NCBI GenBank assembly: GCA_029907545.1
Contig: JARYLR010000007.1
Location: forward strand, 1-57,267
Direction of reading: 5' to 3'
DNA from: Candidatus Bathyarchaeota archaeon
Lineage (GTDB): Archaea; Thermoproteota; Bathyarchaeia; Bathyarchaeales; Bathycorpusculaceae
DNA length: 57,267 nt
Part shown: piece by piece, positions 1 through 57,267 of the stretch
How the letters are laid out: every line of letters begins with the position of its first letter
Numbering within the stretch: the first letter of the stretch is position 1
The notes under the pieces: model-generated
Told to the model about the DNA's origin: nothing
The model's input: the letters and a program-made list of their open reading frames with translations, nothing else
Database searches by the model: none
Translations under genes and position numbers: made by a program

Positions 1-73
1 AAGGCTCAACTGAGCGCTCTTATAGCGCAAGGCGAGTAACTGAAACCAAAACAGAATGGGCTTTGCCAAAAGT

Positions 74-81
74 CTTTAAAT
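74..81 (+). promoter_or_regulatory. TATA box of the zinc-ribbon gene
   Basis: TTTAAATA lies about 30 nt before the TTG start at 109, with GGATGTGA directly before the codon as a possible ribosome site. The rest of 1-108 shows nothing I can name. Confidence 0.45.
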
Positions 82-108
82 AGGGAGAGCTCTTATGGTA
101 GGATGTGA

Positions 109-435
109 TTGACCTTGGTTTACTGTGTCAAGTGCGGAACTCAGAATCCAGATGATGCTCACATCTGTTCGAAGTGTGGCGCCAAGTTGTATACAACTGG
201 AGAAAGCGCCCACTACAGAAGAATTGAGGACGAGTGCTTTGGTATCCCTAGAGGCGGAACAGTTTTCGGTCTCGCTATAGGCATAGTCATCTTGCTAGCA
301 GGTCTCTTCTGGTTTCTGCGCAATGCGTTTCCTGACTCGATTTTCGAGCGTCTGGATGCGTTCCCAGTGGCGGTAATGATCTTCGGCATCTTGATAGTTA
401 TCGGCGCGTTGTACGCACTGCGCCGGCGGTACTAG
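109..435 (+). CDS. Zinc-ribbon membrane protein, 108 aa
   Basis: This is a small protein of unknown role. The N-terminus carries a zinc ribbon with two CxxC knuckles (C6/C9 and C20/C23, YCVKCG...CSKCG). It is followed by two hydrophobic helices at about residues 49-69 and 85-104 and a short basic tail (RRRY). This layout is common among archaeal 'zinc-ribbon domain' membrane proteins, where the ribbon should face the cytoplasm. The start is TTG with a purine-rich stretch just before it. The gene converges on the DUF2085 gene and overlaps its 3' end by 4 bp. No function can be deduced. Confidence 0.7.
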   Translation: MTLVYCVKCGTQNPDDAHICSKCGAKLYTTGESAHYRRIEDECFGIPRGGTVFGLAIGIVILLAGLFWFLRNAFPDSIFERLDAFPVAVMIFGILIVIGALYALRRRY

Positions 436-1136
436 GATCGAAGACTGCAAGCGTGTTTACATGCACCGCAGATTCTAATATGATCCCATTTTGACAGAAG
501 TATTCTCGTCCATATCCAAAGGACGGTGAGCGCGGTTAGATAAAGGTCAACAAAAACGTTTTGGGCAAGCGCATCCATTCCCGCAAGGATCAGAAACGCA
601 CCGAACGGAAAAACCGTATTCAGCGCCATCCGCATTTTCCCTTTGAACAGCAGTTGAGCGAAACCCAGAACGATAAATATTGTCCCGGTTGATACCGCAG
701 GAAAAGAAAAAGAAGACATCCCAGCTGTCCAATCTGTAAAAAAGTAGAAAACCCCACTTATTAGAGCAGCCAGCGCTCCTAGAAACAAGCCGGCACAAGC
801 CGCACAATAGGTTCGCCCAAAGAAGCTGGTTACATGGGAAGAAAATTCTTCACAGTTAACGTGATGCCCGATTATGATTAGACCCTTATGTGGCGTGCCG
901 CTTATGTCGGTTTCGTCTGCTTCGCTATGGAAGGCAAAAATCTTGGAACATTTTTTAGGTCGTATTGCCGCCAAGATTCCGAGTAGGCATATTAGCAGGA
1001 AAATCGATCCCGCGGCAGGCTTCCTGAACGTTTGTGCTGCGGCTGGAGGCGGAGCAAGCGCAAGCATGATCGCTGTAAATATGCCGAATGAGGAAATAAT
1101 AACCGAGAATAAAAGTACAAGTTTCGCGGTCTGCAT
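432..1136 (-). CDS. DUF2085-like membrane protein
   Basis: This is a 234-aa polytopic membrane protein. Hydrophobic segments lie at about residues 5-28, 43-60 and 114-230. Between them is a His/Cys-rich stretch: H91, H92, C95, H101, then C111-A-A-C114-A-G. That stretch matches the signature of DUF2085 proteins, whose function is unknown and which may bind a metal. The C-terminus also has a CGACKHAC motif. The ATG follows directly after the TAG of the upstream radical SAM gene with no gap, so the two are probably co-transcribed and translationally coupled. Confidence 0.7.
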   Translation of the reverse strand: MQTAKLVLLFSVIISSFGIFTAIMLALAPPPAAAQTFRKPAAGSIFLLICLLGILAAIRPKKCSKIFAFHSEADETDISGTPHKGLIIIGHHVNCEEFSSHVTSFFGRTYCAACAGLFLGALAALISGVFYFFTDWTAGMSSFSFPAVSTGTIFIVLGFAQLLFKGKMRMALNTVFPFGAFLILAGMDALAQNVFVDLYLTALTVLWIWTRILLSKWDHIRICGACKHACSLRS

Positions 1137-2579
1137 CTATGCCGCCTTAAGAAGAGTTCTGAGCTTTCGCATTACGCTGCTGCCTAACATGTGCCAGTAG
1201 GTTCGGCGTCTAAGCGGGTTGCTTGAGAAGAGTCCGTGAAATCTTCGGCTCCAAGATCCATAGAAGCTTCTGTAGCACTCGTAAAGCTCTTCCTGCACTT
1301 CGACTCTTGACAGCGTTTCAGTCGGCATTATGGCATGAACCATGTCGTAGTGAGACCAGTTGAAATCCTCAATCCACCCATTCCTCCTCGCTTCTTCAAA
1401 GACTTCGTTGCCTGGAAACGGCGTGAGAATGGCAAATATGGCAAGATCTGGATCCAGTTCATTGGCGAATTCTCGGAGTCTTGCAATGGATTGTGCGGTG
1501 TCTTTTCTGTTGCCTATTATAAACATGGCGTGCGCGAAGATGCCATCCTCCTTTAGCAGCTTAACTGCTTCTTTAGCGTCGGCAGGAGTTATCCCCTTCT
1601 TGAAGTTTTCAAGCGTTGAAGGCTCAGCGCTCTCAACTCCAAGCAACACCCAGTTTAGCCCAGATCTCCGCAACTTCGGCAAGGCGTCCTTATGTCTGAC
1701 AATGTCATCGCATCTTCCCTGCACAAACCATGTCACATCCGACGGTAGTTCACGCTTGATGATTTCGTCTGCAATCTCCTCTGCCCTAGTGCCTGCGCCG
1801 AGGTTGTCGTCTGTTAGCCAAACAAATTTACTTCCGTAATTAGTGCAGCAAAACTCGATTTCGTCTGCAATGCGTTGAGGAGATTTGACTCTCCACCTTT
1901 TTCCCCAATGGAGCCACTGCGTACAGAACGTACAGGAATGGGGGCATCCGCGCGAACCTTCTATCAACGCGTAAGGTGCATCTTCGCCCGCCATAGCAGA
2001 AAAATGATACTTCTTGACCCAGTCTTTGACGAGGTGGTAGCCTGGAAAGGGTAGATCCTCTAGGTTTTCTATTAACTGTCTCGGCGGGTTGTGGACGATT
2101 TCTGCTTTGTTTCTAAATGAGATGCCTTTAATGTTGGGGAGGGCCGGCTCTTTCGGGTTTTTAACGAGCTCCGTAAAGGTCTGTTCTCCTTCGCCTCGAA
2201 CAATCACGTCTATTTCCGGAAAGGTTTCCAAGCTTTCTTGAGCGGTTGCGGTGAAGTGTTGTCCACCTGTAACTGTCAATATTTTGGGGTCTACTTTTTT
2301 GGCTGTTTCCAGTGTTCTTGCAACTACGTAGGTGTTGCAGGTCGCAACCGAGCTTGAAGCTACGATGTCGGGATTGAACGCTTCTATATGCTTGGGCAGG
2401 TTGGGCCAGTCGACGTGCTGAGCGTTGCAGTCTAGGATCTTGATTTCCGCCTCCTTTACCTCTTTCTCCAAGTATGCTCCGAGCTGAATGATGCCATAGG
2501 GCGGGGGAAGATATTCGCCCATGACAAACCATTCTTCTTTAGGAGGTTCGATGAAAAGCACTTTCAACAGTTCTTTCAC
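1137..2579 (-). CDS. B12-binding-type radical SAM protein
   Basis: The 480-aa protein has an N-terminal Rossmann-like domain of the cobalamin-binding type (about residues 1-150; LFIEPPKEEW, LGAYLE, VTGGQH). A radical SAM core follows, with CxxxCxxC at C212/C216/C219 in the context EGSRGCPHSCTFC. This is the architecture of BchE/methylthiotransferase-like class B radical SAM enzymes. The classical DxHxxG B12 ligand is not evident: the equivalent region reads LDCNAQH. The enzyme may therefore bind no cobalamin, or bind it base-off without the His ligand. The substrate is unknown. It sits directly upstream of the DUF2085 gene. Confidence 0.85.
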   Translation of the reverse strand: MKELLKVLFIEPPKEEWFVMGEYLPPPYGIIQLGAYLEKEVKEAEIKILDCNAQHVDWPNLPKHIEAFNPDIVASSSVATCNTYVVARTLETAKKVDPKILTVTGGQHFTATAQESLETFPEIDVIVRGEGEQTFTELVKNPKEPALPNIKGISFRNKAEIVHNPPRQLIENLEDLPFPGYHLVKDWVKKYHFSAMAGEDAPYALIEGSRGCPHSCTFCTQWLHWGKRWRVKSPQRIADEIEFCCTNYGSKFVWLTDDNLGAGTRAEEIADEIIKRELPSDVTWFVQGRCDDIVRHKDALPKLRRSGLNWVLLGVESAEPSTLENFKKGITPADAKEAVKLLKEDGIFAHAMFIIGNRKDTAQSIARLREFANELDPDLAIFAILTPFPGNEVFEEARRNGWIEDFNWSHYDMVHAIMPTETLSRVEVQEELYECYRSFYGSWSRRFHGLFSSNPLRRRTYWHMLGSSVMRKLRTLLKAA

Positions 2580-2631
2580 TCTTGGAAATGTTGGGTAGTT
2601 TAGCTTTTAAGCGTGTTTGTTTTGGCAATGC

Positions 2632-2640
2632 TTTAAATAT
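2632..2640 (+). promoter_or_regulatory. TATA box of a likely leaderless gene
   Basis: TTTAAATAT is centred about 28 nt before the GTG at 2664. That puts the expected transcription start at or next to the first codon, so the mRNA is probably leaderless. Confidence 0.5.
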
Positions 2641-2663
2641 CAAGTCTTCTTAAACGTTTCTAG

Positions 2664-3152
2664 GTGTGCTCTGTGGCTTCAGTGGAGAAGAGTTGGAGAC
2701 ATTGGACCAGAACAAGCGACTGGATTGGGCTTGTTTCTTTCGGCTTCTTTCTTATAGCCTTGGCTGTGGTTTGGATTATTACGCCTAACTTTTCAGGCGA
2801 GATTGTCGACTTTGTAAACGATTTCCATCTTGCCAATGTAAGTGGGAACGTCGTGTTTCCTGCACCTCAAAGCCCTCATCCAGTCCTATACACGGCGTTG
2901 ATGGAGTTATGCATAATCGGCGGCATATTCCAGATAGTTATCCTAGTGTTCCGCATAGCCTATCATGAGCCGATTCGGAAAAAGGCGGATTCAATTTCCA
3001 GCATCGGCTTCTCTTTCAGCATAGCCTTCTTCTTCAACTGGGCAGCGAATGTGACCAGTGCAAGCGTAGGCTGGTTCGGTCTTCTTGCGGGGCTTATAGT
3101 CTCGATAGGTTTGTCGATAGTTCTCAGCAGCCTTACTAAACTTCTGCGTTAA
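2664..3152 (+). CDS. Four-helix membrane protein of unknown function
   Basis: The protein has 162 aa and four predicted membrane helices (about 22-42, 73-97, 110-125 and 135-158). I recognise no family motif. Three in-frame GTG codons (2664, 2673, 2682) compete as starts. The first is chosen because the TATA box at 2632-2640 would start the transcript there, and no Shine-Dalgarno is visible. A basic segment, EPIRKKAD, separates helices 2 and 3. The gene is divergent from the radical SAM gene and is followed by CTP synthase on the same strand but with its own promoter, so it is probably monocistronic. Confidence 0.6.
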   Translation: MCSVASVEKSWRHWTRTSDWIGLVSFGFFLIALAVVWIITPNFSGEIVDFVNDFHLANVSGNVVFPAPQSPHPVLYTALMELCIIGGIFQIVILVFRIAYHEPIRKKADSISSIGFSFSIAFFFNWAANVTSASVGWFGLLAGLIVSIGLSIVLSSLTKLLR

Positions 3153-3226
3153 AATAGCAGCTTGACTTATGTTTGCATAAGCTGTCTGGGAAACGGTTTG
3201 GCTCTGTTCTCCGTTTGGATGAAAGA

Positions 3227-3235
3227 GTTTAAATG
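3227..3235 (+). promoter_or_regulatory. TATA box of pyrG
   Basis: GTTTAAATG places transcription initiation near 3256-3260. That supports the ATG at 3281 over the upstream in-frame ATG at 3233, which would lie before the transcript start. Confidence 0.5.
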
Positions 3236-3280
3236 CTGATAGATGACTTATGCTTCTTTCATTGCAGAGGCCTAACCGTT

Positions 3281-4909
3281 ATGGTTAAGTACATTTTTGT
3301 CACAGGCGGCGTCTTGAGCTCGGTTGGGAAGGGCATTTTAACTTCATCTATCGGGAAGATGCTTCAGTCCCGTGGCTTGAATGTTAGCGTGGTAAAAATT
3401 GATCCCTACGTGAACGTTGACGCGGGGACGATGAACCCGTACATGCATGGAGAAGTCTACGTCACGGATGACGGCGGCGAGACTGATCTGGACTTGGGCT
3501 GGTATGAGCGTTTTCTTGATCTTAACCTGAGGAAGGAAAACAACCTTACCACTGGAATGGTGTACAAGGCGGTTATCGAGAAGGAGCGGCGTGGCGACTT
3601 TTTAGGCAGATGCGTGCAAATCATTCCGCATGTGTCTAACGAGATTAAGAGTCGCATACGTGCCGTGGGCAAGGGGTCAGGGGCAGATGTGGTCTTAACC
3701 GAGGTAGGTGGAACGGTTGGCGACATTGAGGGATTGCCTTTTCTTGAAGCGATCCGGCAGATGCGGTTGGAGGAAGGCTACGAAAACACTTTGTACGTGC
3801 ATGTGGCGCTTGTGCCTATCTTGGACGTTACGAAGGAGATGAAAACGAAGCCGCTTCAGCACAGCGTTAACGAGCTTAGAAGAATCGGTATACAACCAGA
3901 CATTATTGTGGCAAGAAGCCCTGAAATGATAGACTCTGAGGCTCTGCGAAAAATAGCCTTGTTCGGGACAATTCCGGAAAACGCTGTGTTCTGCTCCTAC
4001 AATGTTGAAACCGTCTATCAGGTGCCTCTTATCCTTGACGAACAGGGCATGAGCGAGTTCATCTGCAAGAGGCTCTGCTACATGGATTGCAAACGCGATC
4101 TCAGCAAATGGAAGAAGTTCGTTGACACGGTTCTGCATCCCGAGCATGAGGTTAGAATCGCGTTAGTTGGCAAGTACGCAGGGCTGGCTGATAGCTATGT
4201 GAGTATGAACGAGGCTTTGAAACATGGCGGCGCGGCTTGCAAAGCCCAAGTTTGCGTGCAGTACATAGAATCTGAAAGCTTTGAAAAAAATCCGGAGAAA
4301 GTTGAGGTTCTGAAGAATTTTGACGGAATATTCATCCCTTATGGCTTTGGTCCACGCGGAACAGAAGGCAAAATAGCCGCAATCAAATTTGCACGAGAAA
4401 ACCACATTCCCTTCTTAGGCATTTGCTACGGGTTTCAGCTTGCGGTTGTCGAGTTTGCCCGTAACGTGTGCGGCTTAAAGGAAGCGAACAGCACTGAGAT
4501 AAATCCCAAAGCGCCCTACCCAGTTATAGACTTGATGCCTGAACAGAGAAAGGTGGAAATAAAGGGTGCCACAATGCGGCTTGGGGCTCATAGAATTATT
4601 ATCAAACCTAACACGATGGCTTATGCCCTTTACAAAGGAGAAGAAATCTATGAGAGGCATCGTCACAGGTTTGAGGTGAACTTGAGGTATCTGAGAAAGC
4701 TGGAGAAGAACGGTCTAGTTTTTTCAGGAAAAAGCGTGGACGGCAGAAGAATGGAGATTCTGGAGCTTCCGGATCATTTCTTCTTCTTTGCTACACAGTT
4801 TCACGGGGAATTCAAAAGCCGACCGCAGCGCCCTGATCCGGAATATTATGGGTTTGTTAAGGCGTGTTTGGATAGGAAGATGGGCAAATCTAAACCCAGC
4901 TTTGCGTAG
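3281..4909 (+). CDS. pyrG: CTP synthase
   Basis: This enzyme converts UTP, ATP and glutamine to CTP, the last step of pyrimidine nucleotide synthesis. The 542-aa length is normal. The synthetase domain opens with KYIFVTGGVLSSVGKG, and its active-site block includes GGTVGDIEGLPFLEA. The class I glutamine amidotransferase domain follows, with nucleophile C382 in GICYGFQ and the His/Glu pair H508/E510 in QFHGEF. The usual text is GICLGMQ and QFHPEF, so both loops are slightly divergent but catalytically complete. The ATG at 3281 is chosen because the conserved N-terminus begins there and the TATA box lies 50 nt upstream. An in-frame ATG at 3233 would add 16 unrelated residues. Confidence 0.97.
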   Translation: MVKYIFVTGGVLSSVGKGILTSSIGKMLQSRGLNVSVVKIDPYVNVDAGTMNPYMHGEVYVTDDGGETDLDLGWYERFLDLNLRKENNLTTGMVYKAVIEKERRGDFLGRCVQIIPHVSNEIKSRIRAVGKGSGADVVLTEVGGTVGDIEGLPFLEAIRQMRLEEGYENTLYVHVALVPILDVTKEMKTKPLQHSVNELRRIGIQPDIIVARSPEMIDSEALRKIALFGTIPENAVFCSYNVETVYQVPLILDEQGMSEFICKRLCYMDCKRDLSKWKKFVDTVLHPEHEVRIALVGKYAGLADSYVSMNEALKHGGAACKAQVCVQYIESESFEKNPEKVEVLKNFDGIFIPYGFGPRGTEGKIAAIKFARENHIPFLGICYGFQLAVVEFARNVCGLKEANSTEINPKAPYPVIDLMPEQRKVEIKGATMRLGAHRIIIKPNTMAYALYKGEEIYERHRHRFEVNLRYLRKLEKNGLVFSGKSVDGRRMEILELPDHFFFFATQFHGEFKSRPQRPDPEYYGFVKACLDRKMGKSKPSFA

Positions 4910-4967
4910 AAATATCCAGTTCTGACATTAGAATATATAGAGAAAAAAGGGTGCGGTTTTAGGTTGG

Positions 4968-6470
4968 TTAAGTAAGTTGCAGTTTTGGTTGTTGAGGGTT
5001 CTTTCGGCGCACCAGAAGCACTGCCAGCACCAACACTGCTATTGATCCTGCTACGGCGATTATTAGGAATGCGCCTAGGAACGGTTTTTCCTCGGTTTCT
5101 GAAGTGGTTAAGTACACCTTGAGCGTTGGGTCGTGTTCGACTCTGTAGCCGCCGTAAGTTGGATATCCGATAAGGTAGAAGTAGTTGGCTTTGGTCATGT
5201 TGGTTATTCGGTCCTTGGCTTTATCATAAAGTTGTGGGCGCATGTTGCCTACGAGGTATGGAAGGTATTTCATCAACTTTATATGCGAATCAAACAGTGC
5301 TGTGTTGCCTGCGAAGCCGTTGATTTTGCATGTCCGCGAGGTCGCGTTGTAGGTGTCATATGTGGTTTCGGTTGGATCTTTGGTGTAGTTGTAGAGGTTG
5401 TAGGTTTTCTTTGTGCCGAAAATTGTGTCAAAGATCTTCTCGTTCTCCGCGTAAGTAGAGATGTGGGAGTCGCTAACCATTACGTCGTTGTCGGTCACGT
5501 TCTCTCCGGCTGCTGAGATGCTGCGGGTTTCGCGTTGAAGCATTACTGATGTCTGGAAGTTGACTATGCTCATTTTGATCTTGTTTATCTGCAGGAAGTC
5601 GTGGACGGTTATGTTTGATATCCACTGGTTTCCTTGGTAGCATCCGGTGCTGTTGTAGTGGAAGCACCATGGGATGATGAACCATCCGAAGTGCCATAGA
5701 TCTCTTACTCTGCCTATCACATAGTTCTGGGTTAGTGTTGCCGTGTGGGTTTCAGGCCATATTGTGAGTTTGTAGGTGAAGTTAAGCTCGTCGTAGATGG
5801 CGATTGCCATTGGAAAACTGTTCTCGAAATGCGGGTTTGTTGAAGTTATGTAGGTTCGCCACCATATTGAGGTTAGGTTCGTGTGTCTCATGCCCCATGT
5901 CCATGTGAGGTTGTCATCGGAATGTGTTAACGGCGTGATTTCTGTCTTGCTGTGCAAGGCTGGAAAGTTTTCGCCTGCAAAGGCGCCGAAGTTGAAGCCC
6001 ATGCTGAATGAAGCCCAGAGTCTGTCGTTTATGTCAGGTGAGCCTGTGTACAGTGTGGGTCCGGTTTCGTTGAATGCTAGAAGCATGAGGAAGCTTGATG
6101 CGATTAGAACGTCTTGGCTGGTGTTTTCGGTTTTGTAGTGCATCATTACTGTCTGCATGGGTATGGTGAGTGTGAGTGCTCCGCCGAAGCTTACGTTTAT
6201 CAGTCCAGCATACAGCATCTGCAGTCCCTTCGTGTTAACATAGGTCATGTACATTGGCGCGTGCCAGTTGTTGAAGCCTGTAGGCGTGGGGATTCCGTGG
6301 AGAAGCGCATAGGCTCTGGCGTAGTCAAAATAGTCGATCGTTTTTGCCCAGCTTTCTTTTGCAAAGTCTGGTGCGGTCAAGGTGTCTGCAATGGTTGGCG
6401 TTGCGATGCCAGCCAGAATCATAAGTGTGAGCCAGATTCCGATTATACTTTTGATTTTCATAGGGTTCAC
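4968..6470 (-). CDS. Large secreted, membrane-anchored surface protein
   Basis: This is a 500-aa protein that I do not recognise. The N-terminus is a Sec-type signal peptide (basic start, hydrophobic core about residues 8-25, then PTIADT). The C-terminus has one transmembrane helix (about 467-488) followed by a basic tail, RRKNPQQPK. The body (about 30-460) is rich in Trp, Tyr, Thr and Asn, with many N-x-S/T sequons, so it should be outside the cell and possibly glycosylated. There are no enzyme motifs. The gene stands alone between pyrG (convergent) and an HExxH-protein gene (divergent). It could be a cell-envelope or binding protein. Confidence 0.7.
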   Translation of the reverse strand: MNPMKIKSIIGIWLTLMILAGIATPTIADTLTAPDFAKESWAKTIDYFDYARAYALLHGIPTPTGFNNWHAPMYMTYVNTKGLQMLYAGLINVSFGGALTLTIPMQTVMMHYKTENTSQDVLIASSFLMLLAFNETGPTLYTGSPDINDRLWASFSMGFNFGAFAGENFPALHSKTEITPLTHSDDNLTWTWGMRHTNLTSIWWRTYITSTNPHFENSFPMAIAIYDELNFTYKLTIWPETHTATLTQNYVIGRVRDLWHFGWFIIPWCFHYNSTGCYQGNQWISNITVHDFLQINKIKMSIVNFQTSVMLQRETRSISAAGENVTDNDVMVSDSHISTYAENEKIFDTIFGTKKTYNLYNYTKDPTETTYDTYNATSRTCKINGFAGNTALFDSHIKLMKYLPYLVGNMRPQLYDKAKDRITNMTKANYFYLIGYPTYGGYRVEHDPTLKVYLTTSETEEKPFLGAFLIIAVAGSIAVLVLAVLLVRRKNPQQPKLQLT

Positions 6471-6572
6471 TTTTCTTAATGATATTCTTGCTGTGTTTAA
6501 AAATCTTCGTGCATATTAGAAAGTTATGGATTTGCAGTCTAGTTTCGTGAACTGAGAGAGGTTGTTTTCATC

Positions 6573-6581
6573 TTTATATAA
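6573..6581 (+). promoter_or_regulatory. TATA box of the HExxH-protein gene
   Basis: TTTATATAA predicts initiation around 6600-6604, some 10 nt before the first TTG start candidate at 6612. Confidence 0.5.
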
Positions 6582-6611
6582 TATGCTTGTGAATGTAGAA
6601 TCGCTGAGCGG

Positions 6612-7127
6612 TTGTGTTTGAGCGAATTAGACGCATCATCTGTTGACCGGTTTCGAAGCCGCTTGGAGGAGGCGAAGAGCTACGGCGAGGTCTGGGAGGT
6701 TGTCAAAGATTCTGTGGCGGCTTCGTTGGGAAAGCGTAGAGGTGGGATGATGCTGTTTCTCGATGATCTTCCTATCCAGCTTGGCGCCTATCACTCAGTT
6801 GGGACAAATAACATTGTGCTTAACCGCGTGCTCGTGGAGATTGTTGAGGCTGCGGTGCAGTCGAAGCGGGTTGTTAATGCTTTGGTTTATAATCTGCTGC
6901 TTCACGAGTATCTGCATGCGCTGGGCGAGTATTCTGAGCTTGATGTTAGGCGGCTGGTTTACGAAGTTGCGAGAAAATGCTTCGGCGAAGAACACGTGGT
7001 CTCTGACATTGCGAAGAAGAGTCCTTGGGTGTTGTTGAAGGGCGTTCCGCTTGAGGCGGTGAGGGCACGGAAACGCGTAATGGAGATTGTTAAGAATTTC
7101 GAGAAAACAGATAGATATGTGATTTAG
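6612..7127 (+). CDS. Putative small zinc metallopeptidase (HExxH)
   Basis: The protein has 171 aa. The central helix contains LLLHEYLHALGEYSE, an HExxH zinc motif (about H98, E99, H102) followed by GE. This is typical of short zincin-like proteins. The rest matches no family I can name, so peptidase activity is an inference from the motif alone. The start is uncertain: TTG at 6612 or TTG at 6618 both fit the promoter and neither has a good ribosome site. A second, unrelated HExxH protein is encoded at 12076. Confidence 0.65.
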   Translation: MCLSELDASSVDRFRSRLEEAKSYGEVWEVVKDSVAASLGKRRGGMMLFLDDLPIQLGAYHSVGTNNIVLNRVLVEIVEAAVQSKRVVNALVYNLLLHEYLHALGEYSELDVRRLVYEVARKCFGEEHVVSDIAKKSPWVLLKGVPLEAVRARKRVMEIVKNFEKTDRYVI

Positions 7128-7249
7128 CCTCGAGTGCGGTTTAGACCTACTTATAAATTAGTGCCGTTGTGTGGTTGCTGGAGAGATTGGCGGCGAAACT
7201 CGTTTTCCGTAGCAAATGGATAGGCTCATCTTCTATAGGATATTATGCA

Positions 7250-7260
7250 AAAAATATATA
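7250..7260 (+). promoter_or_regulatory. TATA box of the beta-helix gene
   Basis: AAAAATATATA lies 43-53 nt before the ATG at 7303, which is preceded by the ribosome site AGGAAG at 7291-7296. Promoter and ribosome site look intact even though the coding region behind them is broken. Confidence 0.45.
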
Positions 7261-7302
7261 ACTACGGTTAGATAAGCGATAATCTATGAAAGGAAGTTGA
7301 AA

Positions 7303-8735
7303 ATGAAAAGCTTGGTGCCTCTACTCATTGCATTCTTGTTGGCTTCTGTCATTTCTTTCATCAAGATTCAACCAGCCGAAACCTAGCCCATATACCTCGG
7401 CGGACCCCTGTACAATGTTGGAACCATATACATTCGGTCTGATGGCTCAATAGATCCGCCGGCAGCGCCGATTCAGCGGAAGGGTGACGTTTACCTCTTT
7501 ACTGCTAACATTGAGGGGTCAATTGTTGTGCAAAAAACAACATAATAATAGATGGAAACCGTTGCTGGCTTCTTGGACTAAGCGATGTTGGAATAGACCT
7601 ATCCGGAAGAACAAACGTAGCTATTTGGAACATGCGCCTTCACGGCTTTAACTCAGGAATTTTGCTCAAATCCTCCTTTGGAAACAGTATTAGCGGAAAC
7701 AGCATATCATCAGGTTTTGTTTGCATCATGGTTTATAATTATTGTCAGTTTAGTAGCATTAGCGGAAATCTTATGACGGGAAACCATGCTGGAGTAATCA
7801 TCGTTTTTTCTAACTGCAGTAGCATAAGCAAAAACCGCATAACAAGTGGTGGTCACGGCATCCGTCTCATGTACTCTTGCAACTGCAGTGTAAGCGATAA
7901 CAATGTGGAAAATTGCGAACTTGGCATCCACCTTTCTTATTCAAGATATAACACAATTAATGGAAACACATTAACAAATAACTCTGTTGGCATTATACTC
8001 CTAAATTCTCCCGTTTCACCTAACACTACATATCATAACAACTTACACCATAACAACTTCATAGGCAACATTGTGCAGGCAAGAATCTATGAAAATGGTT
8101 CCGACACCTGTTGGGATGATGGCTACCCATCTGGCGGAAACTACTGGAGCGACTACGCTGGTATTGACAATTACAGTGGAGCCAATCAAGACCAACCTGG
8201 AAGCGATGGCATAGGCGACATACCATACATTATTGACCCCTATCACGTAGATAATTACCCATTAATAACTCCCAACCAAGCTCCTACGCCATCACCACCG
8301 ATTATCTTGATAAGACCGCTTTCCGCCTCAATACATCAAGGCCAGTCAATAATCTTTGCATCAACTGTCTCATACGGATACCAACCATGCACATACCAAT
8401 GGTACATCAACGGCACACAAGTCGCAAACAAAACATCCCACCTATGGACATTTTCACCATTAGAAACCGGAACCTACCATATATACATGCTCGCAATCAA
8501 CGATCAAGACAACTATCTCATCTCAGAAACTGCTCGAATTAAGGTTACAAGATTTCCGGGAGACGTAAACGAGGATCACAAGGTCGATCTAAAAGATGCA
8601 TTGATCGTAACCGTTGCCTTTGGAGAATGTTTGGGAAGACCCAAATGGGACTCTCAAGCTGACATAGATGAAGATTGCAAGATCGATCTGAAAGACTACT
8701 ACATCGTTGTTGCTAACTACGGAAAAGAATGGTAG
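7303..8735 (+). pseudogene. Broken secreted beta-helix / Ig-like / dockerin protein
   Basis: ATG 7303 opens a signal peptide (MKSLVPLLIAFLLASVIS) that meets a TAG at 7384 directly after the cleavage region. Reading continues in frame with family-typical sequence (PIYLGGPLYNVGTIYIRSDG) until a -1 shift in the A6 run at 7532-7537. One more A would give QKNNIIIDGN and join the frame running to 8735. From there come NosD-like right-handed beta-helix repeats (SISGN, SISKN, SVSDN; to about 8220), an Ig-like domain (about 8300-8550) and a dockerin-like pair (GDVNEDHKVDLKD and DIDEDCKIDLKD). Intact relatives would be secreted, carbohydrate-related surface proteins. Either two real lesions or assembly errors broke it. 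Confidence 0.8.
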
Positions 8736-8844
8736 CTACATCTTCACACAGGCAAAGGGAAAAAGCAAGCGTTCTAGAAGAACCATTTCTAAAAAATGAC
8801 TGCTGCTCTGCCAACAAGGCATGAGGTTTAGCCTTGAAACTGTT

Positions 8845-8862
8845 TAAACCCCCTACATATAG
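8845..8862 (+). repeat. C5-TATATA motif, copy 1
   Basis: TAAACCCCCTACATATAG matches the element at 47936-47953 in 17 of 18 positions. A shorter form is at 20466-20479. It lies in the 217-bp gap between the beta-helix gene and the convergent MFS gene, so it is not obviously a promoter here. Nothing else is recognisable in that gap. Confidence 0.5.
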
Positions 8863-8952
8863 GCAGCCATAGAATAGCTCAGGATAGTTTGGATTGTGAC
8901 TGCTTTAATTCTCTTGCAACATCTGTTGTTTGAGTGGGGTGAATGCGGAAAG

Positions 8953-10185
8953 CTAATGTTGAATCGGGGATATCTGCTGTTTGCAGGTTGGATCCTTTGA
9001 AAAGAGAAGGAACACCAGCGCCGAAACCACTCCCATGGCTCCTAAAATAGTCCCCATCCCCTCGTAGTTAAACGCGAGTAGCACCATCCCGCCAATTGTT
9101 GTGCCGAATGCAGAGCCAAGGTTCACCGCAGCCGAGTCTATCGACATCATTGTCCCCCGAAGCCTCGGAACCTGCTCGAGAGAAAGGCTGGTTACGGAAG
9201 ACGTGACCATCCCGAAAAACCAGCTTGCAGAAAAAACCAACGGTAGGTAAATCACCTCATAAGACATAAAAACATAAGAACCGCCAAGCAAGCCAGCAAA
9301 AAAAAGCACTCAAAACCGTCGCCTTCTTTCTGCCAAGTCTCTTCACAAACCGACCGGAAACCACACTGCCAAGGGTGTAGCATAAGGCGGCTATCAACAC
9401 TATGATTGAGGCGATTTCTCGTGAATGCGAAAATCTTTCCCTGCCAAAAGATGCTGCATAAACTAATATGATTACAAAGGAACCCGCGCGAAAGAAATCC
9501 CCAGCGAAACAAGCTAGTGCAGAGCGGTTGGAAAAGATCTCTCTAAAACCTCTCAAAGAACTAAGCCGGTCAACAGGACGCGGGGTAGACCTTCTTTTGG
9601 TTGATGAGAGACCAGTCAAAGCCAACATGAGGCTTACCAGTAAAGCAGGAATGATGAAGGCTGCAACTGGAAAACGCCAACCTCCATAGCTTGCAGCCAC
9701 AGCAATCAGTGGCGCTCCCACAAAATAGACTATGGCTCCGCACGCGACGACCCAGCCTATGGGCCTGCTCTTCTCTCTAATGCTAGATGCTTGCCTACCA
9801 ACGCTAAAGACATTGAGTAAACCATGACATAACCCGCTCCACTCAGCGCATAAAGCGCGAGCATAGTTGGAAAGTCTAAGGCTAAGAAGCAACCTAACGC
9901 GGATACGCTGCTGAGCACGAGGCCTACAACAAGCAGAAACCGGTAGCTAAATCGCATACTCAGTGCGCTTATTAACAACGCAAAGATCACCGCGGCAACA
10001 GAATGAGCGGTGTTCATCTGCGAGGTTACGCCGACATCTGTGCCAAACGTGTTGCCGATGTCGACAAGGAGAAGCGAGACCAGCAAAGGCATTGCACTAA
10101 TCGCGAAGTTAGATACTCCGAGCGAAAACACAAAAAACCTTGAACTCGCTGTTCCTTTGTTTTTAGCAATAAAATCGTCTTTCAC
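8953..10185 (-). pseudogene. MFS transporter with two frameshifts
   Basis: Three overlapping reading frames together make one major facilitator superfamily permease of about 410 aa. The first part (10185 to about 9760) has N-terminal helices and LVGKHLALERRAG. The middle (about 9770 to 9300) begins PIGWVVACGAIVYFVGAPLIA and includes the loop GRFVKRLGRKKATV. The last part (about 9305 to 8953) runs from FFAGLLGGSYVFMSYE to the end. The first junction is repaired by one extra C in the CCC at about 9757-9762. The second is repaired by removing one T from the T8 run at 9298-9305. Both lesions sit in homopolymers. The GTG start at 10185 has an excellent ribosome site (GGAGGG). The substrate is unknown. 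Confidence 0.8.
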
Positions 10186-10281
10186 TTTCCCTCCTCCATA
10201 ATGGTTCTGCTAGCCAAAAGACTATGCAATATAAAGGGATATCCTGTTTAAGGCGATATATGTCTTTGCGTATTTCATCTA

Positions 10282-11232
10282 ATGAAGAACACATCTGTTG
10301 CCAAGATTGTGGAAAGGCTAAAATCAGAGTTTTTCACCTCCCTCTATCAAGTGTCTGCAGTGTCCACTTTCAGCGGAATCGGTGAAGCAGCAGCCAACCC
10401 CTTTCAGCAAGATGGCTTAGCGCTGATAAGCAAAATCACTGCTTCAAGCAACATCAAAGCAAGCGTCCTCAAAGCCGTCGAACTGCTGGGCGGACTCGAA
10501 AAAGCCATCCACAAAGGCGATGAAGTCCTACTAAAGCCTAACTTTAACACAGGCGACCCGCCGCCGGCATCCAGTGACCCTAACTTCGTTGAAGCCATAA
10601 TCAAGTTGCTCTACGAGCACGGAGCCTCCAAAGTAATCTTGGGCGAATCCTCGATGTTCTCACTCTGCACACGCAAAGTCCTAGAAGACACAGGCATGCT
10701 GAATAAGGCCGAGTCCGCGGGCGCTGAAGTTGTGCCCTTTGACGAAGGCAAATGGATCAGAATCAGCACTGGAGGCAGATACCTCAAAAAAGCAAGCCTG
10801 CCGGAAAAAGCCTTGGGCAGAAGAAAACTTGTCTACGCATGCTGCATGAAAACGCACAAGTGGGCAAGGTTCTCACTCAGCCTAAAGCTGGCTGTGGGCT
10901 TTATGAAGCCCGGTGAGAGAATGCTTCTGCACGCAAGAAATCTGCAAGAAAAAATCGCCGACCTAAACCTTGTCGTGCACCCCAGCCTCATAGTCATGGA
11001 TGGGCGCACATGCTTCATAGACGGCGGACCAGCATGCGGAGAACTACGAGAACCGAACCTCGTGCTTGCCTCTGGAGACCGCGTAGCCATAGATGCCGAA
11101 GCCATAGAAACTATAAAAAGCTATGAAGGATCAAACCTGCAAGATGATCCTTGGACGTATACGCAGATCCAGCGAGCCAGCGAACTTGGAATAGGGGCAA
11201 AAAACAAGAAAGAATACACTGTAGTCAGCTAG
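10282..11232 (+). CDS. DUF362 family protein
   Basis: This 316-aa protein belongs to the DUF362 family, which is often found fused to or beside ferredoxins and whose biochemical function is not settled. Family blocks visible are KGDEVLLKPNFNTGDPPP, VILGESSMFS, the K-T-H segment CMKTHKWARFSLSLKLAVGF, VMDGRTCFIDGGP and VIASGD-like LVLASGDRVAIDAEAI. About 45 N-terminal residues precede the conserved core. A ferredoxin-like C-terminal fragment lies about 580 bp downstream on the same strand (11815-11978). This suggests the two genes were neighbours before the intervening sequence appeared. The TATA-like AATATAAA is near 10229. Confidence 0.85.
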   Translation: MKNTSVAKIVERLKSEFFTSLYQVSAVSTFSGIGEAAANPFQQDGLALISKITASSNIKASVLKAVELLGGLEKAIHKGDEVLLKPNFNTGDPPPASSDPNFVEAIIKLLYEHGASKVILGESSMFSLCTRKVLEDTGMLNKAESAGAEVVPFDEGKWIRISTGGRYLKKASLPEKALGRRKLVYACCMKTHKWARFSLSLKLAVGFMKPGERMLLHARNLQEKIADLNLVVHPSLIVMDGRTCFIDGGPACGELREPNLVLASGDRVAIDAEAIETIKSYEGSNLQDDPWTYTQIQRASELGIGAKNKKEYTVVS

Positions 11233-11823
11233 TCGCCATGGCTTATTCGGTTCTTTTTCAGAAGCGTGGCTTTTAATAAACTGTTCCATCTGTGACCCAG
11301 TAAGAACCGCATCGAGAATTGTCTCATACGCGCCCCAGAAGTTTAAGCCGCTAATTCTTGGTTTTTGTTGAAGGGGACAAGTAATATTTTGGAGGGATCC
11401 AAGGAACACATTTTTATATCGAAGCCTAAAAGCTTGAATGTACCCCATGGAACATTTCCAATAAGCTTTATTCCATCCCCTAAAGTTTTAGGATTCCCCT
11501 TTTCTAGTTTTTCGTGTGCATCTTGCAACCATTCTGGCGAAAATGAAGTTTTCTATTACTTTATATCCTGCTTTCTCTGCTTCCACTTTTAAAACCTCCA
11601 ATTTTATACTTGTATCTTCTGAAAGTTCTGCGAGATTTGTAGTCTTTTTAAATAACGGGAGTTTAGTCTCGGTCTCCTCCTTTGTAATCTTTATTGAATG
11701 GTTTTCTGCTCTTTTCTTCCTTTTCAAGAACCAAAAAGCATCTATGTATTTTTGTGCGTTTTCACGATTTTTGAAACCATGCATATCCCTTTTCAAGTCT
11801 TTAATCTCTCCGATGCTACGCTC
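11233..11823 (-). pseudogene. Degraded gene with transposase-like residues
   Basis: Minus-strand coding sequence is spread over three frames. Near the upstream end, ERSIGEIKDLKRDMHGFKN followed by ENAQKYIDAFWFLKRKK resembles the C-terminal part of DDE transposases (the ERxxGxxKxxxKxMxGF region), though the match is from memory and weak. The sequence goes on through KVEAEKAGYKVIENFIFARM, shifts near 11515-11525 into QDAHEKLEKGNPKTLGDG, and shifts again at the A5 run near 11358 into PRISGLNFWGAYETILDAV. No function is assigned. It may be a mobile-element remnant or an unknown gene that lost its frame. The upstream boundary abuts the truncated ferredoxin. Confidence 0.35.
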
Positions 11824-11978
11824 GCAAAAAGTGCATCGGCTGCGGTCTATGCGCCACAGGATGCCCGAGCGGTGCAGCAAAACTGCAGAAGAAACCTGAA
11901 GAAGAGATCGTTGATCCTCCCGCAGATTTCGGTGCTTGGGAACAGGAGCGTATTCGGAATCGCGAACTAGACAAGTAG
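11815..11978 (+). pseudogene. C-terminal fragment of a ferredoxin-domain protein
   Basis: The plus strand from about 11815 reads ARKKCIGCGLCATGCPSGAA, a single CxxCxxCxxxCP cluster. It continues with KPEEEIVDPPADFGAWEQER and ends at TAG 11976. That tail is characteristic of larger archaeal 4Fe-4S proteins. Upstream the frame closes at a TAA (11802) with no start codon or promoter, so the first part of the gene is missing. It lies downstream of DUF362 and was probably cut off by the sequence at 11233-11820. Confidence 0.6.
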
Positions 11979-12075
11979 CTGGCACTACGTTTTTCTGCGT
12001 CACTTATGTCGAAGCGTCACAGCATACGCCAAAGCCTTAAAACGCCTACACGTCTCTGAAAGATGAGGACTCGGC

Positions 12076-12474
12076 ATGTCGATAAGATATTTTGAGGCGC
12101 CTGATGTCAAGAAGCTTGTTGACGAGATCGCAGAGAGCTTGGACTTTTTTCACGTTGTTCCTCAGTTTGTTTTTTGCTTCAGAAGCAAAGGCTCAACATC
12201 CCTTCGCACGGTTGCACGTATCCACGGGCTGGGCAAGATATGGCAAGAAGCGCTGAATCTCCCACCTTCTTATGTGATTGAGGTTATTTCGGAAAGATAT
12301 GACAGGCTAACGCAGGCTGAGAAGGAGAAAACCATAATTCACGAGCTTCTTCACATCCCCCACACGTTCGCCGGCGGGTTCAGACCTCACAAAGGCTACA
12401 TTGACCGCGAAACAGTTGAAACTTTCTATAGAAAGCTGCAGATGCGGCGAGCCTATGGGAAGACAAGTATTTAA
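12076..12474 (+). CDS. Putative phage-type metallopeptidase
   Basis: The 132-aa protein carries EKTIIHELLHIPHTFAGGF followed by PHKGYI. This is an HExxH zinc motif with the extended HIPHTFxGGFxPHKGY signature of the family called putative phage metallopeptidase, which also occurs in archaeal chromosomes. It probably coordinates zinc through the two His of HELLH and a downstream His. The substrate and biological role are unknown. The ATG has GATGAGG about 8 nt upstream and TTAAAA near 12033 as a possible TATA element. It lies 92 bp before topoisomerase IB and may share its transcript. Confidence 0.75.
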   Translation: MSIRYFEAPDVKKLVDEIAESLDFFHVVPQFVFCFRSKGSTSLRTVARIHGLGKIWQEALNLPPSYVIEVISERYDRLTQAEKEKTIIHELLHIPHTFAGGFRPHKGYIDRETVETFYRKLQMRRAYGKTSI

Positions 12475-12566
12475 GTGAGTGCACTAAAGAAAAGAAAACC
12501 TCAGCGGCAGAAAAAGGGTTGCTAACAGAATTGTCTAAGCAAGGTCCATGTAGCGAGGTCAAATGA

Positions 12567-14195
12567 ATGCCTTACAAGATGACCAGCCTTAAACACAACG
12601 GCGTATACGTTCCACCATATGATTACAAAGGATTCTCAATAAGGATCGAGGGAAAACCAGTAAAACTAGGCCCCAGAACTGAGCAGATGGCTGTAGCTTG
12701 GGTGAGGAAAGCGCAGTCTCAGGCTTCTTCTCCCGACAAAGTTTTCTATAGAAACTTCATCCAAGTCTTCCTCGAAGCCGTCCGTTCGGAAAACCCCTCG
12801 CTGGAGTTTCTTGCAGACTTTACGAAGAAACACTTAGAGCAGATTGACACAAGCTCTGAATGGGCAGTAAATCTCTCGTCAGAAAGCGGAGTAGACTTTT
12901 CAGAGATAGCCGCTTACCTTACACAAGAACAGTTGAAGAAGCAAAACATGATGAAGGAAGAGAAGAAAAGGCTGGCTCAGGAGAGGAAAGCCAAAAGAGA
13001 AGTTTTGAAAGAAAAGTATGGCTACGCATGGGTTGACGGAAAGAAGATTGAGATCGCCAACTGGACAGCTGAGCCGTCATGCCTTTTTGCGGGAAGAGGG
13101 AATCATCCGAGACGCGGAAAATGGAAGGAAGGACCAAAAGAAGAGGACATAACCCTCAACCTCTCGCCAGACAGCCCTCGACCGGAGGGAAACTGGAAGG
13201 AAATAGTCTGGGAACCTGAGCGAATGTACATAGCCAAATGGGAGGACAAGCTTACTGGAAAGGTGAAATATGTTTGGTTCTCTGATTCGGCTTTTCTGAA
13301 GCAGGAGCGGGAAAAGGAAAAGTTCAAGAAAGCAGAGAGGCTTGGCAAGAAAATCGGGGAAATCGAAGCGCACATTCTGGCTAATCTTAGCTCCAGCGAT
13401 GAAAACCGCAAGATGCTTGCAACGGTTTGCTGGCTTATCCACAAGCTGAACATGCGTGTAGGCGATGAAAAAGACCCTGGAGAAGCAGACACCGTGGGTG
13501 CCATAACTCTTAGACCTGAGCATGTAAGAATAGAGGGCACCGTGCTGCATTTTGATTTTCTAGGCAAAGACGCTGTTAGGTGGGTTAAGGAGATTGAAGC
13601 TCCAGCCACCGTTATAGAGAACATTAGACATTACATGGAAGGCTGCAGAGAATACCTTTTTGAAAACATAGACTCTAGGAAGGTATCGCGGTTTCTTTCA
13701 GAGAAAATGAAGGGGTTAACCGCAAAAGTTTTCAGAACATGGAAATGCACCCAAACCGTCAAAGACTATTTGGACAAGTGCAACGTGAAGAAGGAAGATG
13801 CTGAGTATCAGAAGCTTTTCGAAGCAAAGATGGCTAATCTTGAAGCAGCTAAGGCAGCGAACCACAAGCGCAAGATTCCAGAAAAGTTTGAGGAAAGGCT
13901 GTCTAAGAAGGAAGCCAAACTCAAGGAACTTGAGACTGCACTTCGAGAGAAGGCTGCGGCGGGAAAAAAGACTGAAACGATTGAAAAGCGGTTGGAGAAG
14001 ACAAGGCTGGACATAAAGCTGACAAAGGAGACAAAGGAGTACAATCTGGGGACTTCTTTGAAGTCGTATATTGATCCGATGACTTATGTGCGTTGGGCGA
14101 ATAGCGTTGAATTTAACCTTGAGAAATTCTATCCTAAAACTCTGCGAAACAAATACCGCTGGGCACTCGGAGAAACCAGCAAGAAGGATCGGTAA
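12567..14195 (+). CDS. topIB: DNA topoisomerase IB (eukaryote type)
   Basis: This enzyme relaxes supercoils by a transient 3'-phosphotyrosyl nick. The 542-aa protein has the eukaryotic N-terminal core (HNGVYVPPYDYKGF, EWxG-like PLEG region, KYGYAWVDG), the catalytic core with Arg/Lys blocks (KLNMRVGDEKD, GKDAVRW, FRTWKC), a long charged coiled-coil linker (about 415-490), and the C-terminal segment LGTSLKSYIDPMTY, in which Y501 is the expected nucleophile. Among archaea this eukaryote-like form is known from Thaumarchaeota and related TACK lineages including Bathyarchaeia, so it helps place the organism. The ATG at 12567 has GAGGT 8 nt upstream. Confidence 0.95.
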   Translation: MPYKMTSLKHNGVYVPPYDYKGFSIRIEGKPVKLGPRTEQMAVAWVRKAQSQASSPDKVFYRNFIQVFLEAVRSENPSLEFLADFTKKHLEQIDTSSEWAVNLSSESGVDFSEIAAYLTQEQLKKQNMMKEEKKRLAQERKAKREVLKEKYGYAWVDGKKIEIANWTAEPSCLFAGRGNHPRRGKWKEGPKEEDITLNLSPDSPRPEGNWKEIVWEPERMYIAKWEDKLTGKVKYVWFSDSAFLKQEREKEKFKKAERLGKKIGEIEAHILANLSSSDENRKMLATVCWLIHKLNMRVGDEKDPGEADTVGAITLRPEHVRIEGTVLHFDFLGKDAVRWVKEIEAPATVIENIRHYMEGCREYLFENIDSRKVSRFLSEKMKGLTAKVFRTWKCTQTVKDYLDKCNVKKEDAEYQKLFEAKMANLEAAKAANHKRKIPEKFEERLSKKEAKLKELETALREKAAAGKKTETIEKRLEKTRLDIKLTKETKEYNLGTSLKSYIDPMTYVRWANSVEFNLEKFYPKTLRNKYRWALGETSKKDR

Positions 14196-14239
14196 CTGCT
14201 AACCCAATTGCTGGCTAATTCTTTGAGGTAGACAGTTCT

Positions 14240-14342
14240 TAGCCCCACGATGCTTGTAGCCCGGTTGCAGCGTCATCAAGAGAGATCGGAGAGATTGTGA
14301 CTAGCCACATTGGGCTACAAGCGGCTTCTTCGAGAGGGGCTA
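14240..14342. repeat. Nested inverted repeats (candidate structured RNA)
   Basis: Two nested complementary pairs frame a 49-nt loop. The outer pair is TAGCCCC (14240-14246) with GGGGCTA (14336-14342). The inner pair is an exact 11-bp match, GCTTGTAGCCC (14252-14262) with GGGCTACAAGC (14312-14322). The loop also holds TGTG/CACA. The element sits in the 192-bp gap between the convergent ends of topIB and the winged-helix gene. It could be a small RNA on either strand or a bidirectional 3' structure. I could not fit it to H/ACA or C/D box rules. Confidence 0.45.
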
Positions 14343-14387
14343 TGGGATTTTTGACCGACACTAAAGGAAGCGTTTTCTTCGTTGCCT

Positions 14388-14756
14388 TTAGAATGTTTCT
14401 GGCGAGGTTTTCTCTATCCAGTAGGTTACAGGTCCTCCTTTTATGCTTGGAGGAGAGCCATTGCCGTTAAGCATTTGGAGAATTTGCTTGTAGTTTTGTA
14501 GGTATTGGAAGCCTTTTTGATTTGTCCTGTAGGTTATTCTGCCGTCTTCCTTCAAGACTTCGACGAGGCTTAGCTGTTCAAGAAGCTGGATGTATTCTTT
14601 TGTCATGGAGGCACTGAGGTTTGCGCGGTACATTATTCGGGTTTTGGAGGCTCCTTCCGATGCCACGTCTAGGATTTCGCCTATAAGATGGAAGTGGCTT
14701 CGGCGCTTGCGGAACTCTGTGTGCTCTGCCAACATTGTATCTGCCTCTTGTATCAT
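14388..14756 (-). CDS. Winged-helix transcriptional regulator (HTH_45-like)
   Basis: This 122-aa protein has the pattern of a small archaeal winged-helix family: RRSHFHLIGEILDVASEGAS, KTRIMYRANLSASMTKEYIQ (recognition helix), LLEQLSLVEV, then the wing DGRITYRTNQKG and QYLQNYKQI. It is likely a DNA-binding regulator acting as a dimer. The N-terminal 15 residues are less conserved, so a start a few codons further in is possible. It stands alone, convergent to topIB. No effector domain is present. Confidence 0.8.
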   Translation of the reverse strand: MIQEADTMLAEHTEFRKRRSHFHLIGEILDVASEGASKTRIMYRANLSASMTKEYIQLLEQLSLVEVLKEDGRITYRTNQKGFQYLQNYKQILQMLNGNGSPPSIKGGPVTYWIEKTSPETF

Positions 14757-15144
14757 ATTTCTGGGCTTGATGTGTTAAAAGGCGTGTTTCGCAGTAAAGC
14801 ATATTCCCGAGTTAAACATATCTCAAACCGCCGATTGGCCGTGTTCTTTATGGTTCTTTTCTGTGAAAAGTGAGGAGAAAGGCGGCTTGACGATAGGCTT
14901 CCACATTGGTTTCTGGAGGGGTTCCCACTCATCTTGCAGATGTGAGGCGACGGATGAGGGTGTCAAAGACTTTGCGGGTAAGCCGTAGTCGCCAAGCCTT
15001 CAAACTGCATTGCTGCGGTTGGAGGTTAAAAAGTCGTTGCTGAAACGGCTTAAACCGTTCTTAGAGAGGAAGGTTAAACTGAACCCTTCTAAGGCCCATT
15101 CCCCTACTATGAGAATCCACACAGCAAGGTACCAACGCTGTGTC
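14757..15144. other. Gene-free stretch before tRNA-Ala
   Basis: No convincing reading frame is present. There are small complementary segments such as GGCGAC near 14950 and GTCGCC near 14990, and AACGG/CCGTT near 15045-15060, but none is strong enough to call an RNA gene. The part upstream of the winged-helix gene has an AT-rich segment near 14795-14810 that may be its promoter. Confidence 0.4.
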
Positions 15145-15222
15145 TGGTGGACGGGGCGGGATTTGAACCCGCGGCCTCCACGATGCCAACGTGGCGATCA
15201 TACCAGTCTGATCTACCCGCCC
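15145..15222 (-). tRNA. tRNA-Ala (anticodon GGC)
   Basis: The minus strand folds as a complete cloverleaf. The acceptor stem is GGGCGGG/CCCGTCC, the D stem GATC/GATC, and the anticodon arm CCACG-TTGGCAT-CGTGG with anticodon GGC. The T arm is GCGGG-TTCAAAT-CCCGC. The acceptor contains the G3:U70 pair that marks alanine tRNAs, confirming identity independently of the anticodon. The discriminator is A and CCA appears to be encoded (15145-15147). No intron is present. It reads codon GCC, and GCU by wobble. Confidence 0.95.
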
Positions 15223-15273
15223 AACTGGTGTGCAAACAAAACAAGAGCGCATTGACCTTCTATAAGCGTTTTG

Positions 15274-16698
15274 CTACCCGTGGTGAAGGTATGTCTGCAT
15301 CAGCTTCTCGATTTTCTGGGGTTCGTCTCGAAGTTTTTGCGCTAAGTCTCTGTCCTTGTAGGCTGCTAGTTTCTTTATTGTTGCTTCGGTGAGCGCGCTG
15401 GGGAAGATGTTGTCTGCTTCATAGTATTTCCTGTCTCTTCTCAGGTTGGCTGCGGTTTCTTTGCATGAGCGTGGCAGATGCCTGAATCTTCGGCTTTTCT
15501 TGGCGTTCTCTTCTAGGCGGGTTTCTTCGGCGATTCGCAAGCATTCTTCATGGTTCTTTAAGCCGTATTCCACGGCAACCGCTAGCCCAGCAAAAAGTAG
15601 GTACGGGTTTGCTGTTGCGTCTGGTGCTCTATACTCAAATGTTCTCCTGTTGCTGTCTATCTTCTCAGGGGGCTTGAAATTCCACCACAATGGGATACGG
15701 ATCAGCGCCAAGCGGTTTGAGGCTCCCCAGCAAATGCTCATGGGCGACTCCTTGCGGGCAATAAACCGTAAATATGATACGGGTGTGGGGTTTCCGAAAG
15801 CTGCTAAACTAGGTGCAAACTTCATTATTCCTCCAATCATTTCTTTGGCTTCACTGCTCAAGTCGCCAGATGGGTTATCAACAATGTTTCTCCCGTTTCT
15901 GGTTCCGCAGACATGAATGTGCATTCCGCTTCCAGCGTGTTCAAGAGAGATTTTGGGGGCAAATGACACAGAAATACCGTATTTCATGCATGTGTTACGT
16001 ATTACCCATTTTGCCACAGCAACTGCTTCAGCCATCTCTGTTGGGCTGTGTGGCGCGAACTCTATTTCATGCTGCTCCATGATGCTGCCGTCTTTTTCAA
16101 CTATTTTTCCGACTTCAGAGTGTCCATACTTCGTGCTGACGCCTATGCTTGCCAAAGTGAGCAAAATCTCATTTCTTACATTTTCAAATTTGCTGAAGGG
16201 AGCGGTTTCATGATAATTCTTCTCTGGGGCGCTTGGAAAAAGCTGCTCTGCTTCCTGCTTAGCGATTAGGAAGAATTCGAGTTCTGCCAGTAGCTTCAGG
16301 CTTACGTTGGTTGAGGAAAAAAGTTTCTGCTCTGCCCTTGCTAGAACGTTTTCTGGAGCAATGTCCAATGGTTTTCCATCTTGGTCTAAGTATCTGCACA
16401 AGAAGCTGATGGTAGGTTCTGGGCTGAAGGGGTGCATAAAGGCGGTTTGCAGTTTAGGTGTTATGTATATGTCGCTTTTATGCGGGTCAATGAAGGAAAA
16501 TAGGCTTGAGCCGTCAACTCTTTCCCCGAAATCCAAGATCTGCGTAACTTGGCTTCTATCTGTGACTGCAAAACTAAGCATCTTGAGGCGACCATCTTCT
16601 GGAACATGGCAGAAGTTGAGAAGCTTCACATTCTTCTGCTCAATAAATCTGGCGACGTCGTCAATTTCATGCAGACTGAGCTTCCCACACATTTGCAA
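15274..16698 (-). CDS. glnA: Glutamine synthetase
   Basis: This enzyme makes glutamine from glutamate, ammonia and ATP. The 474-aa protein has the type I layout: an N-terminal beta-grasp (about 10-110), then the catalytic domain with metal-binding AELEFFLI, EQHEIEFAP, the ATP-site GSGMHIHV, and the carboxy-side RTFEYRAPDATANPYL. Several blocks deviate from the commonest GlnA text (for example HAGSGMHIH for PGNGMH and EYRAPD for E.R.PD), so a divergent archaeal GlnA or a glutamine-synthetase-like ligase cannot be excluded. No GlnB/PII gene is nearby. The gene is monocistronic, downstream of no other minus-strand gene. Confidence 0.88.
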   Translation of the reverse strand: MQMCGKLSLHEIDDVARFIEQKNVKLLNFCHVPEDGRLKMLSFAVTDRSQVTQILDFGERVDGSSLFSFIDPHKSDIYITPKLQTAFMHPFSPEPTISFLCRYLDQDGKPLDIAPENVLARAEQKLFSSTNVSLKLLAELEFFLIAKQEAEQLFPSAPEKNYHETAPFSKFENVRNEILLTLASIGVSTKYGHSEVGKIVEKDGSIMEQHEIEFAPHSPTEMAEAVAVAKWVIRNTCMKYGISVSFAPKISLEHAGSGMHIHVCGTRNGRNIVDNPSGDLSSEAKEMIGGIMKFAPSLAAFGNPTPVSYLRFIARKESPMSICWGASNRLALIRIPLWWNFKPPEKIDSNRRTFEYRAPDATANPYLLFAGLAVAVEYGLKNHEECLRIAEETRLEENAKKSRRFRHLPRSCKETAANLRRDRKYYEADNIFPSALTEATIKKLAAYKDRDLAQKLRDEPQKIEKLMQTYLHHG

Positions 16699-16948
16699 AG
16701 TCTCCGTGCCCTTAAGAGAGCGGGAGTATAACCTTCGGAACCCATGTATTTTAACTCTCCTCCGAGCTTCGCCGGCATGGCTGCTTTACCGATATTGATG
16801 ATAAACTACTATTTTGGAAAAGTAGGACAAAACCTTACGGAAGAAGATGGGTCATGGGGATCTTAACATGAGTTTCGCGGTGCATACCATATTGCTAATA
16901 CTTATGGATATGTCTTCATGTAGATACGTTTTGAGGATTCGCTAGGTT

Positions 16949-16957
16949 TATTTATAA
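16949..16957 (+). promoter_or_regulatory. TATA box of the 185-aa coiled-coil gene
   Basis: TATTTATAA lies 38-46 nt before the ATG at 16995, and AAGGGAG (16984-16990) is the ribosome site. The rest of the 296-bp gap 16699-16994 shows nothing else identifiable. Confidence 0.5.
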
Positions 16958-16994
16958 ACGGGTGCATTGGTTAACCTAAGGAAAAGGGAGTGCC

Positions 16995-17552
16995 ATGACC
17001 AAAAAGCCACCGTCCAAGAATGAAGCCCTTGAGGCATTAGACTTCATAATCAATGTTCTCAAGGATCACGAGAAGGACTTGGACAGGCTGATCAACGAGC
17101 TTGGCACGATAACTGAGAAACTTGGCGACACCGGCGAATTCAGCGGCAAGATCGAGAAAGTTGAGGACAGGCTGGCGACGCTGCAGAACGAAATTGCCAA
17201 TCTAATCACGTATCTCTCAGTTCCCCATGAGTCAGCACAAACGATGCCTATGCCGTCAACTTCTATTCAAAGAGGAGAGGCACATGAGCCTCGGGAATCG
17301 AGAGGACCTCCTGTTATCTTGAGGTGCAAGCAGTGGGAGGATTTTCAGGCGTTGGCCTACCAGGCACAGACGTTATCCTTTTTGTATAGGGAGGCTGAGA
17401 AGACTTTTCAGGCTGATGCTTTGAAGAACAATCAGATTATAACTTACAGTGGGGAGCTTCCGAAATATACGTCGTTATTGAGGGTTTGGTTGGCGAAGCA
17501 GCTGGATGTGCCTGAGAAGAAGGTTTTGGAAGGTATATTGGCTATAGGTTGA
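16995..17552 (+). CDS. Coiled-coil protein of unknown function
   Basis: The 185-aa soluble protein has a helical, heptad-rich N-terminal half (about 8-75; FIINVLKDHEKDLDRLINEL and KIEKVEDRLATLQNEIANL). A Pro/Ser-rich linker (about 76-105) follows, then a compact C-terminal domain (106-185) with LRCKQWEDFQALAYQAQTL and LLRVWLAKQLDVPEKKVLEG. I recognise no family. The architecture suggests an oligomeric or scaffold protein. It is well transcribed by its own promoter and followed by the candidate RNA at 17622 and a second small helical protein. Confidence 0.75.
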   Translation: MTKKPPSKNEALEALDFIINVLKDHEKDLDRLINELGTITEKLGDTGEFSGKIEKVEDRLATLQNEIANLITYLSVPHESAQTMPMPSTSIQRGEAHEPRESRGPPVILRCKQWEDFQALAYQAQTLSFLYREAEKTFQADALKNNQIITYSGELPKYTSLLRVWLAKQLDVPEKKVLEGILAIG

Positions 17553-17589
17553 GCGTTGTTTTGTTGGTGTTTTTTGTTATTCAGTAACG

Positions 17590-17599
17590 TTTTTATATC
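17590..17599 (+). promoter_or_regulatory. TATA box of the candidate structured RNA
   Basis: TTTTTATATC predicts a transcript start near 17620-17625, about 10 nt before the first stem of the structured element. Confidence 0.5.
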
Positions 17600-17621
17600 T
17601 CTATGGTGTCTTAAGTCTTAA

Positions 17622-17760
17622 TAGATATGCAGCGAGGGCTGAGGTTGAAGGCAAGCCACAGACAACCAAACTTTTCTTCCGTTTTCGAAGCCTTCTCCTT
17701 TCTCCTCGATGACGGAAACCTGCTCTGTGGCTAGCCAAAAGGCGATGAGTGCCCTCGTTT
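17622..17760 (+). ncRNA. Candidate structured RNA or long 5' leader
   Basis: About 135 nt with no protein frame fold as a rod from complementary blocks. The closing stem is AGCGAGGGC (17631-17639) with GCCCTCGTT (17751-17759, one G-U). The next is GGC-A-AGCCACAGA (17650-17662) with TCTGTGGCT-A-GCC (17724-17736), 12 pairs around one A-A mismatch. The third is TTCCGT (17677-17682) with ACGGAA (17712-17717). A TATA box precedes it at the right distance. It does not match 5S, SRP, RNase P or tRNA as far as I can tell. It could be a free RNA or the leader of the 48-aa gene at 17791. Confidence 0.55.
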
Positions 17761-17790
17761 CCCAAGAACAGAAACACGGATGAACAAAAA

Positions 17791-17937
17791 ATGAGCGAAA
17801 AACAGCAACCAGCTAAAAAGATCATGGAAGAGTTTCAAAGATTCGAAAAGGCAATGGAGGAACTGAAGGTTCTGAAGCTGATGTCAGAGGATCTGAAGAG
17901 TTTTAGAAGGATGATAAGCGTCAAGAAGTTTGACTAG
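17791..17937 (+). CDS. Small helical protein, 48 aa
   Basis: ATG 17791 opens a 48-residue, Lys/Glu-rich, entirely helical peptide (KKIMEEFQRFEKAMEELKVL, KLMSEDLKSFRRMI). It begins about 30 nt after the closing stem of the candidate RNA. A longer frame from 17749 would run through that stem and is less likely. No family is recognised. The amphipathic heptads suggest a coiled coil. Whether it is translated is uncertain. Confidence 0.45.
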   Translation: MSEKQQPAKKIMEEFQRFEKAMEELKVLKLMSEDLKSFRRMISVKKFD

Positions 17938-18049
17938 GCACAATTATGTCTTTTTATTGAGTCGTTTTGCAGAAAACTATAATTGAGAATTTAGCGTTTG
18001 CTTTTGAATGTACGATTGCACGCTAATAATTGGTTATAGGATGATTAGG

Positions 18050-19480
18050 ATGCTTAAGTTGTTTAACACTTTGACCAGGAAGAAAGAGGAGTTCAAACCT
18101 CTGAACGACATGGTTGTAACCATGTACAACTGTGGCTTAACAGTTTACGATTACGCAACCATCGGCAACCTTCGAGCCTTCACGTTTGCAGACATCCTAA
18201 GACGATATCTTGAGTACAAAGGCTTCTCGGTCAAACAAGTTATGAACTTCACTGATGTCGGCCACATGTTCCATGACGTAGATGTCGGAGAAGACAAAAT
18301 GGAGGCTGCTGTGCAGAGAGAGAAAAAGGATCCATGGGCAATAGCCGAGTTCTACATCAAGTCATTTATGGAAGATGCGAGGCTGATGAATTTTGAGGAG
18401 CCGATGGTAAGGCCAAGGGCGTCTGAGCATATTGCTGAGATGATAGATCTGATTAAGAAGCTAGCTGAGAAAGGCTACGCGTATGTTGTGAACGGCTCAG
18501 TGTACTTTGATGTGTCTAAGTTCAAAAGCTATGGGCAGCTTTCAGGCAATACTGTTGATAAGATGAAGCTTGGCGCCGGCGGAAGGGTTGATTTTAATCC
18601 TGATAAGAGGAACCAGTTTGATTTTGCTCTCTGGATTAATGATCCTAGGCATATCATGAATTGGAAGTCGCCGTGGTGTGAAAAAGGGTATCCCGGGTGG
18701 CATATTGAGTGCTCTGCTATGTCCATGAAATATCTGGGTGAAACCATTGACATTCACACGGGCGGCGTTGATAACCTGTTTCCTCATCATGAGAATGAGA
18801 TTGCTCAAAGCGAGGCTGCGACGAGCAAAAAATTTGTGAATTATTGGCTTCATGTTGAGCATTTGCAGGTTGAAGGTAAGCCCATGCACAAGAGCTTAGG
18901 CAACTTTTACACTTTGAAGGATATAATCGCAAAGGGGTACAATGCGAAAGCGCTACGTTTTCTGCTTCTATCCACGCATTACCGGCAGCAGTTGAACTTC
19001 ACTTTCGCTGGTTTAGAGGCTTCCAAAAACGCGGTAGACAGGCTTCGCAATTTCGTGCACAGACTGCTGGAGGCTGATGGCGCTGGCTGCGGAGATGAGG
19101 TTAAGTCTTTGATTGCTCGTGTACGAGAAGGCTTTGAGGCGGGTTTGGATGATGACTTGAATGTTGGTCCAGCGTTGGCTGCGCTGTTTGATTTTGTAAG
19201 AGACGTTAACAGGCTTCTGGACGAGAATCGGTTGAGTAGAGAAGAGGCTGAGGGTGTCTATGGGTTGATGATGGAGTTTGACAAGGTTCTCGGCGTTATC
19301 GGCGATGTCGAGAGGAAGGAGAAACTGCCGAAAGAAGCAGAGGAGCTTATCCGCATGAGGGAAGAGGCGCGGAAGGCTAAGGACTGGAAGACTGCTGACC
19401 AGATTAGAGAGAAGCTTAGGCTGATGGGCATAGTGGTTGAGGATACGCCTGAAGGAGTCAGATGGCGAGTTTCAAAGTAG
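18050..19480 (+). CDS. cysS: Cysteinyl-tRNA synthetase
   Basis: This enzyme charges tRNA-Cys. The protein has 476 aa and a class I fold. The N-terminal signature reads YNCGLTVYDYATIGNLRAF: the zinc Cys and the Rossmann motif are present, but the usual CGPTVYD-xxHIGN/H has G-L-T and T-I-G-N. The zinc site continues in WHIECSAMS and GGVDNLFPHHENEIAQ. The KMSKS loop is KPMHKSLGNF, lacking the standard K-M-S. The anticodon-side helical bundle and C-terminus are normal. The two altered signatures are worth noting but the overall match is clear. Starts at 18008, 18041 and 18050 are all possible; 18050 fits the family N-terminus (MLKLFNTLT). Confidence 0.94.
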   Translation: MLKLFNTLTRKKEEFKPLNDMVVTMYNCGLTVYDYATIGNLRAFTFADILRRYLEYKGFSVKQVMNFTDVGHMFHDVDVGEDKMEAAVQREKKDPWAIAEFYIKSFMEDARLMNFEEPMVRPRASEHIAEMIDLIKKLAEKGYAYVVNGSVYFDVSKFKSYGQLSGNTVDKMKLGAGGRVDFNPDKRNQFDFALWINDPRHIMNWKSPWCEKGYPGWHIECSAMSMKYLGETIDIHTGGVDNLFPHHENEIAQSEAATSKKFVNYWLHVEHLQVEGKPMHKSLGNFYTLKDIIAKGYNAKALRFLLLSTHYRQQLNFTFAGLEASKNAVDRLRNFVHRLLEADGAGCGDEVKSLIARVREGFEAGLDDDLNVGPALAALFDFVRDVNRLLDENRLSREEAEGVYGLMMEFDKVLGVIGDVERKEKLPKEAEELIRMREEARKAKDWKTADQIREKLRLMGIVVEDTPEGVRWRVSK

Positions 19481-19489
19481 CCTAATCAT

Positions 19490-19511
19490 GTTTCTATTTT
19501 TGTTTTTTCTG
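19490..19511 (+). terminator. T-rich terminator after cysS
   Basis: GTTTCTATTTTTGTTTTTTCTG begins 10 nt after the cysS stop codon. Oligo-T tracts without a hairpin are the usual archaeal intrinsic terminators. Confidence 0.5.
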
Positions 19512-19581
19512 TGGAGATTGGTGCACGGATAGTGAAGTATTCTATTGTTCTGGAGCAGTGAAGGATTTTTAAAGGATATTG

Positions 19582-20376
19582 TTACATGCGAATTTCAGCG
19601 TGAAAGTTCCATTCGTCTGTAGAGTATTTTTCTTTGCATAGGCGCTCTGCAAGTTCACGTTCATAAGGCGTTAATGTTCCGTCGATTAGCCTAATGCCGA
19701 GTGCTTTCTCGAAGCCCTTGATCAGCGCTTGCTGTGCCTCTTCCGTCGTAACATCCTTGTTTAGCTCCTGTTCTATTGATGTGATTTTGTGTTTGGCGAC
19801 GTTTACCACTTCCATGCATGTTTTCGCCCATGGGACACGTAGTAAAGTGAACATTTTCTCTAAATTCGCGTTGATTAAGAGTGTTCCGTGCTGGAGGAAA
19901 ACTCCTGCTTTATGGGACTGGGCGCTTCCAGAGATTTTTCTTCCTTTGACTGTTAGGTTGGGGCAGGTTTTGGCGTTGCCTTCGTTAAAGTCTGCTTGGA
20001 TGTTAAGTGCTCTTAGGGCTTCAGCTAGGGCTGCATATATCCTCGCGTAGACTTCTGCTATGTCACGTGCTTGCAGTTCTTCTTTGCTTGCGACTACGCT
20101 GTAGGTTATTTCTCCCTCTGCGTCGTGGAAGACGGTTCCTCCTCCGGTTATGCGCCTAACAATGTCTACGCCTACGGTTTTGCAGTTCTCGACGTAGACT
20201 TCGTTTTGGATGTTCTGGAATTTGCCAATAGTTACGGCTGAGGGTTTCCACTGATAAAATCTCAATGTGCTGGGAACTAGGTTGCCTATTTTGGCGGTTA
20301 GTATGGCTTCGTCAATTGCCATGTTGATATAAGCATCGTGCGTTTCAACTTTTAGAAGCCTCCAACCGTTCATCAC
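19582..20376 (-). CDS. lplA: Lipoate-protein ligase A family protein
   Basis: This 264-aa enzyme attaches lipoate (or an octanoyl/lipoyl precursor) to carrier proteins. Family landmarks are MAIDEAIL, the RRITGGGTVFHD substrate loop, GNAKTCPNLTVKGRKISGSAQ with the catalytic Lys in KISGSAQ, and HGTLLINANLEKM. The C-terminal region (about 190-264) includes LIKGFEKALGIRLIDGTLTP, resembling the accessory domain found in some ligases. It stands alone and is divergent from the macro-domain gene. Two radical SAM proteins at 39.3-41.9 kb look like the matching lipoyl synthase. Activity on octanoate is possible. Confidence 0.9.
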   Translation of the reverse strand: MMNGWRLLKVETHDAYINMAIDEAILTAKIGNLVPSTLRFYQWKPSAVTIGKFQNIQNEVYVENCKTVGVDIVRRITGGGTVFHDAEGEITYSVVASKEELQARDIAEVYARIYAALAEALRALNIQADFNEGNAKTCPNLTVKGRKISGSAQSHKAGVFLQHGTLLINANLEKMFTLLRVPWAKTCMEVVNVAKHKITSIEQELNKDVTTEEAQQALIKGFEKALGIRLIDGTLTPYERELAERLCKEKYSTDEWNFHAEIRM

Positions 20377-20465
20377 GTATCTTCCCGCCTTTAATTTAGC
20401 TTAAGTCTTGGTTTTTTGTTTTATGTAGCGTTTTTGACGGACATTTGCTCTCGAGAAAGTAATAG

Positions 20466-20479
20466 CCCCCTATATATAG
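20466..20479 (+). repeat. C5-TATATA motif, copy 2 (possible promoter)
   Basis: CCCCCTATATATAG is identical to positions 47940-47953. Here it lies 90-105 bp before the macro-domain gene and between divergent genes, so the TATATA core may be a TATA box with an unusual C5 in place of a purine-rich BRE. Confidence 0.5.
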
Positions 20480-20572
20480 TCTTATTAGCATGGTTCTGGA
20501 AAAATCAGGCGATCTCGGCGGTGAGTTAGTGCTAAATAGTTTTCTGTTCAAGTTGGATGCGAGGTTGGAGAA

Positions 20573-21121
20573 GTGAAGGTTAGGATTAACAAGACCCTGC
20601 TGGAGCTTGTTGAAGGAGACATTACCGAGCTTGACACAGACGCTATAGTGAATGCTGCAAACACGTCGCTGAAGCTTGGAGGCGGCGTAGCCGGTGCCAT
20701 AAGGCGACGTGGCGGACCACAAATACAGGAAGAATGCGACAAAATCGGCGGCACATACGTAGGCGGAGCAGTGATAACAAGCGGCGGACACTTAAAAGCA
20801 AAGTTCGTGATCCATGCTGTCGGTCCGATGCGTGGCGAGGAGCACGAGGACGAGAAGCTTAAAGAAGCTACGCTGAACTCCTTAAAGCTGGCTGACAAAC
20901 ATGGTTTGCGTAGTATTGCGTTTCCGGCGATAAGCACAGGCGTTTTTGGCTTTCCGAAAGACCGTTGCGCTATGATAATGCTGTCGGCAACTATAGCCTA
21001 CTTAGAGGGCCCAACCAGTCTGGAAAGGGTTGTCTATTGCCTCTACGACCATAAAACTTTCAGCATTTTTGAAAACACACTTCAGCTGGTGACCCGCAAT
21101 CGCCCAGCCAGTTCTAGTTGA
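20573..21121 (+). CDS. Macro domain protein (ADP-ribose binding/hydrolysis)
   Basis: The protein is 182 aa and consists of a single macro domain. Motifs are VEGDITELDTDAIVNAANTS, LGGGVAGAIRRRGG, the GGAVITSGG loop, FVIHAVGP, and the ligand loop FPAISTGVFGFP. The layout matches the MacroD/Af1521-like class that binds ADP-ribose and removes it from protein or clears O-acetyl-ADP-ribose. The GTG start has GGTTGGAG 3 nt upstream. The C-terminus (about 165-182) is a Ser-rich tail. It precedes rps12, but that gene has its own TATA box, so co-transcription is unproven. Confidence 0.92.
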   Translation: MKVRINKTLLELVEGDITELDTDAIVNAANTSLKLGGGVAGAIRRRGGPQIQEECDKIGGTYVGGAVITSGGHLKAKFVIHAVGPMRGEEHEDEKLKEATLNSLKLADKHGLRSIAFPAISTGVFGFPKDRCAMIMLSATIAYLEGPTSLERVVYCLYDHKTFSIFENTLQLVTRNRPASSS

Positions 21122-21198
21122 CTGCACTGCTTCAGCTTAACTGTCGTGTGTCCATGTTCTTTCCAGTCTTTAAATAATGCTGGGCGGCAGCGCCCTAA

Positions 21199-21207
21199 GT
21201 TTAAATA
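21199..21207 (+). promoter_or_regulatory. TATA box of rps12-rps7
   Basis: GTTTAAATA lies 42-50 nt before the S12 start at 21249, and GAGGAAAAA near 21232-21240 is the ribosome site. Confidence 0.5.
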
Positions 21208-21248
21208 TTAGAGTTGTGATTAGACGTAGCCAGAGGAAAAAACGTAAC

Positions 21249-21686
21249 ATGGGAAAATCACCAAGAGGCGAGTTCGCCGCAAGAAAACTGGTGCAGAAAC
21301 GCAAGAAGCTTCGATGGAGCAGCATGTACTATAAGCGTAAAATGCTTAGACTAGATGTTAAGGCTGACCCTCTCGAAGGATCACCCATGGCGCGGGGAAT
21401 AGTGCTCGAAAAAGTCGGCGTTGAAAGCAAACAGCCCAACAGCGCCATAAGAAAATGTGTAAGAACCCAACTAATCAAAAACGGCCGAGTCATAACCGCC
21501 TTCCTTCCCGGAGACGGCGCCCTCAATGTCGTGGATGAGCATGACGAGGTTGTTGTTCAAGGAATAGGAGGCTCCAGAGGGAGGAGCATGGGAGACATTC
21601 CCGGCGTGCGCTGGGAAGTCATAACTGTTAATGGGGTTTCATTGAACGAGCTTGTTTATGGCAGAAAGCAGAAGCCGGCGCGGTGA
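21249..21686 (+). CDS. rps12: 30S ribosomal protein S12 (uS12)
   Basis: This protein of the small-subunit decoding site is 145 aa, the archaeal/eukaryotic length. The block [18 protein letters not shown] and the loop [13 protein letters not shown]-like [18 protein letters not shown] are diagnostic. The conserved KPNSA-type loop reads KQPNSAIRK. The start [14 protein letters not shown] is chosen over an upstream GTG/ATG extension because the family begins there, the TATA box lies 45 nt upstream and a ribosome site precedes it. The stop overlaps the rps7 start (GTGA), so the two are translationally coupled. Confidence 0.97.
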
Positions 21687-22276
21687 GATTTTTGAGTCAG
21701 AAACAAGAGGAGACTGAAATAAAGCTTTTTGGAAAATGGAGCTTCAAGGGAGTTGAAGTAGCCGATCAAGGGCTTCAAAGATACCTTTCGCTTATGCCTA
21801 TCGTGATCCCCCACAGCATGGGGAGACACGAACACAAGCGGTTCCGCAAAGGCAACGTCAACATCGTCGAGAGGCTTGTGAACAACTTGATGCGCCCTGG
21901 CGCGAATGCTGGAAAGAAAGCCAAAACAATAAACATTGTGAAACATGCGTTTGAAATTGTGCATCTGCGCACGGGCAAGAATCCAATAGAAATCCTAGTT
22001 AGAGCCATCGAGAACTCGGCGCCATGCGAGGACACGACACGAATAAGCTACGGAGGCATAGTCTACCACATGTCAGTGGACATTGCCCCTCAAAGAAGAG
22101 TTGACCTCGCCTTGAGGAACATCTGCGATGGAGCAAGACAGGCTGCCGTGAACAGCCCGCGATCGATAGAGGAGTGCCTTGCAGAGGAACTTGTTTTAGC
22201 AGCACATCGCGACATCAAAAGCTTCGCAGTCTCGAAGCGATTCGAACTTGAAAGAGTAGCCCAAGCCAACCGGTAA
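21683..22276 (+). CDS. rps7: 30S ribosomal protein S7 (uS7)
   Basis: This 197-aa protein nucleates folding of the 16S rRNA head. Family sequence is clear: the archaeal N-terminal extension (about 1-35), [57 protein letters not shown] and [18 protein letters not shown]. The GTG start overlaps the S12 stop by 4 bp. In many archaea fusA and tuf follow. Here a convergent GTPase gene and a GNAT gene come first, EF-1A is 2.2 kb on, and EF-2 is absent. Confidence 0.97.
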
Positions 22277-22290
22277 GCACGGCATACCTC

Positions 22291-23466
22291 CTATTTTAAA
22301 TGTATCTCAACAATGTCTCCGTCGTCAAGAGTGAACGTTGAACCTACTTTCTGAGGGCTGAAAACAAGCTTCTTCGACCAGACTTTGGCGTGCGAAAAAT
22401 TCTCTCGAAAGTCGCTGTGGATGCTTCTGGCAAGATCGAGAACCGTGGCGTTCTTTTTTAGAATAAAAGGTTTCTTCGAATGCTCTCTTTTGTTAGGCTC
22501 CTTCGTGTAAACACGAATGATTTCCAGCATTTTGAACAGCATCTCACCGATGCTTTCTAAGCCCACCCTGTCTTTGCAGGAAACTGCAATCACCTGCAGC
22601 TTGTCGCCAACATAGGTCTTCAGCATCTTCAACTTCTCTTCCGCGTTTTCAGCGTCAAGCTTGTTGGCGACAACGATCGCTGGCTTGTAGATGGTGCTTT
22701 CGAATATAGCGTCCTCTATCTCGTCTAAAGTGGCTTCTCCGGAAATCTTGACAACACCATCTGAGAAATGGTAGGTTTTAAGTAGCTCTTCGACATCGCT
22801 GAAACTGCAGTCCACAAGCTTTCCGATGAGAATTATCCGTAAACCTGCACCTAGATACTTGCGCTCTATCTCCACTCTAGCCTTAGGCTTAGCCACAAGT
22901 ATCCGCGCCTTCTCCAACTCGCCTACCAAAAGCGACAACTGGTCCACCGCGTCAGCCGCCAAGTCCACCATAAGCATCAAGCCGTCAGCATTACGCGCCA
23001 AGCCAAGCGTCTGAAGCCCCCATGCCCTCCCATCAGCAGAGCCCTTCATGACAGCTGGCGCCTCGATAATCTGAAACTGAATATCCTTATAGGCAAGTAT
23101 TCCTGGAACGGGTTCCCGCGTGGTATAAGGCGCGTCTGAAACTGCTACTTTCGCGTTAGTAACCGCTGACAGCAAGCTGCTTTTGCCTACTTTAGTTGCT
23201 CCCAAAATGACGACTTGGCCAGCACCCTCCTTCTCTACGAAAATTTTTGGTCCACTTCTGCCTGCTTTCTTGCGTTTTTTCTCTTTGATCTCCTCCTGCA
23301 AGCTTGCGATCTGTTTCTTGACGTTGACGCAGAGCTTCGCTGTGCCCTTATGTCTTGGAACGAGGCTTAGAAACTCTTGTAAGAGCCGAAGTTTCTCTCG
23401 TGGGTTTCTTGTGGCTTCGACTTCCGCCCACTTCTTTTTCGCGTCAGGAGGCAAATTTGTAGGCAT
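22291..23466 (-). CDS. DRG/Obg-like GTPase with TGS domain
   Basis: The protein has 391 aa. A helical N-terminus (MPTNLPPDAKKKW, EFLSLVPRHKGTAKL) is typical of archaeal DRG homologues. The G domain has G1 GATKVGKSSLL, a switch-like YTTREPVPG and G4 NKLD. The G3 block, normally DTPG in DRG proteins, reads EAPA (IIEAPAVMKGSADGRAWG). The C-terminal TGS domain ends GSTFTLDDGDIVEIHLK. It probably acts with ribosomes. The start at 23466 matches the family N-terminus; a GTG at 23526 in the same frame would add 20 residues. It converges on rps7. Confidence 0.88.
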   Translation of the reverse strand: MPTNLPPDAKKKWAEVEATRNPREKLRLLQEFLSLVPRHKGTAKLCVNVKKQIASLQEEIKEKKRKKAGRSGPKIFVEKEGAGQVVILGATKVGKSSLLSAVTNAKVAVSDAPYTTREPVPGILAYKDIQFQIIEAPAVMKGSADGRAWGLQTLGLARNADGLMLMVDLAADAVDQLSLLVGELEKARILVAKPKARVEIERKYLGAGLRIILIGKLVDCSFSDVEELLKTYHFSDGVVKISGEATLDEIEDAIFESTIYKPAIVVANKLDAENAEEKLKMLKTYVGDKLQVIAVSCKDRVGLESIGEMLFKMLEIIRVYTKEPNKREHSKKPFILKKNATVLDLARSIHSDFRENFSHAKVWSKKLVFSPQKVGSTFTLDDGDIVEIHLK

Positions 23467-23622
23467 AGACCAAACGTGCCCAAACATACTTTCGAGGTCT
23501 ATTCTAATATTTTTTCGCTCAAACACCCAGCTGTCTCTAATAACAGTGTTGCTGAACTTGTAGAAAACATGAAATACCGCGCTCCGATATAGCTCGCCTA
23601 AAAGACGTTTAACGTGGCATTC

Positions 23623-24360
23623 ATGGAAACCAAAGACCGAAACCGAGTTAGAGCTGTTCTTGACCTCTCGCCAAGAAGCACTATGCGGATGTACGAACTC
23701 CTAGACAGCCTCGGCGAAGACTGGATACGCTGCTACGTAAACCGCTCAGCCGTCCTTTTCACCGCATGGGCAGTCATGCTCTGGGCAGAAAACGATGACG
23801 ATCTAATTCCACTGCTCAAGTTCATCCTTACAGACCATCCTGAAACAGAGCTCTTCTGCATAGAAAACAGGTTTAAACTACTTCTCGAAAAGCACTTGGC
23901 ACCAGTCGCAGTCACAGCTGACTGCCACACATGGGCGCTGGACAGGCTTCTGGAAGAAGCCCCAGTGCTTGATTCTCTCACCGTGGAAGACGCGGCATTC
24001 GTAAACGACCATTGGGACTACAAGTCTGATCAGTCGCTGGAATTTATCCGCCGTTGCATAGAAACAATGCCCAGCTCATGTGTCCGCAACGAAGAAGGAC
24101 AGCCCGTTGCCATGGCGTTCTGCTACGGGCAGTCGCCCCACTACATCAACATGGGCGGCTTTAAAGTGCTTCCAGAATACCGGCAACGCGGAATAGGCAG
24201 AAAAATCCACTTAGACATGTGCCGCAAGGTGCTAGATAAGAACCGCAAGCCTCTCGTCCACGTGAAAACTGACAACGTGATTTCGCAGCATATCTGCCAA
24301 AGCACAAACTTTAAGCGCTATGAACAAGTATTCTGGGGCACGCTAAAATTCAGCAAGTAA
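23623..24360 (+). CDS. GNAT family N-acetyltransferase
   Basis: The protein has about 245 aa. The C-terminal third is a GNAT acetyl-CoA-binding fold: VAMAFCYGQSPHYINMGGFKV, then VLPEYRQRGIGRKIHLDMC (the R/Q-x-x-G-x-G/A loop), and HVKTDNVISQHICQSTNFKR. The N-terminal 130 residues are helical and resemble the leader domain of glycine-N-acyltransferase-like (FR47) enzymes. The substrate is unknown. GTG at 23614 and ATG at 23623 are both possible starts. It lies between the GTPase (divergent) and EF-1A (same strand) and interrupts the usual str-gene order. Confidence 0.85.
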   Translation: METKDRNRVRAVLDLSPRSTMRMYELLDSLGEDWIRCYVNRSAVLFTAWAVMLWAENDDDLIPLLKFILTDHPETELFCIENRFKLLLEKHLAPVAVTADCHTWALDRLLEEAPVLDSLTVEDAAFVNDHWDYKSDQSLEFIRRCIETMPSSCVRNEEGQPVAMAFCYGQSPHYINMGGFKVLPEYRQRGIGRKIHLDMCRKVLDKNRKPLVHVKTDNVISQHICQSTNFKRYEQVFWGTLKFSK

Positions 24361-24488
24361 AGACATATTAATCATCGGCTTTTGAACCTAAAATCCATAA
24401 TGATAAACTTTTAATAATTGAATGAACAGTTGTGTAAACGAATTCACTAAAATCAAAGGAAAGAATAACGAAAAATGGAGGAAAACAA

Positions 24489-25793
24489 GTGAGCAAAGTT
24501 GGAAAACCACACATGAACCTAGTCATCATGGGACACGTGGACCACGGGAAATCCACAACCACAGGGCGCCTGCTATATGCTGCCGGAGCCGTTGACGAAA
24601 GAACAATCAAGCAGTTCGAAGACGAAGCCAAGAAAATGGGCAAAGAATCCTTCAAATACGCATGGGTCCTTGACAACCTCAAGGAAGAAAGAGAAAGAGG
24701 CCTAACAATCGACCTTCGATTCCTGCGATTCGAGACAAAAAAATACTACTTCACAGTCATAGACGCGCCGGGACATAGGGACTTTGTTAAAAACATGATC
24801 ACCGGAGCAAGCCAAGCAGACGGAGCCATACTATTCTGCTCAGCAAGAAGAGGAGAATTCGAAGCAGGCATCGGTCCAGGCGGACAAACAAGGGAACACG
24901 CGTTCTTAGCTTTCACGCTTGGCGTTAAGCAGCTGGTTGTTGCCATAAATAAGATGGATGACATTTCAGTCAACTGGAGCCAAGATAGGTATAATGAGAT
25001 TAAGAACGAAGTTACAAGAATGCTTAAAATGGTCGGCTACAAGGCAGAGAAGTTCCACTTTGTGCCAACCTCGGGATGGACTGGAGACAACCTTGTGAAG
25101 AAGAGCGACAAAATGGCATGGTACACGGGGCCAACACTGATCGAGGCTTTGGACACGTTTGAAGTGCCTCCTAAACCTACAAACAAGCCTCTGCGGCTTC
25201 CAATACAGGACGTTTACAGTATCACAGGTGTAGGCACAGTACCCGTTGGAAGAGTGGAAACAGGGACTCTGAAAGAGAATGATGTGCTGATATTCATGCC
25301 GCCAAAGAAGACTGGTGAAGTGAAGTCGCTTGAGATGCATCACGAGCGGATTCCGAAAGCCGAACCAGGCGACAACATAGGCTTTAACATACGAGGCTTG
25401 TCAAAGACAGACATACACCGTGGCGATGTCGCGGGACATACCACTAACCCGCCGACCGTGGCTAAGGAGTTCATCGGCCAAATCATCGTCATCTACCACC
25501 CAACCGCAATTGCGGCTGGCTACACGCCTGTGCTTCACTACCACACGGGACAGATCGCTTGCAGGTTCACTGAGCTACTAAAGAAGATTGATCCACGCTC
25601 TGGACAGGTTGTTGAGGAGAAGCCATCCTTCCTAAAGACTGGCGACGCTGCCGTTGTCAGAATGGAGCCTCTGCATCCGATCTCGATTGAAACCTTCGCG
25701 GAGTTCGAGGAGCTAGGCCGTTTCGCTGTCAGAGACATGGGCACAACCGTGGCCGCAGGCATAGTTAAGGAGATCACTAAGAAAGAAGCTTAA
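24489..25793 (+). CDS. tuf: Translation elongation factor EF-1A
   Basis: This GTPase delivers aminoacyl-tRNA to the ribosome. The protein has 434 aa. G1 is GHVDHGKST, the effector region carries [13 protein letters not shown]3 is DAPGHRD, G4 is NKMD, and G5 is within [11 protein letters not shown]. Domains 2 and 3 follow ([20 protein letters not shown] to the end). The GTG start is supported by GGAGG at 24477-24481. A TATA-like CTTTTAATAA at about 24408-24417 suggests a separate promoter rather than read-through from the GNAT gene. Confidence 0.98.
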
Positions 25794-25796
25794 ACT

Positions 25797-25812
25797 ATCT
25801 CTCTCTTTTTAT
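25797..25812 (+). terminator. T-rich terminator after EF-1A
   Basis: ATCTCTCTCTTTTTAT follows 3 nt after the tuf stop codon and fits an archaeal oligo-T terminator. Confidence 0.45.
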
Positions 25813-25908
25813 TGTCATCCGCGCTTTTTGTGCATCTAGTTTGAAAAGTTTCCCTTTAATGCATTTAGCTGTGTCATTGTTGCATTGTTAACTTTCACTT
25901 CTACGCTC

Positions 25909-25929
25909 AAATGCGCGTTAGACGCATTT
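25909..25929. promoter_or_regulatory. Inverted repeat before the XPF gene (candidate operator)
   Basis: AAATGCG (25909-25915) and CGCATTT (25923-25929) are perfect complements around a 7-nt spacer. They end about 12 bp before the TTTTATCA TATA-like element (25941-25948). The position suits a regulator that affects TBP/TFB binding. Confidence 0.45.
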
Positions 25930-26003
25930 ATGTCGTGAAGTTTTATCAGTAAGAAGCCATCAGTTTCTCATGTAAGCGCATAGACGTTCACGGAGCTGAA
26001 AAC

Positions 26004-26714
26004 ATGTCTGGAACTGAAACTCTGCTTCCATATCTGAAGGAAAAGAAGCTAGCCAATCAGGAACAGCCCACTATAATAGTTGATAGTCGAGAAGCTAATA
26101 CGGGTGCAAAAATCGTTAAGGGACTTATTGAACGCGGTGTCAACGTGCGGAATGAGCCTCTGGAGAAAGGCGATTACGTGCTTTCTGATGTCTGCGCTGT
26201 AGAACGCAAAACAGTTAAAGACTTTGTTTACACGCTAACGCACCGCTTCCTGTTCGAGCAGCTGTTCCGCCTTAAGGAGGTTTACCCGAAGTCTCTGATC
26301 TTGCTGGAAGGCTACTTGCCCGTGATCTACAAGTACAGCCGAATCCAGCCTGCGGCAGTCTGGGGCGCCATGTTCAGTCTTGCCCGAAACGGCATACCCA
26401 TAGTAACTACAACATCTTACAAGGAAACGGTTGATTTTCTCTACGTGGCTGCGCGTCAAGAACAGATCGTTGAAAAACGTACGCCAACCGTTCACCCGTT
26501 CAAGAACTATGACAGCACAACAGATGCCCAAATCTACTTCCTAGCAAGTTTGCCCAATGTCGGAAGAGAAAAAGCCATGGCAATCCTTAAATTCTATCAA
26601 ACGCCGTTAAACGCCCTAATCAACGTAGATAACTGGTCTGAAACCGTGTATGGACTGGGACCTGTGATAAGCAACAGAGTCAAGGAAGTGCTTAGAACAC
26701 CATTCAAAGAGTGA
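26004..26714 (+). CDS. xpf: XPF/ERCC4-type structure-specific nuclease
   Basis: This 236-aa protein is the helicase-less archaeal XPF. Residues 22-160 form the ERCC4 nuclease domain with TIIVDSRE (D27), GDY (56-58) and the catalytic V-ERKT at 67-70. A C-terminal tandem helix-hairpin-helix (about 180-236) contains LASLPNVGREKAMAIL and GLGPVISNRVKEVL. In other archaea this nuclease works with PCNA on flap and branched DNA. The short N-terminal 20 residues may be disordered. It is followed after 7 nt by the 119-aa gene, so the two form an operon. Confidence 0.93.
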   Translation: MSGTETLLPYLKEKKLANQEQPTIIVDSREANTGAKIVKGLIERGVNVRNEPLEKGDYVLSDVCAVERKTVKDFVYTLTHRFLFEQLFRLKEVYPKSLILLEGYLPVIYKYSRIQPAAVWGAMFSLARNGIPIVTTTSYKETVDFLYVAARQEQIVEKRTPTVHPFKNYDSTTDAQIYFLASLPNVGREKAMAILKFYQTPLNALINVDNWSETVYGLGPVISNRVKEVLRTPFKE

Positions 26715-26721
26715 AAGAACA

Positions 26722-27081
26722 ATGGATGTCGAAATAGTTCCAACGAGAAAAATCACGATTCTAGGCTTGGACAAGCGTTCAGTAGCAAACATTGCATGGT
26801 GCGCCGCGACCTACGGAGTAAACAGACTTTACTGGATCGGCGGCTACGTCATGTGCCTAGAAGTATATGAAAAGTCCTTTGAACACGAAATAAAGAACAG
26901 AGAACTCCCCATAAGCCAGATATGCTACGCGGAGTTCCCGAAATACGAGAAAATCTACGAGATTGACAAAAGCTTCCAAATACCGCTAATTAATGTTTCG
27001 GACATGAAGCTCTTTCAGGAAATTCTTGCTGCAATTCAAAAGCACGAAAAACAGAAAGAAACCAAACCTAAAGACGCTTAG
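26722..27081 (+). CDS. Unknown protein in an operon with XPF
   Basis: The protein has 119 aa and I do not recognise it. It is mixed alpha/beta, with KITILGLDKRSVANIAWCAA, TYGVNRLYWIGGYVMCLEVY and a helical C-terminus with a Lys-rich tail. The spacing of 7 nt after the nuclease suggests co-translation, so a link to DNA repair is likely but unproven. Its 3' end overlaps the convergent iorB gene by 14 bp. Confidence 0.7.
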   Translation: MDVEIVPTRKITILGLDKRSVANIAWCAATYGVNRLYWIGGYVMCLEVYEKSFEHEIKNRELPISQICYAEFPKYEKIYEIDKSFQIPLINVSDMKLFQEILAAIQKHEKQKETKPKDA

Positions 27082-27679
27082 CATTAAGATTGATGGCATA
27101 GTCATAGCCAAGCTCAAATGCCTTCACGTTGGTCTCCACATGTCTAGTAGGAATAAGCTCCCGCAAAGCTTCAACCAGACTCTGCTTCTCTAAGGGAAGC
27201 TTGCCATTTGCCGCTAAGGCTCCCAGCAAGACCGTGTTTTGAACGAGACTGCTTCCTGCTTTCTCGGTCAAACGCCTCGTGTCCACCACCTGGGCGTTCT
27301 TTGTGAAACAGTGAATTTTCTTGATGATCTCATCTATGCTTGGGTAAGGTTGGTTTTTTGCTGAAAGCTCAGTTGGCGGAATTCGCTCATCGCTTACTAT
27401 GACCAACGTCTTCTCGGATGCATACCTCAAGTTTCTAAGCGTTTCCAACGGCTCAAAGCCTAGAAGGATATCTGCCTGACCGTCAGGAACAGTTGGCGAC
27501 AGAACTGCGTCTCCCAATCTAACTTCAGAGGTTACGGCTCCGCCACGCTGCGCCATTCCATGAATTTCGCTGACCCTAACATTCATCCCTTCTTTTAAAG
27601 CCGCGGTGCCCAAGACTTCTGCTGCTAAAAGGGTTCCCTGTCCCCCCACGCCTGCTATGACTATGTTGAACTCCTTCAT
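27068..27679 (-). CDS. iorB: Indolepyruvate:ferredoxin oxidoreductase subunit beta
   Basis: This is the gamma-type subunit of the 2-oxoacid:ferredoxin oxidoreductase that turns aryl pyruvates into aryl-acetyl-CoA, CO2 and reduced ferredoxin. The 203-aa protein begins EFNIVIAGVGGQGTLLAAEVLG and continues through VSEIHGMAQRGGAVTSEVRLG and ADILLGFEPLETLR, all family text. The ATG at 27679 overlaps the iorA stop (ATGA), which fixes the start. A longer frame upstream is not real. The pair forms one functional enzyme. Confidence 0.93.
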   Translation of the reverse strand: MKEFNIVIAGVGGQGTLLAAEVLGTAALKEGMNVRVSEIHGMAQRGGAVTSEVRLGDAVLSPTVPDGQADILLGFEPLETLRNLRYASEKTLVIVSDERIPPTELSAKNQPYPSIDEIIKKIHCFTKNAQVVDTRRLTEKAGSSLVQNTVLLGALAANGKLPLEKQSLVEALRELIPTRHVETNVKAFELGYDYAINLNAKRL

Positions 27680-29607
27680 GCCGATGCTTCTCCCTCTATT
27701 GCATGGTAGGGGCATACTGAAGCACAAAGCCCGCACGCCGAACAAAGTATGTCGCTTATGTGAACCTTTCCATCTTCAACGGTCAAGGCTGGACATCCAA
27801 GCGTCCTAACGCATGCCATGCAGTTCTTGCAGGCATCTGTAATTCTGTACGGTCGAATTGCTATGCCTTTCCGTCTTCTCTCCCTTGCCACCATTAGCGT
27901 GCATGGCGATCGAAAAACGATCACTGACGGCCCGTTGCGCTGAAGAGCCTCTCTCAAGGCTTTCTCCGCTTTCTTGATCTTAAACGGATCCAGCACCTTC
28001 ACGTATTCGACTCCGCAACCTCTAGCGACCTTTTCAATAAAAACTCTCTCCGTTTGATGCCTCATCCCAGCCACGCCTGTGCCTGGATGTGGCTGATGCC
28101 CAGTCATCGCAGTGGTCAAATTGTCCAAGACAATCACGACTGCTTTGTGGTTGTTGTAAACCGCGTTTATAAGCCCGGGAATTCCAGCGTGGAAGAAGGT
28201 GGAGTCGCCTATTATCGCTATGGCAGCTTCTTGTAGTGCTTTGCTGATTCCCTGTGCTGCGCCTATGCTTGCGCCCATACAAACGAGGAGGTCGCCGACC
28301 TTCAGTGGAGGAGCGATTCCCAGCGCATAGCATCCTATGTCGGTCGCGTAGATGGTCTTGTCGCCTCCGGCTCTTCTTATCACGTAAAATGATGCCCTGT
28401 GCGGGCACCCAGCGCACAGAATTGGGGGTCTCCGCGGCAGCTCCTTAACCATGTCTGAATATTTCTTCGCGATCTTTGAGAAATCGATCGGCGAAGCCTT
28501 GCCAGCTATGCTGGATAAACCCATTAGCACAGTCTTTACAGAAAGCTCACCGTCCCGTGGGAAGTATTGCTTTCCCGTTTTTCCATAAATCTGTACATTA
28601 GGAGCGTGGTCTTTAGCTATTGCCTTGATCTGCATTTCTAAGTATGGCTCAAGTTCTTCAACAATTATGATCTTGCTGTTTTCCTTGAGAAACTTTGCGA
28701 TCTTTTTTTTCGGAAGCGGATGTGTCATGCCAAGTTTGAGAACGCTGGCTTTCAAGCCCAGTAAACGGGCTGCTTCCACAGCGTAGTTGTAAGCCGCACC
28801 AGAGGAAATCACGCCGTATTCACTGCTTCTTTCTTTCTTCGTAACGACATTGTAGGGTGATTTTTCGCTGATATCCGCAGCTTTCTCCAGCTTCTTCAGC
28901 AGAACCGTGTGGGCAGGTCTTGAGTAGGCAGGAACCATCACAAGTCTTGCAACCTCTCTGGTAAACTTGCCTTTTTCCGTTGCTTTTGCAAGCCTGCCAT
29001 AAGTCACCGGTCCACGTACATGATTTACACGCGTCGTAGTTCGCAAGAGCACTGGGAGCTCCAGCTTCTCCGAGATCTCAACAGCCGAAATCACCATGTC
29101 CTTGGCTTCTTGCGGGTTAGACGGCTCCATGCAAGGAAGACTCGATAACAACGCATAGAAGCGGTTGTCCTGCTCATTCTGCGAGCTAAAACACTCCGGA
29201 TCATCAGCAGTCACAATCACGTAGCCGCCTCTTACGCCTGTATACGCTAACGTCATCACCATGTCCGCGGCAACGTTTAGCCCAACATGCTTCATAGCTG
29301 AAAGGGCTCTGACACCGCAGTTTGCCGCTCCCGCCGCGACTTCCACCGCAACCATTTCGTTCGTAGAATACTCCATGTATACGCCGGCTTCTTTTGCAAT
29401 AGCGGACATCGAGTCACCGATTTCCGACGCCGGCGTGCCTGGGTACGTGGTTACGACGCTTATGCCTGCTTCCAGAATTGCCCGAACAATAGCTTCGTTT
29501 CCAAGCAGAAGCATACGTTTCCCAGGATTTTCCTCTAGCAGTAGTCGCGGATCAGGCACAAAGTCTCTCTCCGGAAGTTGGAGATGTTGTAACACTTGTG
29601 GTTTCAC
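27676..29607 (-). CDS. iorA: Indolepyruvate:ferredoxin oxidoreductase subunit alpha
   Basis: This 643-aa fused subunit carries TPP and iron-sulfur clusters. The N-terminal pyrimidine-binding part has TYPGTPASEIGD. The TPP-binding part holds LCAGCPHRASFY, ATDIGCYALG and GDSTFFHAGIPGLINAVYN, followed by LDNLTTAMTGHQPHPG. The C-terminal ferredoxin domain has CKNCMACVRTLGCPA and CSACGLCASVCP. It oxidises 2-oxoacids from aromatic amino acids with ferredoxin as acceptor. The GTG start at 29607 is used. It lies 90 nt after the enoyl-CoA hydratase gene on the same strand and may share a transcript. Confidence 0.96.
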   Translation of the reverse strand: MKPQVLQHLQLPERDFVPDPRLLLEENPGKRMLLLGNEAIVRAILEAGISVVTTYPGTPASEIGDSMSAIAKEAGVYMEYSTNEMVAVEVAAGAANCGVRALSAMKHVGLNVAADMVMTLAYTGVRGGYVIVTADDPECFSSQNEQDNRFYALLSSLPCMEPSNPQEAKDMVISAVEISEKLELPVLLRTTTRVNHVRGPVTYGRLAKATEKGKFTREVARLVMVPAYSRPAHTVLLKKLEKAADISEKSPYNVVTKKERSSEYGVISSGAAYNYAVEAARLLGLKASVLKLGMTHPLPKKKIAKFLKENSKIIIVEELEPYLEMQIKAIAKDHAPNVQIYGKTGKQYFPRDGELSVKTVLMGLSSIAGKASPIDFSKIAKKYSDMVKELPRRPPILCAGCPHRASFYVIRRAGGDKTIYATDIGCYALGIAPPLKVGDLLVCMGASIGAAQGISKALQEAAIAIIGDSTFFHAGIPGLINAVYNNHKAVVIVLDNLTTAMTGHQPHPGTGVAGMRHQTERVFIEKVARGCGVEYVKVLDPFKIKKAEKALREALQRNGPSVIVFRSPCTLMVARERRRKGIAIRPYRITDACKNCMACVRTLGCPALTVEDGKVHISDILCSACGLCASVCPYHAIEGEASA

Positions 29608-29697
29608 ATATAACTTTTGGTGCCTAGAAAGGGTTTCCTAAACTTGAACTCGTAGGAAAGAAGAGGCGCTGGAAAGATTTGCGAACAGCGAATTCTG

Positions 29698-30480
29698 CTA
29701 TTTACCTTTAAACGCTGGCTTGCGTTTTTCCGTGAAAGCTGCTACGCCCTCTTGCAGGTCTTCTGTAGATGCAACGACTCCGAAGCCCTCACGCTCCAGC
29801 GCTAGCGCCGCGTCTAGACTAATTTCTGCGCCCTTATTGATCAGCGCTTTAGCTACTTTAATAGCCACAGGGGCTTTCGCAGCCAGTTCCAGTGCAAGTT
29901 GGCGGGCTGTTTCTCTAAGCTTATCTGCGGGAACAACCATGTTGACTATGCCAAGCTGCTCAGCAGTCTTCGCGTCTACAAGTTTTCCGGTGAACACCAT
30001 CTCCTTAGCCTTTCCCGGGCCGACAAGTCTAGTAAGTCTCTGGGTTCCTCCCCATCCCGGGATTAGCCCTATGTTGATTTCGGTTTGCCCCATGCGGCTC
30101 GTTTCCGATGCGATGCGGAGGTCGCATGACATTGCAACTTCCAAGCCCCCTCCGAGCGCATAGCCGTTTAACGCGGCGATTACTGGTTTTTCTAAGTTCT
30201 CTAGTGAGCAGCAGAGTTTTTCTCCCATAAGCGAGAGTTCTCTGGCTTTAAGTGCGTTCATTCCTTTCATGGCTTTAATGTCTGCCCCTGCAGAGAACGC
30301 TTTTTCACCTGAACCGGTAAGTATGACGGCGCGCACGTTTTCATCTTGTTTTAGGTCATCTATCGCTTGGAGGACTTCTTCGATGACTTCCTTGCTGAAT
30401 GCGTTAAGTGCTTCCGGTCTGTTCAAGGTTATTGTTGCGATTTGGTCGCTTTTTTCGTAGATTATAACCTCGAAATTCAC
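29698..30480 (-). CDS. Enoyl-CoA hydratase/isomerase family protein
   Basis: The 260-aa crotonase-fold enzyme probably hydrates an enoyl-CoA. Conserved parts are ATITLNRPEALNAFS, the oxyanion loop FSAGADIKAM and GYALGGGLEVAMSCDLRIAS, with catalytic Glu in GGGLEVA and in TEINIGLIPGWGGTQRL. Both catalytic glutamates of the hydratase type are present, so a true hydratase is more likely than an isomerase. It lies 12 nt behind the dehydrogenase gene, so they are in one operon and likely act in sequence on the same acyl-CoA. Confidence 0.93.
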   Translation of the reverse strand: MNFEVIIYEKSDQIATITLNRPEALNAFSKEVIEEVLQAIDDLKQDENVRAVILTGSGEKAFSAGADIKAMKGMNALKARELSLMGEKLCCSLENLEKPVIAALNGYALGGGLEVAMSCDLRIASETSRMGQTEINIGLIPGWGGTQRLTRLVGPGKAKEMVFTGKLVDAKTAEQLGIVNMVVPADKLRETARQLALELAAKAPVAIKVAKALINKGAEISLDAALALEREGFGVVASTEDLQEGVAAFTEKRKPAFKGK

Positions 30481-30492
30481 ACGTTCTGCCTC

Positions 30493-31362
30493 CTATTTCT
30501 GCGTCCAGTCATAGTAGCCTTTCCCCGTCTTTCTTCCAAGAAGCTGCGCCTTAACCATCTGCTTCAGTCCCGGAGACGCGTGGAATTTAGGATCGATCTC
30601 CCTTGCAAGAACCTCGGCTATGGCTAGCGTTGTATCTGCTCCGATGTAGTCAAGAAGCATAAGCGGCCCCATAGGCCAGTTTAATCCGAGCTTGACGGCC
30701 TTGTCTATGTCGTCTCTGTCGGCTACTCCTTCCCAGTAAAGCGCTGCTGCCTCGTTTAGGGCAGGTATAAGTATGCGGTTCACGATGAAGCCTGGGCTGT
30801 CCTTTTTGACTAGGACTGTTTCTTTGCCTAGTTTGCGGGCGATGTCTGCGATTGTTTGGATTGTTTCGTCGCTGGTTTTGGCGCCTTTTATTATTTCCAC
30901 GAGCTTCATGAGCTGTGGGGGGTTGAAGAAGTGCATGCCGCAGACTTTTTCAGGTCGATTGGTTGCAGAAGCAAGCTCGGTTATGCTTACGGATGAGGTG
31001 TTTGAAGCAATTATAGCATGCGGTGGCGCCCAAGCATCAGCCTCTTTAAAAGTTGTTCTTTTTAATTCTACGTTTTCAGGTATAGCCTCGATAATTAGGT
31101 CGGCGTCTGAGACGGCCTCTCTAAGGTCGAGTGTCGTATGGATCCTCGCTAGAATTTCATTCATTTCTACCTCGGTCATCTGGCTTTTCTTCACAAATCG
31201 TTCAAGGCTGTCTTTAATCATGTTCATGCCGTTGTCTATGAAACGTCGCTCCACATCTCGCATGGTTACGTCGTATTTGCCAACTTGGGCTGCTACTTGA
31301 GTGATGCCGTGACCCATTAAGCCAGCGCCTAAGACTGTTATTTTTCTTATTTCCATCTTCAT
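30493..31362 (-). CDS. hbd: 3-hydroxyacyl-CoA dehydrogenase (3-hydroxybutyryl-CoA type)
   Basis: The 289-aa NAD(P)-dependent enzyme begins with the Rossmann motif VLGAGLMGHGITQVAA. It contains SNTSSVSITELA, MHFFNPPQLMKLVEII and KDSPGFIVNRILIPALNEAA, and ends RKTGKGYYDW. It oxidises (S)-3-hydroxyacyl-CoA or reduces 3-ketoacyl-CoA. The single-domain length fits the short-chain bacterial/archaeal Hbd. The ATG can be at 31362 or the next codon but one (MKMEIRK). It is in an operon with the enoyl-CoA hydratase and follows the acyl-CoA dehydrogenase gene by 86 nt. Confidence 0.94.
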   Translation of the reverse strand: MKMEIRKITVLGAGLMGHGITQVAAQVGKYDVTMRDVERRFIDNGMNMIKDSLERFVKKSQMTEVEMNEILARIHTTLDLREAVSDADLIIEAIPENVELKRTTFKEADAWAPPHAIIASNTSSVSITELASATNRPEKVCGMHFFNPPQLMKLVEIIKGAKTSDETIQTIADIARKLGKETVLVKKDSPGFIVNRILIPALNEAAALYWEGVADRDDIDKAVKLGLNWPMGPLMLLDYIGADTTLAIAEVLAREIDPKFHASPGLKQMVKAQLLGRKTGKGYYDWTQK

Positions 31363-31448
31363 TATTCACCTTTTGTTGTTGGAGGAGTATTTGCTGATGG
31401 TTCGATTTTAAACCTTTGCAGTAAGCATGTCGCTTTCGAATGGGCATC

Positions 31449-32987
31449 CTAAAAGATCAGGTCCCTGTCCAGCCAGTCAGGGAACCACCTGTATTTTTCT
31501 GGCCTCTCCGCCTTCTGCAGCCCGCTGTAGGTCGCCTTCACAAGTGCAATCAAGCCTTTAGAGTCTCGGTAAAGTTTGGCGAAGCCTTTCTTGTCAAGGT
31601 TTGTCAACATTTCATCAAGTTTGTCATCGGCAACGGTTTCAAGTCTTTCCTTCAAGTCTTCTCTGCTCATAAATAAGCCGGGGTTTACCATGTAGTCTTC
31701 TGCCAGCAGTTTGAGGATTTTGTCTTCGTTTGGCTCGAGTTTCGGAAGCTTTTCTCCGTATGAGACCGGAACGCCAAGTTTTTCGTGCAGCCTTCTTTGA
31801 GGCATTTTCAGATCTTTGCCTAGGGCCTTCAACCCGCCTCTGAAGATAACGAGCTTCATTATGTCGTTTGTGCCAGCGCCGATCTGGTTCACTTTAGCGT
31901 CGCGTAGGTAGCTTTCAACAGGGTAAAAGCGGGTCCAACCGTCTCCGCCCATGACCATGATTGCGTCGCTGATAAGCCGCTCATAGGTTTCTGAGGCGAA
32001 AAGCTTTGCAGTTGCCGCCTCAACCATTGCCTCTCGGTGCTCATCCAGCATCTTTGCCGCGTGATAGACAAGCAATCTCGAAGTCTTTAACCCGGCAAAC
32101 ATGTCTGCTATCTTGAACTGGTTTGACGGCAAATCAGCCGTCGGCTTGCCGAACTGCATGCGCCTCTGCGCGTATGCTACAGCATAGCGGATGGATTCGC
32201 GCATTGGTCCAAGCATTGCGGCGGAGTACACAACCCGCTCGAAGTTCAGACCTGCCACCATAACTTTCCAGCCGATGCCTTCTTCGCCGATTACGCTTTC
32301 AGCCGGAACTTTTGTGTTGTCAAAGCTTAAAATCCCGTTTGGAAGCCCGAACCAGCCTGAGAGCTCGTTGATCTTTTCAACCGAAAACCCTTGCGCACCC
32401 TTCTCAACGAGAAATGCGGTAAGATGCTGATATCTGCTCTTGTCTTCAGGTTTCTCGCTTGTTCTTGCATAAACGACATAGATATCAGCGAGTCCTGCGT
32501 TGGTGATAAACCGCTTCTTTCCATTAAGGACAAAGCAGTCCCCCTCTCGGCGAGCGGTCGTTTCGATTCCAGCCGCGTCTGAACCTACAAACGGCTCAGT
32601 AATGCAGACCGCTCCAACAACCTCGCCTTTCGCTATTCTCGGTAGCCACTTTTGCTTCTGAGCCTCAGTTCCAAATGTCAGAAGCTGCTCGACGCCGCCG
32701 AACATCGAAACCGCGTAAGCCTCAGACAGCCCTGAACATATCCTACTAAGCTCCTCAGCAACTATGGCGACGCCTGTTACTCCAGCTTCGATTCCGCCGT
32801 AGGCTTCAGGTATTGCTGCTCCAAACCATCCTTTGCGGGCGATCTCCTTAAGCATGTCCACGGGAAACTTTTTCGTCCAAAAAACTTCTTGACCTCTACC
32901 AAGGTTTTGGTCAGCAAAAATTCTTGTCTCTTCCATCAGCCGCTTCTGCTTGTCGTTCCACCATTCGAAAGGCTCCATAAAGTGCAC
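31449..32987 (-). CDS. Acyl-CoA dehydrogenase with C-terminal extension
   Basis: This flavoprotein oxidises acyl-CoA to enoyl-CoA. Residues 1-390 are a standard acyl-CoA dehydrogenase: CITEPFVGSDAAG, RYQHLTAFLVEKG, FERVVYSAAM, MVMGGDGWTRFYPVE. The place of the common catalytic Glu (YEGT in short/medium-chain enzymes) reads GAGT (A371). A glutamate is present at E250 (GLNFERVV), where isovaleryl- and long-chain-type enzymes carry their base. The total of 512 aa includes a roughly 120-residue tail that looks like a winged-helix or small helical domain. No ETF genes are nearby. ATG at 32978 is an alternative start. Confidence 0.92.
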   Translation of the reverse strand: MHFMEPFEWWNDKQKRLMEETRIFADQNLGRGQEVFWTKKFPVDMLKEIARKGWFGAAIPEAYGGIEAGVTGVAIVAEELSRICSGLSEAYAVSMFGGVEQLLTFGTEAQKQKWLPRIAKGEVVGAVCITEPFVGSDAAGIETTARREGDCFVLNGKKRFITNAGLADIYVVYARTSEKPEDKSRYQHLTAFLVEKGAQGFSVEKINELSGWFGLPNGILSFDNTKVPAESVIGEEGIGWKVMVAGLNFERVVYSAAMLGPMRESIRYAVAYAQRRMQFGKPTADLPSNQFKIADMFAGLKTSRLLVYHAAKMLDEHREAMVEAATAKLFASETYERLISDAIMVMGGDGWTRFYPVESYLRDAKVNQIGAGTNDIMKLVIFRGGLKALGKDLKMPQRRLHEKLGVPVSYGEKLPKLEPNEDKILKLLAEDYMVNPGLFMSREDLKERLETVADDKLDEMLTNLDKKGFAKLYRDSKGLIALVKATYSGLQKAERPEKYRWFPDWLDRDLIF

Positions 32988-33147
32988 CCTGCATGGTAGA
33001 GGCTAGGTTCCGCTTTGAATTTTAAACTTTCGCAGTAGACAGCGCAAATCCAAGATTCACCTCACCATGAAGTCAAAAGGCAGGGCTTACCTATCTTGCC
33101 TTTTGCAGAATGTGCTAATTCTTATATTAAAGACCGAGAAATAGAGA

Positions 33148-34512
33148 ATGTGCCCTACACTACTTTATGGGAAGGCATGCTCTTTGAGGAAAACCATATT
33201 CAAGAAACTTGAAGCACAAGGACTTATCGCCAACTATAACCGCTTAAGAAAGAATCTGCCGCCTAAACTGCCTGACAGAGTTTTCATCTGGGACGAAACC
33301 CTAAAGGAAGCCACACAAACCCCTGCGGTGTTCCTAACGTATGTGGAAAAGGTGAAGCTTGCAAAAATGCTTGACGAAGTCGGCGTCTCCATTATAACCG
33401 TAGGCTTCCCCGTGCATTCAGAAGAAGAGAAAAGCATGGTGCGGAGGATCGCTAATGAAGGTTTTCAAAACGCAAGCATCGCTGCAGCAGCGCGCACCAT
33501 AAGAAGCGACATAGACGCCTGCCTCGAATGCGGAGTGAAAGAAATACCTATCTTCACGCCGTTCAACGAACTTAATCTTAAGTACGCGCTCAAAATGACT
33601 AAGGAACAGGCTCTTACAAAGACAGCGGAAACTGTAGAGTACGCGAAGAAACACGGCGTAACCGTGGACTTCGTTTTGGACGACGCCTCAAGAACCCCTC
33701 CAGACGATATTCTACGAATCCTCGCAACCGCCGTAAAAGCAGGAGCAGACCGAATTGTAATCGCCGACAGCGTAGGTTTCCTTCGACCGTTATCCATGCG
33801 CTACCTAATCTCGCATGTCAAAAAGGAGCTTGATGAACGCATCAAGAAGAAGAGTGTTCCACTTTCTGTCCACTGTCATAATGATTTCGGCTTGGCTACC
33901 GCGAACACGTTGGCAGCGGTGGAGGAAGGTGTAACCTACGTGCATACATGCATCGCTGGATTTGGCGAGCGCTCCGGCGGCGCACCTCTAGAAGAAGTCG
34001 TAGCAGCGCTGGAGCTGCTTTACGATGTAGACACAGGCATTGATCTAGACAAAACTCACAGACTTTCGCAGCTGGCGGAAAAAGCCTTCGCACTGCCCAT
34101 ACAGTTTCACAAACCCATAATCGGGGAGCACGCCTTCTCATACGAGATTGACGAGCAAACTAAGCCCATGCTGAAGATTCCCATACTAAATGAACCTTTC
34201 CCACCGGAAATTGTTGGAAGAGAAGCCCAATACTTTGTAGGCAAAACAGTTGGCAAACCGTTAATCCAAGAGCGCCTAATCGAGGCGCAGATCAAAGCGT
34301 CTCCAATGCAGGTAGACGAGATTGCTAGGAGACTGCGAGGAATGCACGAAAGCCTAGACAAAGGCGAAGCACAGATGACCTTCTACGAGATAAAGAAGCT
34401 TATGAAAGATCTGCGCAAGGGGTTAACAGAAGAAGAATTCTGGAAAATCGTGGAGCAGGTTACAAGGCAGAAGCCGAAGCTTCAGCCAAAAGAGCAGATA
34501 CTCCCTACTTAG
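33148..34512 (+). CDS. DRE-TIM metallolyase (HMG-CoA lyase / isopropylmalate synthase family)
   Basis: The 454-aa protein has the HMGL-like TIM barrel: VFIWDETLKEATQTP (in place of the usual RDGEQ), TVGFPVHS, VDFVLDDASRTPPD, metal-binding SVHCHNDFGLATAN and the GFGERSGGAPLEEVVAAL loop. A C-terminal part (about 330-454) carries ALPIQFHKPIIGEHAFSYE and ends Lys/Gln-rich, as in isopropylmalate or homocitrate synthase-like enzymes. The exact reaction (Claisen condensation or cleavage) is not clear. It is divergent from the acyl-CoA dehydrogenase, and its stop overlaps gctB by 8 bp. TATATTA near 33123 suggests a leaderless transcript. Confidence 0.85.
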   Translation: MCPTLLYGKACSLRKTIFKKLEAQGLIANYNRLRKNLPPKLPDRVFIWDETLKEATQTPAVFLTYVEKVKLAKMLDEVGVSIITVGFPVHSEEEKSMVRRIANEGFQNASIAAAARTIRSDIDACLECGVKEIPIFTPFNELNLKYALKMTKEQALTKTAETVEYAKKHGVTVDFVLDDASRTPPDDILRILATAVKAGADRIVIADSVGFLRPLSMRYLISHVKKELDERIKKKSVPLSVHCHNDFGLATANTLAAVEEGVTYVHTCIAGFGERSGGAPLEEVVAALELLYDVDTGIDLDKTHRLSQLAEKAFALPIQFHKPIIGEHAFSYEIDEQTKPMLKIPILNEPFPPEIVGREAQYFVGKTVGKPLIQERLIEAQIKASPMQVDEIARRLRGMHESLDKGEAQMTFYEIKKLMKDLRKGLTEEEFWKIVEQVTRQKPKLQPKEQILPT

Positions 34513-35296
34513 TCCTCGGAATGTAAATTCCGTTCGGATCTATCGCTCTGAGCAAGGCAAGCTCCTCAAGCGTCGGCGGCTCCGTTGAAGGCACATTCTT
34601 TGGGATAATAAGGTCGAAGCCTGAATTAGCCTTAACTTGCTGCACGGTCACACCGGGATGAAGCGTCGCCAGCCTTATCCGCTTCGTTTCAGGATCAAAA
34701 TCCATCTGGCAAAGATTGGTAACCACAAGCAATGGTCCACCTCCAAGAAGACCCGCTTTTTCACGAGCTCCCGGTCCGTCTAGAAATCCGGGGCTGGTTA
34801 AGTAGTCAAGCTTCTTTACCATTTTGCGTTTCTCATGTGTCATTATTATGACTATGTGCTTGGCTGAGGAAACTATGTCATTTCCCCCTCCGCTTCCAGG
34901 AAGCCTCACGGATGGTTTTTCGAAGTCTCCTATGTAGGAGGTGTTGATGTTTCCGTATTCGTCGATTTGTGCAGCACCAACGAAGCCTAGGTCAACGTGT
35001 CCTCCCTGCAGCATAACTCCCAGTGTTTCGATTAGCCCGATGGCTCCGGAGGCGCGGTAGCCTAGTCGAGAATCAGCTATGGAGAGAGCTATTTCTTTGG
35101 CGTTCGAGTCAATGAAGCCGGCTTCATAGACAATTTTGGCAGCTGGCGCGTGCGTCTTTTTGGCTAGCATAGCGGCTATCATGGGTAAGCCTGTTCCTAT
35201 AAACACGACTTGACCGTTTTTTATTTGGCGGGAGCCGCAGACTGCCATAAGTTCAAGGGTGTTGAATTCTTCGGGTTTTGCATGGTTCTTGGTCAT
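34505..35296 (-). CDS. gctB: Family I CoA-transferase subunit B (glutaconate/IpdB type)
   Basis: This 263-aa beta subunit has the family blocks VFIGTGLPMIAAMLAKKTHAP, VYEAGFID (the candidate catalytic Glu is in YEAG), HVDLGFVGAAQIDEYGNINT, RLPGSGGGNDIVSSAK, and LHPGVTVQQVKANSGFDLI. It transfers CoA between acids with the alpha subunit encoded next to it. The closest named relatives are glutaconate CoA-transferase and the IpdAB ring-opening enzymes. The true substrate cannot be read from the sequence. It is 16 nt downstream of gctA. Confidence 0.88.
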   Translation of the reverse strand: MTKNHAKPEEFNTLELMAVCGSRQIKNGQVVFIGTGLPMIAAMLAKKTHAPAAKIVYEAGFIDSNAKEIALSIADSRLGYRASGAIGLIETLGVMLQGGHVDLGFVGAAQIDEYGNINTSYIGDFEKPSVRLPGSGGGNDIVSSAKHIVIIMTHEKRKMVKKLDYLTSPGFLDGPGAREKAGLLGGGPLLVVTNLCQMDFDPETKRIRLATLHPGVTVQQVKANSGFDLIIPKNVPSTEPPTLEELALLRAIDPNGIYIPRTK

Positions 35297-35312
35297 ATCT
35301 CTTTTCTCCCTC

Positions 35313-36239
35313 CTAGTAAGGTAGAGGTTTTTTGGCTTTAAGCTGCATAAGTCTTTCCATGCCTACTTTTTTGAGGAATTCGGTGTGGCTGTCTGTGCTG
35401 GCTATGTATTCTTCGCAGTATTTTTGCCATCCCTCTTCGGTTTTGCACTGCTCATAATACCGTCGTATGTGTTCCATGTCGTAATCGTAATAGTTGTAAA
35501 CCATCATGGGATACGATCCCCAAGGGCATTCAACCACATGGCTAACGTAGATGTTGGGGATGACTGTTTGGTCTGGTTGCGCTCGGATGAATTCCGCGTC
35601 AACGATCTCCTCGGCGAGAACTATCACTTTTTTGCCTGCTCTTGCACCCTCTATGTCTTCGCCCTTTATTCCATCGATCTGCGCGTTTCCTTCCTTGTCC
35701 ACGCGTGAGACGTGCACTATGCTGAAGTCTGGGCGAACAGATGGAACAAGCACAATTTTCTCGCCAGTAAAAGGACATTCAATAAGCTCAGCTTTCTTGG
35801 GTTTAAACCTCTTTTTTGACAGGATATCGGTTCCCAGCATGCTTTTAAGAGGCATGAACGGCACGCCTAACGCTCCGCCGAGGAAACGCAGCGCCATCGC
35901 CAGATTCGTGTAGTCTTCAATCTCGATTGCACCTTCGCGGATTCTTCTCTGAATGTTAGGCGCCAAGCCTATTCCCTCTATGGCGTAGAACGCCATCTCG
36001 TACCGTGACACCACATAAGCGCCTGACAGTATGTCAATATCCATTTCAGAGCCGCATGTGTATATGGTTAGATTTCGCTTTTTCTGCCTGACAAGCTCGT
36101 GTGCAAAAGCCATTGGTGGACGCTGAAAGCCGAAGCCTCCCCAGAACAGGTGCGCGCCGTCTGAAACAAGCTTGACAGCCTCTTTCAAAGTAATCCTCTT
36201 ATCTTCTATGGTAGACTCGACCATGTCATGCACCAGCAA
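35313..36239 (-). CDS. gctA: Family I CoA-transferase subunit A (glutaconate/IpdA type)
   Basis: The 308-aa alpha subunit starts ITLKEAVKLVSDGAHLFWGGFGFQRPPMAF and includes YEMAFYAIEGIGLAPNIQRR, LGGALGVPFMPLKSMLGTDI, FSIVHVSRVDKEGNAQIDG and the tail YYEQCKTEEGWQKYCEEYI. This is the GctA/IpdA pattern. It pairs with the adjacent B subunit. The start at 36239 is TTG; an ATG at 36224 (MVESTIEDKR) is an alternative. The location beside fatty-acid-type enzymes suggests activation or exchange of a dicarboxylic or aromatic-derived acid. Confidence 0.88.
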   Translation of the reverse strand: MLVHDMVESTIEDKRITLKEAVKLVSDGAHLFWGGFGFQRPPMAFAHELVRQKKRNLTIYTCGSEMDIDILSGAYVVSRYEMAFYAIEGIGLAPNIQRRIREGAIEIEDYTNLAMALRFLGGALGVPFMPLKSMLGTDILSKKRFKPKKAELIECPFTGEKIVLVPSVRPDFSIVHVSRVDKEGNAQIDGIKGEDIEGARAGKKVIVLAEEIVDAEFIRAQPDQTVIPNIYVSHVVECPWGSYPMMVYNYYDYDMEHIRRYYEQCKTEEGWQKYCEEYIASTDSHTEFLKKVGMERLMQLKAKKPLPY

Positions 36240-36349
36240 GATTTGGCAACTGCATTACTGCTTATCATGCACTTAGATTTTTCGACCGCTAAAAACCCGT
36301 TTCTGAAATTTTTTCACTTTGGGTTCAATAATCGGCACCATGTAAAAGC

Positions 36350-36357
36350 ATATAAAC
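36350..36357 (+). promoter_or_regulatory. TATA box of the 159-aa membrane-protein gene
   Basis: ATATAAAC lies about 16-23 nt before the ATG at 36373, which points to a leaderless or near-leaderless transcript. Confidence 0.4.
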
Positions 36358-36372
36358 TGTTCATGGAGAACT

Positions 36373-36852
36373 ATGTTTGGGATAGACTTGAAATTTGACG
36401 TTAGATACTTCTGTATTTCCCTGATTCTTGCACTCTTCGCGACATTTATAAGCTATTTGCCAGTCTTGTCAATGCTCCTTCGGCTGTGGAAACCAACAGG
36501 TGATTTATGGTATTACCTTGCATTGCAGCCGCTTGCAATACTTGTAAGCGTTTTCTTAACGTTCGGAGTCATGTATGCTGTAAGCAGAGATGTTGAACCA
36601 CCATCCATGTACTGGTCAGCAGTGTATTCCACGTTTTTTGGATGCTGGCTAGGTAACATTGTTATACTTGTCTCCACATATATCTTGTCAATCTTAGAAG
36701 GCAGCACCACAAACTGGTACCCAGCACTCTACATTTGTCTGCAACTAGTACTCTCAGCATTTTCCCTTGTTTTCTTCGTTAGCTTCTCTGCAATCATGCT
36801 GGCCTATTACCGAAAAACCTTGAAGCCGCCTCCTTCTGTGCCGAGTCCATGA
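36373..36852 (+). CDS. Four-helix membrane protein, YIP1-like
   Basis: The protein is 159 aa with four to five hydrophobic helices (about 10-32, 45-68, 83-105 and 120-145) and a Pro-rich C-terminus. It resembles small Yip1/YIP1-like membrane proteins in helix spacing, but no diagnostic motif is visible. The gene converges on the thioredoxin-fold gene and is divergent from gctA. No function is assigned. Confidence 0.65.
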   Translation: MFGIDLKFDVRYFCISLILALFATFISYLPVLSMLLRLWKPTGDLWYYLALQPLAILVSVFLTFGVMYAVSRDVEPPSMYWSAVYSTFFGCWLGNIVILVSTYILSILEGSTTNWYPALYICLQLVLSAFSLVFFVSFSAIMLAYYRKTLKPPPSVPSP

Positions 36853-36863
36853 AGCGACGCGTG

Positions 36864-37295
36864 TCAACCTCGGCTTTTCAGCATCTCGGCCAGCTTCACT
36901 GCAATCCCAATATGCCTCTTCAGCTCGCTCATCGTGGGCGCGGCGCTGCGGTAGAGCTCTGTGGCTCCTCGATCTTTCGTTCTGACCAGTATGAGGTTGG
37001 TTGGATAGAAATAGTGTGCAAGAACCTCCTTGCTTCTGGCAGATTCTTTTTCCATGTCTTTCCTGTACTTTACGTGGATTCTGGTGAAGACTACCCTGTC
37101 TTTATGGGTTCTTGCAGCAGCCTTGGCAAGCTGGTCTAGCTTCGGCTTCTGTCTTTCACACGCTGGGCAGCCGTCTCTAGTTATGGCAATTATGTATGCT
37201 TTCCCTAATTCTGGCGCTAAGGCTTCTTGGAAGCGTTTTTTGGTCGCGAGTAATTCTTTTTCTAGGTCAGTGAATTCTATTGTTTTGATTGGCAT
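36864..37295 (-). CDS. Thioredoxin-fold protein with CPAC
   Basis: The 143-aa protein has the thioredoxin-like core YIIAITRDGCPACERQKPKL (C-P-A-C active site) followed by VVFTRIHVKYRK and TNLILVRTKDRGATELYRSAA, consistent with beta strands of the fold. No signal peptide is present, so it is cytoplasmic. The redox partner is unknown. It lies 54 bp after the polymerase gene's stop on the same strand. Confidence 0.8.
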   Translation of the reverse strand: MPIKTIEFTDLEKELLATKKRFQEALAPELGKAYIIAITRDGCPACERQKPKLDQLAKAAARTHKDRVVFTRIHVKYRKDMEKESARSKEVLAHYFYPTNLILVRTKDRGATELYRSAAPTMSELKRHIGIAVKLAEMLKSRG

Positions 37296-37349
37296 GGAAA
37301 CAACTTATGCTGGAGACTATATAAAATGTTTCAGTCTAGGTAAGCTTGA

Positions 37350-39287
37350 TTAGCTGCGTCTGTTTCCCCTATCATCTGAGCCGAAGTACGCTGTTATTTT
37401 GGCGTTTTTTGAGATGTCCGCTTCTTTCTCCGCTTCCAGTTTGATGTGCATCGGCTCGAAGGTCTGGTTAAGCGCTGTAAGCAGGTTGCGAACATAGTCG
37501 GCTACGTTTATCTCTGCAAGATTAGGTGCAAGCTCCACCGGCTTCACAGTGAAGGTCTTGCCCTTGTATGGGAACGGCTTGACTTTGACAAAGGAAACGA
37601 TGTCTCCTCTCTTTAGGCGTCTGCCGGCGTCAATCAGCTGTAATGCACATTGGTAGGGCTGATGTGCTGTTTTCATATCAACTACTTTTTCATTGGGATC
37701 AAAATACAGTCTCACGGAATAAGTCAGGTCCTCAAGCTTGACTCTGCGGCTTCTGAGATCTTGAATGGCTTTGGCGACAACTTGTCTGATCCTCTGCTTA
37801 GCTTGCTCATATTCTTCTCTGTTTTTTACTGAGGATAGTTCTATGATGCATTGCTGAAACACTTTGGTCACATACCCAGAGGTGTTAGACTTTGCTGCGG
37901 TAACGCCTTTGATGTCTGGGGTTCCATCAAGCATGATGCCAAAGTACGCTTTTTTTGCCTTAGGCAACACGCAGAGGCTGTAGCGTTTGTCAACAGCCAA
38001 GTCAAGATGAAATCTTTCTCTTACCGCGCTGATCAGCCACTTAACTTGCTCGTCATTTGCGTTGTCAAGGAAAAGCGAGTCAGTATCCCCATACAGAGGG
38101 CGCAAGCCTTTTTCTTCAGCCATTTTCCAGCTTTCCCGCAAAACATAGCGCCCGTACCCAGTTATCGCTTCAGCTAAAGGGGGGCACGCAACCCCACGAA
38201 TCCGCACAGTAACGCCGTAACTTGAGACAAGAAACAGTTTCAGAAGCTTTGCCGCTGCACTTGCGGTTTCCCGCTCCTCTTCTCCCAGAGAGCTGTCCTT
38301 TGATGCTGGCTTGAATACTTTAATGCGGAGCTCCTTCAACGCACCGACTAGTACAGAGTAGAAACCTCTGCGCAGAGTGCACACATGGCTGTCAACGTCA
38401 GGTATCCTATTGTCCCGGCATTTGGGATGAGAGCAGTCAACAGTCTCGTAAGATAGGTTGAAGCTGTCAATGCAGCTGGGATACAGGCTCTCAAAATCAC
38501 ACACCACAGTGTTGAAGTAGATTCCTGCTTTAGGCGCAACTGTAAGTGCGCCGATGACTTGATGAGGTTGCCTTCCTCTGAGCAGTTCTTCAGCAGTTGG
38601 AATGAGAACATTGTTTCTTCTCAGATGTGTGTGAATCATGGAGCGTATCCAGTCACTTACTCGCCTGCTCGCAAGAGCCTCGGTCACCGGAATATTTGCC
38701 ACTCTTGCCAACATCCATGCAGCATAAACTCTGCGGGGATCAGCATCATGGTCTCCGAGAAGTGGAGGATCAAGTTTGGGAACAGGCTGATTTAGCAGAT
38801 TAAACCAGTAAGCTATTTGAGCATACTTCAGCGGATCTCTGGACTGCATCTCGCCAAAGGCATTATCAAACCTAGCTTTCGCAGCCTCGCGGGTTTGCAG
38901 GAGAGGTTTTAGATCACCCTCATCATGCAGTGCGCCAAAAGCTAGACCCTTATCATAAACATAGGATTTCACAACATCTATCTCTCTTTCCCAGCACTGG
39001 CTAAATCTGCCAGCAGCTTTCAAAGCAACTGCTGGATTCGGCCAGTAAACCTTCCCTAAAACTCTTTTCTCATTCGTAAACAGGTCGGTTTTCTGGGTTA
39101 TCTGAATGTCGCCGCTGAAATGTCGAATGGTCTCCTTGTCCTTCTCAGAAAGAGGATAAACAACGAAGAAGTAAGGCCTATAGTCCTTATCGATAACCTC
39201 GGTTACGTGGCTGCCACTGTCAACAAACCTTAGTTTCACTGCGTTGGCCTCGGTAAGCAATGCGTCAAGCAGAAATAGGTCTGTCAA
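37350..39287 (-). CDS. polB: B-family DNA polymerase lacking the exonuclease domain
   Basis: The 645-aa polymerase keeps all polymerase motifs: motif A DFESLYPSCI (D264), motif B KLFLVSSYG (K350, with V at the usual Asn) and motif C YGDTDSLF (D401, D403). A likely zinc cluster (C285, C290, C303) follows motif A, as in crenarchaeal PolB. The N-terminal domain (about 1-115) is present, but the DxE/ND/YxxxD exonuclease region is absent: sequence passes straight to the helical segment before motif A, so no proofreading. The C-terminus NAKITAYF resembles a PCNA-binding box with N for Q. The TTG start lies 2 nt after the lipS1-like stop. Confidence 0.9.
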   Translation of the reverse strand: MTDLFLLDALLTEANAVKLRFVDSGSHVTEVIDKDYRPYFFVVYPLSEKDKETIRHFSGDIQITQKTDLFTNEKRVLGKVYWPNPAVALKAAGRFSQCWEREIDVVKSYVYDKGLAFGALHDEGDLKPLLQTREAAKARFDNAFGEMQSRDPLKYAQIAYWFNLLNQPVPKLDPPLLGDHDADPRRVYAAWMLARVANIPVTEALASRRVSDWIRSMIHTHLRRNNVLIPTAEELLRGRQPHQVIGALTVAPKAGIYFNTVVCDFESLYPSCIDSFNLSYETVDCSHPKCRDNRIPDVDSHVCTLRRGFYSVLVGALKELRIKVFKPASKDSSLGEEERETASAAAKLLKLFLVSSYGVTVRIRGVACPPLAEAITGYGRYVLRESWKMAEEKGLRPLYGDTDSLFLDNANDEQVKWLISAVRERFHLDLAVDKRYSLCVLPKAKKAYFGIMLDGTPDIKGVTAAKSNTSGYVTKVFQQCIIELSSVKNREEYEQAKQRIRQVVAKAIQDLRSRRVKLEDLTYSVRLYFDPNEKVVDMKTAHQPYQCALQLIDAGRRLKRGDIVSFVKVKPFPYKGKTFTVKPVELAPNLAEINVADYVRNLLTALNQTFEPMHIKLEAEKEADISKNAKITAYFGSDDRGNRRS

Positions 39288-39289
39288 AC

Positions 39290-40327
39290 CTATTCCCCGC
39301 TGATCCTCAATTCCAGCTTGATGTCCGCAATTTCCGCTTCTGACAACGGTCTTGGATAGTTATAGAACGGGCCACTAGGCTTCTCATTGTAGTATGGACG
39401 ATTGCAGTTTGGGCACCCAGACGTGAGGAAAGGCTCGCCTGTCTTAATGATGCGGTCAAGCCTTTCTTTTTCCACGCCGAAATCTGCTAGATTGCCTGCT
39501 TTCTCGAACTGCATGGTTTCAAATCTTGCAATTTTGTGCAATATCAAGTATCTAGCCAACTGAATCCCTCTATACCGTTGAAGCGGCGGCTGACCAGCTT
39601 TCTCCAGTGCAGTGCCGCGGATAGGAGTAAATGCAAAAAGCGCAGGCTGGACACCCATGTCTACGCATCTCTGAATAGCCTTAAACATTTCTTTCTCGGT
39701 CTCGCCAAGCCCAACAATCAAATGTGTGCTCACCTTGTTTTCTCCAAGGGTCTCTGCGGCTTTGCGCAAAAGCTTAAGTTGATTCCTCCATCTGTAAGGG
39801 CCTCCAGCAGATCTTCCCTTAACTTTGTTGAATACCTCTTCGGTTGCGGCATCTAAGGGGATTCCTATTCTTTCCGCGCCAGCGTTGACTAAACGCATCA
39901 CGTTTTCTATGCTCAGTGGCTGACAAGAGACAGAGATTGGCGCCGCAACTTGTTTGTGGATTGTTCTGACAAGGCTTTCAACATCAGCGATTGCTTCTGG
40001 ATAGTGAAGTGTTTGTATGCAGACACGTTTTATTGTTCCGTCAGCGGCAGCTCTTTGAAGCTGACTTGTTACTTGGTCAATGGGGAAGGAAGGCCACGAT
40101 ATTCTTGAGAGCATGTCTTCTCTGCTGGAGCTTTCTCTGGATTGGGGGCAGAAACCGCAATTTGCGTTGCACTTGCCTTGCTTATGGGTCATCAAATAGG
40201 CAGTTGTCGGTGCAGCATCAAGTTTGCCTTTCACCAAACCTATCGCTACCGCCGTCCCAAGTGAAACTCGGACAAACTCCGGCGCAATGTTGCCGGAATG
40301 TTTTCTCAGATTCACATTTATCAGCAT
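39290..40327 (-). CDS. lipS1: Radical SAM protein, LipS1-like lipoyl synthase subunit
   Basis: The protein has 345 aa. The radical SAM motif is C53-x3-C57-x2-C60 (KCNANCGFCPQSRES), in a biotin-synthase-like barrel with CQPLSIENVMRLVNAGAERIG. Near the end, C305/C308 in SGCPNCNRPYYNE and the following GPFYNYP match the C-terminal auxiliary site of archaeal LipS1. That protein, with LipS2, inserts sulfur into octanoyl chains in place of LipA. The pair is split here by the 450-bp PPOX gene and is divergent from it. I am fairly sure of the family, less so of the role. Confidence 0.75.
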   Translation of the reverse strand: MLINVNLRKHSGNIAPEFVRVSLGTAVAIGLVKGKLDAAPTTAYLMTHKQGKCNANCGFCPQSRESSSREDMLSRISWPSFPIDQVTSQLQRAAADGTIKRVCIQTLHYPEAIADVESLVRTIHKQVAAPISVSCQPLSIENVMRLVNAGAERIGIPLDAATEEVFNKVKGRSAGGPYRWRNQLKLLRKAAETLGENKVSTHLIVGLGETEKEMFKAIQRCVDMGVQPALFAFTPIRGTALEKAGQPPLQRYRGIQLARYLILHKIARFETMQFEKAGNLADFGVEKERLDRIIKTGEPFLTSGCPNCNRPYYNEKPSGPFYNYPRPLSEAEIADIKLELRISGE

Positions 40328-40443
40328 GTAATGTCAGATTCAGCGAATTAAAAGTCTTGCCGCGCCACTTCAGGCGAGATTATGCTTAAATAGCGTGCTG
40401 AGTCAAATGCCTTGTCCAACATTAGCGGGGTAAGGCATAGCCT

Positions 40444-40893
40444 ATGGCAACTAGCGAGATGAATTTAGAGGAAATTGAACAGTTTCTCACGTGCAGCAGA
40501 GTCGGCAGAATCGCGGTGTCGCTTGAAACCAGCCCCTACATTGTCCCAGTAGGGTACGTTTACACTGGCGGCGTCATAGCTTTTCATACCTGCATGAAAG
40601 GGTTGAAAGTAGAGACTATCAGAAGAAATCCCGCTGTTTGCTTCGAGGTAGATGAATGCGCCTCTGACACGTCTTGGTTCAAAAGCGTCATAATCTTCGG
40701 AAAAGCAGCCATCATTGATGAAAGAAGTAAGATGATTCCCTACCTGCAAAAACTCATCGACAAATATCGTATCCCCACAGAGTTTGATGATTACATGAGT
40801 AAAAGGGGCAGAGATAAGGAGAAGGAGCTTCAGGCTGTGAGGATATGCATCATAACACCTGAGAAGATTACAGGGCGAAAACGGTGCGTATGA
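40444..40893 (+). CDS. PPOX-like FMN-binding split-barrel protein
   Basis: The 149-aa protein belongs to the pyridoxamine 5'-phosphate oxidase-like superfamily. It starts with the helix MNLEEIEQFLTCSRVGRIAV, followed by YIVPVGYVYTGGVIAFHT, KVETIRRNPAVCFEVDECA, then SVIIFGKAAII and ICIITPEKITGR. These are the FMN-binding barrel elements of NimA-like and general stress proteins. The substrate is unknown. It overlaps no gene but leaves only 4 nt before the LipS2-like gene, so they are probably co-transcribed. Confidence 0.88.
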   Translation: MATSEMNLEEIEQFLTCSRVGRIAVSLETSPYIVPVGYVYTGGVIAFHTCMKGLKVETIRRNPAVCFEVDECASDTSWFKSVIIFGKAAIIDERSKMIPYLQKLIDKYRIPTEFDDYMSKRGRDKEKELQAVRICIITPEKITGRKRCV

Positions 40894-40897
40894 CCTG

Positions 40898-41929
40898 TTG
40901 AATTCGGAAACCCTTAACCGAGATATTAAGGCTGTTTTCAGCGCAGAGAACCTAGGAGAACTAGAGCGATGGCTCGACGCTGCTTGGAAGGCCAAGCAAG
41001 CGAATTTCGGCAATAAAATACGCTTCTATGCACCAAGCTTCACACACTACAAGACCAAGCAGTTCTGCGGCTCCTCTACAGATTTTCCAACAATTTCGGT
41101 AACAGGCAAAGGTTGTGCACTGAAATGTAAGCACTGCGGCGGCCTAGTTCTTGAAACGATGCATCCGGCAACCACTTCAAAAGAGCTGTTTGATCTGTGC
41201 GTTGAGCTGAAAGGAAAAGGGGCGTCAGGCTGTCTTATCAGCGGGGGATGTCAGCCAGATGGCTCTGTTCCACTCGGCAAGTTCGCAGAAGCCATAGCTA
41301 GGATCAAGCGTGAACTGGGACTGATGGTCTTTGTTCATACCGGCATCATTGATTTGGGGACGGCTACTGTATTGAAGAATGCGGGAGTTGACGCCGCGCT
41401 GATAGATGTCATAGGCTCCGACGCCACGATCAGGGAAGTTTACAACATGAAGATTACGGTGGACAGTTATGCGGAATCCTTGCGGATACTGCATGAAGTG
41501 GGCATGGTGTTTGTGCCCCACGTAATTGTCGGGCTTCACCACGGAGTGCTGAAAGAAGAAATACGTGCATTAAAGATAATAGCGAGATACTCTCCTTCCG
41601 CGCTTGTCATAATTGCCTTCATGCCGATATACGGGACAGAGATGCAGTACACCAAGCCGCCAAGTCCGCTAGATATAGCGAAGGTCATGGTTGCCGCGAG
41701 ATTAATGTTTCCTAAAACCCCTCTGGTTCTTGGGTGCATGCGACCGAAAGGAGCGTACAGAAAAGAAACAGACATGCTCGCCATAAGGGCAGGGGTTAAC
41801 GCCATAGCCTTCCCTGCTGAAGAAGCAATAGAACTCGCAGGGGAAAAGAAATGTAAATGCTCTTTTTCATCGTCCTGCTGCGCGCAGATCTACTTTGATG
41901 CCAGTTCCCTAGCGGTGCCCTCTGTATGA
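40898..41929 (+). CDS. lipS2: Radical SAM protein, LipS2-like lipoyl synthase subunit
   Basis: The 343-aa protein begins with a short helical leader, then FYAPSFTHYKTKQF and FPTISVTGKGCALKCKHCGG, the radical SAM cluster C73/C77/C80. Further blocks are SGCLISGGCQPDGSVPL, FVHTGIID, VPHVIVGLHHG and LGCMRPKG. A Cys-rich tail (KCKCSFSSSCC) could hold a second cluster. This arrangement matches the partner of LipS1 in the two-component lipoyl synthase described from Thermococcus. The start is TTG at 40898, 4 nt after the PPOX stop. Confidence 0.75.
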   Translation: MNSETLNRDIKAVFSAENLGELERWLDAAWKAKQANFGNKIRFYAPSFTHYKTKQFCGSSTDFPTISVTGKGCALKCKHCGGLVLETMHPATTSKELFDLCVELKGKGASGCLISGGCQPDGSVPLGKFAEAIARIKRELGLMVFVHTGIIDLGTATVLKNAGVDAALIDVIGSDATIREVYNMKITVDSYAESLRILHEVGMVFVPHVIVGLHHGVLKEEIRALKIIARYSPSALVIIAFMPIYGTEMQYTKPPSPLDIAKVMVAARLMFPKTPLVLGCMRPKGAYRKETDMLAIRAGVNAIAFPAEEAIELAGEKKCKCSFSSSCCAQIYFDASSLAVPSV

Positions 41930-42145
41930 GAACATGAAGACGCTCATTACCTCTCTTTTCAGCTCCTCATACTGGTGGCTAAGCCTGTGAGCGTCTTTTC
42001 TGGACATGCCTTGGCGAACCAGTTCTTTTTCGAAGGCTCTGCGGGTTTTTCGAACCGTCCAACCGAAAGTAAGCCACAAAGCAAACATAGTGAAAAGAAG
42101 CCGAAGAGTATGAAGCATTGCCACGATGAGGTTGCCGAGTTTCAT
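41909..42145 (-). CDS. Small membrane protein with RQGMS helical module
   Basis: The protein has 78 aa. An N-terminal hydrophobic stretch (about 5-32) anchors it. It is followed by KELVRQGMSRKDAHRLSHQY, which resembles KELKEAGMSEDTAVKMTENY in the next gene (42179). The shared F/K-E-L-x3-GMS-x3-A-x5-Y pattern suggests related helical modules. Its 3' end overlaps the convergent LipS2-like gene by 21 bp. No function is known. Confidence 0.6.
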   Translation of the reverse strand: MKLGNLIVAMLHTLRLLFTMFALWLTFGWTVRKTRRAFEKELVRQGMSRKDAHRLSHQYEELKREVMSVFMFSYRGHR

Positions 42146-42178
42146 TTTAGTTCCTCACGTTTACGCTGCAAGACAGCG

Positions 42179-42565
42179 CTAGTCTTCGTCTTCCTCGTCT
42201 CTTTCCCTGTGCTTTTCATGCAGTTCGCGCTTCAGGGTTTTCCGAATTTCCTCACCTATCTCTTCGCCCCTGAACTCGCCTCGCCCGTTCATGCTTCCCT
42301 TCATCACGTCTTTCAGACTTGAGAAGACCGACATGTAGTTCTCAGTCATCTTGACTGCTGTGTCCTCAGACATGCCTGCTTCCTTCAGCTCCTTGTAAAA
42401 AGCTGCTGCAGCCTTGCCCATATCCCTGCCAGCCTCTTCAGAGAAGACGCTTCCCATTATGGCTTTTATCAACGCCGGCAACTCTCTAGAAAGGGTTCCG
42501 AAGATTTCTCTGATCTCTTCAGCATCGTCTTCCCATTCTTTTCTCTCTCTTTTTTCCTGACTCAT
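42179..42565 (-). CDS. Charged helical protein of unknown function
   Basis: The 128-aa protein is almost all helical and highly charged. The N-terminus (SQEKRERKEWEDDAEEIREI) and the C-terminal tail (LHEKHRERDEEDED) flank a central module with FYKELKEAGMSEDTAVKMT, shared with the 78-aa membrane protein. No catalytic motif is seen. It is in a compact minus-strand cluster with three other small genes (42567, 42853 and 41909), so they probably act together. Confidence 0.65.
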   Translation of the reverse strand: MSQEKRERKEWEDDAEEIREIFGTLSRELPALIKAIMGSVFSEEAGRDMGKAAAAFYKELKEAGMSEDTAVKMTENYMSVFSSLKDVMKGSMNGRGEFRGEEIGEEIRKTLKRELHEKHRERDEEDED

Positions 42566-42566
42566 T

Positions 42567-42809
42567 CTATCTCACCTCCATTAACAATGGTGCCTTCCTA
42601 AACTGAAATCCTGCTACCATGCTAGGCGATTCTGTTCTTCTAAGAATCTTTTCCTTGAGTTGCTCCCGCTCGGAGTTTAAAATGGTGAATTTCACCTTTT
42701 CAGTCGAGATTAAGTGGTGCAACTTTGGTTTTGTTTCTGGTCTGGTTCCTAAAACCTTCGGTAATGCCTTGCTTGCTTTTTTTCCCATGCTCATTTTTGT
42801 CTTGCTCAT
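42567..42809 (-). CDS. Small basic protein, 80 aa
   Basis: The ATG at 42809 is chosen because a TATA-like AATAAATAA lies near 42850-42860 upstream on the minus strand and a ribosome site (GAAGGCGA) precedes the codon. An in-frame start at 42890 lies inside the upstream gene. The product is basic (KMSMGKKASKALPKVLGTRP), with a short hydrophobic/charged C-terminal part. It is unrecognised. It is 1 nt upstream of the 128-aa gene's start region, so co-translation is likely. Confidence 0.55.
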   Translation of the reverse strand: MSKTKMSMGKKASKALPKVLGTRPETKPKLHHLISTEKVKFTILNSEREQLKEKILRRTESPSMVAGFQFRKAPLLMEVR

Positions 42810-42852
42810 GTGTTTGTCGCCTTCAAGGGAACTGTAGGAGTGGGTAAAATAG

Positions 42853-43347
42853 TTATTTATTATGGGAAAAAGTGTCCACCTCTTGATCACTTACAAGCTC
42901 GTACACATTTCCGTACCCCGTGGACTTTCGAATGATTCCTTCTCGCTCAAGGCGTTTGACTCTTTCTCTCACTATTCTCCGCGAGGCTTTTCCACGCATT
43001 CGCTGAACCTGACGAGTAATAGCTGAAATGTTCAGTTTTTCATGCAAGGCGAGTGCTTGAACAATACATCTGGAAATGTCGTCTTGGAAAACTGACTGCT
43101 TACGCATGTGTGTTTCTGCTGCTTTGAGTTTAGCTGCAATCTTGAGAGGTTCCCCATACAACCCCATTCCAGCGCGGGTCATTCGAAGGTATGGGATTAG
43201 TCTCTCGTACTCTGGGTTATTAACTATCAACGATTCTAGTGTTTCAAGCCGTTTTATGATGAGGTCGAGCTTTCTGCTCAATTCATCGATAGTTGACTTG
43301 CTGTTGTTCTCCTTTTTTTCCGCCATTCTTCTCAGCTTTACTTTCAT
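42853..43347 (-). CDS. Coiled-coil winged-helix protein
   Basis: The 164-aa protein has an N-terminal coiled coil (about 17-45; [20 protein letters not shown]) and a C-terminal winged helix-like region (about 90-155) with [20 protein letters not shown] and [20 protein letters not shown]. This looks like a DNA-binding regulator that dimerises through its coiled coil. It heads the small-gene cluster and could control it. No effector domain is visible. Confidence 0.7.
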
Positions 43348-43499
43348 TTTCTGTTGATAAAAGCCTTTGTTGCTCCTTGCCCAGATCTACTGATAAAGAC
43401 ACCAGTCTCTAAGCGGCAATGCGCTCAATAGAAGAGTGTGTTTTTGATGATAAAGATTAAAAACAGCAAGCGCGCATGGTCTAGTAAGTGTTGATTGAA

Positions 43500-43703
43500 A
43501 TGCCAAAAGTCAAAGTAGATTGGACTAAATGCAACGGCGACGGCGTGTGCAAGGAAATCTGTCCGGTGAACGTTTTCGAAATAAAGAATCTCCCCGAACA
43601 CCCTGACAGCCCGAAATCTGTTCCAGAGCGGGAAAGCGACTGCATAGCATGCATGGCCTGTGTAACCTCTTGCCCCACACAGGCAATAACAGTCGAAGAA
43701 TAG
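43500..43703 (+). CDS. Ferredoxin with Asp in the first cluster motif
   Basis: The 67-residue ferredoxin has a second site of the standard type (C48, C51, C54, C58, CIACMACVTSCP). In the first site the usual middle Cys is Asp: C11-x2-D14-x2-C17-x3-C21-P. Pyrococcus ferredoxin has the same CxxDxxC, giving an Asp-ligated [4Fe-4S] that easily converts to [3Fe-4S]. It probably serves as the electron carrier for IorAB-type oxidoreductases. The ATG at 43500 is preferred over the GTG/TTG a few codons earlier. It converges on the DUF763 gene. Confidence 0.93.
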   Translation: MPKVKVDWTKCNGDGVCKEICPVNVFEIKNLPEHPDSPKSVPERESDCIACMACVTSCPTQAITVEE

Positions 43704-43706
43704 ACG

Positions 43707-44861
43707 TTAACCACTGATTTCAGCAGGCACAAACTGTCTCAGCCTTCTCAATGACCGCATTTTTTCATTATTTCCAACCTTGGCTTCCTGAACCGCCAGC
43801 TTAAGCATCTGGATCGACTTGTCCATAGATTCTCGATCCACCGGATAAGGAACGCCGTCCTTTCCGCCGTATGCAAAAGAGTATTTTACTGGGTCTTTCC
43901 AGCTCGGTCTATCGCCGTAGATCAGTTCCGCTACAAGCGCTAAACCTCTAATTGTGGCGGGGCCTACTCCTCGGATGGCCAGCAGCTCCTCGTAGTTGCG
44001 GGGTTGAAACTCGTAGATCTGCCGAAGAACTTTCCAGTTTGTTTTTCTGGGCATGACCAAAGTCCTAGCGGAAAGAGTTCTCTTGCTGCTTTCAGGAAGC
44101 CAGTCTTGAAGGGTTCTCTGGACGCTGGGCTCTACAGCCGCTATAAGGCTCATTGTCCTGTTAGGCGGTTCTTTAGCTATGCCAACCGAGGTTTTTCTAC
44201 ATGCCTCGCTTTCCTTCGCAGTCATATCCAGCGCCGTCTGCCGTCGAGTTTCGCCGATGATAGCGTTTTGAGGCTCAACCACGAAGCTTTGCACATTGTC
44301 TGAAATCCAGTGGTATCGTCTTGCCGTACGGTCTTGGAGGCACATGCCCTGCTGGACTACTGCCCACTTTTTCTTTTCTGTTACGAAGAAACTGTGATGG
44401 TAAAGCGGGTATCCTGCTTGGATGGCAGTGTTGTCAACTTTGGCGCTCATCTTGCTTGCGTACTGCAATCTTGTGATCTCTTGGGTTGAGAAACTAAATT
44501 TGTCTCCTATCTTCAAGATCTCTTTCGGTGTCTGTCTCGATGCGTTGCCTTTGCCTCCACATACCGCGATTCCATGCTCTTCAGGTGTCACCGCCTGCTT
44601 CAGGACGCCGGTTAACACTGTGGTTACGCCGGATGAGTGCCAATCATATCCTAGCACGCAGCCTAAAGCCTGAAACCAGAAGGGATCAGAGATTCGGCTT
44701 AGGAAAGCTTCTGCCCCGTATTCCTGAGTGATGATTGTCGTCATTTCTCGGGCAAGTTTGCACATACGGGTAACCAGCCATCTTGGCGCCTTGCCGTAAT
44801 GAAGGGGTAAACTTGCAACACCTGCTCTGTGCATAACATACACCGCGCGGCTAAAAGACAA
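43707..44861 (-). CDS. DUF763 family protein
   Basis: The 384-aa protein belongs to DUF763, a family found mainly in archaea. The start AGVASLPLHYGKAPRWL, the block GIAVCGGKGNASRQTPKEI, and the later NTAIQAGYPLYHHSFFV are typical. A helix-hairpin-helix-like EELLAIRGVGPATIRGLALVAEL is at about 285-310, so it may touch DNA or RNA. The function is not established. It follows coaD on the same strand with a 27-bp gap, so it belongs to the CoA operon. Confidence 0.88.
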   Translation of the reverse strand: MSFSRAVYVMHRAGVASLPLHYGKAPRWLVTRMCKLAREMTTIITQEYGAEAFLSRISDPFWFQALGCVLGYDWHSSGVTTVLTGVLKQAVTPEEHGIAVCGGKGNASRQTPKEILKIGDKFSFSTQEITRLQYASKMSAKVDNTAIQAGYPLYHHSFFVTEKKKWAVVQQGMCLQDRTARRYHWISDNVQSFVVEPQNAIIGETRRQTALDMTAKESEACRKTSVGIAKEPPNRTMSLIAAVEPSVQRTLQDWLPESSKRTLSARTLVMPRKTNWKVLRQIYEFQPRNYEELLAIRGVGPATIRGLALVAELIYGDRPSWKDPVKYSFAYGGKDGVPYPVDRESMDKSIQMLKLAVQEAKVGNNEKMRSLRRLRQFVPAEISG

Positions 44862-44888
44862 TAAATGAAGAGATGGTTTAAACTATTT

Positions 44889-45368
44889 TTAACATTTTTT
44901 CAGCAAACGTCCCTCTCGATCGATCTCGCCAAGATAAATCCTAGTGGTGGAAATGGGCGAATGATCCTGAGACGGAACCATATCTATCACAACTATATCC
45001 AGCGGGCGCAACCCACGGGATTCCCTTTCTTGATTAATCGCCTTCGCCATCGACTCTGTCTCGCTGCTTACGATTATGGCTTCGACGCAGCCTTCGGACA
45101 GAGTCACGCCGTACGCATCGTTAAGAGGAACAATTGTGGTTCTTTCTGACAGGGAATGGCTGTCTAGGAAAGCTTTCAGGTCCCGCAGCCGTTGCAGGTA
45201 TGGCGCTATTGAGTGAGGCTTATTAAGTTTCTTGGCAAACTCGTCAGTGCACAGGCCGATGAGAGCTTTTTCGCTTACGTCAAATGCCTTCAGAAGCAAG
45301 GCTCTATGGCCCTTGTGAAGCTCGTCGAAAGTGCCGCCCACGGCGACTGTTCTATATTTACGCGCCAT
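44889..45368 (-). CDS. coaD: Archaeal phosphopantetheine adenylyltransferase
   Basis: This enzyme adds AMP to 4'-phosphopantetheine, giving dephospho-CoA. The protein has 159 aa. The nucleotidyltransferase motif is GGTFDELHKGH (T13, D15, H18, H21), and the second motif is ISTTRIYLGEID. The archaeal PPAT family has its own C-terminal tail, here ending EIDREGRLLKK. The ATG at 45368 is chosen because it matches the family start; a TTG at 45380 overlapping the upstream stop (TTGA) would add four residues. It is translationally adjacent to pantoate kinase. Confidence 0.92.
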   Translation of the reverse strand: MARKYRTVAVGGTFDELHKGHRALLLKAFDVSEKALIGLCTDEFAKKLNKPHSIAPYLQRLRDLKAFLDSHSLSERTTIVPLNDAYGVTLSEGCVEAIIVSSETESMAKAINQERESRGLRPLDIVVIDMVPSQDHSPISTTRIYLGEIDREGRLLKKC

Positions 45369-45376
45369 TTTCCGCT

Positions 45377-46306
45377 TCAACTCAGTAGCCTAGCACCATG
45401 AACATCCAAGTTTGCTACGAGAATGTTTTCACTGGGCAAGACACGTTTAAAAGCTTGCGCTACTCTTTCGGCATTATCTGAAGTTGTCAATGCGTGAACA
45501 GCATCGCCAACCATGTTTTGTGCAGCCCCAATCGCGTCTGACTGCTCTGCAAGACTGACTAGTTTCTGTAGTTTCTCAGTCATGAAGCCTGCTTGCACCG
45601 CGAAACTGTAGCAACATTTCATGAAGTTCTCCAGCGAAGGTTCAGCAAGAATCTTTTCCAGCGTTTTTCTACCCCACTTGTTTACTGCAGCGCGCTTCTC
45701 GCTTGATGAAAGCACATCCACGGTGGGTATAGGCCCGTATATTCCCACTACTATAACGTAGTCTTCAGTTATTGGAATTCGATCTATAACCGCGATTCCT
45801 GGAGCTCCTGGCTCTACGGTTAGTATGCATCCGCCTAGCATTAGGGGGCCTACTGTGCCTAGGCCTGTTTTGCATTTGACCTCTGCAGCGTGTGCAATTC
45901 TGCCTAGCTGGTTGTAGGTTAGGTGCAGGTCTAGTGCTTTGGAAAGTGCTAGGGCTGTGGTTAGGGCTCCTGCGGCGCTTGAGCCAAAGCCTGCTCCGAT
46001 TGGAACTTCAACTTTGTGTTTGATGAGAATATGGTATTTGCGGCTGGCTTTGTCGAGAAGTGTTCTGGCTACTGTTTTGGTGGTTTTAGCTTCTGGCGAA
46101 ATCTTGTTGTTGATGAAGACTTGGATGCTGTTGCTTTTTGCTTCTGAAACATGAATGTGGGTGGTGACGCCTTTTTGAATGCCGAATCCACCACCTCGAG
46201 CGCCAACTTTCTCCAAGTCCGAGATTGGGTTGCCATTTTCTGCGGTGTCGCAGATTTCAAAGAAACTTGAAATTCCGGCGGGGCTGAATGCTTCGGCTTC
46301 TTTCAC
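45377..46306 (-). CDS. pok: Pantoate kinase (GHMP family)
   Basis: This enzyme phosphorylates pantoate in the archaeal CoA route. The 309-aa GHMP kinase shows AFSPAGISSFFEIC at the start, the ATP loop VPIGAGFGSSAAGALTTALA, KTGLGTVGPLMLGGCILT and, near the end, IGAAQNMVGDAVHALT. The order with coaD and an ECF transporter makes PoK the best assignment, and the N-terminal SPAGISSFFE is typical of PoK. Phosphopantothenate synthetase is not in the window. Confidence 0.9.
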   Translation of the reverse strand: MKEAEAFSPAGISSFFEICDTAENGNPISDLEKVGARGGGFGIQKGVTTHIHVSEAKSNSIQVFINNKISPEAKTTKTVARTLLDKASRKYHILIKHKVEVPIGAGFGSSAAGALTTALALSKALDLHLTYNQLGRIAHAAEVKCKTGLGTVGPLMLGGCILTVEPGAPGIAVIDRIPITEDYVIVVGIYGPIPTVDVLSSSEKRAAVNKWGRKTLEKILAEPSLENFMKCCYSFAVQAGFMTEKLQKLVSLAEQSDAIGAAQNMVGDAVHALTTSDNAERVAQAFKRVLPSENILVANLDVHGARLLS

Positions 46307-46312
46307 CGTTAT

Positions 46313-47167
46313 CTACTCTTTTGCGTAAGGCTTTAAGGATGGAAAAGCCTTGTAGCATGCTTCAAGGATTAGTGGTCCAAGCAGAAGGATGAACGGGATT
46401 TCTGTTGCAAAGGTCCAAACGTATATTACGGGCATGAATAGGGCGGGTACAGGAGCCTTGAAGTAGGCTGTGGGTGAAAAGAAAACTTGGCTGTAGGCCC
46501 AAACAGCAACCGCGATAATCACGCTTCCCACGCTTAAGCCAAGCACGGAGCCAGCTCCGTAGTTTCTCCATTCAGGCCAGAACTTAGCAACTACGGTTAT
46601 GACAAGTAGGCTTACGACGGTGGTTAGAACAAACAGGAGAACAATTTCGAATGATGACAGCGTGAAACTGAAGTAGGCAGCTGACTCAGTTGGCAACAGT
46701 GCAGTGGGCAGCAGCAAGCCGGTTATGATGGCTGCAGTTCCGAAGCCTGTGCTTAGCGCTATCTTTTTCCAGTCTAGGCTTGTTCTGGAGACATAGCCAA
46801 TAATGAAGAAGCCGGCGAAGTTGGCGGTGACTCCGGCGGACAAGCTAAGAAGAGGATCTCCATGGAAAAGCATATCCCTTATGAATATTCCTATTGCTGC
46901 TCCTATTCCTCCAGTCCATGGTCCAAATAATACGGCGAATACTGCGGGGATCACTGCGGCAGGCCAGAAGGCTACTCCGCCTACTGTGACTCCGAAGTCT
47001 GTGAGTCGTCCGACTACTGCGTATAGTGCTGCGCAGATGCCTATCATGGCGATTTGGATGGATTTTGTTGGCAACTGTTCTCCCTTCTCTGGTGGTTGGG
47101 CTTTTAGACATGGTTTTTGTAGATAAGAATTTTGTATGAATTGTTTAAACACGTCTAAACTTTCCAT
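46313..47167 (-). CDS. ECF transporter S component, possible pantothenate-related vitamer uptake
   Basis: The 284-aa membrane protein has an ECF-S-like core of about six helices (IQIAMIGICAALYAVVGRL and FWPAAVIPAVFAVLFGPWTG, with GGIGAAIGIFIRDML). The long C-terminal half has two further helices (LSLSAGVTANFAGFFIIG, FATEIPFILLLGPLILEA). The substrate cannot be read from the sequence. Its place 6 nt ahead of pantoate kinase in the CoA operon suggests pantothenate or pantoate/pantetheine, which is an inference. The EcfA/T components are not here. The gene is divergent from the pilin gene. Confidence 0.85.
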   Translation of the reverse strand: MESLDVFKQFIQNSYLQKPCLKAQPPEKGEQLPTKSIQIAMIGICAALYAVVGRLTDFGVTVGGVAFWPAAVIPAVFAVLFGPWTGGIGAAIGIFIRDMLFHGDPLLSLSAGVTANFAGFFIIGYVSRTSLDWKKIALSTGFGTAAIITGLLLPTALLPTESAAYFSFTLSSFEIVLLFVLTTVVSLLVITVVAKFWPEWRNYGAGSVLGLSVGSVIIAVAVWAYSQVFFSPTAYFKAPVPALFMPVIYVWTFATEIPFILLLGPLILEACYKAFPSLKPYAKE

Positions 47168-47212
47168 GCAAGGAGCATGGTTTATGGCTTTTGTTGTACG
47201 CTTGTGCAGTTA

Positions 47213-47235
47213 TGTGTAGTTTTGTTCTACGCACA
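47213..47235. promoter_or_regulatory. Interrupted palindrome before the pilin gene (operator A)
   Basis: TGTGTAG (47213-47219), 7 nt, then CTACGCACA (47227-47235). The same pair, with spacing kept, occurs at 48051-48073. It ends 8 bp before the TATA box of the pilin gene (47243-47251). See the finding on shared control. Confidence 0.65.
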
Positions 47236-47242
47236 AACCATC

Positions 47243-47251
47243 TTATTTAAA
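47243..47251 (+). promoter_or_regulatory. TATA box of the pilin gene
   Basis: TTATTTAAA lies about 34-42 nt before the ATG at 47285, directly behind the palindrome. This places initiation at about 47272-47276. Confidence 0.5.
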
Positions 47252-47284
47252 CTTGGCTGATTCACGACCACGGAGAAAAAGGAA

Positions 47285-47845
47285 ATGAACGTCCTAAAGA
47301 ACAAGAAAGCTTTGAGCGCTGTAGTTACTACGCTGATCATACTCGTCGTTTCAGTGCTGCTCGCAACCGTCGTGACTTTCTACGCCATCAACGTGACAAC
47401 CACAAGAGTTCAAGAAGAAAGCATTCAGGTCTACAAGCTGCACACATGGCACGATGGCTCAACCTATGCCGAAACAGCGTTCCTGATAATCAACACTGGC
47501 GGTCGTGACCTTGTCATCGACAAGATCGCAGTGAGAGGTCAGGAATGTGACTGGTCAACAGTCTTCTACAACAAGACGACATCTACAATAAATGACGACC
47601 TGCCATATGTTACACCGACAAACGCCACATATCTAGCTAGTTCAGTTGCTGTTGGAAGCACTACCTACACCCTGACTCAGGGAAGCACAGATGACCTGAT
47701 CTTGCAATCAGGTGACAGCATGATCGTCTACATACTTAACCCTGACCACATCTCTGTCAACGACATCGGTGTCACAGTAGGCGTGACGATATTCACTGCC
47801 AACGCTCAGTACTACAAGGAATCTAACGTGCAAGCTTCTTCGTAA
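47285..47845 (+). CDS. Type IV pilin-like protein (class III signal peptide)
   Basis: The 186-aa protein has the archaeal class III signal-peptide layout: a basic start, KKA|LSAVVTTLII cut site and a long hydrophobic helix to about residue 30. The rest is an extracellular beta-rich domain with several N-x-S/T sites (YAINVTTT, VFYNKTTST, TPTNATYL). The gene stands alone with its own promoter and operator A and a strong T-rich terminator after it. It is the most likely major pilin, with the operon behind it as the machinery. Confidence 0.85.
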   Translation: MNVLKNKKALSAVVTTLIILVVSVLLATVVTFYAINVTTTRVQEESIQVYKLHTWHDGSTYAETAFLIINTGGRDLVIDKIAVRGQECDWSTVFYNKTTSTINDDLPYVTPTNATYLASSVAVGSTTYTLTQGSTDDLILQSGDSMIVYILNPDHISVNDIGVTVGVTIFTANAQYYKESNVQASS

Positions 47846-47860
47846 GCAGCGCAATAGCTC

Positions 47861-47894
47861 TCCTCTTTCTTTTTTCCTCTGTTTTATGTTTTTT
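47861..47894 (+). terminator. T-rich terminator after the pilin gene
   Basis: TCCTCTTTCTTTTTTCC, TTTTATG and TTTTTTAA follow 15 nt after the stop codon. Oligo-T tracts without a clear hairpin fit archaeal termination, so the pilin is likely expressed apart from the operon at 48143. Confidence 0.5.
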
Positions 47895-47935
47895 AACATG
47901 GCAAAGAATGGAGAAAACTGATAGGTGAAGCGTTC

Positions 47936-47953
47936 TAAACCCCCTATATATAG
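47936..47953 (+). repeat. C5-TATATA motif, copy 3
   Basis: TAAACCCCCTATATATAG matches 8845-8862 at 17 of 18 positions and its last 14 nt match 20466-20479 exactly. It lies about 190 bp before the pilus operon, in the 297-bp gap 47846-48142, and could be an extra promoter. Apart from the terminator and operator B nothing else stands out there. Confidence 0.5.
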
Positions 47954-48050
47954 ACAGTTAACTTTAGTCTGCATTGTCGCTACTGCTAGGTAGCTAGGCT
48001 TTCTAGGAAGCAGAGGTTTGGTTTACGCAAATATGTATTCTCGCTACTGA

Positions 48051-48073
48051 TGTGTAGTACTGTTCTACGCACA
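48051..48073. promoter_or_regulatory. Interrupted palindrome before the pilus operon (operator B)
   Basis: TGTGTAG (48051-48057), 7 nt, CTACGCACA (48065-48073). Both arms and the spacer length are identical to operator A, and both are followed within 8 nt by TCTTAT. It lies about 70 bp before the operon's first start codon. Confidence 0.65.
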
Positions 48074-48142
48074 CCCTCTTATCTTCTCATTGAAGTGAAA
48101 AATCGCTAGTATACCGAATAGAGAGGAGACCAGCCGAAGACA

Positions 48143-48982
48143 TTGTGCCCAAAGCAGCCAACAAGAAAAGCCTCAAAGCCGGTTCGCTCAAACAGAGCTT
48201 TAGCCATACCAGTCACCTATCTGATGCTGTTCGTGGCTCTCATCACTATAATATCGGCAACTTACAGCTTCGCAATAATCAAGATCAACGCCAAGGCAAG
48301 CACGCTTAAAGCCTCACTTGCAAAGCAAAGTATGCAGCAGCTCGACGATGCGGTGCGTAATGTAGCCTGGAGCATAGGCGCATCCAAAACAGTCTATTTT
48401 GACGATTACGGTGGCAGTTTTCAGGCTTCTATGTTCGCAGATAGCCTGCAGATCATCATCGCCTTCGAGACCATGCCTTCCGAAGTGGTGCTTAACGGAT
48501 CGATTGGAAAGGTGGCTTACGTGCTGCAAGCCTCCGAGTACAGCGATGTTGGGCTCTTCGTGAAAGGAGACATCAGAGCAATAGTGAACCAAAGCTTCCT
48601 TATGACGACACAGCTTTACATAGACGAAAACGGGGGCAATCAACAAGTCATGCTGTGCTACCGCCCCTACGCCGTGTCAACGCCTATCGGATCAAAAAAC
48701 GGCAAACCCTTGAACCTTGTACGCGTCTACCTCATAAACTTGAGCTTACCGCAAAGTCTCTTGCTTGAAGGAAAATTTAATCTAAAAACAACATCAACAA
48801 ACATTGAGGTTACTACAAAACAGTACGAACTTAACCAAACAGTCACCTCGGTCGCGTTGACAGGCAAAATGGGCTTTCGCTCAGATATGGTTTGGCTACC
48901 GATCTCAAACAACTTGGACGGAGCATTCGTAGAGCTGGAGATCCTTGTTTGCAATGTTGGCATAGAGAAAGTGGGGGCTTAG
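48143..48982 (+). CDS. Pilin-like protein 1 of the pilus operon
   Basis: The 279-aa protein has a short basic leader, RSNRA|LAIPVTYLMLFVALI, that looks like a class III signal and then a hydrophobic helix to about residue 45. The outer domain is beta-rich. The start is TTG at 48143 with GAGGAGACC some 12-20 nt before it, and the nearby alternative codons give no better site. It is the first gene of the pilus operon and is 2 nt ahead of the next one. Confidence 0.75.
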   Translation: MCPKQPTRKASKPVRSNRALAIPVTYLMLFVALITIISATYSFAIIKINAKASTLKASLAKQSMQQLDDAVRNVAWSIGASKTVYFDDYGGSFQASMFADSLQIIIAFETMPSEVVLNGSIGKVAYVLQASEYSDVGLFVKGDIRAIVNQSFLMTTQLYIDENGGNQQVMLCYRPYAVSTPIGSKNGKPLNLVRVYLINLSLPQSLLLEGKFNLKTTSTNIEVTTKQYELNQTVTSVALTGKMGFRSDMVWLPISNNLDGAFVELEILVCNVGIEKVGA

Positions 48983-48984
48983 CT

Positions 48985-49440
48985 GTGCCATCGATACTGC
49001 CAGGGCATCTTTACACTTTCGCTGCGCTCCTAGCCGTAAGCAGCCTTCTTGTATTCTCATTCATGGTCTATGCGGGAACAGCTCGTGCGTCGTCAGAAAT
49101 AAAGCTGTTAAGCAAACTTTTAGACTATGTTGCGGCTGACGCAAGCGAACTTCTCAACATAGTTCTCACGGTGAACGCTACTATCGAACGCTACCTTCAG
49201 ATGCCCTCAGCGATAGGCAACCAGCAATACTGGCTTAGACTTTGCAATGACTCTTCCAGCGCATGGGTGAAAGGTGGGCTGGGAACCACGCCAATAGAAG
49301 GTTCAGAGCTTAAAGCCTATCTTTCCAAGGAAGTTATCGCGTCTGGCAGCTATATGTCTGGATATGGATCAGCTAAGCTGACATGTTTCCTCGACGACGG
49401 CGTTCCAAGACTTCAGCTTTCAAACGCAAATGGAGATTGA
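48985..49440 (+). CDS. Pilin-like protein 2 of the pilus operon
   Basis: The 151-aa protein has an N-terminal membrane helix (about 8-28; YTFAALLAVSSLLVFSFMVY) with few charges before it and an outer part with N-x-S/T sites. GTG 48985 comes 2 nt after the previous stop codon with GGGGGC just before it, and its stop overlaps the ATPase ATG (TGATG). A longer frame reaching back to 48892 would overlap the previous gene by 91 bp and is not favoured. It could be a minor pilin or an assembly factor. Confidence 0.7.
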   Translation: MPSILPGHLYTFAALLAVSSLLVFSFMVYAGTARASSEIKLLSKLLDYVAADASELLNIVLTVNATIERYLQMPSAIGNQQYWLRLCNDSSSAWVKGGLGTTPIEGSELKAYLSKEVIASGSYMSGYGSAKLTCFLDDGVPRLQLSNANGD

Positions 49441-51041
49441 TGGATGTGAAGCTGGGAAATAAGCCTAAAGCAAAGGCGGAAACAAGCCTTGAAGAAGCAA
49501 TCAAGAACGAGGAAGAAGCAGTTGATTCCCTCAATGTTAGAAGATCGAGTATCCCTGAGGGATATGATGAGATCGAGTACTATCCACTTGTGCCTCCTTT
49601 CGCCTACGCGGCAATTCTCCAAAACAGAGAAACACTGGAACATCTTTACGCGCTGGATGAACTTCCGTTAAGCAGAGAGGAAAGAATAGGCTACACCAGT
49701 TTAAGAAACATCTTGGAATACGAACTGCAGGCACCTGAAGGTGAAGAAACGCTTGCCGAATCCTTCAGAAGACAATTACCCGCCGTCATCGCAGACCATG
49801 AGAAAATCTTTGCAGGAATCTCCCAGATTGGCATGCGCAAAATTCTCTATAATCTGGAAAGGGATATTGTGGGCTACGGAAAAATTGACCCGCTTCTGCA
49901 TGATGACAACGTAGAGGACATAAGCTGCGGCGGAGTGAACAAGCCCATCTTCCTTTGGCACAGAAAATACGAGAACATTAAAACCAACGTGGCTTTTCGC
50001 GATGAGCAAGAACTAGACGACTTCGTGATGCGCGTTGTCCACAAGGCTGGAAAACACGTAAGCATAGCCTTCCCAATAGTTGACGTGACTCTCCCTGAAA
50101 AACACAGGCTGGCAGTCTCCTTTGGGAAAGAAACAACGCCGCTGGGCACATCATTCACTGTGAGAAAGTTCCGTAGAGACCCTTTCACCATTGTTGACTT
50201 GATTGAGAACGAGACAATAGACGAATCCATAGCCGCATACCTGTGGCTGCTCATGGAGAACAAGATGTCAGTAATGATCATAGGCGCAACAGGTGCAGGC
50301 AAAACCACAGCGCTGAACGCCGTAGCCTGCCTTGTAAGACCCAACTACAAAATAATCTCAGTAGAAGAGGTCGCAGAGATCAACCTGCCGCATGAAAACT
50401 GGACCTCAACCATTGCCCGCTCAGGCTTCGGCGTCGAAGGCGAAGGCGAAATCTCGCTTTACGACCTGATCAAATCAGCCGTACGGCACCGTCCAGACTT
50501 AATACTCGTAGGAGAAATACGCGGAGAAGAGGCATACGTCCTATTTCAAGCGCTGGCAACAGGCCACGGCGGCTTATGCACCTTGCATGCTGAGGACGTT
50601 GACACCGCCGTGAAAAGGCTTACACAGCCGCCTATGAACATCCCAGCATCAATAATTCCGCTGATGAACTGCGTCATCAACGTTAAACATGTGAGAACAC
50701 CTGTCTTCCTGGAATCCGGAAAGCGGCTTTCAAGTAGAAAATTCATCAATGTCTCAGAAATAAGAGACGCCGGCAACTTCCAACAGGTCTTCAACTGGAA
50801 TCCTTCAACAGACACTTTTCAAGACAACATTGCAGACAGCTATCTGCTCAAGAGAATGGCTGCAAGCCTAGATATTCCCATCGAAAAAATTGTGGACGAA
50901 CTCGAGTACCGCAAGCGCGTTTTGCTTCACATGGTCGAGCATAGAATAAGGGACTACAAGAGCGTGAACAATGTACTGAGTAAGTACTACAACAACCCGC
51001 AACTGTTTCAAAAAGAGTTTCTTGAAAAACCAAAGTGGTGA
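49440..51041 (+). CDS. Type II/IV secretion system ATPase (TadA/ArlI-like)
   Basis: The 533-aa motor ATPase powers pilus assembly. Walker A is GATGAGKTT at 282-290 and Walker B is LILVGEIRGEE at about 354-364. Between them, VEEVAEINLPHENW and GEISLYDLIKSAVRHRPD carry the Asp-box. The His-box reads GHGGLCTLHAED. The N-terminal domain (1-~210) has AYAAILQNRETLEH and YGKIDPLLHDDNVEDIS. ATG 49440 overlaps the previous stop by one base. The neighbouring TadC-like membrane protein is its platform. Confidence 0.95.
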   Translation: MDVKLGNKPKAKAETSLEEAIKNEEEAVDSLNVRRSSIPEGYDEIEYYPLVPPFAYAAILQNRETLEHLYALDELPLSREERIGYTSLRNILEYELQAPEGEETLAESFRRQLPAVIADHEKIFAGISQIGMRKILYNLERDIVGYGKIDPLLHDDNVEDISCGGVNKPIFLWHRKYENIKTNVAFRDEQELDDFVMRVVHKAGKHVSIAFPIVDVTLPEKHRLAVSFGKETTPLGTSFTVRKFRRDPFTIVDLIENETIDESIAAYLWLLMENKMSVMIIGATGAGKTTALNAVACLVRPNYKIISVEEVAEINLPHENWTSTIARSGFGVEGEGEISLYDLIKSAVRHRPDLILVGEIRGEEAYVLFQALATGHGGLCTLHAEDVDTAVKRLTQPPMNIPASIIPLMNCVINVKHVRTPVFLESGKRLSSRKFINVSEIRDAGNFQQVFNWNPSTDTFQDNIADSYLLKRMAASLDIPIEKIVDELEYRKRVLLHMVEHRIRDYKSVNNVLSKYYNNPQLFQKEFLEKPKW

Positions 51042-51047
51042 AAGACC

Positions 51048-52556
51048 GTGGAGATGCATATTAAGCCAAAATTCTTCAAGCAAGTCCTAGGTTACCTATC
51101 AGGCGCAAGCTCAAGCGAAATCGACCGTGAACTGCCCTTCGCCGCGTTGCTGTTCACGTTGCTTGCGGCAAGCGGCGTGACAATCTACGAGAGCTGGAAA
51201 AAACTGTGCAAAATAGGTCTCTTGCCTTCCTTTCAAAAAGAAGCCCGCGAAATCGTCCGGCAGGTCGAGGTTCTGGGTTATGACCCGCTTACCGTGATGT
51301 ACAAGCGTGCTGGAAAAGTGAAATCGAAAAACTACCGTGAATTCCTGTTGGGCTACGTGTCCTCGGTGAGAAGTGGAGGAAATACCGTAAACTACCTTAA
51401 GAGCAAACTGCGCTCGATCTTCGATGTGCAAAGCGCCGCCGCCGTCCGCTCAATTGAAAGGCTAGGAACCCTGGTTGAGGCTTACGCGGTAATGCTCATA
51501 GTCACCCTTTGCTCCTACATACTCTTCATTGTCTTTTCAACAACCTCCATCTTCGAACCCATGAAAACCTCAGGGACGCCTGGCATGTCTCCAGTCGTGA
51601 CAAGTGTTCTAGTTTTCTTTGTGACACCCATGATTTCCATTGTATTCATGGCGATCGCAAATGCGGAGCGAAAGAGCAACTTGACAAGCGTCAAGAAGCC
51701 CTTCCAGCTGGCACTGCCCTCAGCAGTAGCCGTTGGGCTGTTTCTGGTGCTGCTTGCGTTTCCAACCCCCATTCAGTTTCTAGCCGGACCAGAACTCTTT
51801 CCTCTTGTGATTACGGTTTGCTTAACAATAATCTCTTTTCCACCAATGTTTGCTTACGCAAAAATCGCGAGGATAAACTCTGATGCGGAAACAGCTATGC
51901 CCAGCTTTCTCAGAGACGTGACCGAAGCCAGAAAAACCGGTTTATCCCCGGAAAAAAGCATAATCCACGCTGCAAAGCGCACTGGTTACGGGCGGTTTAC
52001 AGGTCTGCTTCACCTTATTCGAAGCCAAATGGAATGGGGCGTCTCGCTTAGAAAGATCTTCGAAAACTTGGGACAAAAAATCCGCTCATGGCCTGTTCTC
52101 GTGCATTTTCTGATACTTTCGGAAACAATAAAGATCGGAGGCGGCGCAACCACCGCGCTGGACATACTTACGGAGTACAGTGAGAAACAGAGAGATGTTG
52201 ACGCCAACAAGAAGTCGCTTCTTCGCCCCTACGTCATTCTCGCCTTTGTCTGGAGCATCCTCATCGCGCTTACAACAACCATGGTTGCCATGACCGTCTT
52301 CGCCTTGACTCAGATATCCATGCCCGGCACTGCTCCTATGCCGATCAGGCTTATGCAGGATCAGATCAACATGTTTTCAGTGGGCATAATCTTTCAGTGT
52401 TGGCTTTCAGGGTTCTTTGTCGGCAAGGTGAACGAGGGAACATTCGCTGCAGGCTTCAAGTACTCCGTCATGCTCGTAATCACGGCGTATCTCTCGTTGG
52501 TGCTGTCACGCGGACTGATAGGAGACCTATACGGTGTCACAGTATTTCCGCAATAG
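51048..52556 (+). CDS. Pilus platform membrane protein (TadC/ArlJ-like, T2SSF)
   Basis: This 502-aa polytopic protein is the inner-membrane partner of the ATPase. Two T2SSF-like helical domains (about 25-140 and 270-390; the second has FLRDVTEARKTGLSPEKSI and SEKQRDVDANKKSLLRPYV) alternate with groups of membrane helices at about 145-190, 200-270 and 395-495. In TadC/ArlJ platforms the cytoplasmic helices contact the ATPase. GTG 51048 or ATG 51054 may be the start. The gene begins 6 nt after the ATPase stop. Confidence 0.92.
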   Translation: MEMHIKPKFFKQVLGYLSGASSSEIDRELPFAALLFTLLAASGVTIYESWKKLCKIGLLPSFQKEAREIVRQVEVLGYDPLTVMYKRAGKVKSKNYREFLLGYVSSVRSGGNTVNYLKSKLRSIFDVQSAAAVRSIERLGTLVEAYAVMLIVTLCSYILFIVFSTTSIFEPMKTSGTPGMSPVVTSVLVFFVTPMISIVFMAIANAERKSNLTSVKKPFQLALPSAVAVGLFLVLLAFPTPIQFLAGPELFPLVITVCLTIISFPPMFAYAKIARINSDAETAMPSFLRDVTEARKTGLSPEKSIIHAAKRTGYGRFTGLLHLIRSQMEWGVSLRKIFENLGQKIRSWPVLVHFLILSETIKIGGGATTALDILTEYSEKQRDVDANKKSLLRPYVILAFVWSILIALTTTMVAMTVFALTQISMPGTAPMPIRLMQDQINMFSVGIIFQCWLSGFFVGKVNEGTFAAGFKYSVMLVITAYLSLVLSRGLIGDLYGVTVFPQ

Positions 52557-52582
52557 AAGCAAAAACAGGAGGCGCAAGGAAC

Positions 52583-53647
52583 ATGCCAGCCACGTCGATT
52601 GACACGTTCTTCGCCTGTTCTTTAATGGTGTTGCTTACGGTAGTTGCCATGGCAAGCACTACGAAGGTAATCTATTCTTACATTGGAAACCGTCAAGAGA
52701 AAAGCGAAGTTGAGAGGTTTTACGCTTTGTCTAAACGTCTCTTACTGGACTGCGGAACCCCCGCAGACTGGGGTAAATACGGAGAAGAGATTCCGGAAAG
52801 GTTCGGTTTAGCGGAAAGCGGTGCAGAAACCACGTACGTGTTGGATATTGACAAGGTTTCTCGGTTAAGCGATAGGAACCACTTCAGAGTCACGTATGCA
52901 CAAGCATACTCAGCTTTAGGGATGCCGGACTTATCTTTCAAAATGGAGATAAAACCAGTTTTTGACGTCACTGTAAACCTAACAGCGAAATATGAAGGAA
53001 TAAATGAAACAACATACACTTTCAGAATCCTAACTGAACGTGACGGTGCACCCGTTTCTGCTGAATTGAAATGCTACGTAGTCTCAGAGAAGCACGTACA
53101 ACAGCGCGAAGCCAATGCTTCAAGCGGTCAAATCCACGTCAACATGAGCATCCCAAACAGCGACGCTGGGCCAGCACTGTTTGCAGTTCTTACTAGATCT
53201 CCCTATGATTTGCGCATAGCGTCTTTCAACACGTACTCTTTTCAACACGGGTCTGCAACGCCTAAACCCGGTGGAACCTACGCGAAGCTAAGCCCGCTAA
53301 ACCACAGCCTCACAGTATCGCTGAATCATCCCTTAACAAACGTTTCCCAAGTGTACGCCTTAACTTTCAACTGTATTTCAACACTTGCGCGGACAGAAGT
53401 GTCTAACCAGTCAGCAGTCTACAGAATCCCCAGCTTCACAGAGCCAAGCCCCATAATGTTGGTCGCGGCTGGCTATAACTTTACAGATTTCTTCACCGAG
53501 TGGATGGCGTACCCGCAGGTTCCTGTTCAGTTTGGCGTCAGCCCGGCGGGGCGCTCAAACACAGTTACTTGTCACTACATTGTTGAGATTAACTCAGTTA
53601 TCTACAAGTGCACGATATGGATCGGAGGCTTGACCGATGAGAAGTGA
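52583..53647 (+). CDS. Membrane-anchored pilus operon protein, 354 aa
   Basis: The protein has one N-terminal membrane helix (about 6-28; TFFACSLMVLLTVVAMAST) and a large outer region rich in N-x-S/T sites and beta strands. It lacks a clear class III cut site, so it may be retained or have a minor-pilin role. ATG 52583 is preceded by CAGGAGGCG. A longer frame from 52397 lies in the platform gene and is not real. The 3' end overlaps the next gene by 11 bp. The sequence is otherwise unrecognised. Confidence 0.7.
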   Translation: MPATSIDTFFACSLMVLLTVVAMASTTKVIYSYIGNRQEKSEVERFYALSKRLLLDCGTPADWGKYGEEIPERFGLAESGAETTYVLDIDKVSRLSDRNHFRVTYAQAYSALGMPDLSFKMEIKPVFDVTVNLTAKYEGINETTYTFRILTERDGAPVSAELKCYVVSEKHVQQREANASSGQIHVNMSIPNSDAGPALFAVLTRSPYDLRIASFNTYSFQHGSATPKPGGTYAKLSPLNHSLTVSLNHPLTNVSQVYALTFNCISTLARTEVSNQSAVYRIPSFTEPSPIMLVAAGYNFTDFFTEWMAYPQVPVQFGVSPAGRSNTVTCHYIVEINSVIYKCTIWIGGLTDEK

Positions 53648-54062
53648 AAACGTAGGGCAGATCCGCATAATCGAAGCCCTCTTAGCCATGTCTGTTATTT
53701 TCTCGTCCTTAGCCATCTCAACGAATCTGGCAACCGTGCCAAATGATGCTGGTCAACGTGATCTTGGCTCCATAGGGTTTAGGGTTCTTATGCAACTGGA
53801 CTCAGATGGAGCATTATGTGCACATATAGAAAACGGAAACTGGGTGGCTATCCGCAGACTTCTGGCTATAATGTTGCCTAGTGAGACATTGTTTAACATG
53901 ACTGTATACAATGAGGACATGCAGCAAATCAACGCGGAGCTAATCTGCAATGGAGATCTCTCTGACCACGAAACAGTTAGCATAGAGTATGTTGCCGCAA
54001 GCCTAGGCCCAGTCTTCCGTGTTTACCTGATCCAGTTAATGCTGGCGACGATCCATGAGTAG
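53637..54062 (+). CDS. Pseudopilin-like protein, 141 aa
   Basis: The N-terminus ENVG|QIRIIEALLAMSVIFSSLAIS resembles a prepilin: Gly followed by a hydrophobic helix with a Glu near its start, as at +5 in type IV pilins (+6 here). The rest, about 110 residues, includes a basic/hydrophobic helix (WVAIRRLLAIMLP) and a few beta strands. Overlaps of 11 bp with the previous gene and 8 bp with the next show tight coupling. It may be a minor pilin that primes assembly. Confidence 0.7.
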   Translation: MRSENVGQIRIIEALLAMSVIFSSLAISTNLATVPNDAGQRDLGSIGFRVLMQLDSDGALCAHIENGNWVAIRRLLAIMLPSETLFNMTVYNEDMQQINAELICNGDLSDHETVSIEYVAASLGPVFRVYLIQLMLATIHE

Positions 54063-54816
54063 AAAAGACAGAACGCTTGCTTCCAACCGCTCAGGGCAGA
54101 TGCTCATAGTTGCCGCACTCGCCATAGCCATTCTAATCTCCACAACCGTGATGTACGCCTATGAACTAGCCAAGGAACAGTACAGCCAAACAGATAGAGA
54201 GATCAGCGACTTCATCCAGCAAATAAAACTGGCAACACGAAATATGGTGGCAAGTTCGCTTGCAAACACTTCCAACAACGCGGGAAGCACAGCTATTACT
54301 GCAAATTCTGCAAAGATCTCACAACTTGTCAGAAGCCTGCATCTTTACGAGGTATCCAACCTAAGCCTCTCGCCACGCAATGATTCTACATATAGAGAAG
54401 GCATAAAACTGTCATGGACTTCGAACGGAGCTGGAACCTCAAGCGCCTACGTAGACGCAGTTTTACATATAAAGAGCTTCTCAACAGACGTAACTGCAAG
54501 GTACAGCGTCAACGTGACCACAACGATGATGATTGATGGATACTACGTGGTTGCAGGCAGCGAGAAACACGTCACCCTTACATGCAGAGCATATAATGAA
54601 AATAAGTCTTCTTCTGTAGGAAACGTCACTCTCTACTACGGTGACAACGGCAACTGGATTCAAGTAACCGATTATTCCACGGTCTCTTATGGAAACGGAA
54701 CCTATGTCTTTTCCTTTTTTGTCAGCATTCCGACTGACAACGTCGAAGTTACTGCGCATGTGCTTGATTTACGCGGCATTTACGTGCAAGCCAACGTAAC
54801 ATGCTGCGCCCAATAA
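54055..54816 (+). CDS. TadE/G-like pilus operon protein, 253 aa
   Basis: The N-terminus NRSGQMLIVAALAIAILIS resembles the (R)GQALVEFAL type of TadE/TadG pseudopilins. A membrane helix (about 17-37) is followed by a coiled-coil segment (about 38-65; EQYSQTDREISDFIQQIK) and an Asn/Ser/Thr-rich beta domain with many glycosylation sequons. It is the last gene of the operon (overlap of 8 bp with the previous one). The C-terminal half could be an Ig-like fold. Confidence 0.7.
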   Translation: MSRKDRTLASNRSGQMLIVAALAIAILISTTVMYAYELAKEQYSQTDREISDFIQQIKLATRNMVASSLANTSNNAGSTAITANSAKISQLVRSLHLYEVSNLSLSPRNDSTYREGIKLSWTSNGAGTSSAYVDAVLHIKSFSTDVTARYSVNVTTTMMIDGYYVVAGSEKHVTLTCRAYNENKSSSVGNVTLYYGDNGNWIQVTDYSTVSYGNGTYVFSFFVSIPTDNVEVTAHVLDLRGIYVQANVTCCAQ

Positions 54817-54837
54817 ATTCTATAGTCTTTTTCGAGG

Positions 54838-54847
54838 AACTTAAATA
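54838..54847 (+). promoter_or_regulatory. TATA box of ribK
   Basis: AACTTAAATA lies about 46-55 nt before the ATG at 54893, indicating its own promoter after the pilus operon. Confidence 0.45.
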
Positions 54848-54892
54848 GAAAACCTGTTACACTAAGGCTTGATGCCGAGTTGAGACTTTAGA

Positions 54893-55582
54893 ATGGCTGA
54901 GAAAACCTTGTGCCGCCACTTGTTCACTCTTCTGAAACTTGCAGAGCTTGGCGCCCATCGGAGAACTGCAAAAATTTCAACCGAATACTTGGCGGCGAAA
55001 ATGCAAACTTCTCAGCAGACAGCCTCCCGCTACCTCATCGAGTTGGAACGTAAAAGATGGATCACCCGAAACATAACGCCTGAAGGATGCTTGATCAAAA
55101 TTACTGAGGAAGGCGCCAAAGAGCTTAACAGATTTTACTCCACACTCAAGCTTGTAGTCGAAGCTTCATACCCCCTCTCGATTACTCTGGAAGGTGTCGT
55201 CTTCACAGGACTCGGCGAAGGCGCCTACTACACCTCAAATGAGCACTACCGAAAACAGTTCATAGAAAAACTTGGGTTCGACCCTTATCCCGGCACGTTG
55301 AATCTTAAGCTCACTACGGATTACGATGTGAAGACGCGATCAGAGCTTGAAGCCTACCCTGCAGTTGAAATAGAGGGCTTCCAGATGCAGGAACGCAGTT
55401 TCGGTCCTGTGAGGTGCTATCCAGCGATAATCCAGAACACAGTGAAGGGCGCTATTGTCACCGCGTTAAGAAGCCACTATGACAACTCCGTCGTGGAGGT
55501 TATTTCACCTCTGCCGCTGAGAAAGCATCTGAAACTCAAAGATGGGCACAAAGTGAAGGTAGAGGTTCTGACTCTTCCATAA
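54893..55582 (+). CDS. ribK: CTP-dependent riboflavin kinase with HTH domain
   Basis: This enzyme makes FMN from riboflavin using CTP, an archaeal feature. The 229-aa protein has an N-terminal winged helix (about 5-80; TSQQTASRYLIELERKRWIT) and a C-terminal kinase (95-229) with GVVFTGLGEGAYYTSNEHY, FDPYPGTLNLKL and the CTP-site GFQMQERSFGPVRCYPA. The HTH may sense flavin and repress its own gene. The FAD synthetase (56196) provides the next step. Confidence 0.93.
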   Translation: MAEKTLCRHLFTLLKLAELGAHRRTAKISTEYLAAKMQTSQQTASRYLIELERKRWITRNITPEGCLIKITEEGAKELNRFYSTLKLVVEASYPLSITLEGVVFTGLGEGAYYTSNEHYRKQFIEKLGFDPYPGTLNLKLTTDYDVKTRSELEAYPAVEIEGFQMQERSFGPVRCYPAIIQNTVKGAIVTALRSHYDNSVVEVISPLPLRKHLKLKDGHKVKVEVLTLP

Positions 55583-55598
55583 GTGGAAATCATAAGAA

Positions 55599-56192
55599 CT
55601 AGCAATATTCGTAAGCTACGTTTTGACGACGCATTGAAGCCAACAGGTAGCCAGCAAGCAACCCTGTAACCAAGCCGCCCAGATGGGCGACAATATTAAC
55701 TCGCGCGTCTGCGCCCATGATCAAAAGCAGAAAAGAGAGAAACAATGCGCCTACTATAGATTGCCCAACCGCCCGCCTAATGTATATAGCGCACGCTCCG
55801 AATACTCCGAATACGGCGCCTGAAGCTCCGACAGAAACTATTCCTGGTCCAAGCAGAAGCGTGGTCAAGTTTCCAGCAATGCCGCTCAAGAGATAGATTG
55901 CGCCGTACTGACGGATGCTGAACAGTTCTTCCGCTCTCAATCCAAATATGAGCAGAAAAAACATGTTACCCACCAAATGCACGATGTTGGCGTGCACAAA
56001 TATCGCTGTGAAAAGCTGCCACACATAACCATGTTCCAGAACGAGCAAATTGACTTGGCCATACCGCCAGATGACATCTTGGCTTGTCGTTATGATATCT
56101 CCACTTAGAAATGACGTATAAGCATACACAAGCATATTAAACGCCATGATTACGTAAGTTAATGGAAATCTGCTTGAAGACCAGCTCGCCAT
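55599..56192 (-). CDS. Rhomboid-family intramembrane serine protease
   Basis: The 197-aa protease has six predicted membrane helices. The catalytic Ser is S124 in GASGAVFG and the catalytic His is H170 (NIVAHLGG). The HxxxxHxxxN motif in helix 2 is HANIVHLVGN (H67, H72, N76). It cuts membrane proteins within the bilayer; the substrate is unknown. The gene lies 3 nt after ribL's stop on the same strand, so they share a transcript. Confidence 0.93.
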   Translation of the reverse strand: MASWSSSRFPLTYVIMAFNMLVYAYTSFLSGDIITTSQDVIWRYGQVNLLVLEHGYVWQLFTAIFVHANIVHLVGNMFFLLIFGLRAEELFSIRQYGAIYLLSGIAGNLTTLLLGPGIVSVGASGAVFGVFGACAIYIRRAVGQSIVGALFLSFLLLIMGADARVNIVAHLGGLVTGLLAGYLLASMRRQNVAYEYC

Positions 56193-56195
56193 AAT

Positions 56196-56657
56196 CTATC
56201 TTCTCAACTGCTCAATAATTCTCTGCTTTATCTTTGAGGAGCTATTTAGCTCAGCTTCGTCAAACTTGCCTACTTTAACGACCAGTGTTTTCATGCCATG
56301 CTTTTTCACATAGTCTTTCGCTTCTTCTTCCAGGTCACTTCGGTCGTAGCCAAGTGCTATCACGTCAGGCTTCACCTCTTCTATGATTTTTCCCATATCA
56401 AAGTCTTCGTGCCCAAGAACTGCCTTGTCAACCACTTTTAAAGATTCAACAAGCGCCACCCGCTGATCCTCAGGCATTATAGGAGCCACACCTCTTCTCT
56501 TCAAGACCGTGCTGTCTCTGGCAACGATAACTACAAGCTTGGCGCTTGCCCCGCCAATCTTGCGTGCCTCCTCCAGATACCGAACATGACCCAGATGCAG
56601 CAGGTCAAATACGCCTGAAGCAAGAACCGTTTTCGGCTTCATCTGCTCGTTGGCCAC
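56196..56657 (-). CDS. ribL: FAD synthetase (RibL)
   Basis: The 153-aa nucleotidyltransferase makes FAD from FMN and an NTP. Motifs are SGVFDLLHLGHVRYLEEA (H21, H24), VVIVARD, ALGYDRSD and the C-terminal SSSKIKQRI. This is the archaeal RibL (MJ1179-type) family. It follows DUF357 with an overlap of 19 bp, as seen in other archaea, and precedes the rhomboid gene. With RibK at 54893 it completes the FMN-FAD path in this window. Confidence 0.94.
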   Translation of the reverse strand: MANEQMKPKTVLASGVFDLLHLGHVRYLEEARKIGGASAKLVVIVARDSTVLKRRGVAPIMPEDQRVALVESLKVVDKAVLGHEDFDMGKIIEEVKPDVIALGYDRSDLEEEAKDYVKKHGMKTLVVKVGKFDEAELNSSSKIKQRIIEQLRR

Positions 56658-56908
56658 TCGAACCGCACGCCTCCTAACAGCCTAAGCGCGTCAAGCAGAC
56701 CCTCACAATAGGCGATTGAGGTCAAGCTTACCGCAAGTTCCCCTTTTTCTCTATAGTACTCTGCATCCTTAAAATAGTCTTTTGCCAAATCAACCACCCG
56801 CTGCAAGTCTGCGACGTTGACCAAGACGGGCCTGTCAGCGATTTCCAGCTCTCCCAAAGCATGTTCCGTGGAATGCATGTACTTTGTGACTAACTTTTCT
56901 AAGCTCAA
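56639..56908 (-). CDS. DUF357 family protein
   Basis: This 89-aa helical protein matches DUF357, found next to ribL in many archaea. The blocks LQRVVDLAKDYFKDAEYYREKGE and AYCEGLLDALRLLGGVRF are typical. The function is not known. The start is TTG, abutting the diphthine synthase stop with no gap, and the 3' end overlaps ribL. The conserved neighbourhood suggests a role tied to flavin cofactors or to diphthamide. Confidence 0.9.
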   Translation of the reverse strand: MSLEKLVTKYMHSTEHALGELEIADRPVLVNVADLQRVVDLAKDYFKDAEYYREKGELAVSLTSIAYCEGLLDALRLLGGVRFEWPTSR

Positions 56909-57267
56909 CTAGACCCCTCTTCGCAGCTCTTCAGGCGCGCCAGCAAGCGTTACTAGTGCTTCTGCCTCCATGAAATGAAGCTCTCCGGGAAATATCAAAC
57001 AGTGAGGTGGGCTGCCAAAGTTGAAGGCGAGCATGTTTTCCAGAAAGGCGGCCTTTACAGTTGGGCTGCTGCTCCCAGCCCTTGCTAAGCCGATAACCAA
57101 GGTTTTAGGCGTACAGACCCCTTCCTTTTTTTCTTTCTCCATCTTCAAAAGCATTTGCAGGGCTTCGCGGATGCTGAGATATCTTTTTTGAGAAGCTTGT
57201 ATATCCAGCAAGCATAAGGTGTGGAGGCCTGCCGTCTTGTTTTGGGCAATCACGTCATACGGTGTAG
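56909..57267 (-). CDS. dphB: Diphthine synthase, C-terminal part (truncated by the window edge)
   Basis: The window ends inside this gene. The visible 119 residues include TPYDVIAQNKTAGLHTLCLL, YLSIREALQMLL, TPKTLVIGLARAGSSSPTVK and SPPHCLIFPGELHFMEAEAL, all text of archaeal diphthine synthase. This S-adenosylmethionine-dependent enzyme methylates the diphthamide precursor on EF-2. Its N-terminal half lies beyond position 57267. It is followed at once by DUF357 and ribL on the same strand. Confidence 0.92.
   Translation of the reverse strand, partial: TPYDVIAQNKTAGLHTLCLLDIQASQKRYLSIREALQMLLKMEKEKKEGVCTPKTLVIGLARAGSSSPTVKAAFLENMLAFNFGSPPHCLIFPGELHFMEAEALVTLAGAPEELRRGV

Follow-up and report, generated by a model that had tools for sequence, protein, structure and literature searches.

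The window, as we call the whole stretch of 57,267 nucleotides analysed here, is a contig of a 1.46 Mb archaeal metagenome-assembled genome (Candidatus Bathyarchaeota archaeon). A first-pass annotation, made from sequence alone, had pointed to a structured RNA in it: a rod of about 130 nt with three stacked helices of 9, 12 and 6 pairs, a TATA box at the right spacing, no protein frame, no likeness to the common stable RNAs, and an end about 30 nt before a gene for 48 amino acids. Compensatory changes in the stems of homologues and an Rfam search were named as checks. Is this a genuine RNA, is it a free molecule or a regulatory leader, and what could it do? The features of the locus, with the rod named RNA-A, are as follows.

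16995-17552, plus strand: up185, a protein gene; helical N-terminus and small alpha/beta domain
17582-17597, plus strand: promoter of RNA-A, BRE-like CAGTAACG followed by TATA box TTTTTATA (from the sequence; kept in homologues)
17610-17620, plus strand: start-proximal element CTTAAGTCTTA, conserved in homologues
17632-17639, plus strand: stem P1, 5' side, pairing with 17751-17758 (fold; covariation, 8/8 pairs of helix 1 changed on both sides)
17641-17652, plus strand: GAGGUUGAAGGC in the 5' arm, conserved, in part complementary to the loop of RNA-A itself
17677-17683, plus strand: stem P4, 5' side, pairing with 17711-17717 (fold; covariation)
17685-17688, plus strand: stem P5, UCGA, 5' side, pairing with 17706-17709 and closing the loop (fold; covariation)
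17689-17705, plus strand: antisense loop AGCCUUCUCCUUUCUCC, 17 nt, nearly invariant, complement of RNA-B
17743-17748, plus strand: conserved C(G/A)AUGA in the 3' arm, adjoining an internal loop (comparison of homologues)
17751-17758, plus strand: stem P1, 3' side (fold; covariation)
17791-17937, plus strand: dn48, 48 aa, basic at the C-terminus; immediately follows RNA-A in about 60% of loci

The predicted rod held, at 127 nt (17632-17758, plus strand), and matches the covariance model described below with 112.8 bits. Its fold energy is -48.8 kcal/mol versus a shuffle mean of -38.2 (z = -2.80), a stability equalled by 2 of 200 shuffles. The stems are P1 (8-9 bp), P2/P3 (about 3 + 9-11 bp), P4 (7 bp) and P5 (4 bp), which encloses the 17-nt loop; the proposed helices are thus roughly right, P5 and its loop having gone unlisted. 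The distance to the 48-aa gene was correct as well, dn48 starting about 32 nt behind the rod. The TATA box, at 17590-17597 and downstream of CAGTAACG, is spaced as claimed, and both it and the CTTAAGTCTTA element behind it are conserved among RNA-A homologues. From this spacing we infer a transcription start near 17620, about the end of CTTAAGTCTTA. No protein frame runs through the region in homologues, also as claimed: rod length varies between 116 and 138 nt, and the phase of the loop, counted from the 5' arm, is evenly distributed (19/19/20 over 58 rods), which argues that the rod is non-coding. An alternative fold that uses GAGGUUGAAGGC is about 10 kcal/mol weaker than the rod; we infer that this segment might act as a switch or make a contact, no more than a possibility.

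RNA-A is a genuine structured RNA family, as shown by computation; that it is transcribed is inferred. A DNA search of 60 related genomes found it in most genomes of the window's family (f1 among the unnamed families f1-f9 of our genome search). A covariance model built from 14 sequences detected it in 62 of 201 sampled Bathyarchaeia genomes, nearly always as a single copy; 53 of these genomes belong to the window's family and nine to three other families of the order. In family f6, a search with filters off placed it directly behind up185. An exact search for 19 bases across the loop in 84,980 species genomes returned 66 stretches, all but four of them labelled Bathyarchaeota or related archaea; the four bacterial stretches are not RNA-A. 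The homologues that carry an organism name are nearly all from Candidatus Bathyarchaeota.

The covariance model was adopted because plain RNAalifold on a sequence alignment misaligned the variable stems, giving a 12-pair structure without double changes. Across the 65 aligned matches, both sides of 33 of the 35 pairs have changed without loss of pairing (297 cells), and 90.1% of cells are paired. None of 500 shuffles reached the observed covariation values. An alignment made with a covariance model leans to that model; the shuffled controls and the structures slid along the alignment were nevertheless far lower. Folded one by one, the homologues mostly gave the same rod from quite different stem sequences. 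The check for compensatory changes was therefore strongly passed.

Rfam 15 yielded no family at the locus at either gathering or relaxed thresholds, the single match on the rod being sR39 with 11.5 bits versus a gathering score of 50. SRP RNA and RNase P RNA are ruled out as identities; both were found above cut-off elsewhere in the same genome. The claim of novelty with respect to the common stable RNAs thus held. Among C/D box features, the C-like C(G/A)AUGA is conserved whereas the CUGA of the other strand is not, and Rfam gave no match; no dedicated C/D search was made. A tRNA/tmRNA search of the window returned a tRNA-Ala (GGC) on the minus strand at 15145-15222 alone, the sole tRNA gene found there.

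The loop AGCCUUCUCCUUUCUCC, closed by UCGA/UCGA, hardly varies while the stems change freely. The sequences compared here had been gathered by exact loop match; in the model-based search and in the distant families, changes to the loop were small too. Because the loop is fixed while the stems vary, we suspected a partner in trans. A pattern search revealed a second locus with a near-perfect reverse complement of the loop in many genomes, and a control pattern gave almost none. This locus, RNA-B, is single-copy and has its own promoter; in the genome of the window it lies outside the window, at contig C6:8570-8588. RNA-B loci share the promoter GAYATATGCC ... ACAGCAACGTTTTATAAA, and the segment GGGAGAAAGGAGAAGGCUUC follows about 30-35 nt behind the TATA box, often with a T-rich stretch after it.

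The model of RNA-B was limited to the part upstream of the complementary segment, and the match between the two RNAs is therefore not circular. It identified one strong locus in each of 23 family genomes (E <= 1.7e-10, next best 8e-5). In all five RNA-B loci outside model building, 14-17 of 17 pairs with the loop could be formed downstream. In 22 genomes, the RNA-B site and the loop can pair at 15-17 of their 17 positions. Nine substitutions have occurred in the 13-nt core of the site, each of them tolerated as a G-U wobble and none disrupting a pair; the chance of this is about 0.004 if transitions are taken as equally likely per core site and relatedness is ignored. Family f6 shows a double change in two genomes: two C to U changes in the loop are met by two G to A changes in RNA-B, so that A17-B1 and A4-B14 turn from C-G to U-A on both RNAs. 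The f6 RNA-B is recognised by flanks homologous to those of f7, although the two genomes are sisters of one genus and the search pattern for the locus was derived from the f6 loop. Among 36 genomes of f1, 23 have both RNAs, seven have RNA-A without detectable RNA-B, none has RNA-B alone and six have neither. The complementarity and co-variation of RNA-A loop and RNA-B are shown in silico only.

Three further observations concern these loci. Predicted folds of RNA-B conceal much of its pairing site. The RNA-B loci of f6 and f7 (L347, L354, L357, L359, L360, L370) carry an extra hairpin behind, ending in a (C/T)(A/G)ATGA-like sequence that resembles the C(A/G)AUGA of the RNA-A 3' arm. In genome G038, contig C4 (L044), a second RNA-A lies about 3 kb from the intact one and has the same altered loop; we rejected these as an A-B pair, since both are RNA-A, one of them truncated.

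The mRNA targets are inferred. In most genomes, a gene for a membrane protein of 39-41 aa adjoins RNA-B and is divergent from it. The protein family is single-span (e.g. MFEEIASDSVQMLILLFWITLAFVIIWGVTWARSSKKAK), with the conserved leader GCATTTCGGTTTTGGAAACTTTGCTTTTAGC (L031, L033, L248 and other RNA-B loci); Pfam and NCBIfam gave no match, and sequence search no family. The start regions of these genes pair with the loop at a median of -14.9 kcal/mol versus -7.2 in 358 control starts (Mann-Whitney p ~1e-6, uncorrected for relatedness; GGAG is common near starts). In the genome of the window this pairing is ordinary, at -9.7 kcal/mol, with 25% of controls as good. Near-complete loop matches occur in a few other start regions. 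At L118, L119 and L122, the gene of a small basic protein (MKLFSRKRKARKKWRSKA...) has a near-complete match to the loop complement, GGAGAAAGGAGAAGG, before its ATG. Control of the translation of such genes by RNA-A is likely, though unproven.

The loop is also found in viruses, which is shown by computation. In IMG/VR, eight contigs carry it on hairpins whose stems are unlike those of the cellular rods and unrelated between virus groups as well. The RNA-A model gave E below 0.001 for five of the eight and 0.0096 for one; the hairpins at L212 and L215 were identified by loop and fold. Most lie between structural genes, and the genes around several of the loops encode terminase, portal, major head, tail tube and tail proteins. 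A ninth viral contig contains an RNA-B locus together with the membrane-protein gene. Tailed viruses of Bathyarchaeia are known (PMC10848311), and we infer from gene content that the loop-carrying contigs belong to tailed viruses, while Bathyarchaeia hosts remain unconfirmed. Among further viral matches, two degenerate ones and all eight that fitted a wobble pattern of RNA-B were rejected as chance or one unrelated element. Annotated phages gave no relevant match.

A candidate protein is offered by up185, which directly precedes RNA-A in 47 of 52 loci. Most families of the order have it. It adjoins RNA-A in f1, f2 and f4, and two f7 genomes carry it near RNA-A in a different orientation. Its N-terminus is coiled-coil-like. 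The C-terminal domain, predicted with a pLDDT of 91.7, is nearest in fold to ribosomal eL38 (Z up to 6.1, rmsd 2.1 over 52 residues), and its likeness to SRP9/14 reaches a Z of about 5 with a Foldseek E of 4e-3. Both eL38 and SRP9/14 bind RNA. However, Z values below 8 can mean merely a common arrangement of the fold, and sequence and profile searches for up185 found no family and no match to SRP9/14 or eL38. As an RNA-A-binding protein, up185 is a possible lead, not a finding. The first-pass annotation had recorded neither this linked upstream gene nor the antisense loop, RNA-B or the viral copies.

The reading that we prefer, with moderate confidence, is that RNA-A is a trans-acting antisense RNA with a fixed loop and a dedicated partner. 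RNA-A would be a free RNA, structured and non-coding, about 130-140 nt long and made from its own promoter, its stiff rod displaying a fixed, pyrimidine-rich loop of 17 nt for base pairing in trans. RNA-B would be a second small RNA with a conserved promoter of its own, pairing with this loop through a purine-rich segment near its 5' end. RNA-A would most likely be the regulator, its CUCC-containing loop covering Shine-Dalgarno-like GGAG segments, such as that of the small membrane-protein gene which many genomes carry divergently to RNA-B; RNA-B may inactivate RNA-A, or both may be cleared together. The product of up185 may be the protein of an RNA-A ribonucleoprotein, and the viral loop copies may interfere with or exploit the circuit. 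Two things expected of a trans-acting small RNA are met: it appears to be an independent gene (conserved TATA box; loci without dn48, half of these with a T-run), and it has conserved complementarity, in silico only, to an RNA of another locus. Transcription, the direction of control, mRNA targets and protein binding are inferred, and there are no expression data for either RNA. A bolder version, which we regard as possible, is a two-RNA circuit of one archaeal order, comprising an RNA-A/up185 ribonucleoprotein and control by RNA-B, that tailed viruses would have captured repeatedly and, with the loop set on stems of viral origin, used to override host control.

The alternative that survives best, though still unlikely, is that RNA-A is a 5' leader controlling dn48 and the genes behind it, in which case RNA-B would bind the leader loop and RNA-A would sense RNA-B. 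RNA-A precedes dn48 in 32 of 52 loci (tblastn), and in most f1 loci the distance from rod to dn48 (22-37 nt) is near constant, without a terminator between; RNA-A of f1, about 30 nt before dn48, has no T-run terminator. In the window's own lineage the two may therefore share a transcript, which we consider possible. The C-terminus of dn48 is of the basic DLKSFRKMIKLKKYD type, and the protein, which is conserved, has no family match. Against the leader, about 16 of 43 loci keep the rod without dn48, and in several of them the next gene is convergent. A T-run stands behind the rod in 8 of the 16 loci without dn48 versus 3 of the 27 with it. A leader in cis should always have the same gene behind it, which these loci rule out, and the viral copies precede unrelated genes. 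Of the two options left by the first-pass annotation, a free RNA thus fits better than a leader alone, co-transcription with dn48 remaining possible in the lineage of the window.

A second alternative, very unlikely in our judgement, is that the loop serves chiefly to bind a protein. RNA-A and the rods of the viruses would then titrate an RNA-binding protein of the host, with the match to RNA-B being secondary. The loop barely varies, as such a site might, and the domain of the linked up185 is nearest to RNA-binding folds, merely at Z 5-6. However, RNA-B has the reverse complement and not the same motif, at a fixed place behind a conserved promoter, and its changes are wobble-keeping and compensatory. 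That the shared 17-19 bp are the DNA site of a transcription factor in both genes can be all but dismissed: a short sequence that occurs at two or more places in a genome might serve as an operator, but the conserved block coincides exactly with a hairpin loop in RNA-A and in several unrelated viral rods, and in RNA-B it lies behind the expected start and drifts in a wobble-compatible manner. Pairing of the loop with rRNA, as an anti-Shine-Dalgarno decoy or a modification guide, has CUCC elements and one 16S segment pairing at 15 of 17 positions in its favour but is likewise practically excluded, since the best 16S match (16/17, near the chance maximum) is in a genome without found RNA-A, relatives with RNA-A do no better than one genome without it (own-genome rRNA was searched for and not found, so that the 16S comparison rests on relatives), and no snoRNA family matched.

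Trans-acting RNA regulation in archaea is poorly understood. RNA-A is a well-supported family from a lineage that is abundant but uncultured, and compensatory mutation would put its predicted partner to a direct test. The existence of viral copies suggests that the circuit is targeted or used by viruses, and up185 is a candidate protein. The literature searched contained no paper on small or antisense RNAs of Bathyarchaeota and no description of an RNA-sponge pair in archaea. RNA-A is new as a family, but its mode of action, which is inferred, resembles that of known base-pairing small RNAs. The closest are sRNA41 (PMC5867862) and sRNA162 (PMC3510493) of Methanosarcina mazei, trans-acting intergenic archaeal RNAs that mask ribosome-binding sites. 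Like them, RNA-A is intergenic, would act by base pairing and has an anti-Shine-Dalgarno-like loop; unlike them, it belongs to another lineage, combines an unchanging loop with a rod whose stems vary freely, and has viral copies and a dedicated partner RNA, which has a conserved promoter of its own. A resemblance to SRP Alu RNA with SRP9/14 is confined to the fold of the up185 C-terminal domain, near SRP9/14 and eL38 at Z 5-6; these values are below 8, there is no sequence match, and RNA-A is not SRP RNA. In bacteria, small RNAs paired with sponges are exemplified by RoxS of B. subtilis and its sponge (PMC8216469) and by a Caulobacter sponge (PMC12559287). RNA-A and RNA-B are likewise small RNAs with a short complementary seed, one possibly removing the other, but they are archaeal, the partner is single-copy with a deeply conserved promoter, a conserved protein gene is linked, and a sponge role is not shown. 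Antisense pairs of the RNAI/RNAII type use loop recognition and are made from opposite strands of one locus; the hairpin loop of RNA-A would similarly recognise a complementary RNA, whereas RNA-A and RNA-B lie at separate loci and would act in trans.

Follow-up and report, generated by a model that had tools for sequence, protein, structure and literature searches.

Analysis of a 57,267-nucleotide stretch of DNA from Candidatus Bathyarchaeota archaeon (the window, by which we mean this whole stretch) uncovered a gene for a 645 aa B-family DNA polymerase (P0001; 37350–39287, minus strand). Going by sequence comparisons, it represents something new, namely loss of the exonuclease within the PolB1 lineage with both aspartates of motif C intact. 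Archaeal B-family polymerases have been divided into the classes PolB1–3 and B4–B10 (PMC7544198, available text). Archaeal PolB proteins without an exonuclease are not new in themselves, because PolB2/Dpo2 is already one: Sulfolobus Dpo2 has no recognizable exonuclease domain (PMC7390963), and PolB2 is described in the available text of PMC8764526 as experimentally active, an exonuclease-free extender of mismatches and lesion-containing ends. An exonuclease-less PolB1-like clade is not described in the available portions of the archaeal PolB1–3 literature (PMC4104785, PMC7544198, PMC8764526, PMC11791011), and the main text of open-licence articles on Bathyarchaeia polymerases holds nothing on such a clade.

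The polymerase gene is an open reading frame with a TTG start codon, located 2 nt past the stop codon of an upstream gene for a LipS2-type lipoyl synthase subunit (39290–40327, minus strand; NF053743, E 6e-111). The latter is a neighbor, adjacent in several related genomes, and no part of the enzyme; lying on the same strand 2 nt apart, the two genes are probably cotranscribed. The sole Pfam match in the polymerase is PF00136 (DNA_pol_B; residues 207–612, E 2e-31). Sequence searches recovered Sulfolobus PolB1 (1s5j) as the closest solved relative, with a strong score over residues 193–642 and a weak match between residues 35–145 and its N-terminal domain. An AlphaFold model derived from a 17-row alignment (mean pLDDT 87.3) likewise returned 1s5j as the top structural match among the chains compared (Z 37.4, rmsd 2.8 Å, 517 residues aligned). 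These comparisons divide the protein into three parts, all encoded on the minus strand: a counterpart of the PolB1 N-terminal domain (residues 1–111; 38955–39287), based on the weak match to 1s5j 50–166, profile alignment and the model; a helical connector (residues 112–205; 38673–38954) with no strand of more than two residues in the model; and the palm, fingers and thumb (residues 206–621; 37425–38672). The last 26 residues are modeled with low confidence.

A profile alignment of 17 members of the family (A1) against five full-length Bathyarchaeia PolB1 proteins (A2; probability 100, 606 columns) places the pre-ExoI helix AQIAYWFNLLNQPVPKL over PolB1 EYVERWARLLEYPAAKF. A clean gap then opens before ExoI (RRVALDIE) and closes past the ExoIII region (YCxxDAEIT; YCLRDAEITYELTSFND), leaving a linker of ~17 residues (172–188 within the connector). 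The missing stretch is the entire RNase-H-like core from ExoI to ExoIII, which occupies ~200 aa in PolB1. The exonuclease profile PF03104 gave no match at E<=1 in the five members scanned; among the positive controls, PolB1 scored 9e-20 and 6e-20 and PolB3 2e-20, with a weak 7.5e-4 for a decayed PolB2. The model has no beta-sheet in residues 122–250, only isolated bridges of 1–2 residues. Alignment and model thus show that the exonuclease core was deleted rather than mutated. The initial annotation had the N-terminal domain running into the palm without a proofreading domain, and had found no exonuclease motif; both points are borne out, with the ~17-residue linker in between, and the model contains no exonuclease fold. 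This structural reading holds across the whole clade, whereas the contrast drawn there with "inactive PolB paralogues" is outdated by the work on PolB2 (PMC8764526, available text; PMC7390963).

The polymerase active site is conserved throughout. D264, Y269, K350, V354, D401 and D403 are invariant over 45 distinct members, which upholds the earlier observations that the three aspartates are intact and that valine replaces the usual asparagine of motif B. Motif A (CDFESLYPSC, residues 263–272; 38472–38501, minus strand) carries the catalytic D264 and the steric gate Y269, and motif C (YGDTDSL, residues 399–405; 38073–38093, minus strand) the catalytic D401 and D403. The catalytic aspartates of the PolB1 motifs A and C (DxxSLYPS, YGDTDS) are thus kept in all 45, whereas its ExoI/II/III domain and its KxxxNxxYG form of motif B are absent from the exonuclease-less clade. 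Motif B (KLFLVSSYGV, residues 350–359; 38211–38240, minus strand) has V354 in 45/45 members at a position where asparagine is near-universal and occurs in every row of full-length PolB1 and PolB3 compared. The valine is also a motif-B trait of PolB2, being found in almost all of those examined, from Bathyarchaeia through the short Sulfolobus-like forms of 541–591 aa, with cysteine in two rows. In all eight Hermodarchaeota-like members (L057, L058, L239, L245–L249) the motif-B tyrosine is replaced by glycine, giving VS[SC]GG; the two full sequences among them, L057 and L058, also have a shortened N-terminal domain.

Two trees were used to place the clade. In the first, built on the polymerase region with 62 rows and with derived PolB2 proteins, the exonuclease-less proteins are monophyletic (100/100) and join PolB1 (99/99). 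The second included 18 PolB2 proteins, basal ones among them, and left out the motif-B columns; it supported the exonuclease-less clade at 100/99, PolB1 at 96/87 and the union of both at 100/99. The exonuclease-less clade is sister to all full-length PolB1, and membership in PolB2 was rejected in either tree when the two clades were forced together (p-AU 0.016 and 0.0018). By these sequence-based placements the polymerase is neither a PolB2 nor a PolB3, and its clade is an old, conserved branch on the PolB1 side of the archaeal family, although long branches make its depth less certain than clade membership. Since the tree joining both clades is rejected, the motif-B valines of the exonuclease-less clade and PolB2 are convergent. 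Within PolB2, the basal sequence L238 has an intact YGDTDS and a motif B with valine (KMILVSSYGYSG), by which the valine may have preceded the loss of the motif-C aspartate. Separately, PolB2 of one Bathyarchaeia genus is split at motif B (KWILVT|CFG) within a single frame of 1283–1654 aa (G075:C17:17199–21008, G072:C46:20611–25506 and others), an interruption whose sequence looks like an active-site intein.

At a threshold of E<=1e-120, members were found in 52 of 256 Bathyarchaeia genomes, spanning several families and orders; the remaining 204 have no member at this threshold, so the gene is dispensable. Among 398 genomes sampled from the phylum, strong full-length matches all fall within Bathyarchaeia, and the matches listed outside the class are full-length PolB1 aligned from residue ~190 onward. 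In the Asgard phylum of the Hermodarchaeota records L057 and L058, a ~660-aa member occurs in 8 of 227 genomes. Members are ~640–660 aa long. A Wukongarchaeum match (L124) was rejected as an ordinary PolB1 fragment with the motif-B asparagine, and a viral or phage origin was set aside after phages and IMG/VR gave weak partial matches only. Two exonuclease-less copies are present in each of the genomes G109 (C55, C64) and G172 (C39, C41). The gene is under purifying selection, with dN/dS of 0.08–0.19 over five close pairs. A few members have in-frame stops (one TAA in L010 of G033, two TGA in L046 of G199), which may reflect decay, sequencing error or recoding.

Among near relatives, 19 of 21 carriers also encode a ~900-aa PolB1, a count that includes the window genome, whose PolB1 is in two contig-end pieces (C33/C44); G041 and G054, in which the PolB1 is missing, are both draft MAGs. 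With full-length PolB1 alongside, the exonuclease-less enzyme is not the replicase. The window genome further encodes a PolB3 (L001), one Y-family polymerase and the primase large subunit; PolB2 was not found in it at the threshold applied. The gene does not appear to be a stand-in for a missing Y-family polymerase: 21 of 27 good-quality carriers have one, vs 54 of 93 non-carriers (Fisher p 0.07, with genomes taken regardless of relatedness). Nor does it appear to substitute for PolB2, which is present in 15 of the 27 carriers and 33 of the 93 non-carriers.

The gene neighborhood is dominated by lipoate metabolism. LipS1 and LipS2 produce the lipoyl cofactor (PMC9585515, available text), and LipS2 lies directly upstream of the polymerase in most genomes inspected from its own family and in some of family f6. 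A lipoate ligase adjoins the polymerase gene in family f7, while LipS1, LipS2, polymerase and ligase all fall within one stretch in a single genome (L166). A lipoate-cofactor locus (39290–41929 in the window; L159–L177) thus hosts the polymerase across divergent Bathyarchaeia, with an LplA-type ligase in other families. This adjacency probably represents an inherited position, with no mechanistic link apparent. Two small genes lacking Pfam matches (41909–42145 and 42179–42565, minus strand) adjoin LipS1 and are kept in several relatives (clusters c15 and c9). Elsewhere in the window is a beta-oxidation-like acyl-CoA cluster (29698–32987; enoyl-CoA hydratase, 3-hydroxyacyl-CoA dehydrogenase and acyl-CoA dehydrogenase), after which CoA-transferase genes come at 34505–36239. 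The neighbors inspected include no DNA-repair gene, and those scanned include no primase gene and no Pfam match to a RadA-like protein, although the partners encoded in the PolB2 operon, an inactivated RadA and PPB2, could escape such a scan, since Pfam would miss a degraded RadA and the small helical PPB2. No RNA elements were found near the polymerase gene, and a defence system was discounted, the only match being a spurious homing-endonuclease.

On balance, comparative evidence leads us to favor an accessory polymerase that arose from the PolB1 lineage, is active and does not proofread. Its work beside the replicative PolB1 would be to bypass lesions, to extend mismatched or lesion-containing ends, or to carry out repair synthesis. 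A translesion or repair role is best supported because the lack of an exonuclease and the motif-B Asn→Val change also mark PolB2, a known translesion extender. The retained activity and relaxed rNTP discrimination of yeast Pol epsilon N828V (PMC10639073) speak for this reading as well, by analogy. With no exonuclease site, a frayed or mispaired primer end would have nowhere to shuttle, and the altered "sensor" in the fingers, judging from relatives, would check the nucleotide sugar less tightly; the expected result is elongation from distorted primer ends with tolerance of imperfect nucleotides. The enzyme may be brought to PCNA by its C-terminal PIP-box-like NAKITAYF (residues 630–637; 37377–37400, minus strand), after which PolB1 would resume. 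The PCNA-box-like character proposed for this segment in the initial annotation is plausible: similar hydrophobic-aromatic ends occur family-wide, most members having a short motif (KISDWF and TLADFI are examples), and the Hermodarchaeota members QxRLxDY/F (for instance, QKRLIDY), at varying distance from the fold. These tails suggest PCNA recruitment. Against an accessory repair role stand the absence of an adjacent repair gene or RadA-like partner, the patchy distribution (204 of 256 without it), and a presence that tracks neither PolB2 absence nor Y-family polymerase absence. A more specific proposal, which we advance tentatively, is that the clade lost both fidelity guards, the exonuclease and the ribonucleotide sensor, while keeping both catalytic aspartates, and that its normal job is to make ribonucleotide-rich DNA or to synthesize from damaged ends.

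The motif-B valine also bears on a related idea, a repair polymerase for dNTP-poor, slow-growing cells in which loss of the sensor mainly lets ribonucleotides be inserted as gaps are filled, lesions being secondary; we regard this as unlikely, though worth weighing. By the spacing K-x3-N-x2-Y-G, as read from the motif sequence, V354 would correspond to N828 of yeast Pol epsilon, the residue that Parkash et al. named a ribonucleotide sensor (PMC10639073). Their N828V enzyme retains polymerase activity, at the level of the wild type, with greater tolerance and incorporation of NTPs, and the CAN1 mutation rate of the mutant is 3.8-fold higher (PMC10639073). V354 would then be a natural counterpart of N828V, which chiefly makes the enzyme tolerate rNTPs (PMC10639073), and the steric gate Y269 is retained as in N828V; the comparison is an analogy with a eukaryotic enzyme that still has its exonuclease. 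However, PolB2 has the same valine and is yet a documented lesion extender (PMC8764526, available text), and nothing found here connects the gene with ribonucleotide repair or with end joining.

That the protein is a weak or inactive polymerase retained as a structural or regulatory factor seems improbable. The near-universality of the motif-B asparagine in the B family and the glycine for the motif-B tyrosine in 8/8 Hermodarchaeota members would agree with it, but D264, D401, D403, Y269 and K350 are invariant, the N828V change leaves Pol epsilon with wild-type activity (PMC10639073), and PolB2 with the same valine is robustly active (PMC8764526, available text). We give a low likelihood to a Pol alpha-like primer extender, exonuclease-free and elongating PriSL RNA primers ahead of the replicase: the absent exonuclease, the predicted ribonucleotide tolerance and the primase large subunit in the genome fit such an enzyme, but presence in 52 of 256 genomes is too patchy for core replication and no primase gene is adjacent. 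A decaying pseudogene, mis-assembly or mobile-element polymerase can practically be dismissed, being already contradicted by the conservation data: in spite of the in-frame stops in L010 and L046, the same architecture recurs in dozens of independent MAGs from two phyla, including several single-contig chromosomes, dN/dS is low, and phage and viral contig collections hold no comparable protein.

Set against known polymerases, the presumed accessory enzyme most resembles PolB1 (Sulfolobus Dpo1, 1s5j), its best sequence and structure match and sister clade, with the same layout of N-terminal domain, palm, fingers and thumb. PolB1 has an active exonuclease, the motif-B asparagine and a replicase role, whereas the window protein, a paralogue alongside it, has no exonuclease core, has the valine and is one residue shorter after motif B. 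With PolB2 (Sulfolobus Dpo2) it shares the lost exonuclease function, the Asn→Val change and the status of an accessory paralogue beside replicative PolBs. However, the PolB2 exonuclease decayed or was lost separately in a distinct clade (AU p 0.0018), and its motif C is usually HxxxD with a single aspartate, whereas the exonuclease-less clade keeps both aspartates of YGDTDS (45 members). Yeast Pol epsilon N828V has the identical motif-B change with the steric-gate tyrosine intact; it is engineered and has its exonuclease, whereas the valine of the exonuclease-less clade occurs naturally and is fixed. Pol zeta (Rev3) of eukaryotes is likewise a B-family lesion-bypass extender with no working exonuclease (PMC8764526, PMC11791011, available text), but it is a multi-subunit enzyme in which the exonuclease fold survives in inactivated form, while the window protein has no such fold.

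A small exonuclease-free archaeal polymerase might have technical use. As an old clade in its own right beside PolB1, and one that shed the entire proofreading domain, the exonuclease-less family would constitute a new branch of the archaeal B-family polymerases. Moreover, two lineages seem to share one active-site edit upon abandoning proofreading, the change of Asn to Val, and this match with PolB2 makes it directly testable whether a single residue sets extender or ribonucleotide-tolerant behavior in B-family polymerases.

Follow-up and report, generated by a model that had tools for sequence, protein, structure and literature searches.

The two interrupted palindromes that preceded the type IV pilin gene and the pilus-assembly operon of a Bathyarchaeia genome are likely operators of a single pilus regulon, read by c8, a TrmB-family protein acting as a dimer. 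Both palindromes were located in the window (the whole 57,267-nucleotide stretch of DNA that was analysed) as exact copies of TGTGTAG-N7-CTACGCACA (Table 1). As the preliminary description had reported, each was followed by TCTTAT, after a gap of 5 nt for copy 1 (47241-47246) and of 3 nt for copy 2 (48077-48082). The distance from copy 1 to the ATG of the pilin gene (47285) was 49 bp, and that from copy 2 to 48143, where the first pilus-operon gene has its annotated TTG start, was 69 bp. The neighbouring genes encoded the characteristic components of an archaeal type IV pilus, namely a pilin signal region, an ATPase and a platform protein. The UpsA/Pilin_N-like match of the pilin was under the curated cut-offs, the ATPase was ArlI/VirB11-like with E=1e-104 and the platform protein was UpsF-like with E=6e-27.

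Table 1. Operators, promoter elements and genes of the pilus region in the window, and the candidate regulator gene on contig C11.
Feature	Position	Strand	Remarks
Divergent operon: ECF transporter S component, GHMP-type kinase, phosphopantetheine adenylyltransferase-like protein	44889-47167		
Operator copy 1	47213..47235	+	TGTGTAG-TTTTGTT-CTACGCACA; 5' of pilin promoter; kept in orthologous pilin promoters
Inferred weak BRE and TATA-like element, pilin promoter	47237..47251	+	ACCATC; TCTTATTTAAA from 47241; block ATCWTAT(TT)AAA conserved at equal spacing
Type IV pilin, UpsA-like, Pilin_N-like	47285..47845	+	186 aa; weak family matches, strong orthology
Operator copy 2	48051..48073	+	TGTGTAG-TACTGTT-CTACGCACA; 5' of pilus-assembly operon
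Inferred weak TATA-like element, pilus-operon promoter	48077..48087	+	TCTTATCTTCT; TTATCTT kept in orthologous promoters
c3, first pilus-operon gene	48143..48982	+	279 aa; N-terminal membrane segment
c4, second pilus-operon gene	48985..49440	+	Start picked from homologues
Secretion/pilus ATPase, ArlI/TadA/VirB11-like	49383..51041	+	
Pilus membrane platform protein, UpsF/ArlJ-like	51048..52556	+	
c6, c7, c2, three more pilus-operon genes	52397..54816	+	Gene order conserved
c8, candidate regulator	C11:3666-4538	minus	290 aa; one clear copy in this genome; adjoins c20-c19 and is divergent from it

By arithmetic, about 3e-5 exact 16-base matches would be expected in a sequence of the window's size. 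When up to 3 mismatches were allowed, the sole extra match in the window was copy 1 read on the opposite strand (shuffled sequences expected 0.28). Across the whole genome (1.46 Mb in 55 contigs, 97% complete) the exact pattern was present in two copies only. It had previously been noted that there was no third copy; this held for the window, while the genome contained a one-mismatch site at C44:2262-2284, whose place in front of that gene was conserved in other genomes (see c21 below). With two mismatches the pattern gave 29 matches in this genome against 41 for a reversed control, showing no enrichment, and weak sites were therefore accepted only if conserved in relatives. Sites at C6:19712 (within a coding gene) and at C53:43659 (within a small ferredoxin-like reading frame) were dropped.

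The structure of the operator was derived from 78 aligned sites of three gene classes, which had been picked by score, so that the conservation of the arms was partly built in. The symmetric core was TGYGTAG-N7-CTACRCA, with positions 1-7 pairing with 15-21. Dyad columns 4-5 were complementary to 17-18 in 78/78 sites and column 6 to 16 in 97%; the third pair was variable, mainly T opposite A or G. An additional CA was present on the promoter-side arm only and, together with the dyad pairing, this defined the core as TGYGTAG-N7-CTACRCA followed by CA. Thus, the arms TGTGTAG and CTACGCACA of the preliminary description were correct in sequence and proved unequal in length. The spacer varied while the G-T-A/T-A-C bases were retained, and the half-sites were near-invariant without compensatory variation.

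A TATA-like block stood 3' of the operator at a nearly fixed spacing, with the form ATCWTAT(TT)AAA at the pilins and TTATCTT at the pilus operon, and in Bathyarchaeia orthologues the motif usually ended 3-5 nt before the TCTTAT/TATA-like element. In the pilin promoter of the window the operator ended at 47235, the putative BRE at 47237-47242 (ACCATC) was poor and the TATA element started near 47243. As judged from the sequence, the operators were placed 5' of the predicted BRE/TATA, a position that would fit a TrmB activator site, and a regulator bound there would sit just 5' of the basal factors.

The motif was kept 5' of pilin and pilus-operon orthologues in many genera and families and in several orders of Bathyarchaeia. 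In 80 relatives the pattern was mostly paired, 0.65-1.3 kb apart, at the positions of the pilin and pilus-operon orthologues, and exact TGTGTARN7YTACRCACA was found in 48/257 genomes of the class. We also scored promoters with a matrix, with the cut-off set at the highest score among 3000 shuffled stretches of 350 bp. Sites were present at 38/76 pilin, 30/36 c3 and all 18 c21 promoters, and the same scoring detected none before genes inside operons (ATPase 0/34, platform 0/33, c19 0/26, c18 0/18). The divergent ECF gene c14 scored at 12/14 promoters because its intergenic region was common with the pilin, the same site being read backwards.

A matrix built from these earlier loci was then applied to 20 further loci, chosen mainly for having c8 without the exact motif (G125, G184 and G192 also had exact motifs). 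A testable pilin or c3 promoter was available at 12 of the 20, and 10 of these 12 had a site with p<=0.0013; without G237, whose site scored lowest (p=0.0013), 9 loci with a site were left. The positive loci reached other orders: in family f26 the pilin was preceded by a perfect dyad, TATGTAG-N7-CTACATA, and in family f27 two c3 promoters had sites. Sites were weak or absent in genus g11 (G146, G158), and the pilin of G230 (f27) was borderline (p=0.01). No site was present at the c3 promoters of G018, G033, G039 and G045 or at the Bathyarchaeum pilins of family f6; at c3 promoters without a site the gene is perhaps co-transcribed with the pilin. Overall, the data supported the palindromes as a predicted shared operator of the pilin and pilus-operon units. 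The preliminary description would have counted its reading as refuted if the motif were not conserved before orthologous pilin and pilus operons or occurred at random throughout the genome. Neither was the case: it was conserved there in several orders, its sites were tied to specific promoters, and chance scatter was rejected by the shuffles, the whole-genome count, the class-wide survey and the promoter-specific scoring.

Copy 1 had also been described as lying between the pilin and a divergent operon, which is likely to serve CoA supply. The divergent operon adjoined the pilin only in the window's own family; in other families the TrmB regulator gene was upstream of the pilin. The operator is unlikely to belong to the divergent operon, since this operon was a neighbour at only 9 of the 21 loci in the comparison and the site was retained with the pilin. 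Further upstream in the window, a short ferredoxin-like frame with two CxxC-rich clusters (43501-43704, under the ORF listing cut-off) was located between the 42853 gene and 43707.

The candidate regulator c8 was found by clustering genes around 21 pilus loci. Its TrmB winged-helix domain (PF01978) was recognised in the orthologue from G051 with E=8.6e-17 and 61.2 bits against a cut-off of 25.6, and the c8 of this genome was 62% identical to that orthologue in the alignment. For the effector domain PF11495 the best score of 19.9 bits was below the cut-off of 22.2 and spanned only positions 4-126 of 233, so that c8 was without the C-terminal half of the TrmB effector/sugar-binding domain. The loss of this subdomain speaks against a TrmB-type sugar ligand. 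The best PDB relatives of c8 were TrmBL2 and TrmB, and its structural model (pLDDT 80, pTM 0.46) matched the same two folds in Foldseek (E=2e-13 and E=1e-9, respectively). According to NCBIfam, c8 was not a named TrmB, TrmBL1 or TrmBL2 equivalogue (25-30 bits against cut-offs of 500-650). Tyr81 was invariant in c8 and aligned with the TYDVL of TrmBL2, and the Asp of the DNA-contact Tyr-Asp pair in the recognition helix was replaced by Arg82, a change that would fit a different half-site in c8.

The c8 gene immediately preceded the pilin in families f2, f4 and f7, in G078 of f6 and in G017 and G021 of f1. In f9, f26 and f27 it immediately preceded pilus genes, and it was nearby in f5, f6 and part of f1. 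Among the 257 genomes of the class, c8 was present in 43 of the 48 with the exact motif, and the other five were 64-80% complete. In good-quality genomes it was found in 29/29 motif-positive and 23/91 motif-negative cases, counts that ignore shared ancestry. For this reason, and since c8 also tracks pilus genes, the co-occurrence is to be read as a link to the pilus system, not as proof of binding. In the six genomes of genus g20 (71-85% complete) c8 was not detected. Three of these six had the exact motif, which in two of the three shared a contig with the pilus operon, and in two of the six genomes contigs ended beside c20-c19, the usual c8 neighbours in that family. A site was present at 1 of 33 c8 promoters, giving little reason to propose autoregulation. 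The earlier suggestion of one operator and one regulator for the pilin and the assembly machine gained support from the conservation of the motif at both units and from the co-distribution of c8, which quite probably binds these operators.

The regulon had been described as two units; we found it to be larger, taking in at least a SecB-like gene, probably the c20-c19 operon, and a MoxR/VWA pair that was added in some families. The first of these genes, c21 (C44:1692-2174 in this genome; L099:1692-2174), encoded about 150 residues without a Pfam match, and its operator here was TGTGTGATGTGGCGCTACACACA, 87 bp upstream of the gene. The top Foldseek matches of its model (pLDDT only 60) were the SecB-like chaperone Rv1957 and SecB, with probability 1.0, so that c21 may be a SecB-like protein. 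By its promoter sites, c21 was the third conserved target predicted for the regulon. In families f4, f5, f6 and f9, c21 was back to back with c23, a MoxR/CbbQ-type AAA+ ATPase gene typically followed by c18 (a VWA protein with weak Pfam matches), and the operator lay between them. In the window's family, c21 was downstream of genes for an AglB/STT3 oligosaccharyltransferase and a glycosyl transferase 4.

A weaker form of the motif preceded the c20-c19 operon, which encodes two protein families without confident Pfam matches. The site of this genome (C11:4929-4951) was alone at chance level and was accepted only for its recurrence in relatives; on this sequence evidence the operon probably belongs to the regulon. 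We also observed a pilus-linked module of c23, c18, c19 and c20 (L129:1992-6046; L169:5022-6115) that travelled with the TrmB gene and had the common operator in several families. At the pilus loci of family f7, a LonB-like protease gene, c28, was located between the TrmB regulator and c20 (L130:4019-6235). Many of the pilins without the canonical site were second pilins, often with the variant TGCGTTA-N7-NACATACA followed by AA and a TCTTA-like sequence. The second pilin of this genome (74% identical) had the variant TTGCTTAGTTTCTGTGACATACA followed by AACCGTCTTATTAAA at C11:140091-140113 (L110:3592-3614). This variant may be a weaker site for c8 or a site for a paralogue.

In the mechanism that we propose, a c8 dimer would place one winged helix on each half-site of TGYGTAG-N7-CTACRCA, and TrmB dimers are known to contact palindromes via paired recognition helices (PMC4158304). 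Bound just 5' of a weak BRE/TATA, c8 would recruit TFB/TBP and jointly turn on the genes of the pilin and of the assembly machine, and would also act at the SecB-like gene and, more weakly, at the c20-c19 operon. We consider it fairly probable that c8 activates instead of represses, as the poor TATA/BRE elements suit an activator. Moreover, promoter-upstream sites of other TrmB proteins go with activation: TrmBL1 bound 5' of the BRE/TATA activated 2/3 in vitro templates and repressed when its site was downstream (PMC4706686). The opposite sign, in which c8 bound next to the BRE would block TFB/TBP until released by an inducer, appears possible and rather unlikely. Several TrmB proteins do repress when sited at the BRE/TATA, and that of P. 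furiosus represses malE from such a position (PMC4158304). However, the operator of the pilin promoter stopped 1 nt before the predicted 6-nt BRE and did not overlap the TATA element. In the cultivated relative Bathyarchaeum tardum, whose genome carries c8 and a pilus locus, pili were not seen under the electron microscope (PMC10477458), as repression would allow; this fits conditional expression in general and favours neither sign.

It is improbable that the operator, though real, is read by another protein, either the winged-helix protein at 42853 that had been put forward in the preliminary description or an RbkR-like riboflavin kinase at 54893. Both had winged-helix-like domains (42853 weakly so) and, in the window's family, were encoded close to the pilus genes. 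The 42853 orthologue was absent from 9/35 motif-bearing relatives, including good-quality genomes and G008, G013, G033 and G039, and present in 20/46 motif-less ones; outside the window's family its best match was on another contig than the pilus genes or far from them. On this distribution the 42853 candidate was rejected, and c8 fitted much better. The RbkR-like gene was at only 11 of 21 pilus loci, mainly in the window's family, and the exact motif did not occur elsewhere in the window or the genome. An RNA or chromatin feature, such as a leader hairpin, a terminator or a recombination site, could also form an inverted repeat, but we regard this as very improbable: the operator was 5' of the TATA-like element and so would lie outside the transcript, and the near-invariant half-sites without compensatory changes were tied to specific promoters while the spacer changed.

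The c8 system had partial counterparts among known archaeal regulators. TrmBL1/Tgr with its Thermococcales Glycolytic Motif (TATCAC-N5-GTGATA) is also a TrmB-family protein with a palindromic operator, expected to activate from sites upstream of the BRE/TATA (PMC4706686). In contrast, the consensus TGYGTAG-N7-CTACRCA did not match this motif, having other half-sites and a 7-nt spacer, the predicted targets here were pili rather than sugar metabolism, and c8 was without the C-terminal sugar-binding part. A spacer of 7 nt has precedent in the family, since TrmB of Halobacterium salinarum (VNG1451C) recognises TACT-N7-8-GAGTA, acting as an activator or a repressor depending on position (PMC4158304); the sequence of its site is different and its targets are metabolic. 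Pyrococcus TrmBL2, the best PDB match of c8 in sequence and fold, is of similar length and likewise lacks the sugar subdomain, but it is an abundant chromatin-type protein, whereas the sites predicted for c8 form a narrow set and are specific in sequence.

Among regulators of surface structures, Sulfolobus ArnR/ArnR1 activates a type IV pilin-like promoter (flaB) through inverted-repeat boxes, TCGAC-N5-GTCGA, and ArnR also binds aapF and upsX fragments without these boxes (PMC6396743); unlike c8, these proteins are membrane-bound, and both regulator and motif are unrelated to those described here. EarA of Euryarchaeota is a dedicated surface-appendage activator whose TACATA boxes are a few nt 5' of the BRE (PMC10665913), but these are single 6-bp boxes without a dyad, and they serve the archaellum instead of pili. 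In Haloferax volcanii, transposon insertions in or near trmB-like genes resulted in adhesion-defective strains (PMC5198076). Text searches of open-licence papers turned up neither a described regulator of Bathyarchaeia pili nor a TrmB protein with a direct action at pilus promoters, which is weak evidence of absence.

Bathyarchaeia rank with the most abundant uncultured archaea, and the TrmB family is known mainly for sugar control. With about even confidence, we suggest that c8 is a previously undescribed, class-wide master regulator of Bathyarchaeia pili, a TrmB-lineage activator without the sugar-binding subdomain that would control not only the pilins and the assembly machine but also a SecB-like chaperone and, in some families, the MoxR/VWA pair and two proteins of unknown function. 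In that case, the additional regulon members would amount to a pilus-secretion accessory module of a kind that is not on record for archaeal pili, and the TrmB family would extend to surface appendages. The common operator points to c19, c20, c21 and c18/c23 as partners of the pilus. Moreover, with its operator assigned, one specific candidate for the regulator and a compact predicted regulon, this system can be tested with purified protein and without culture.
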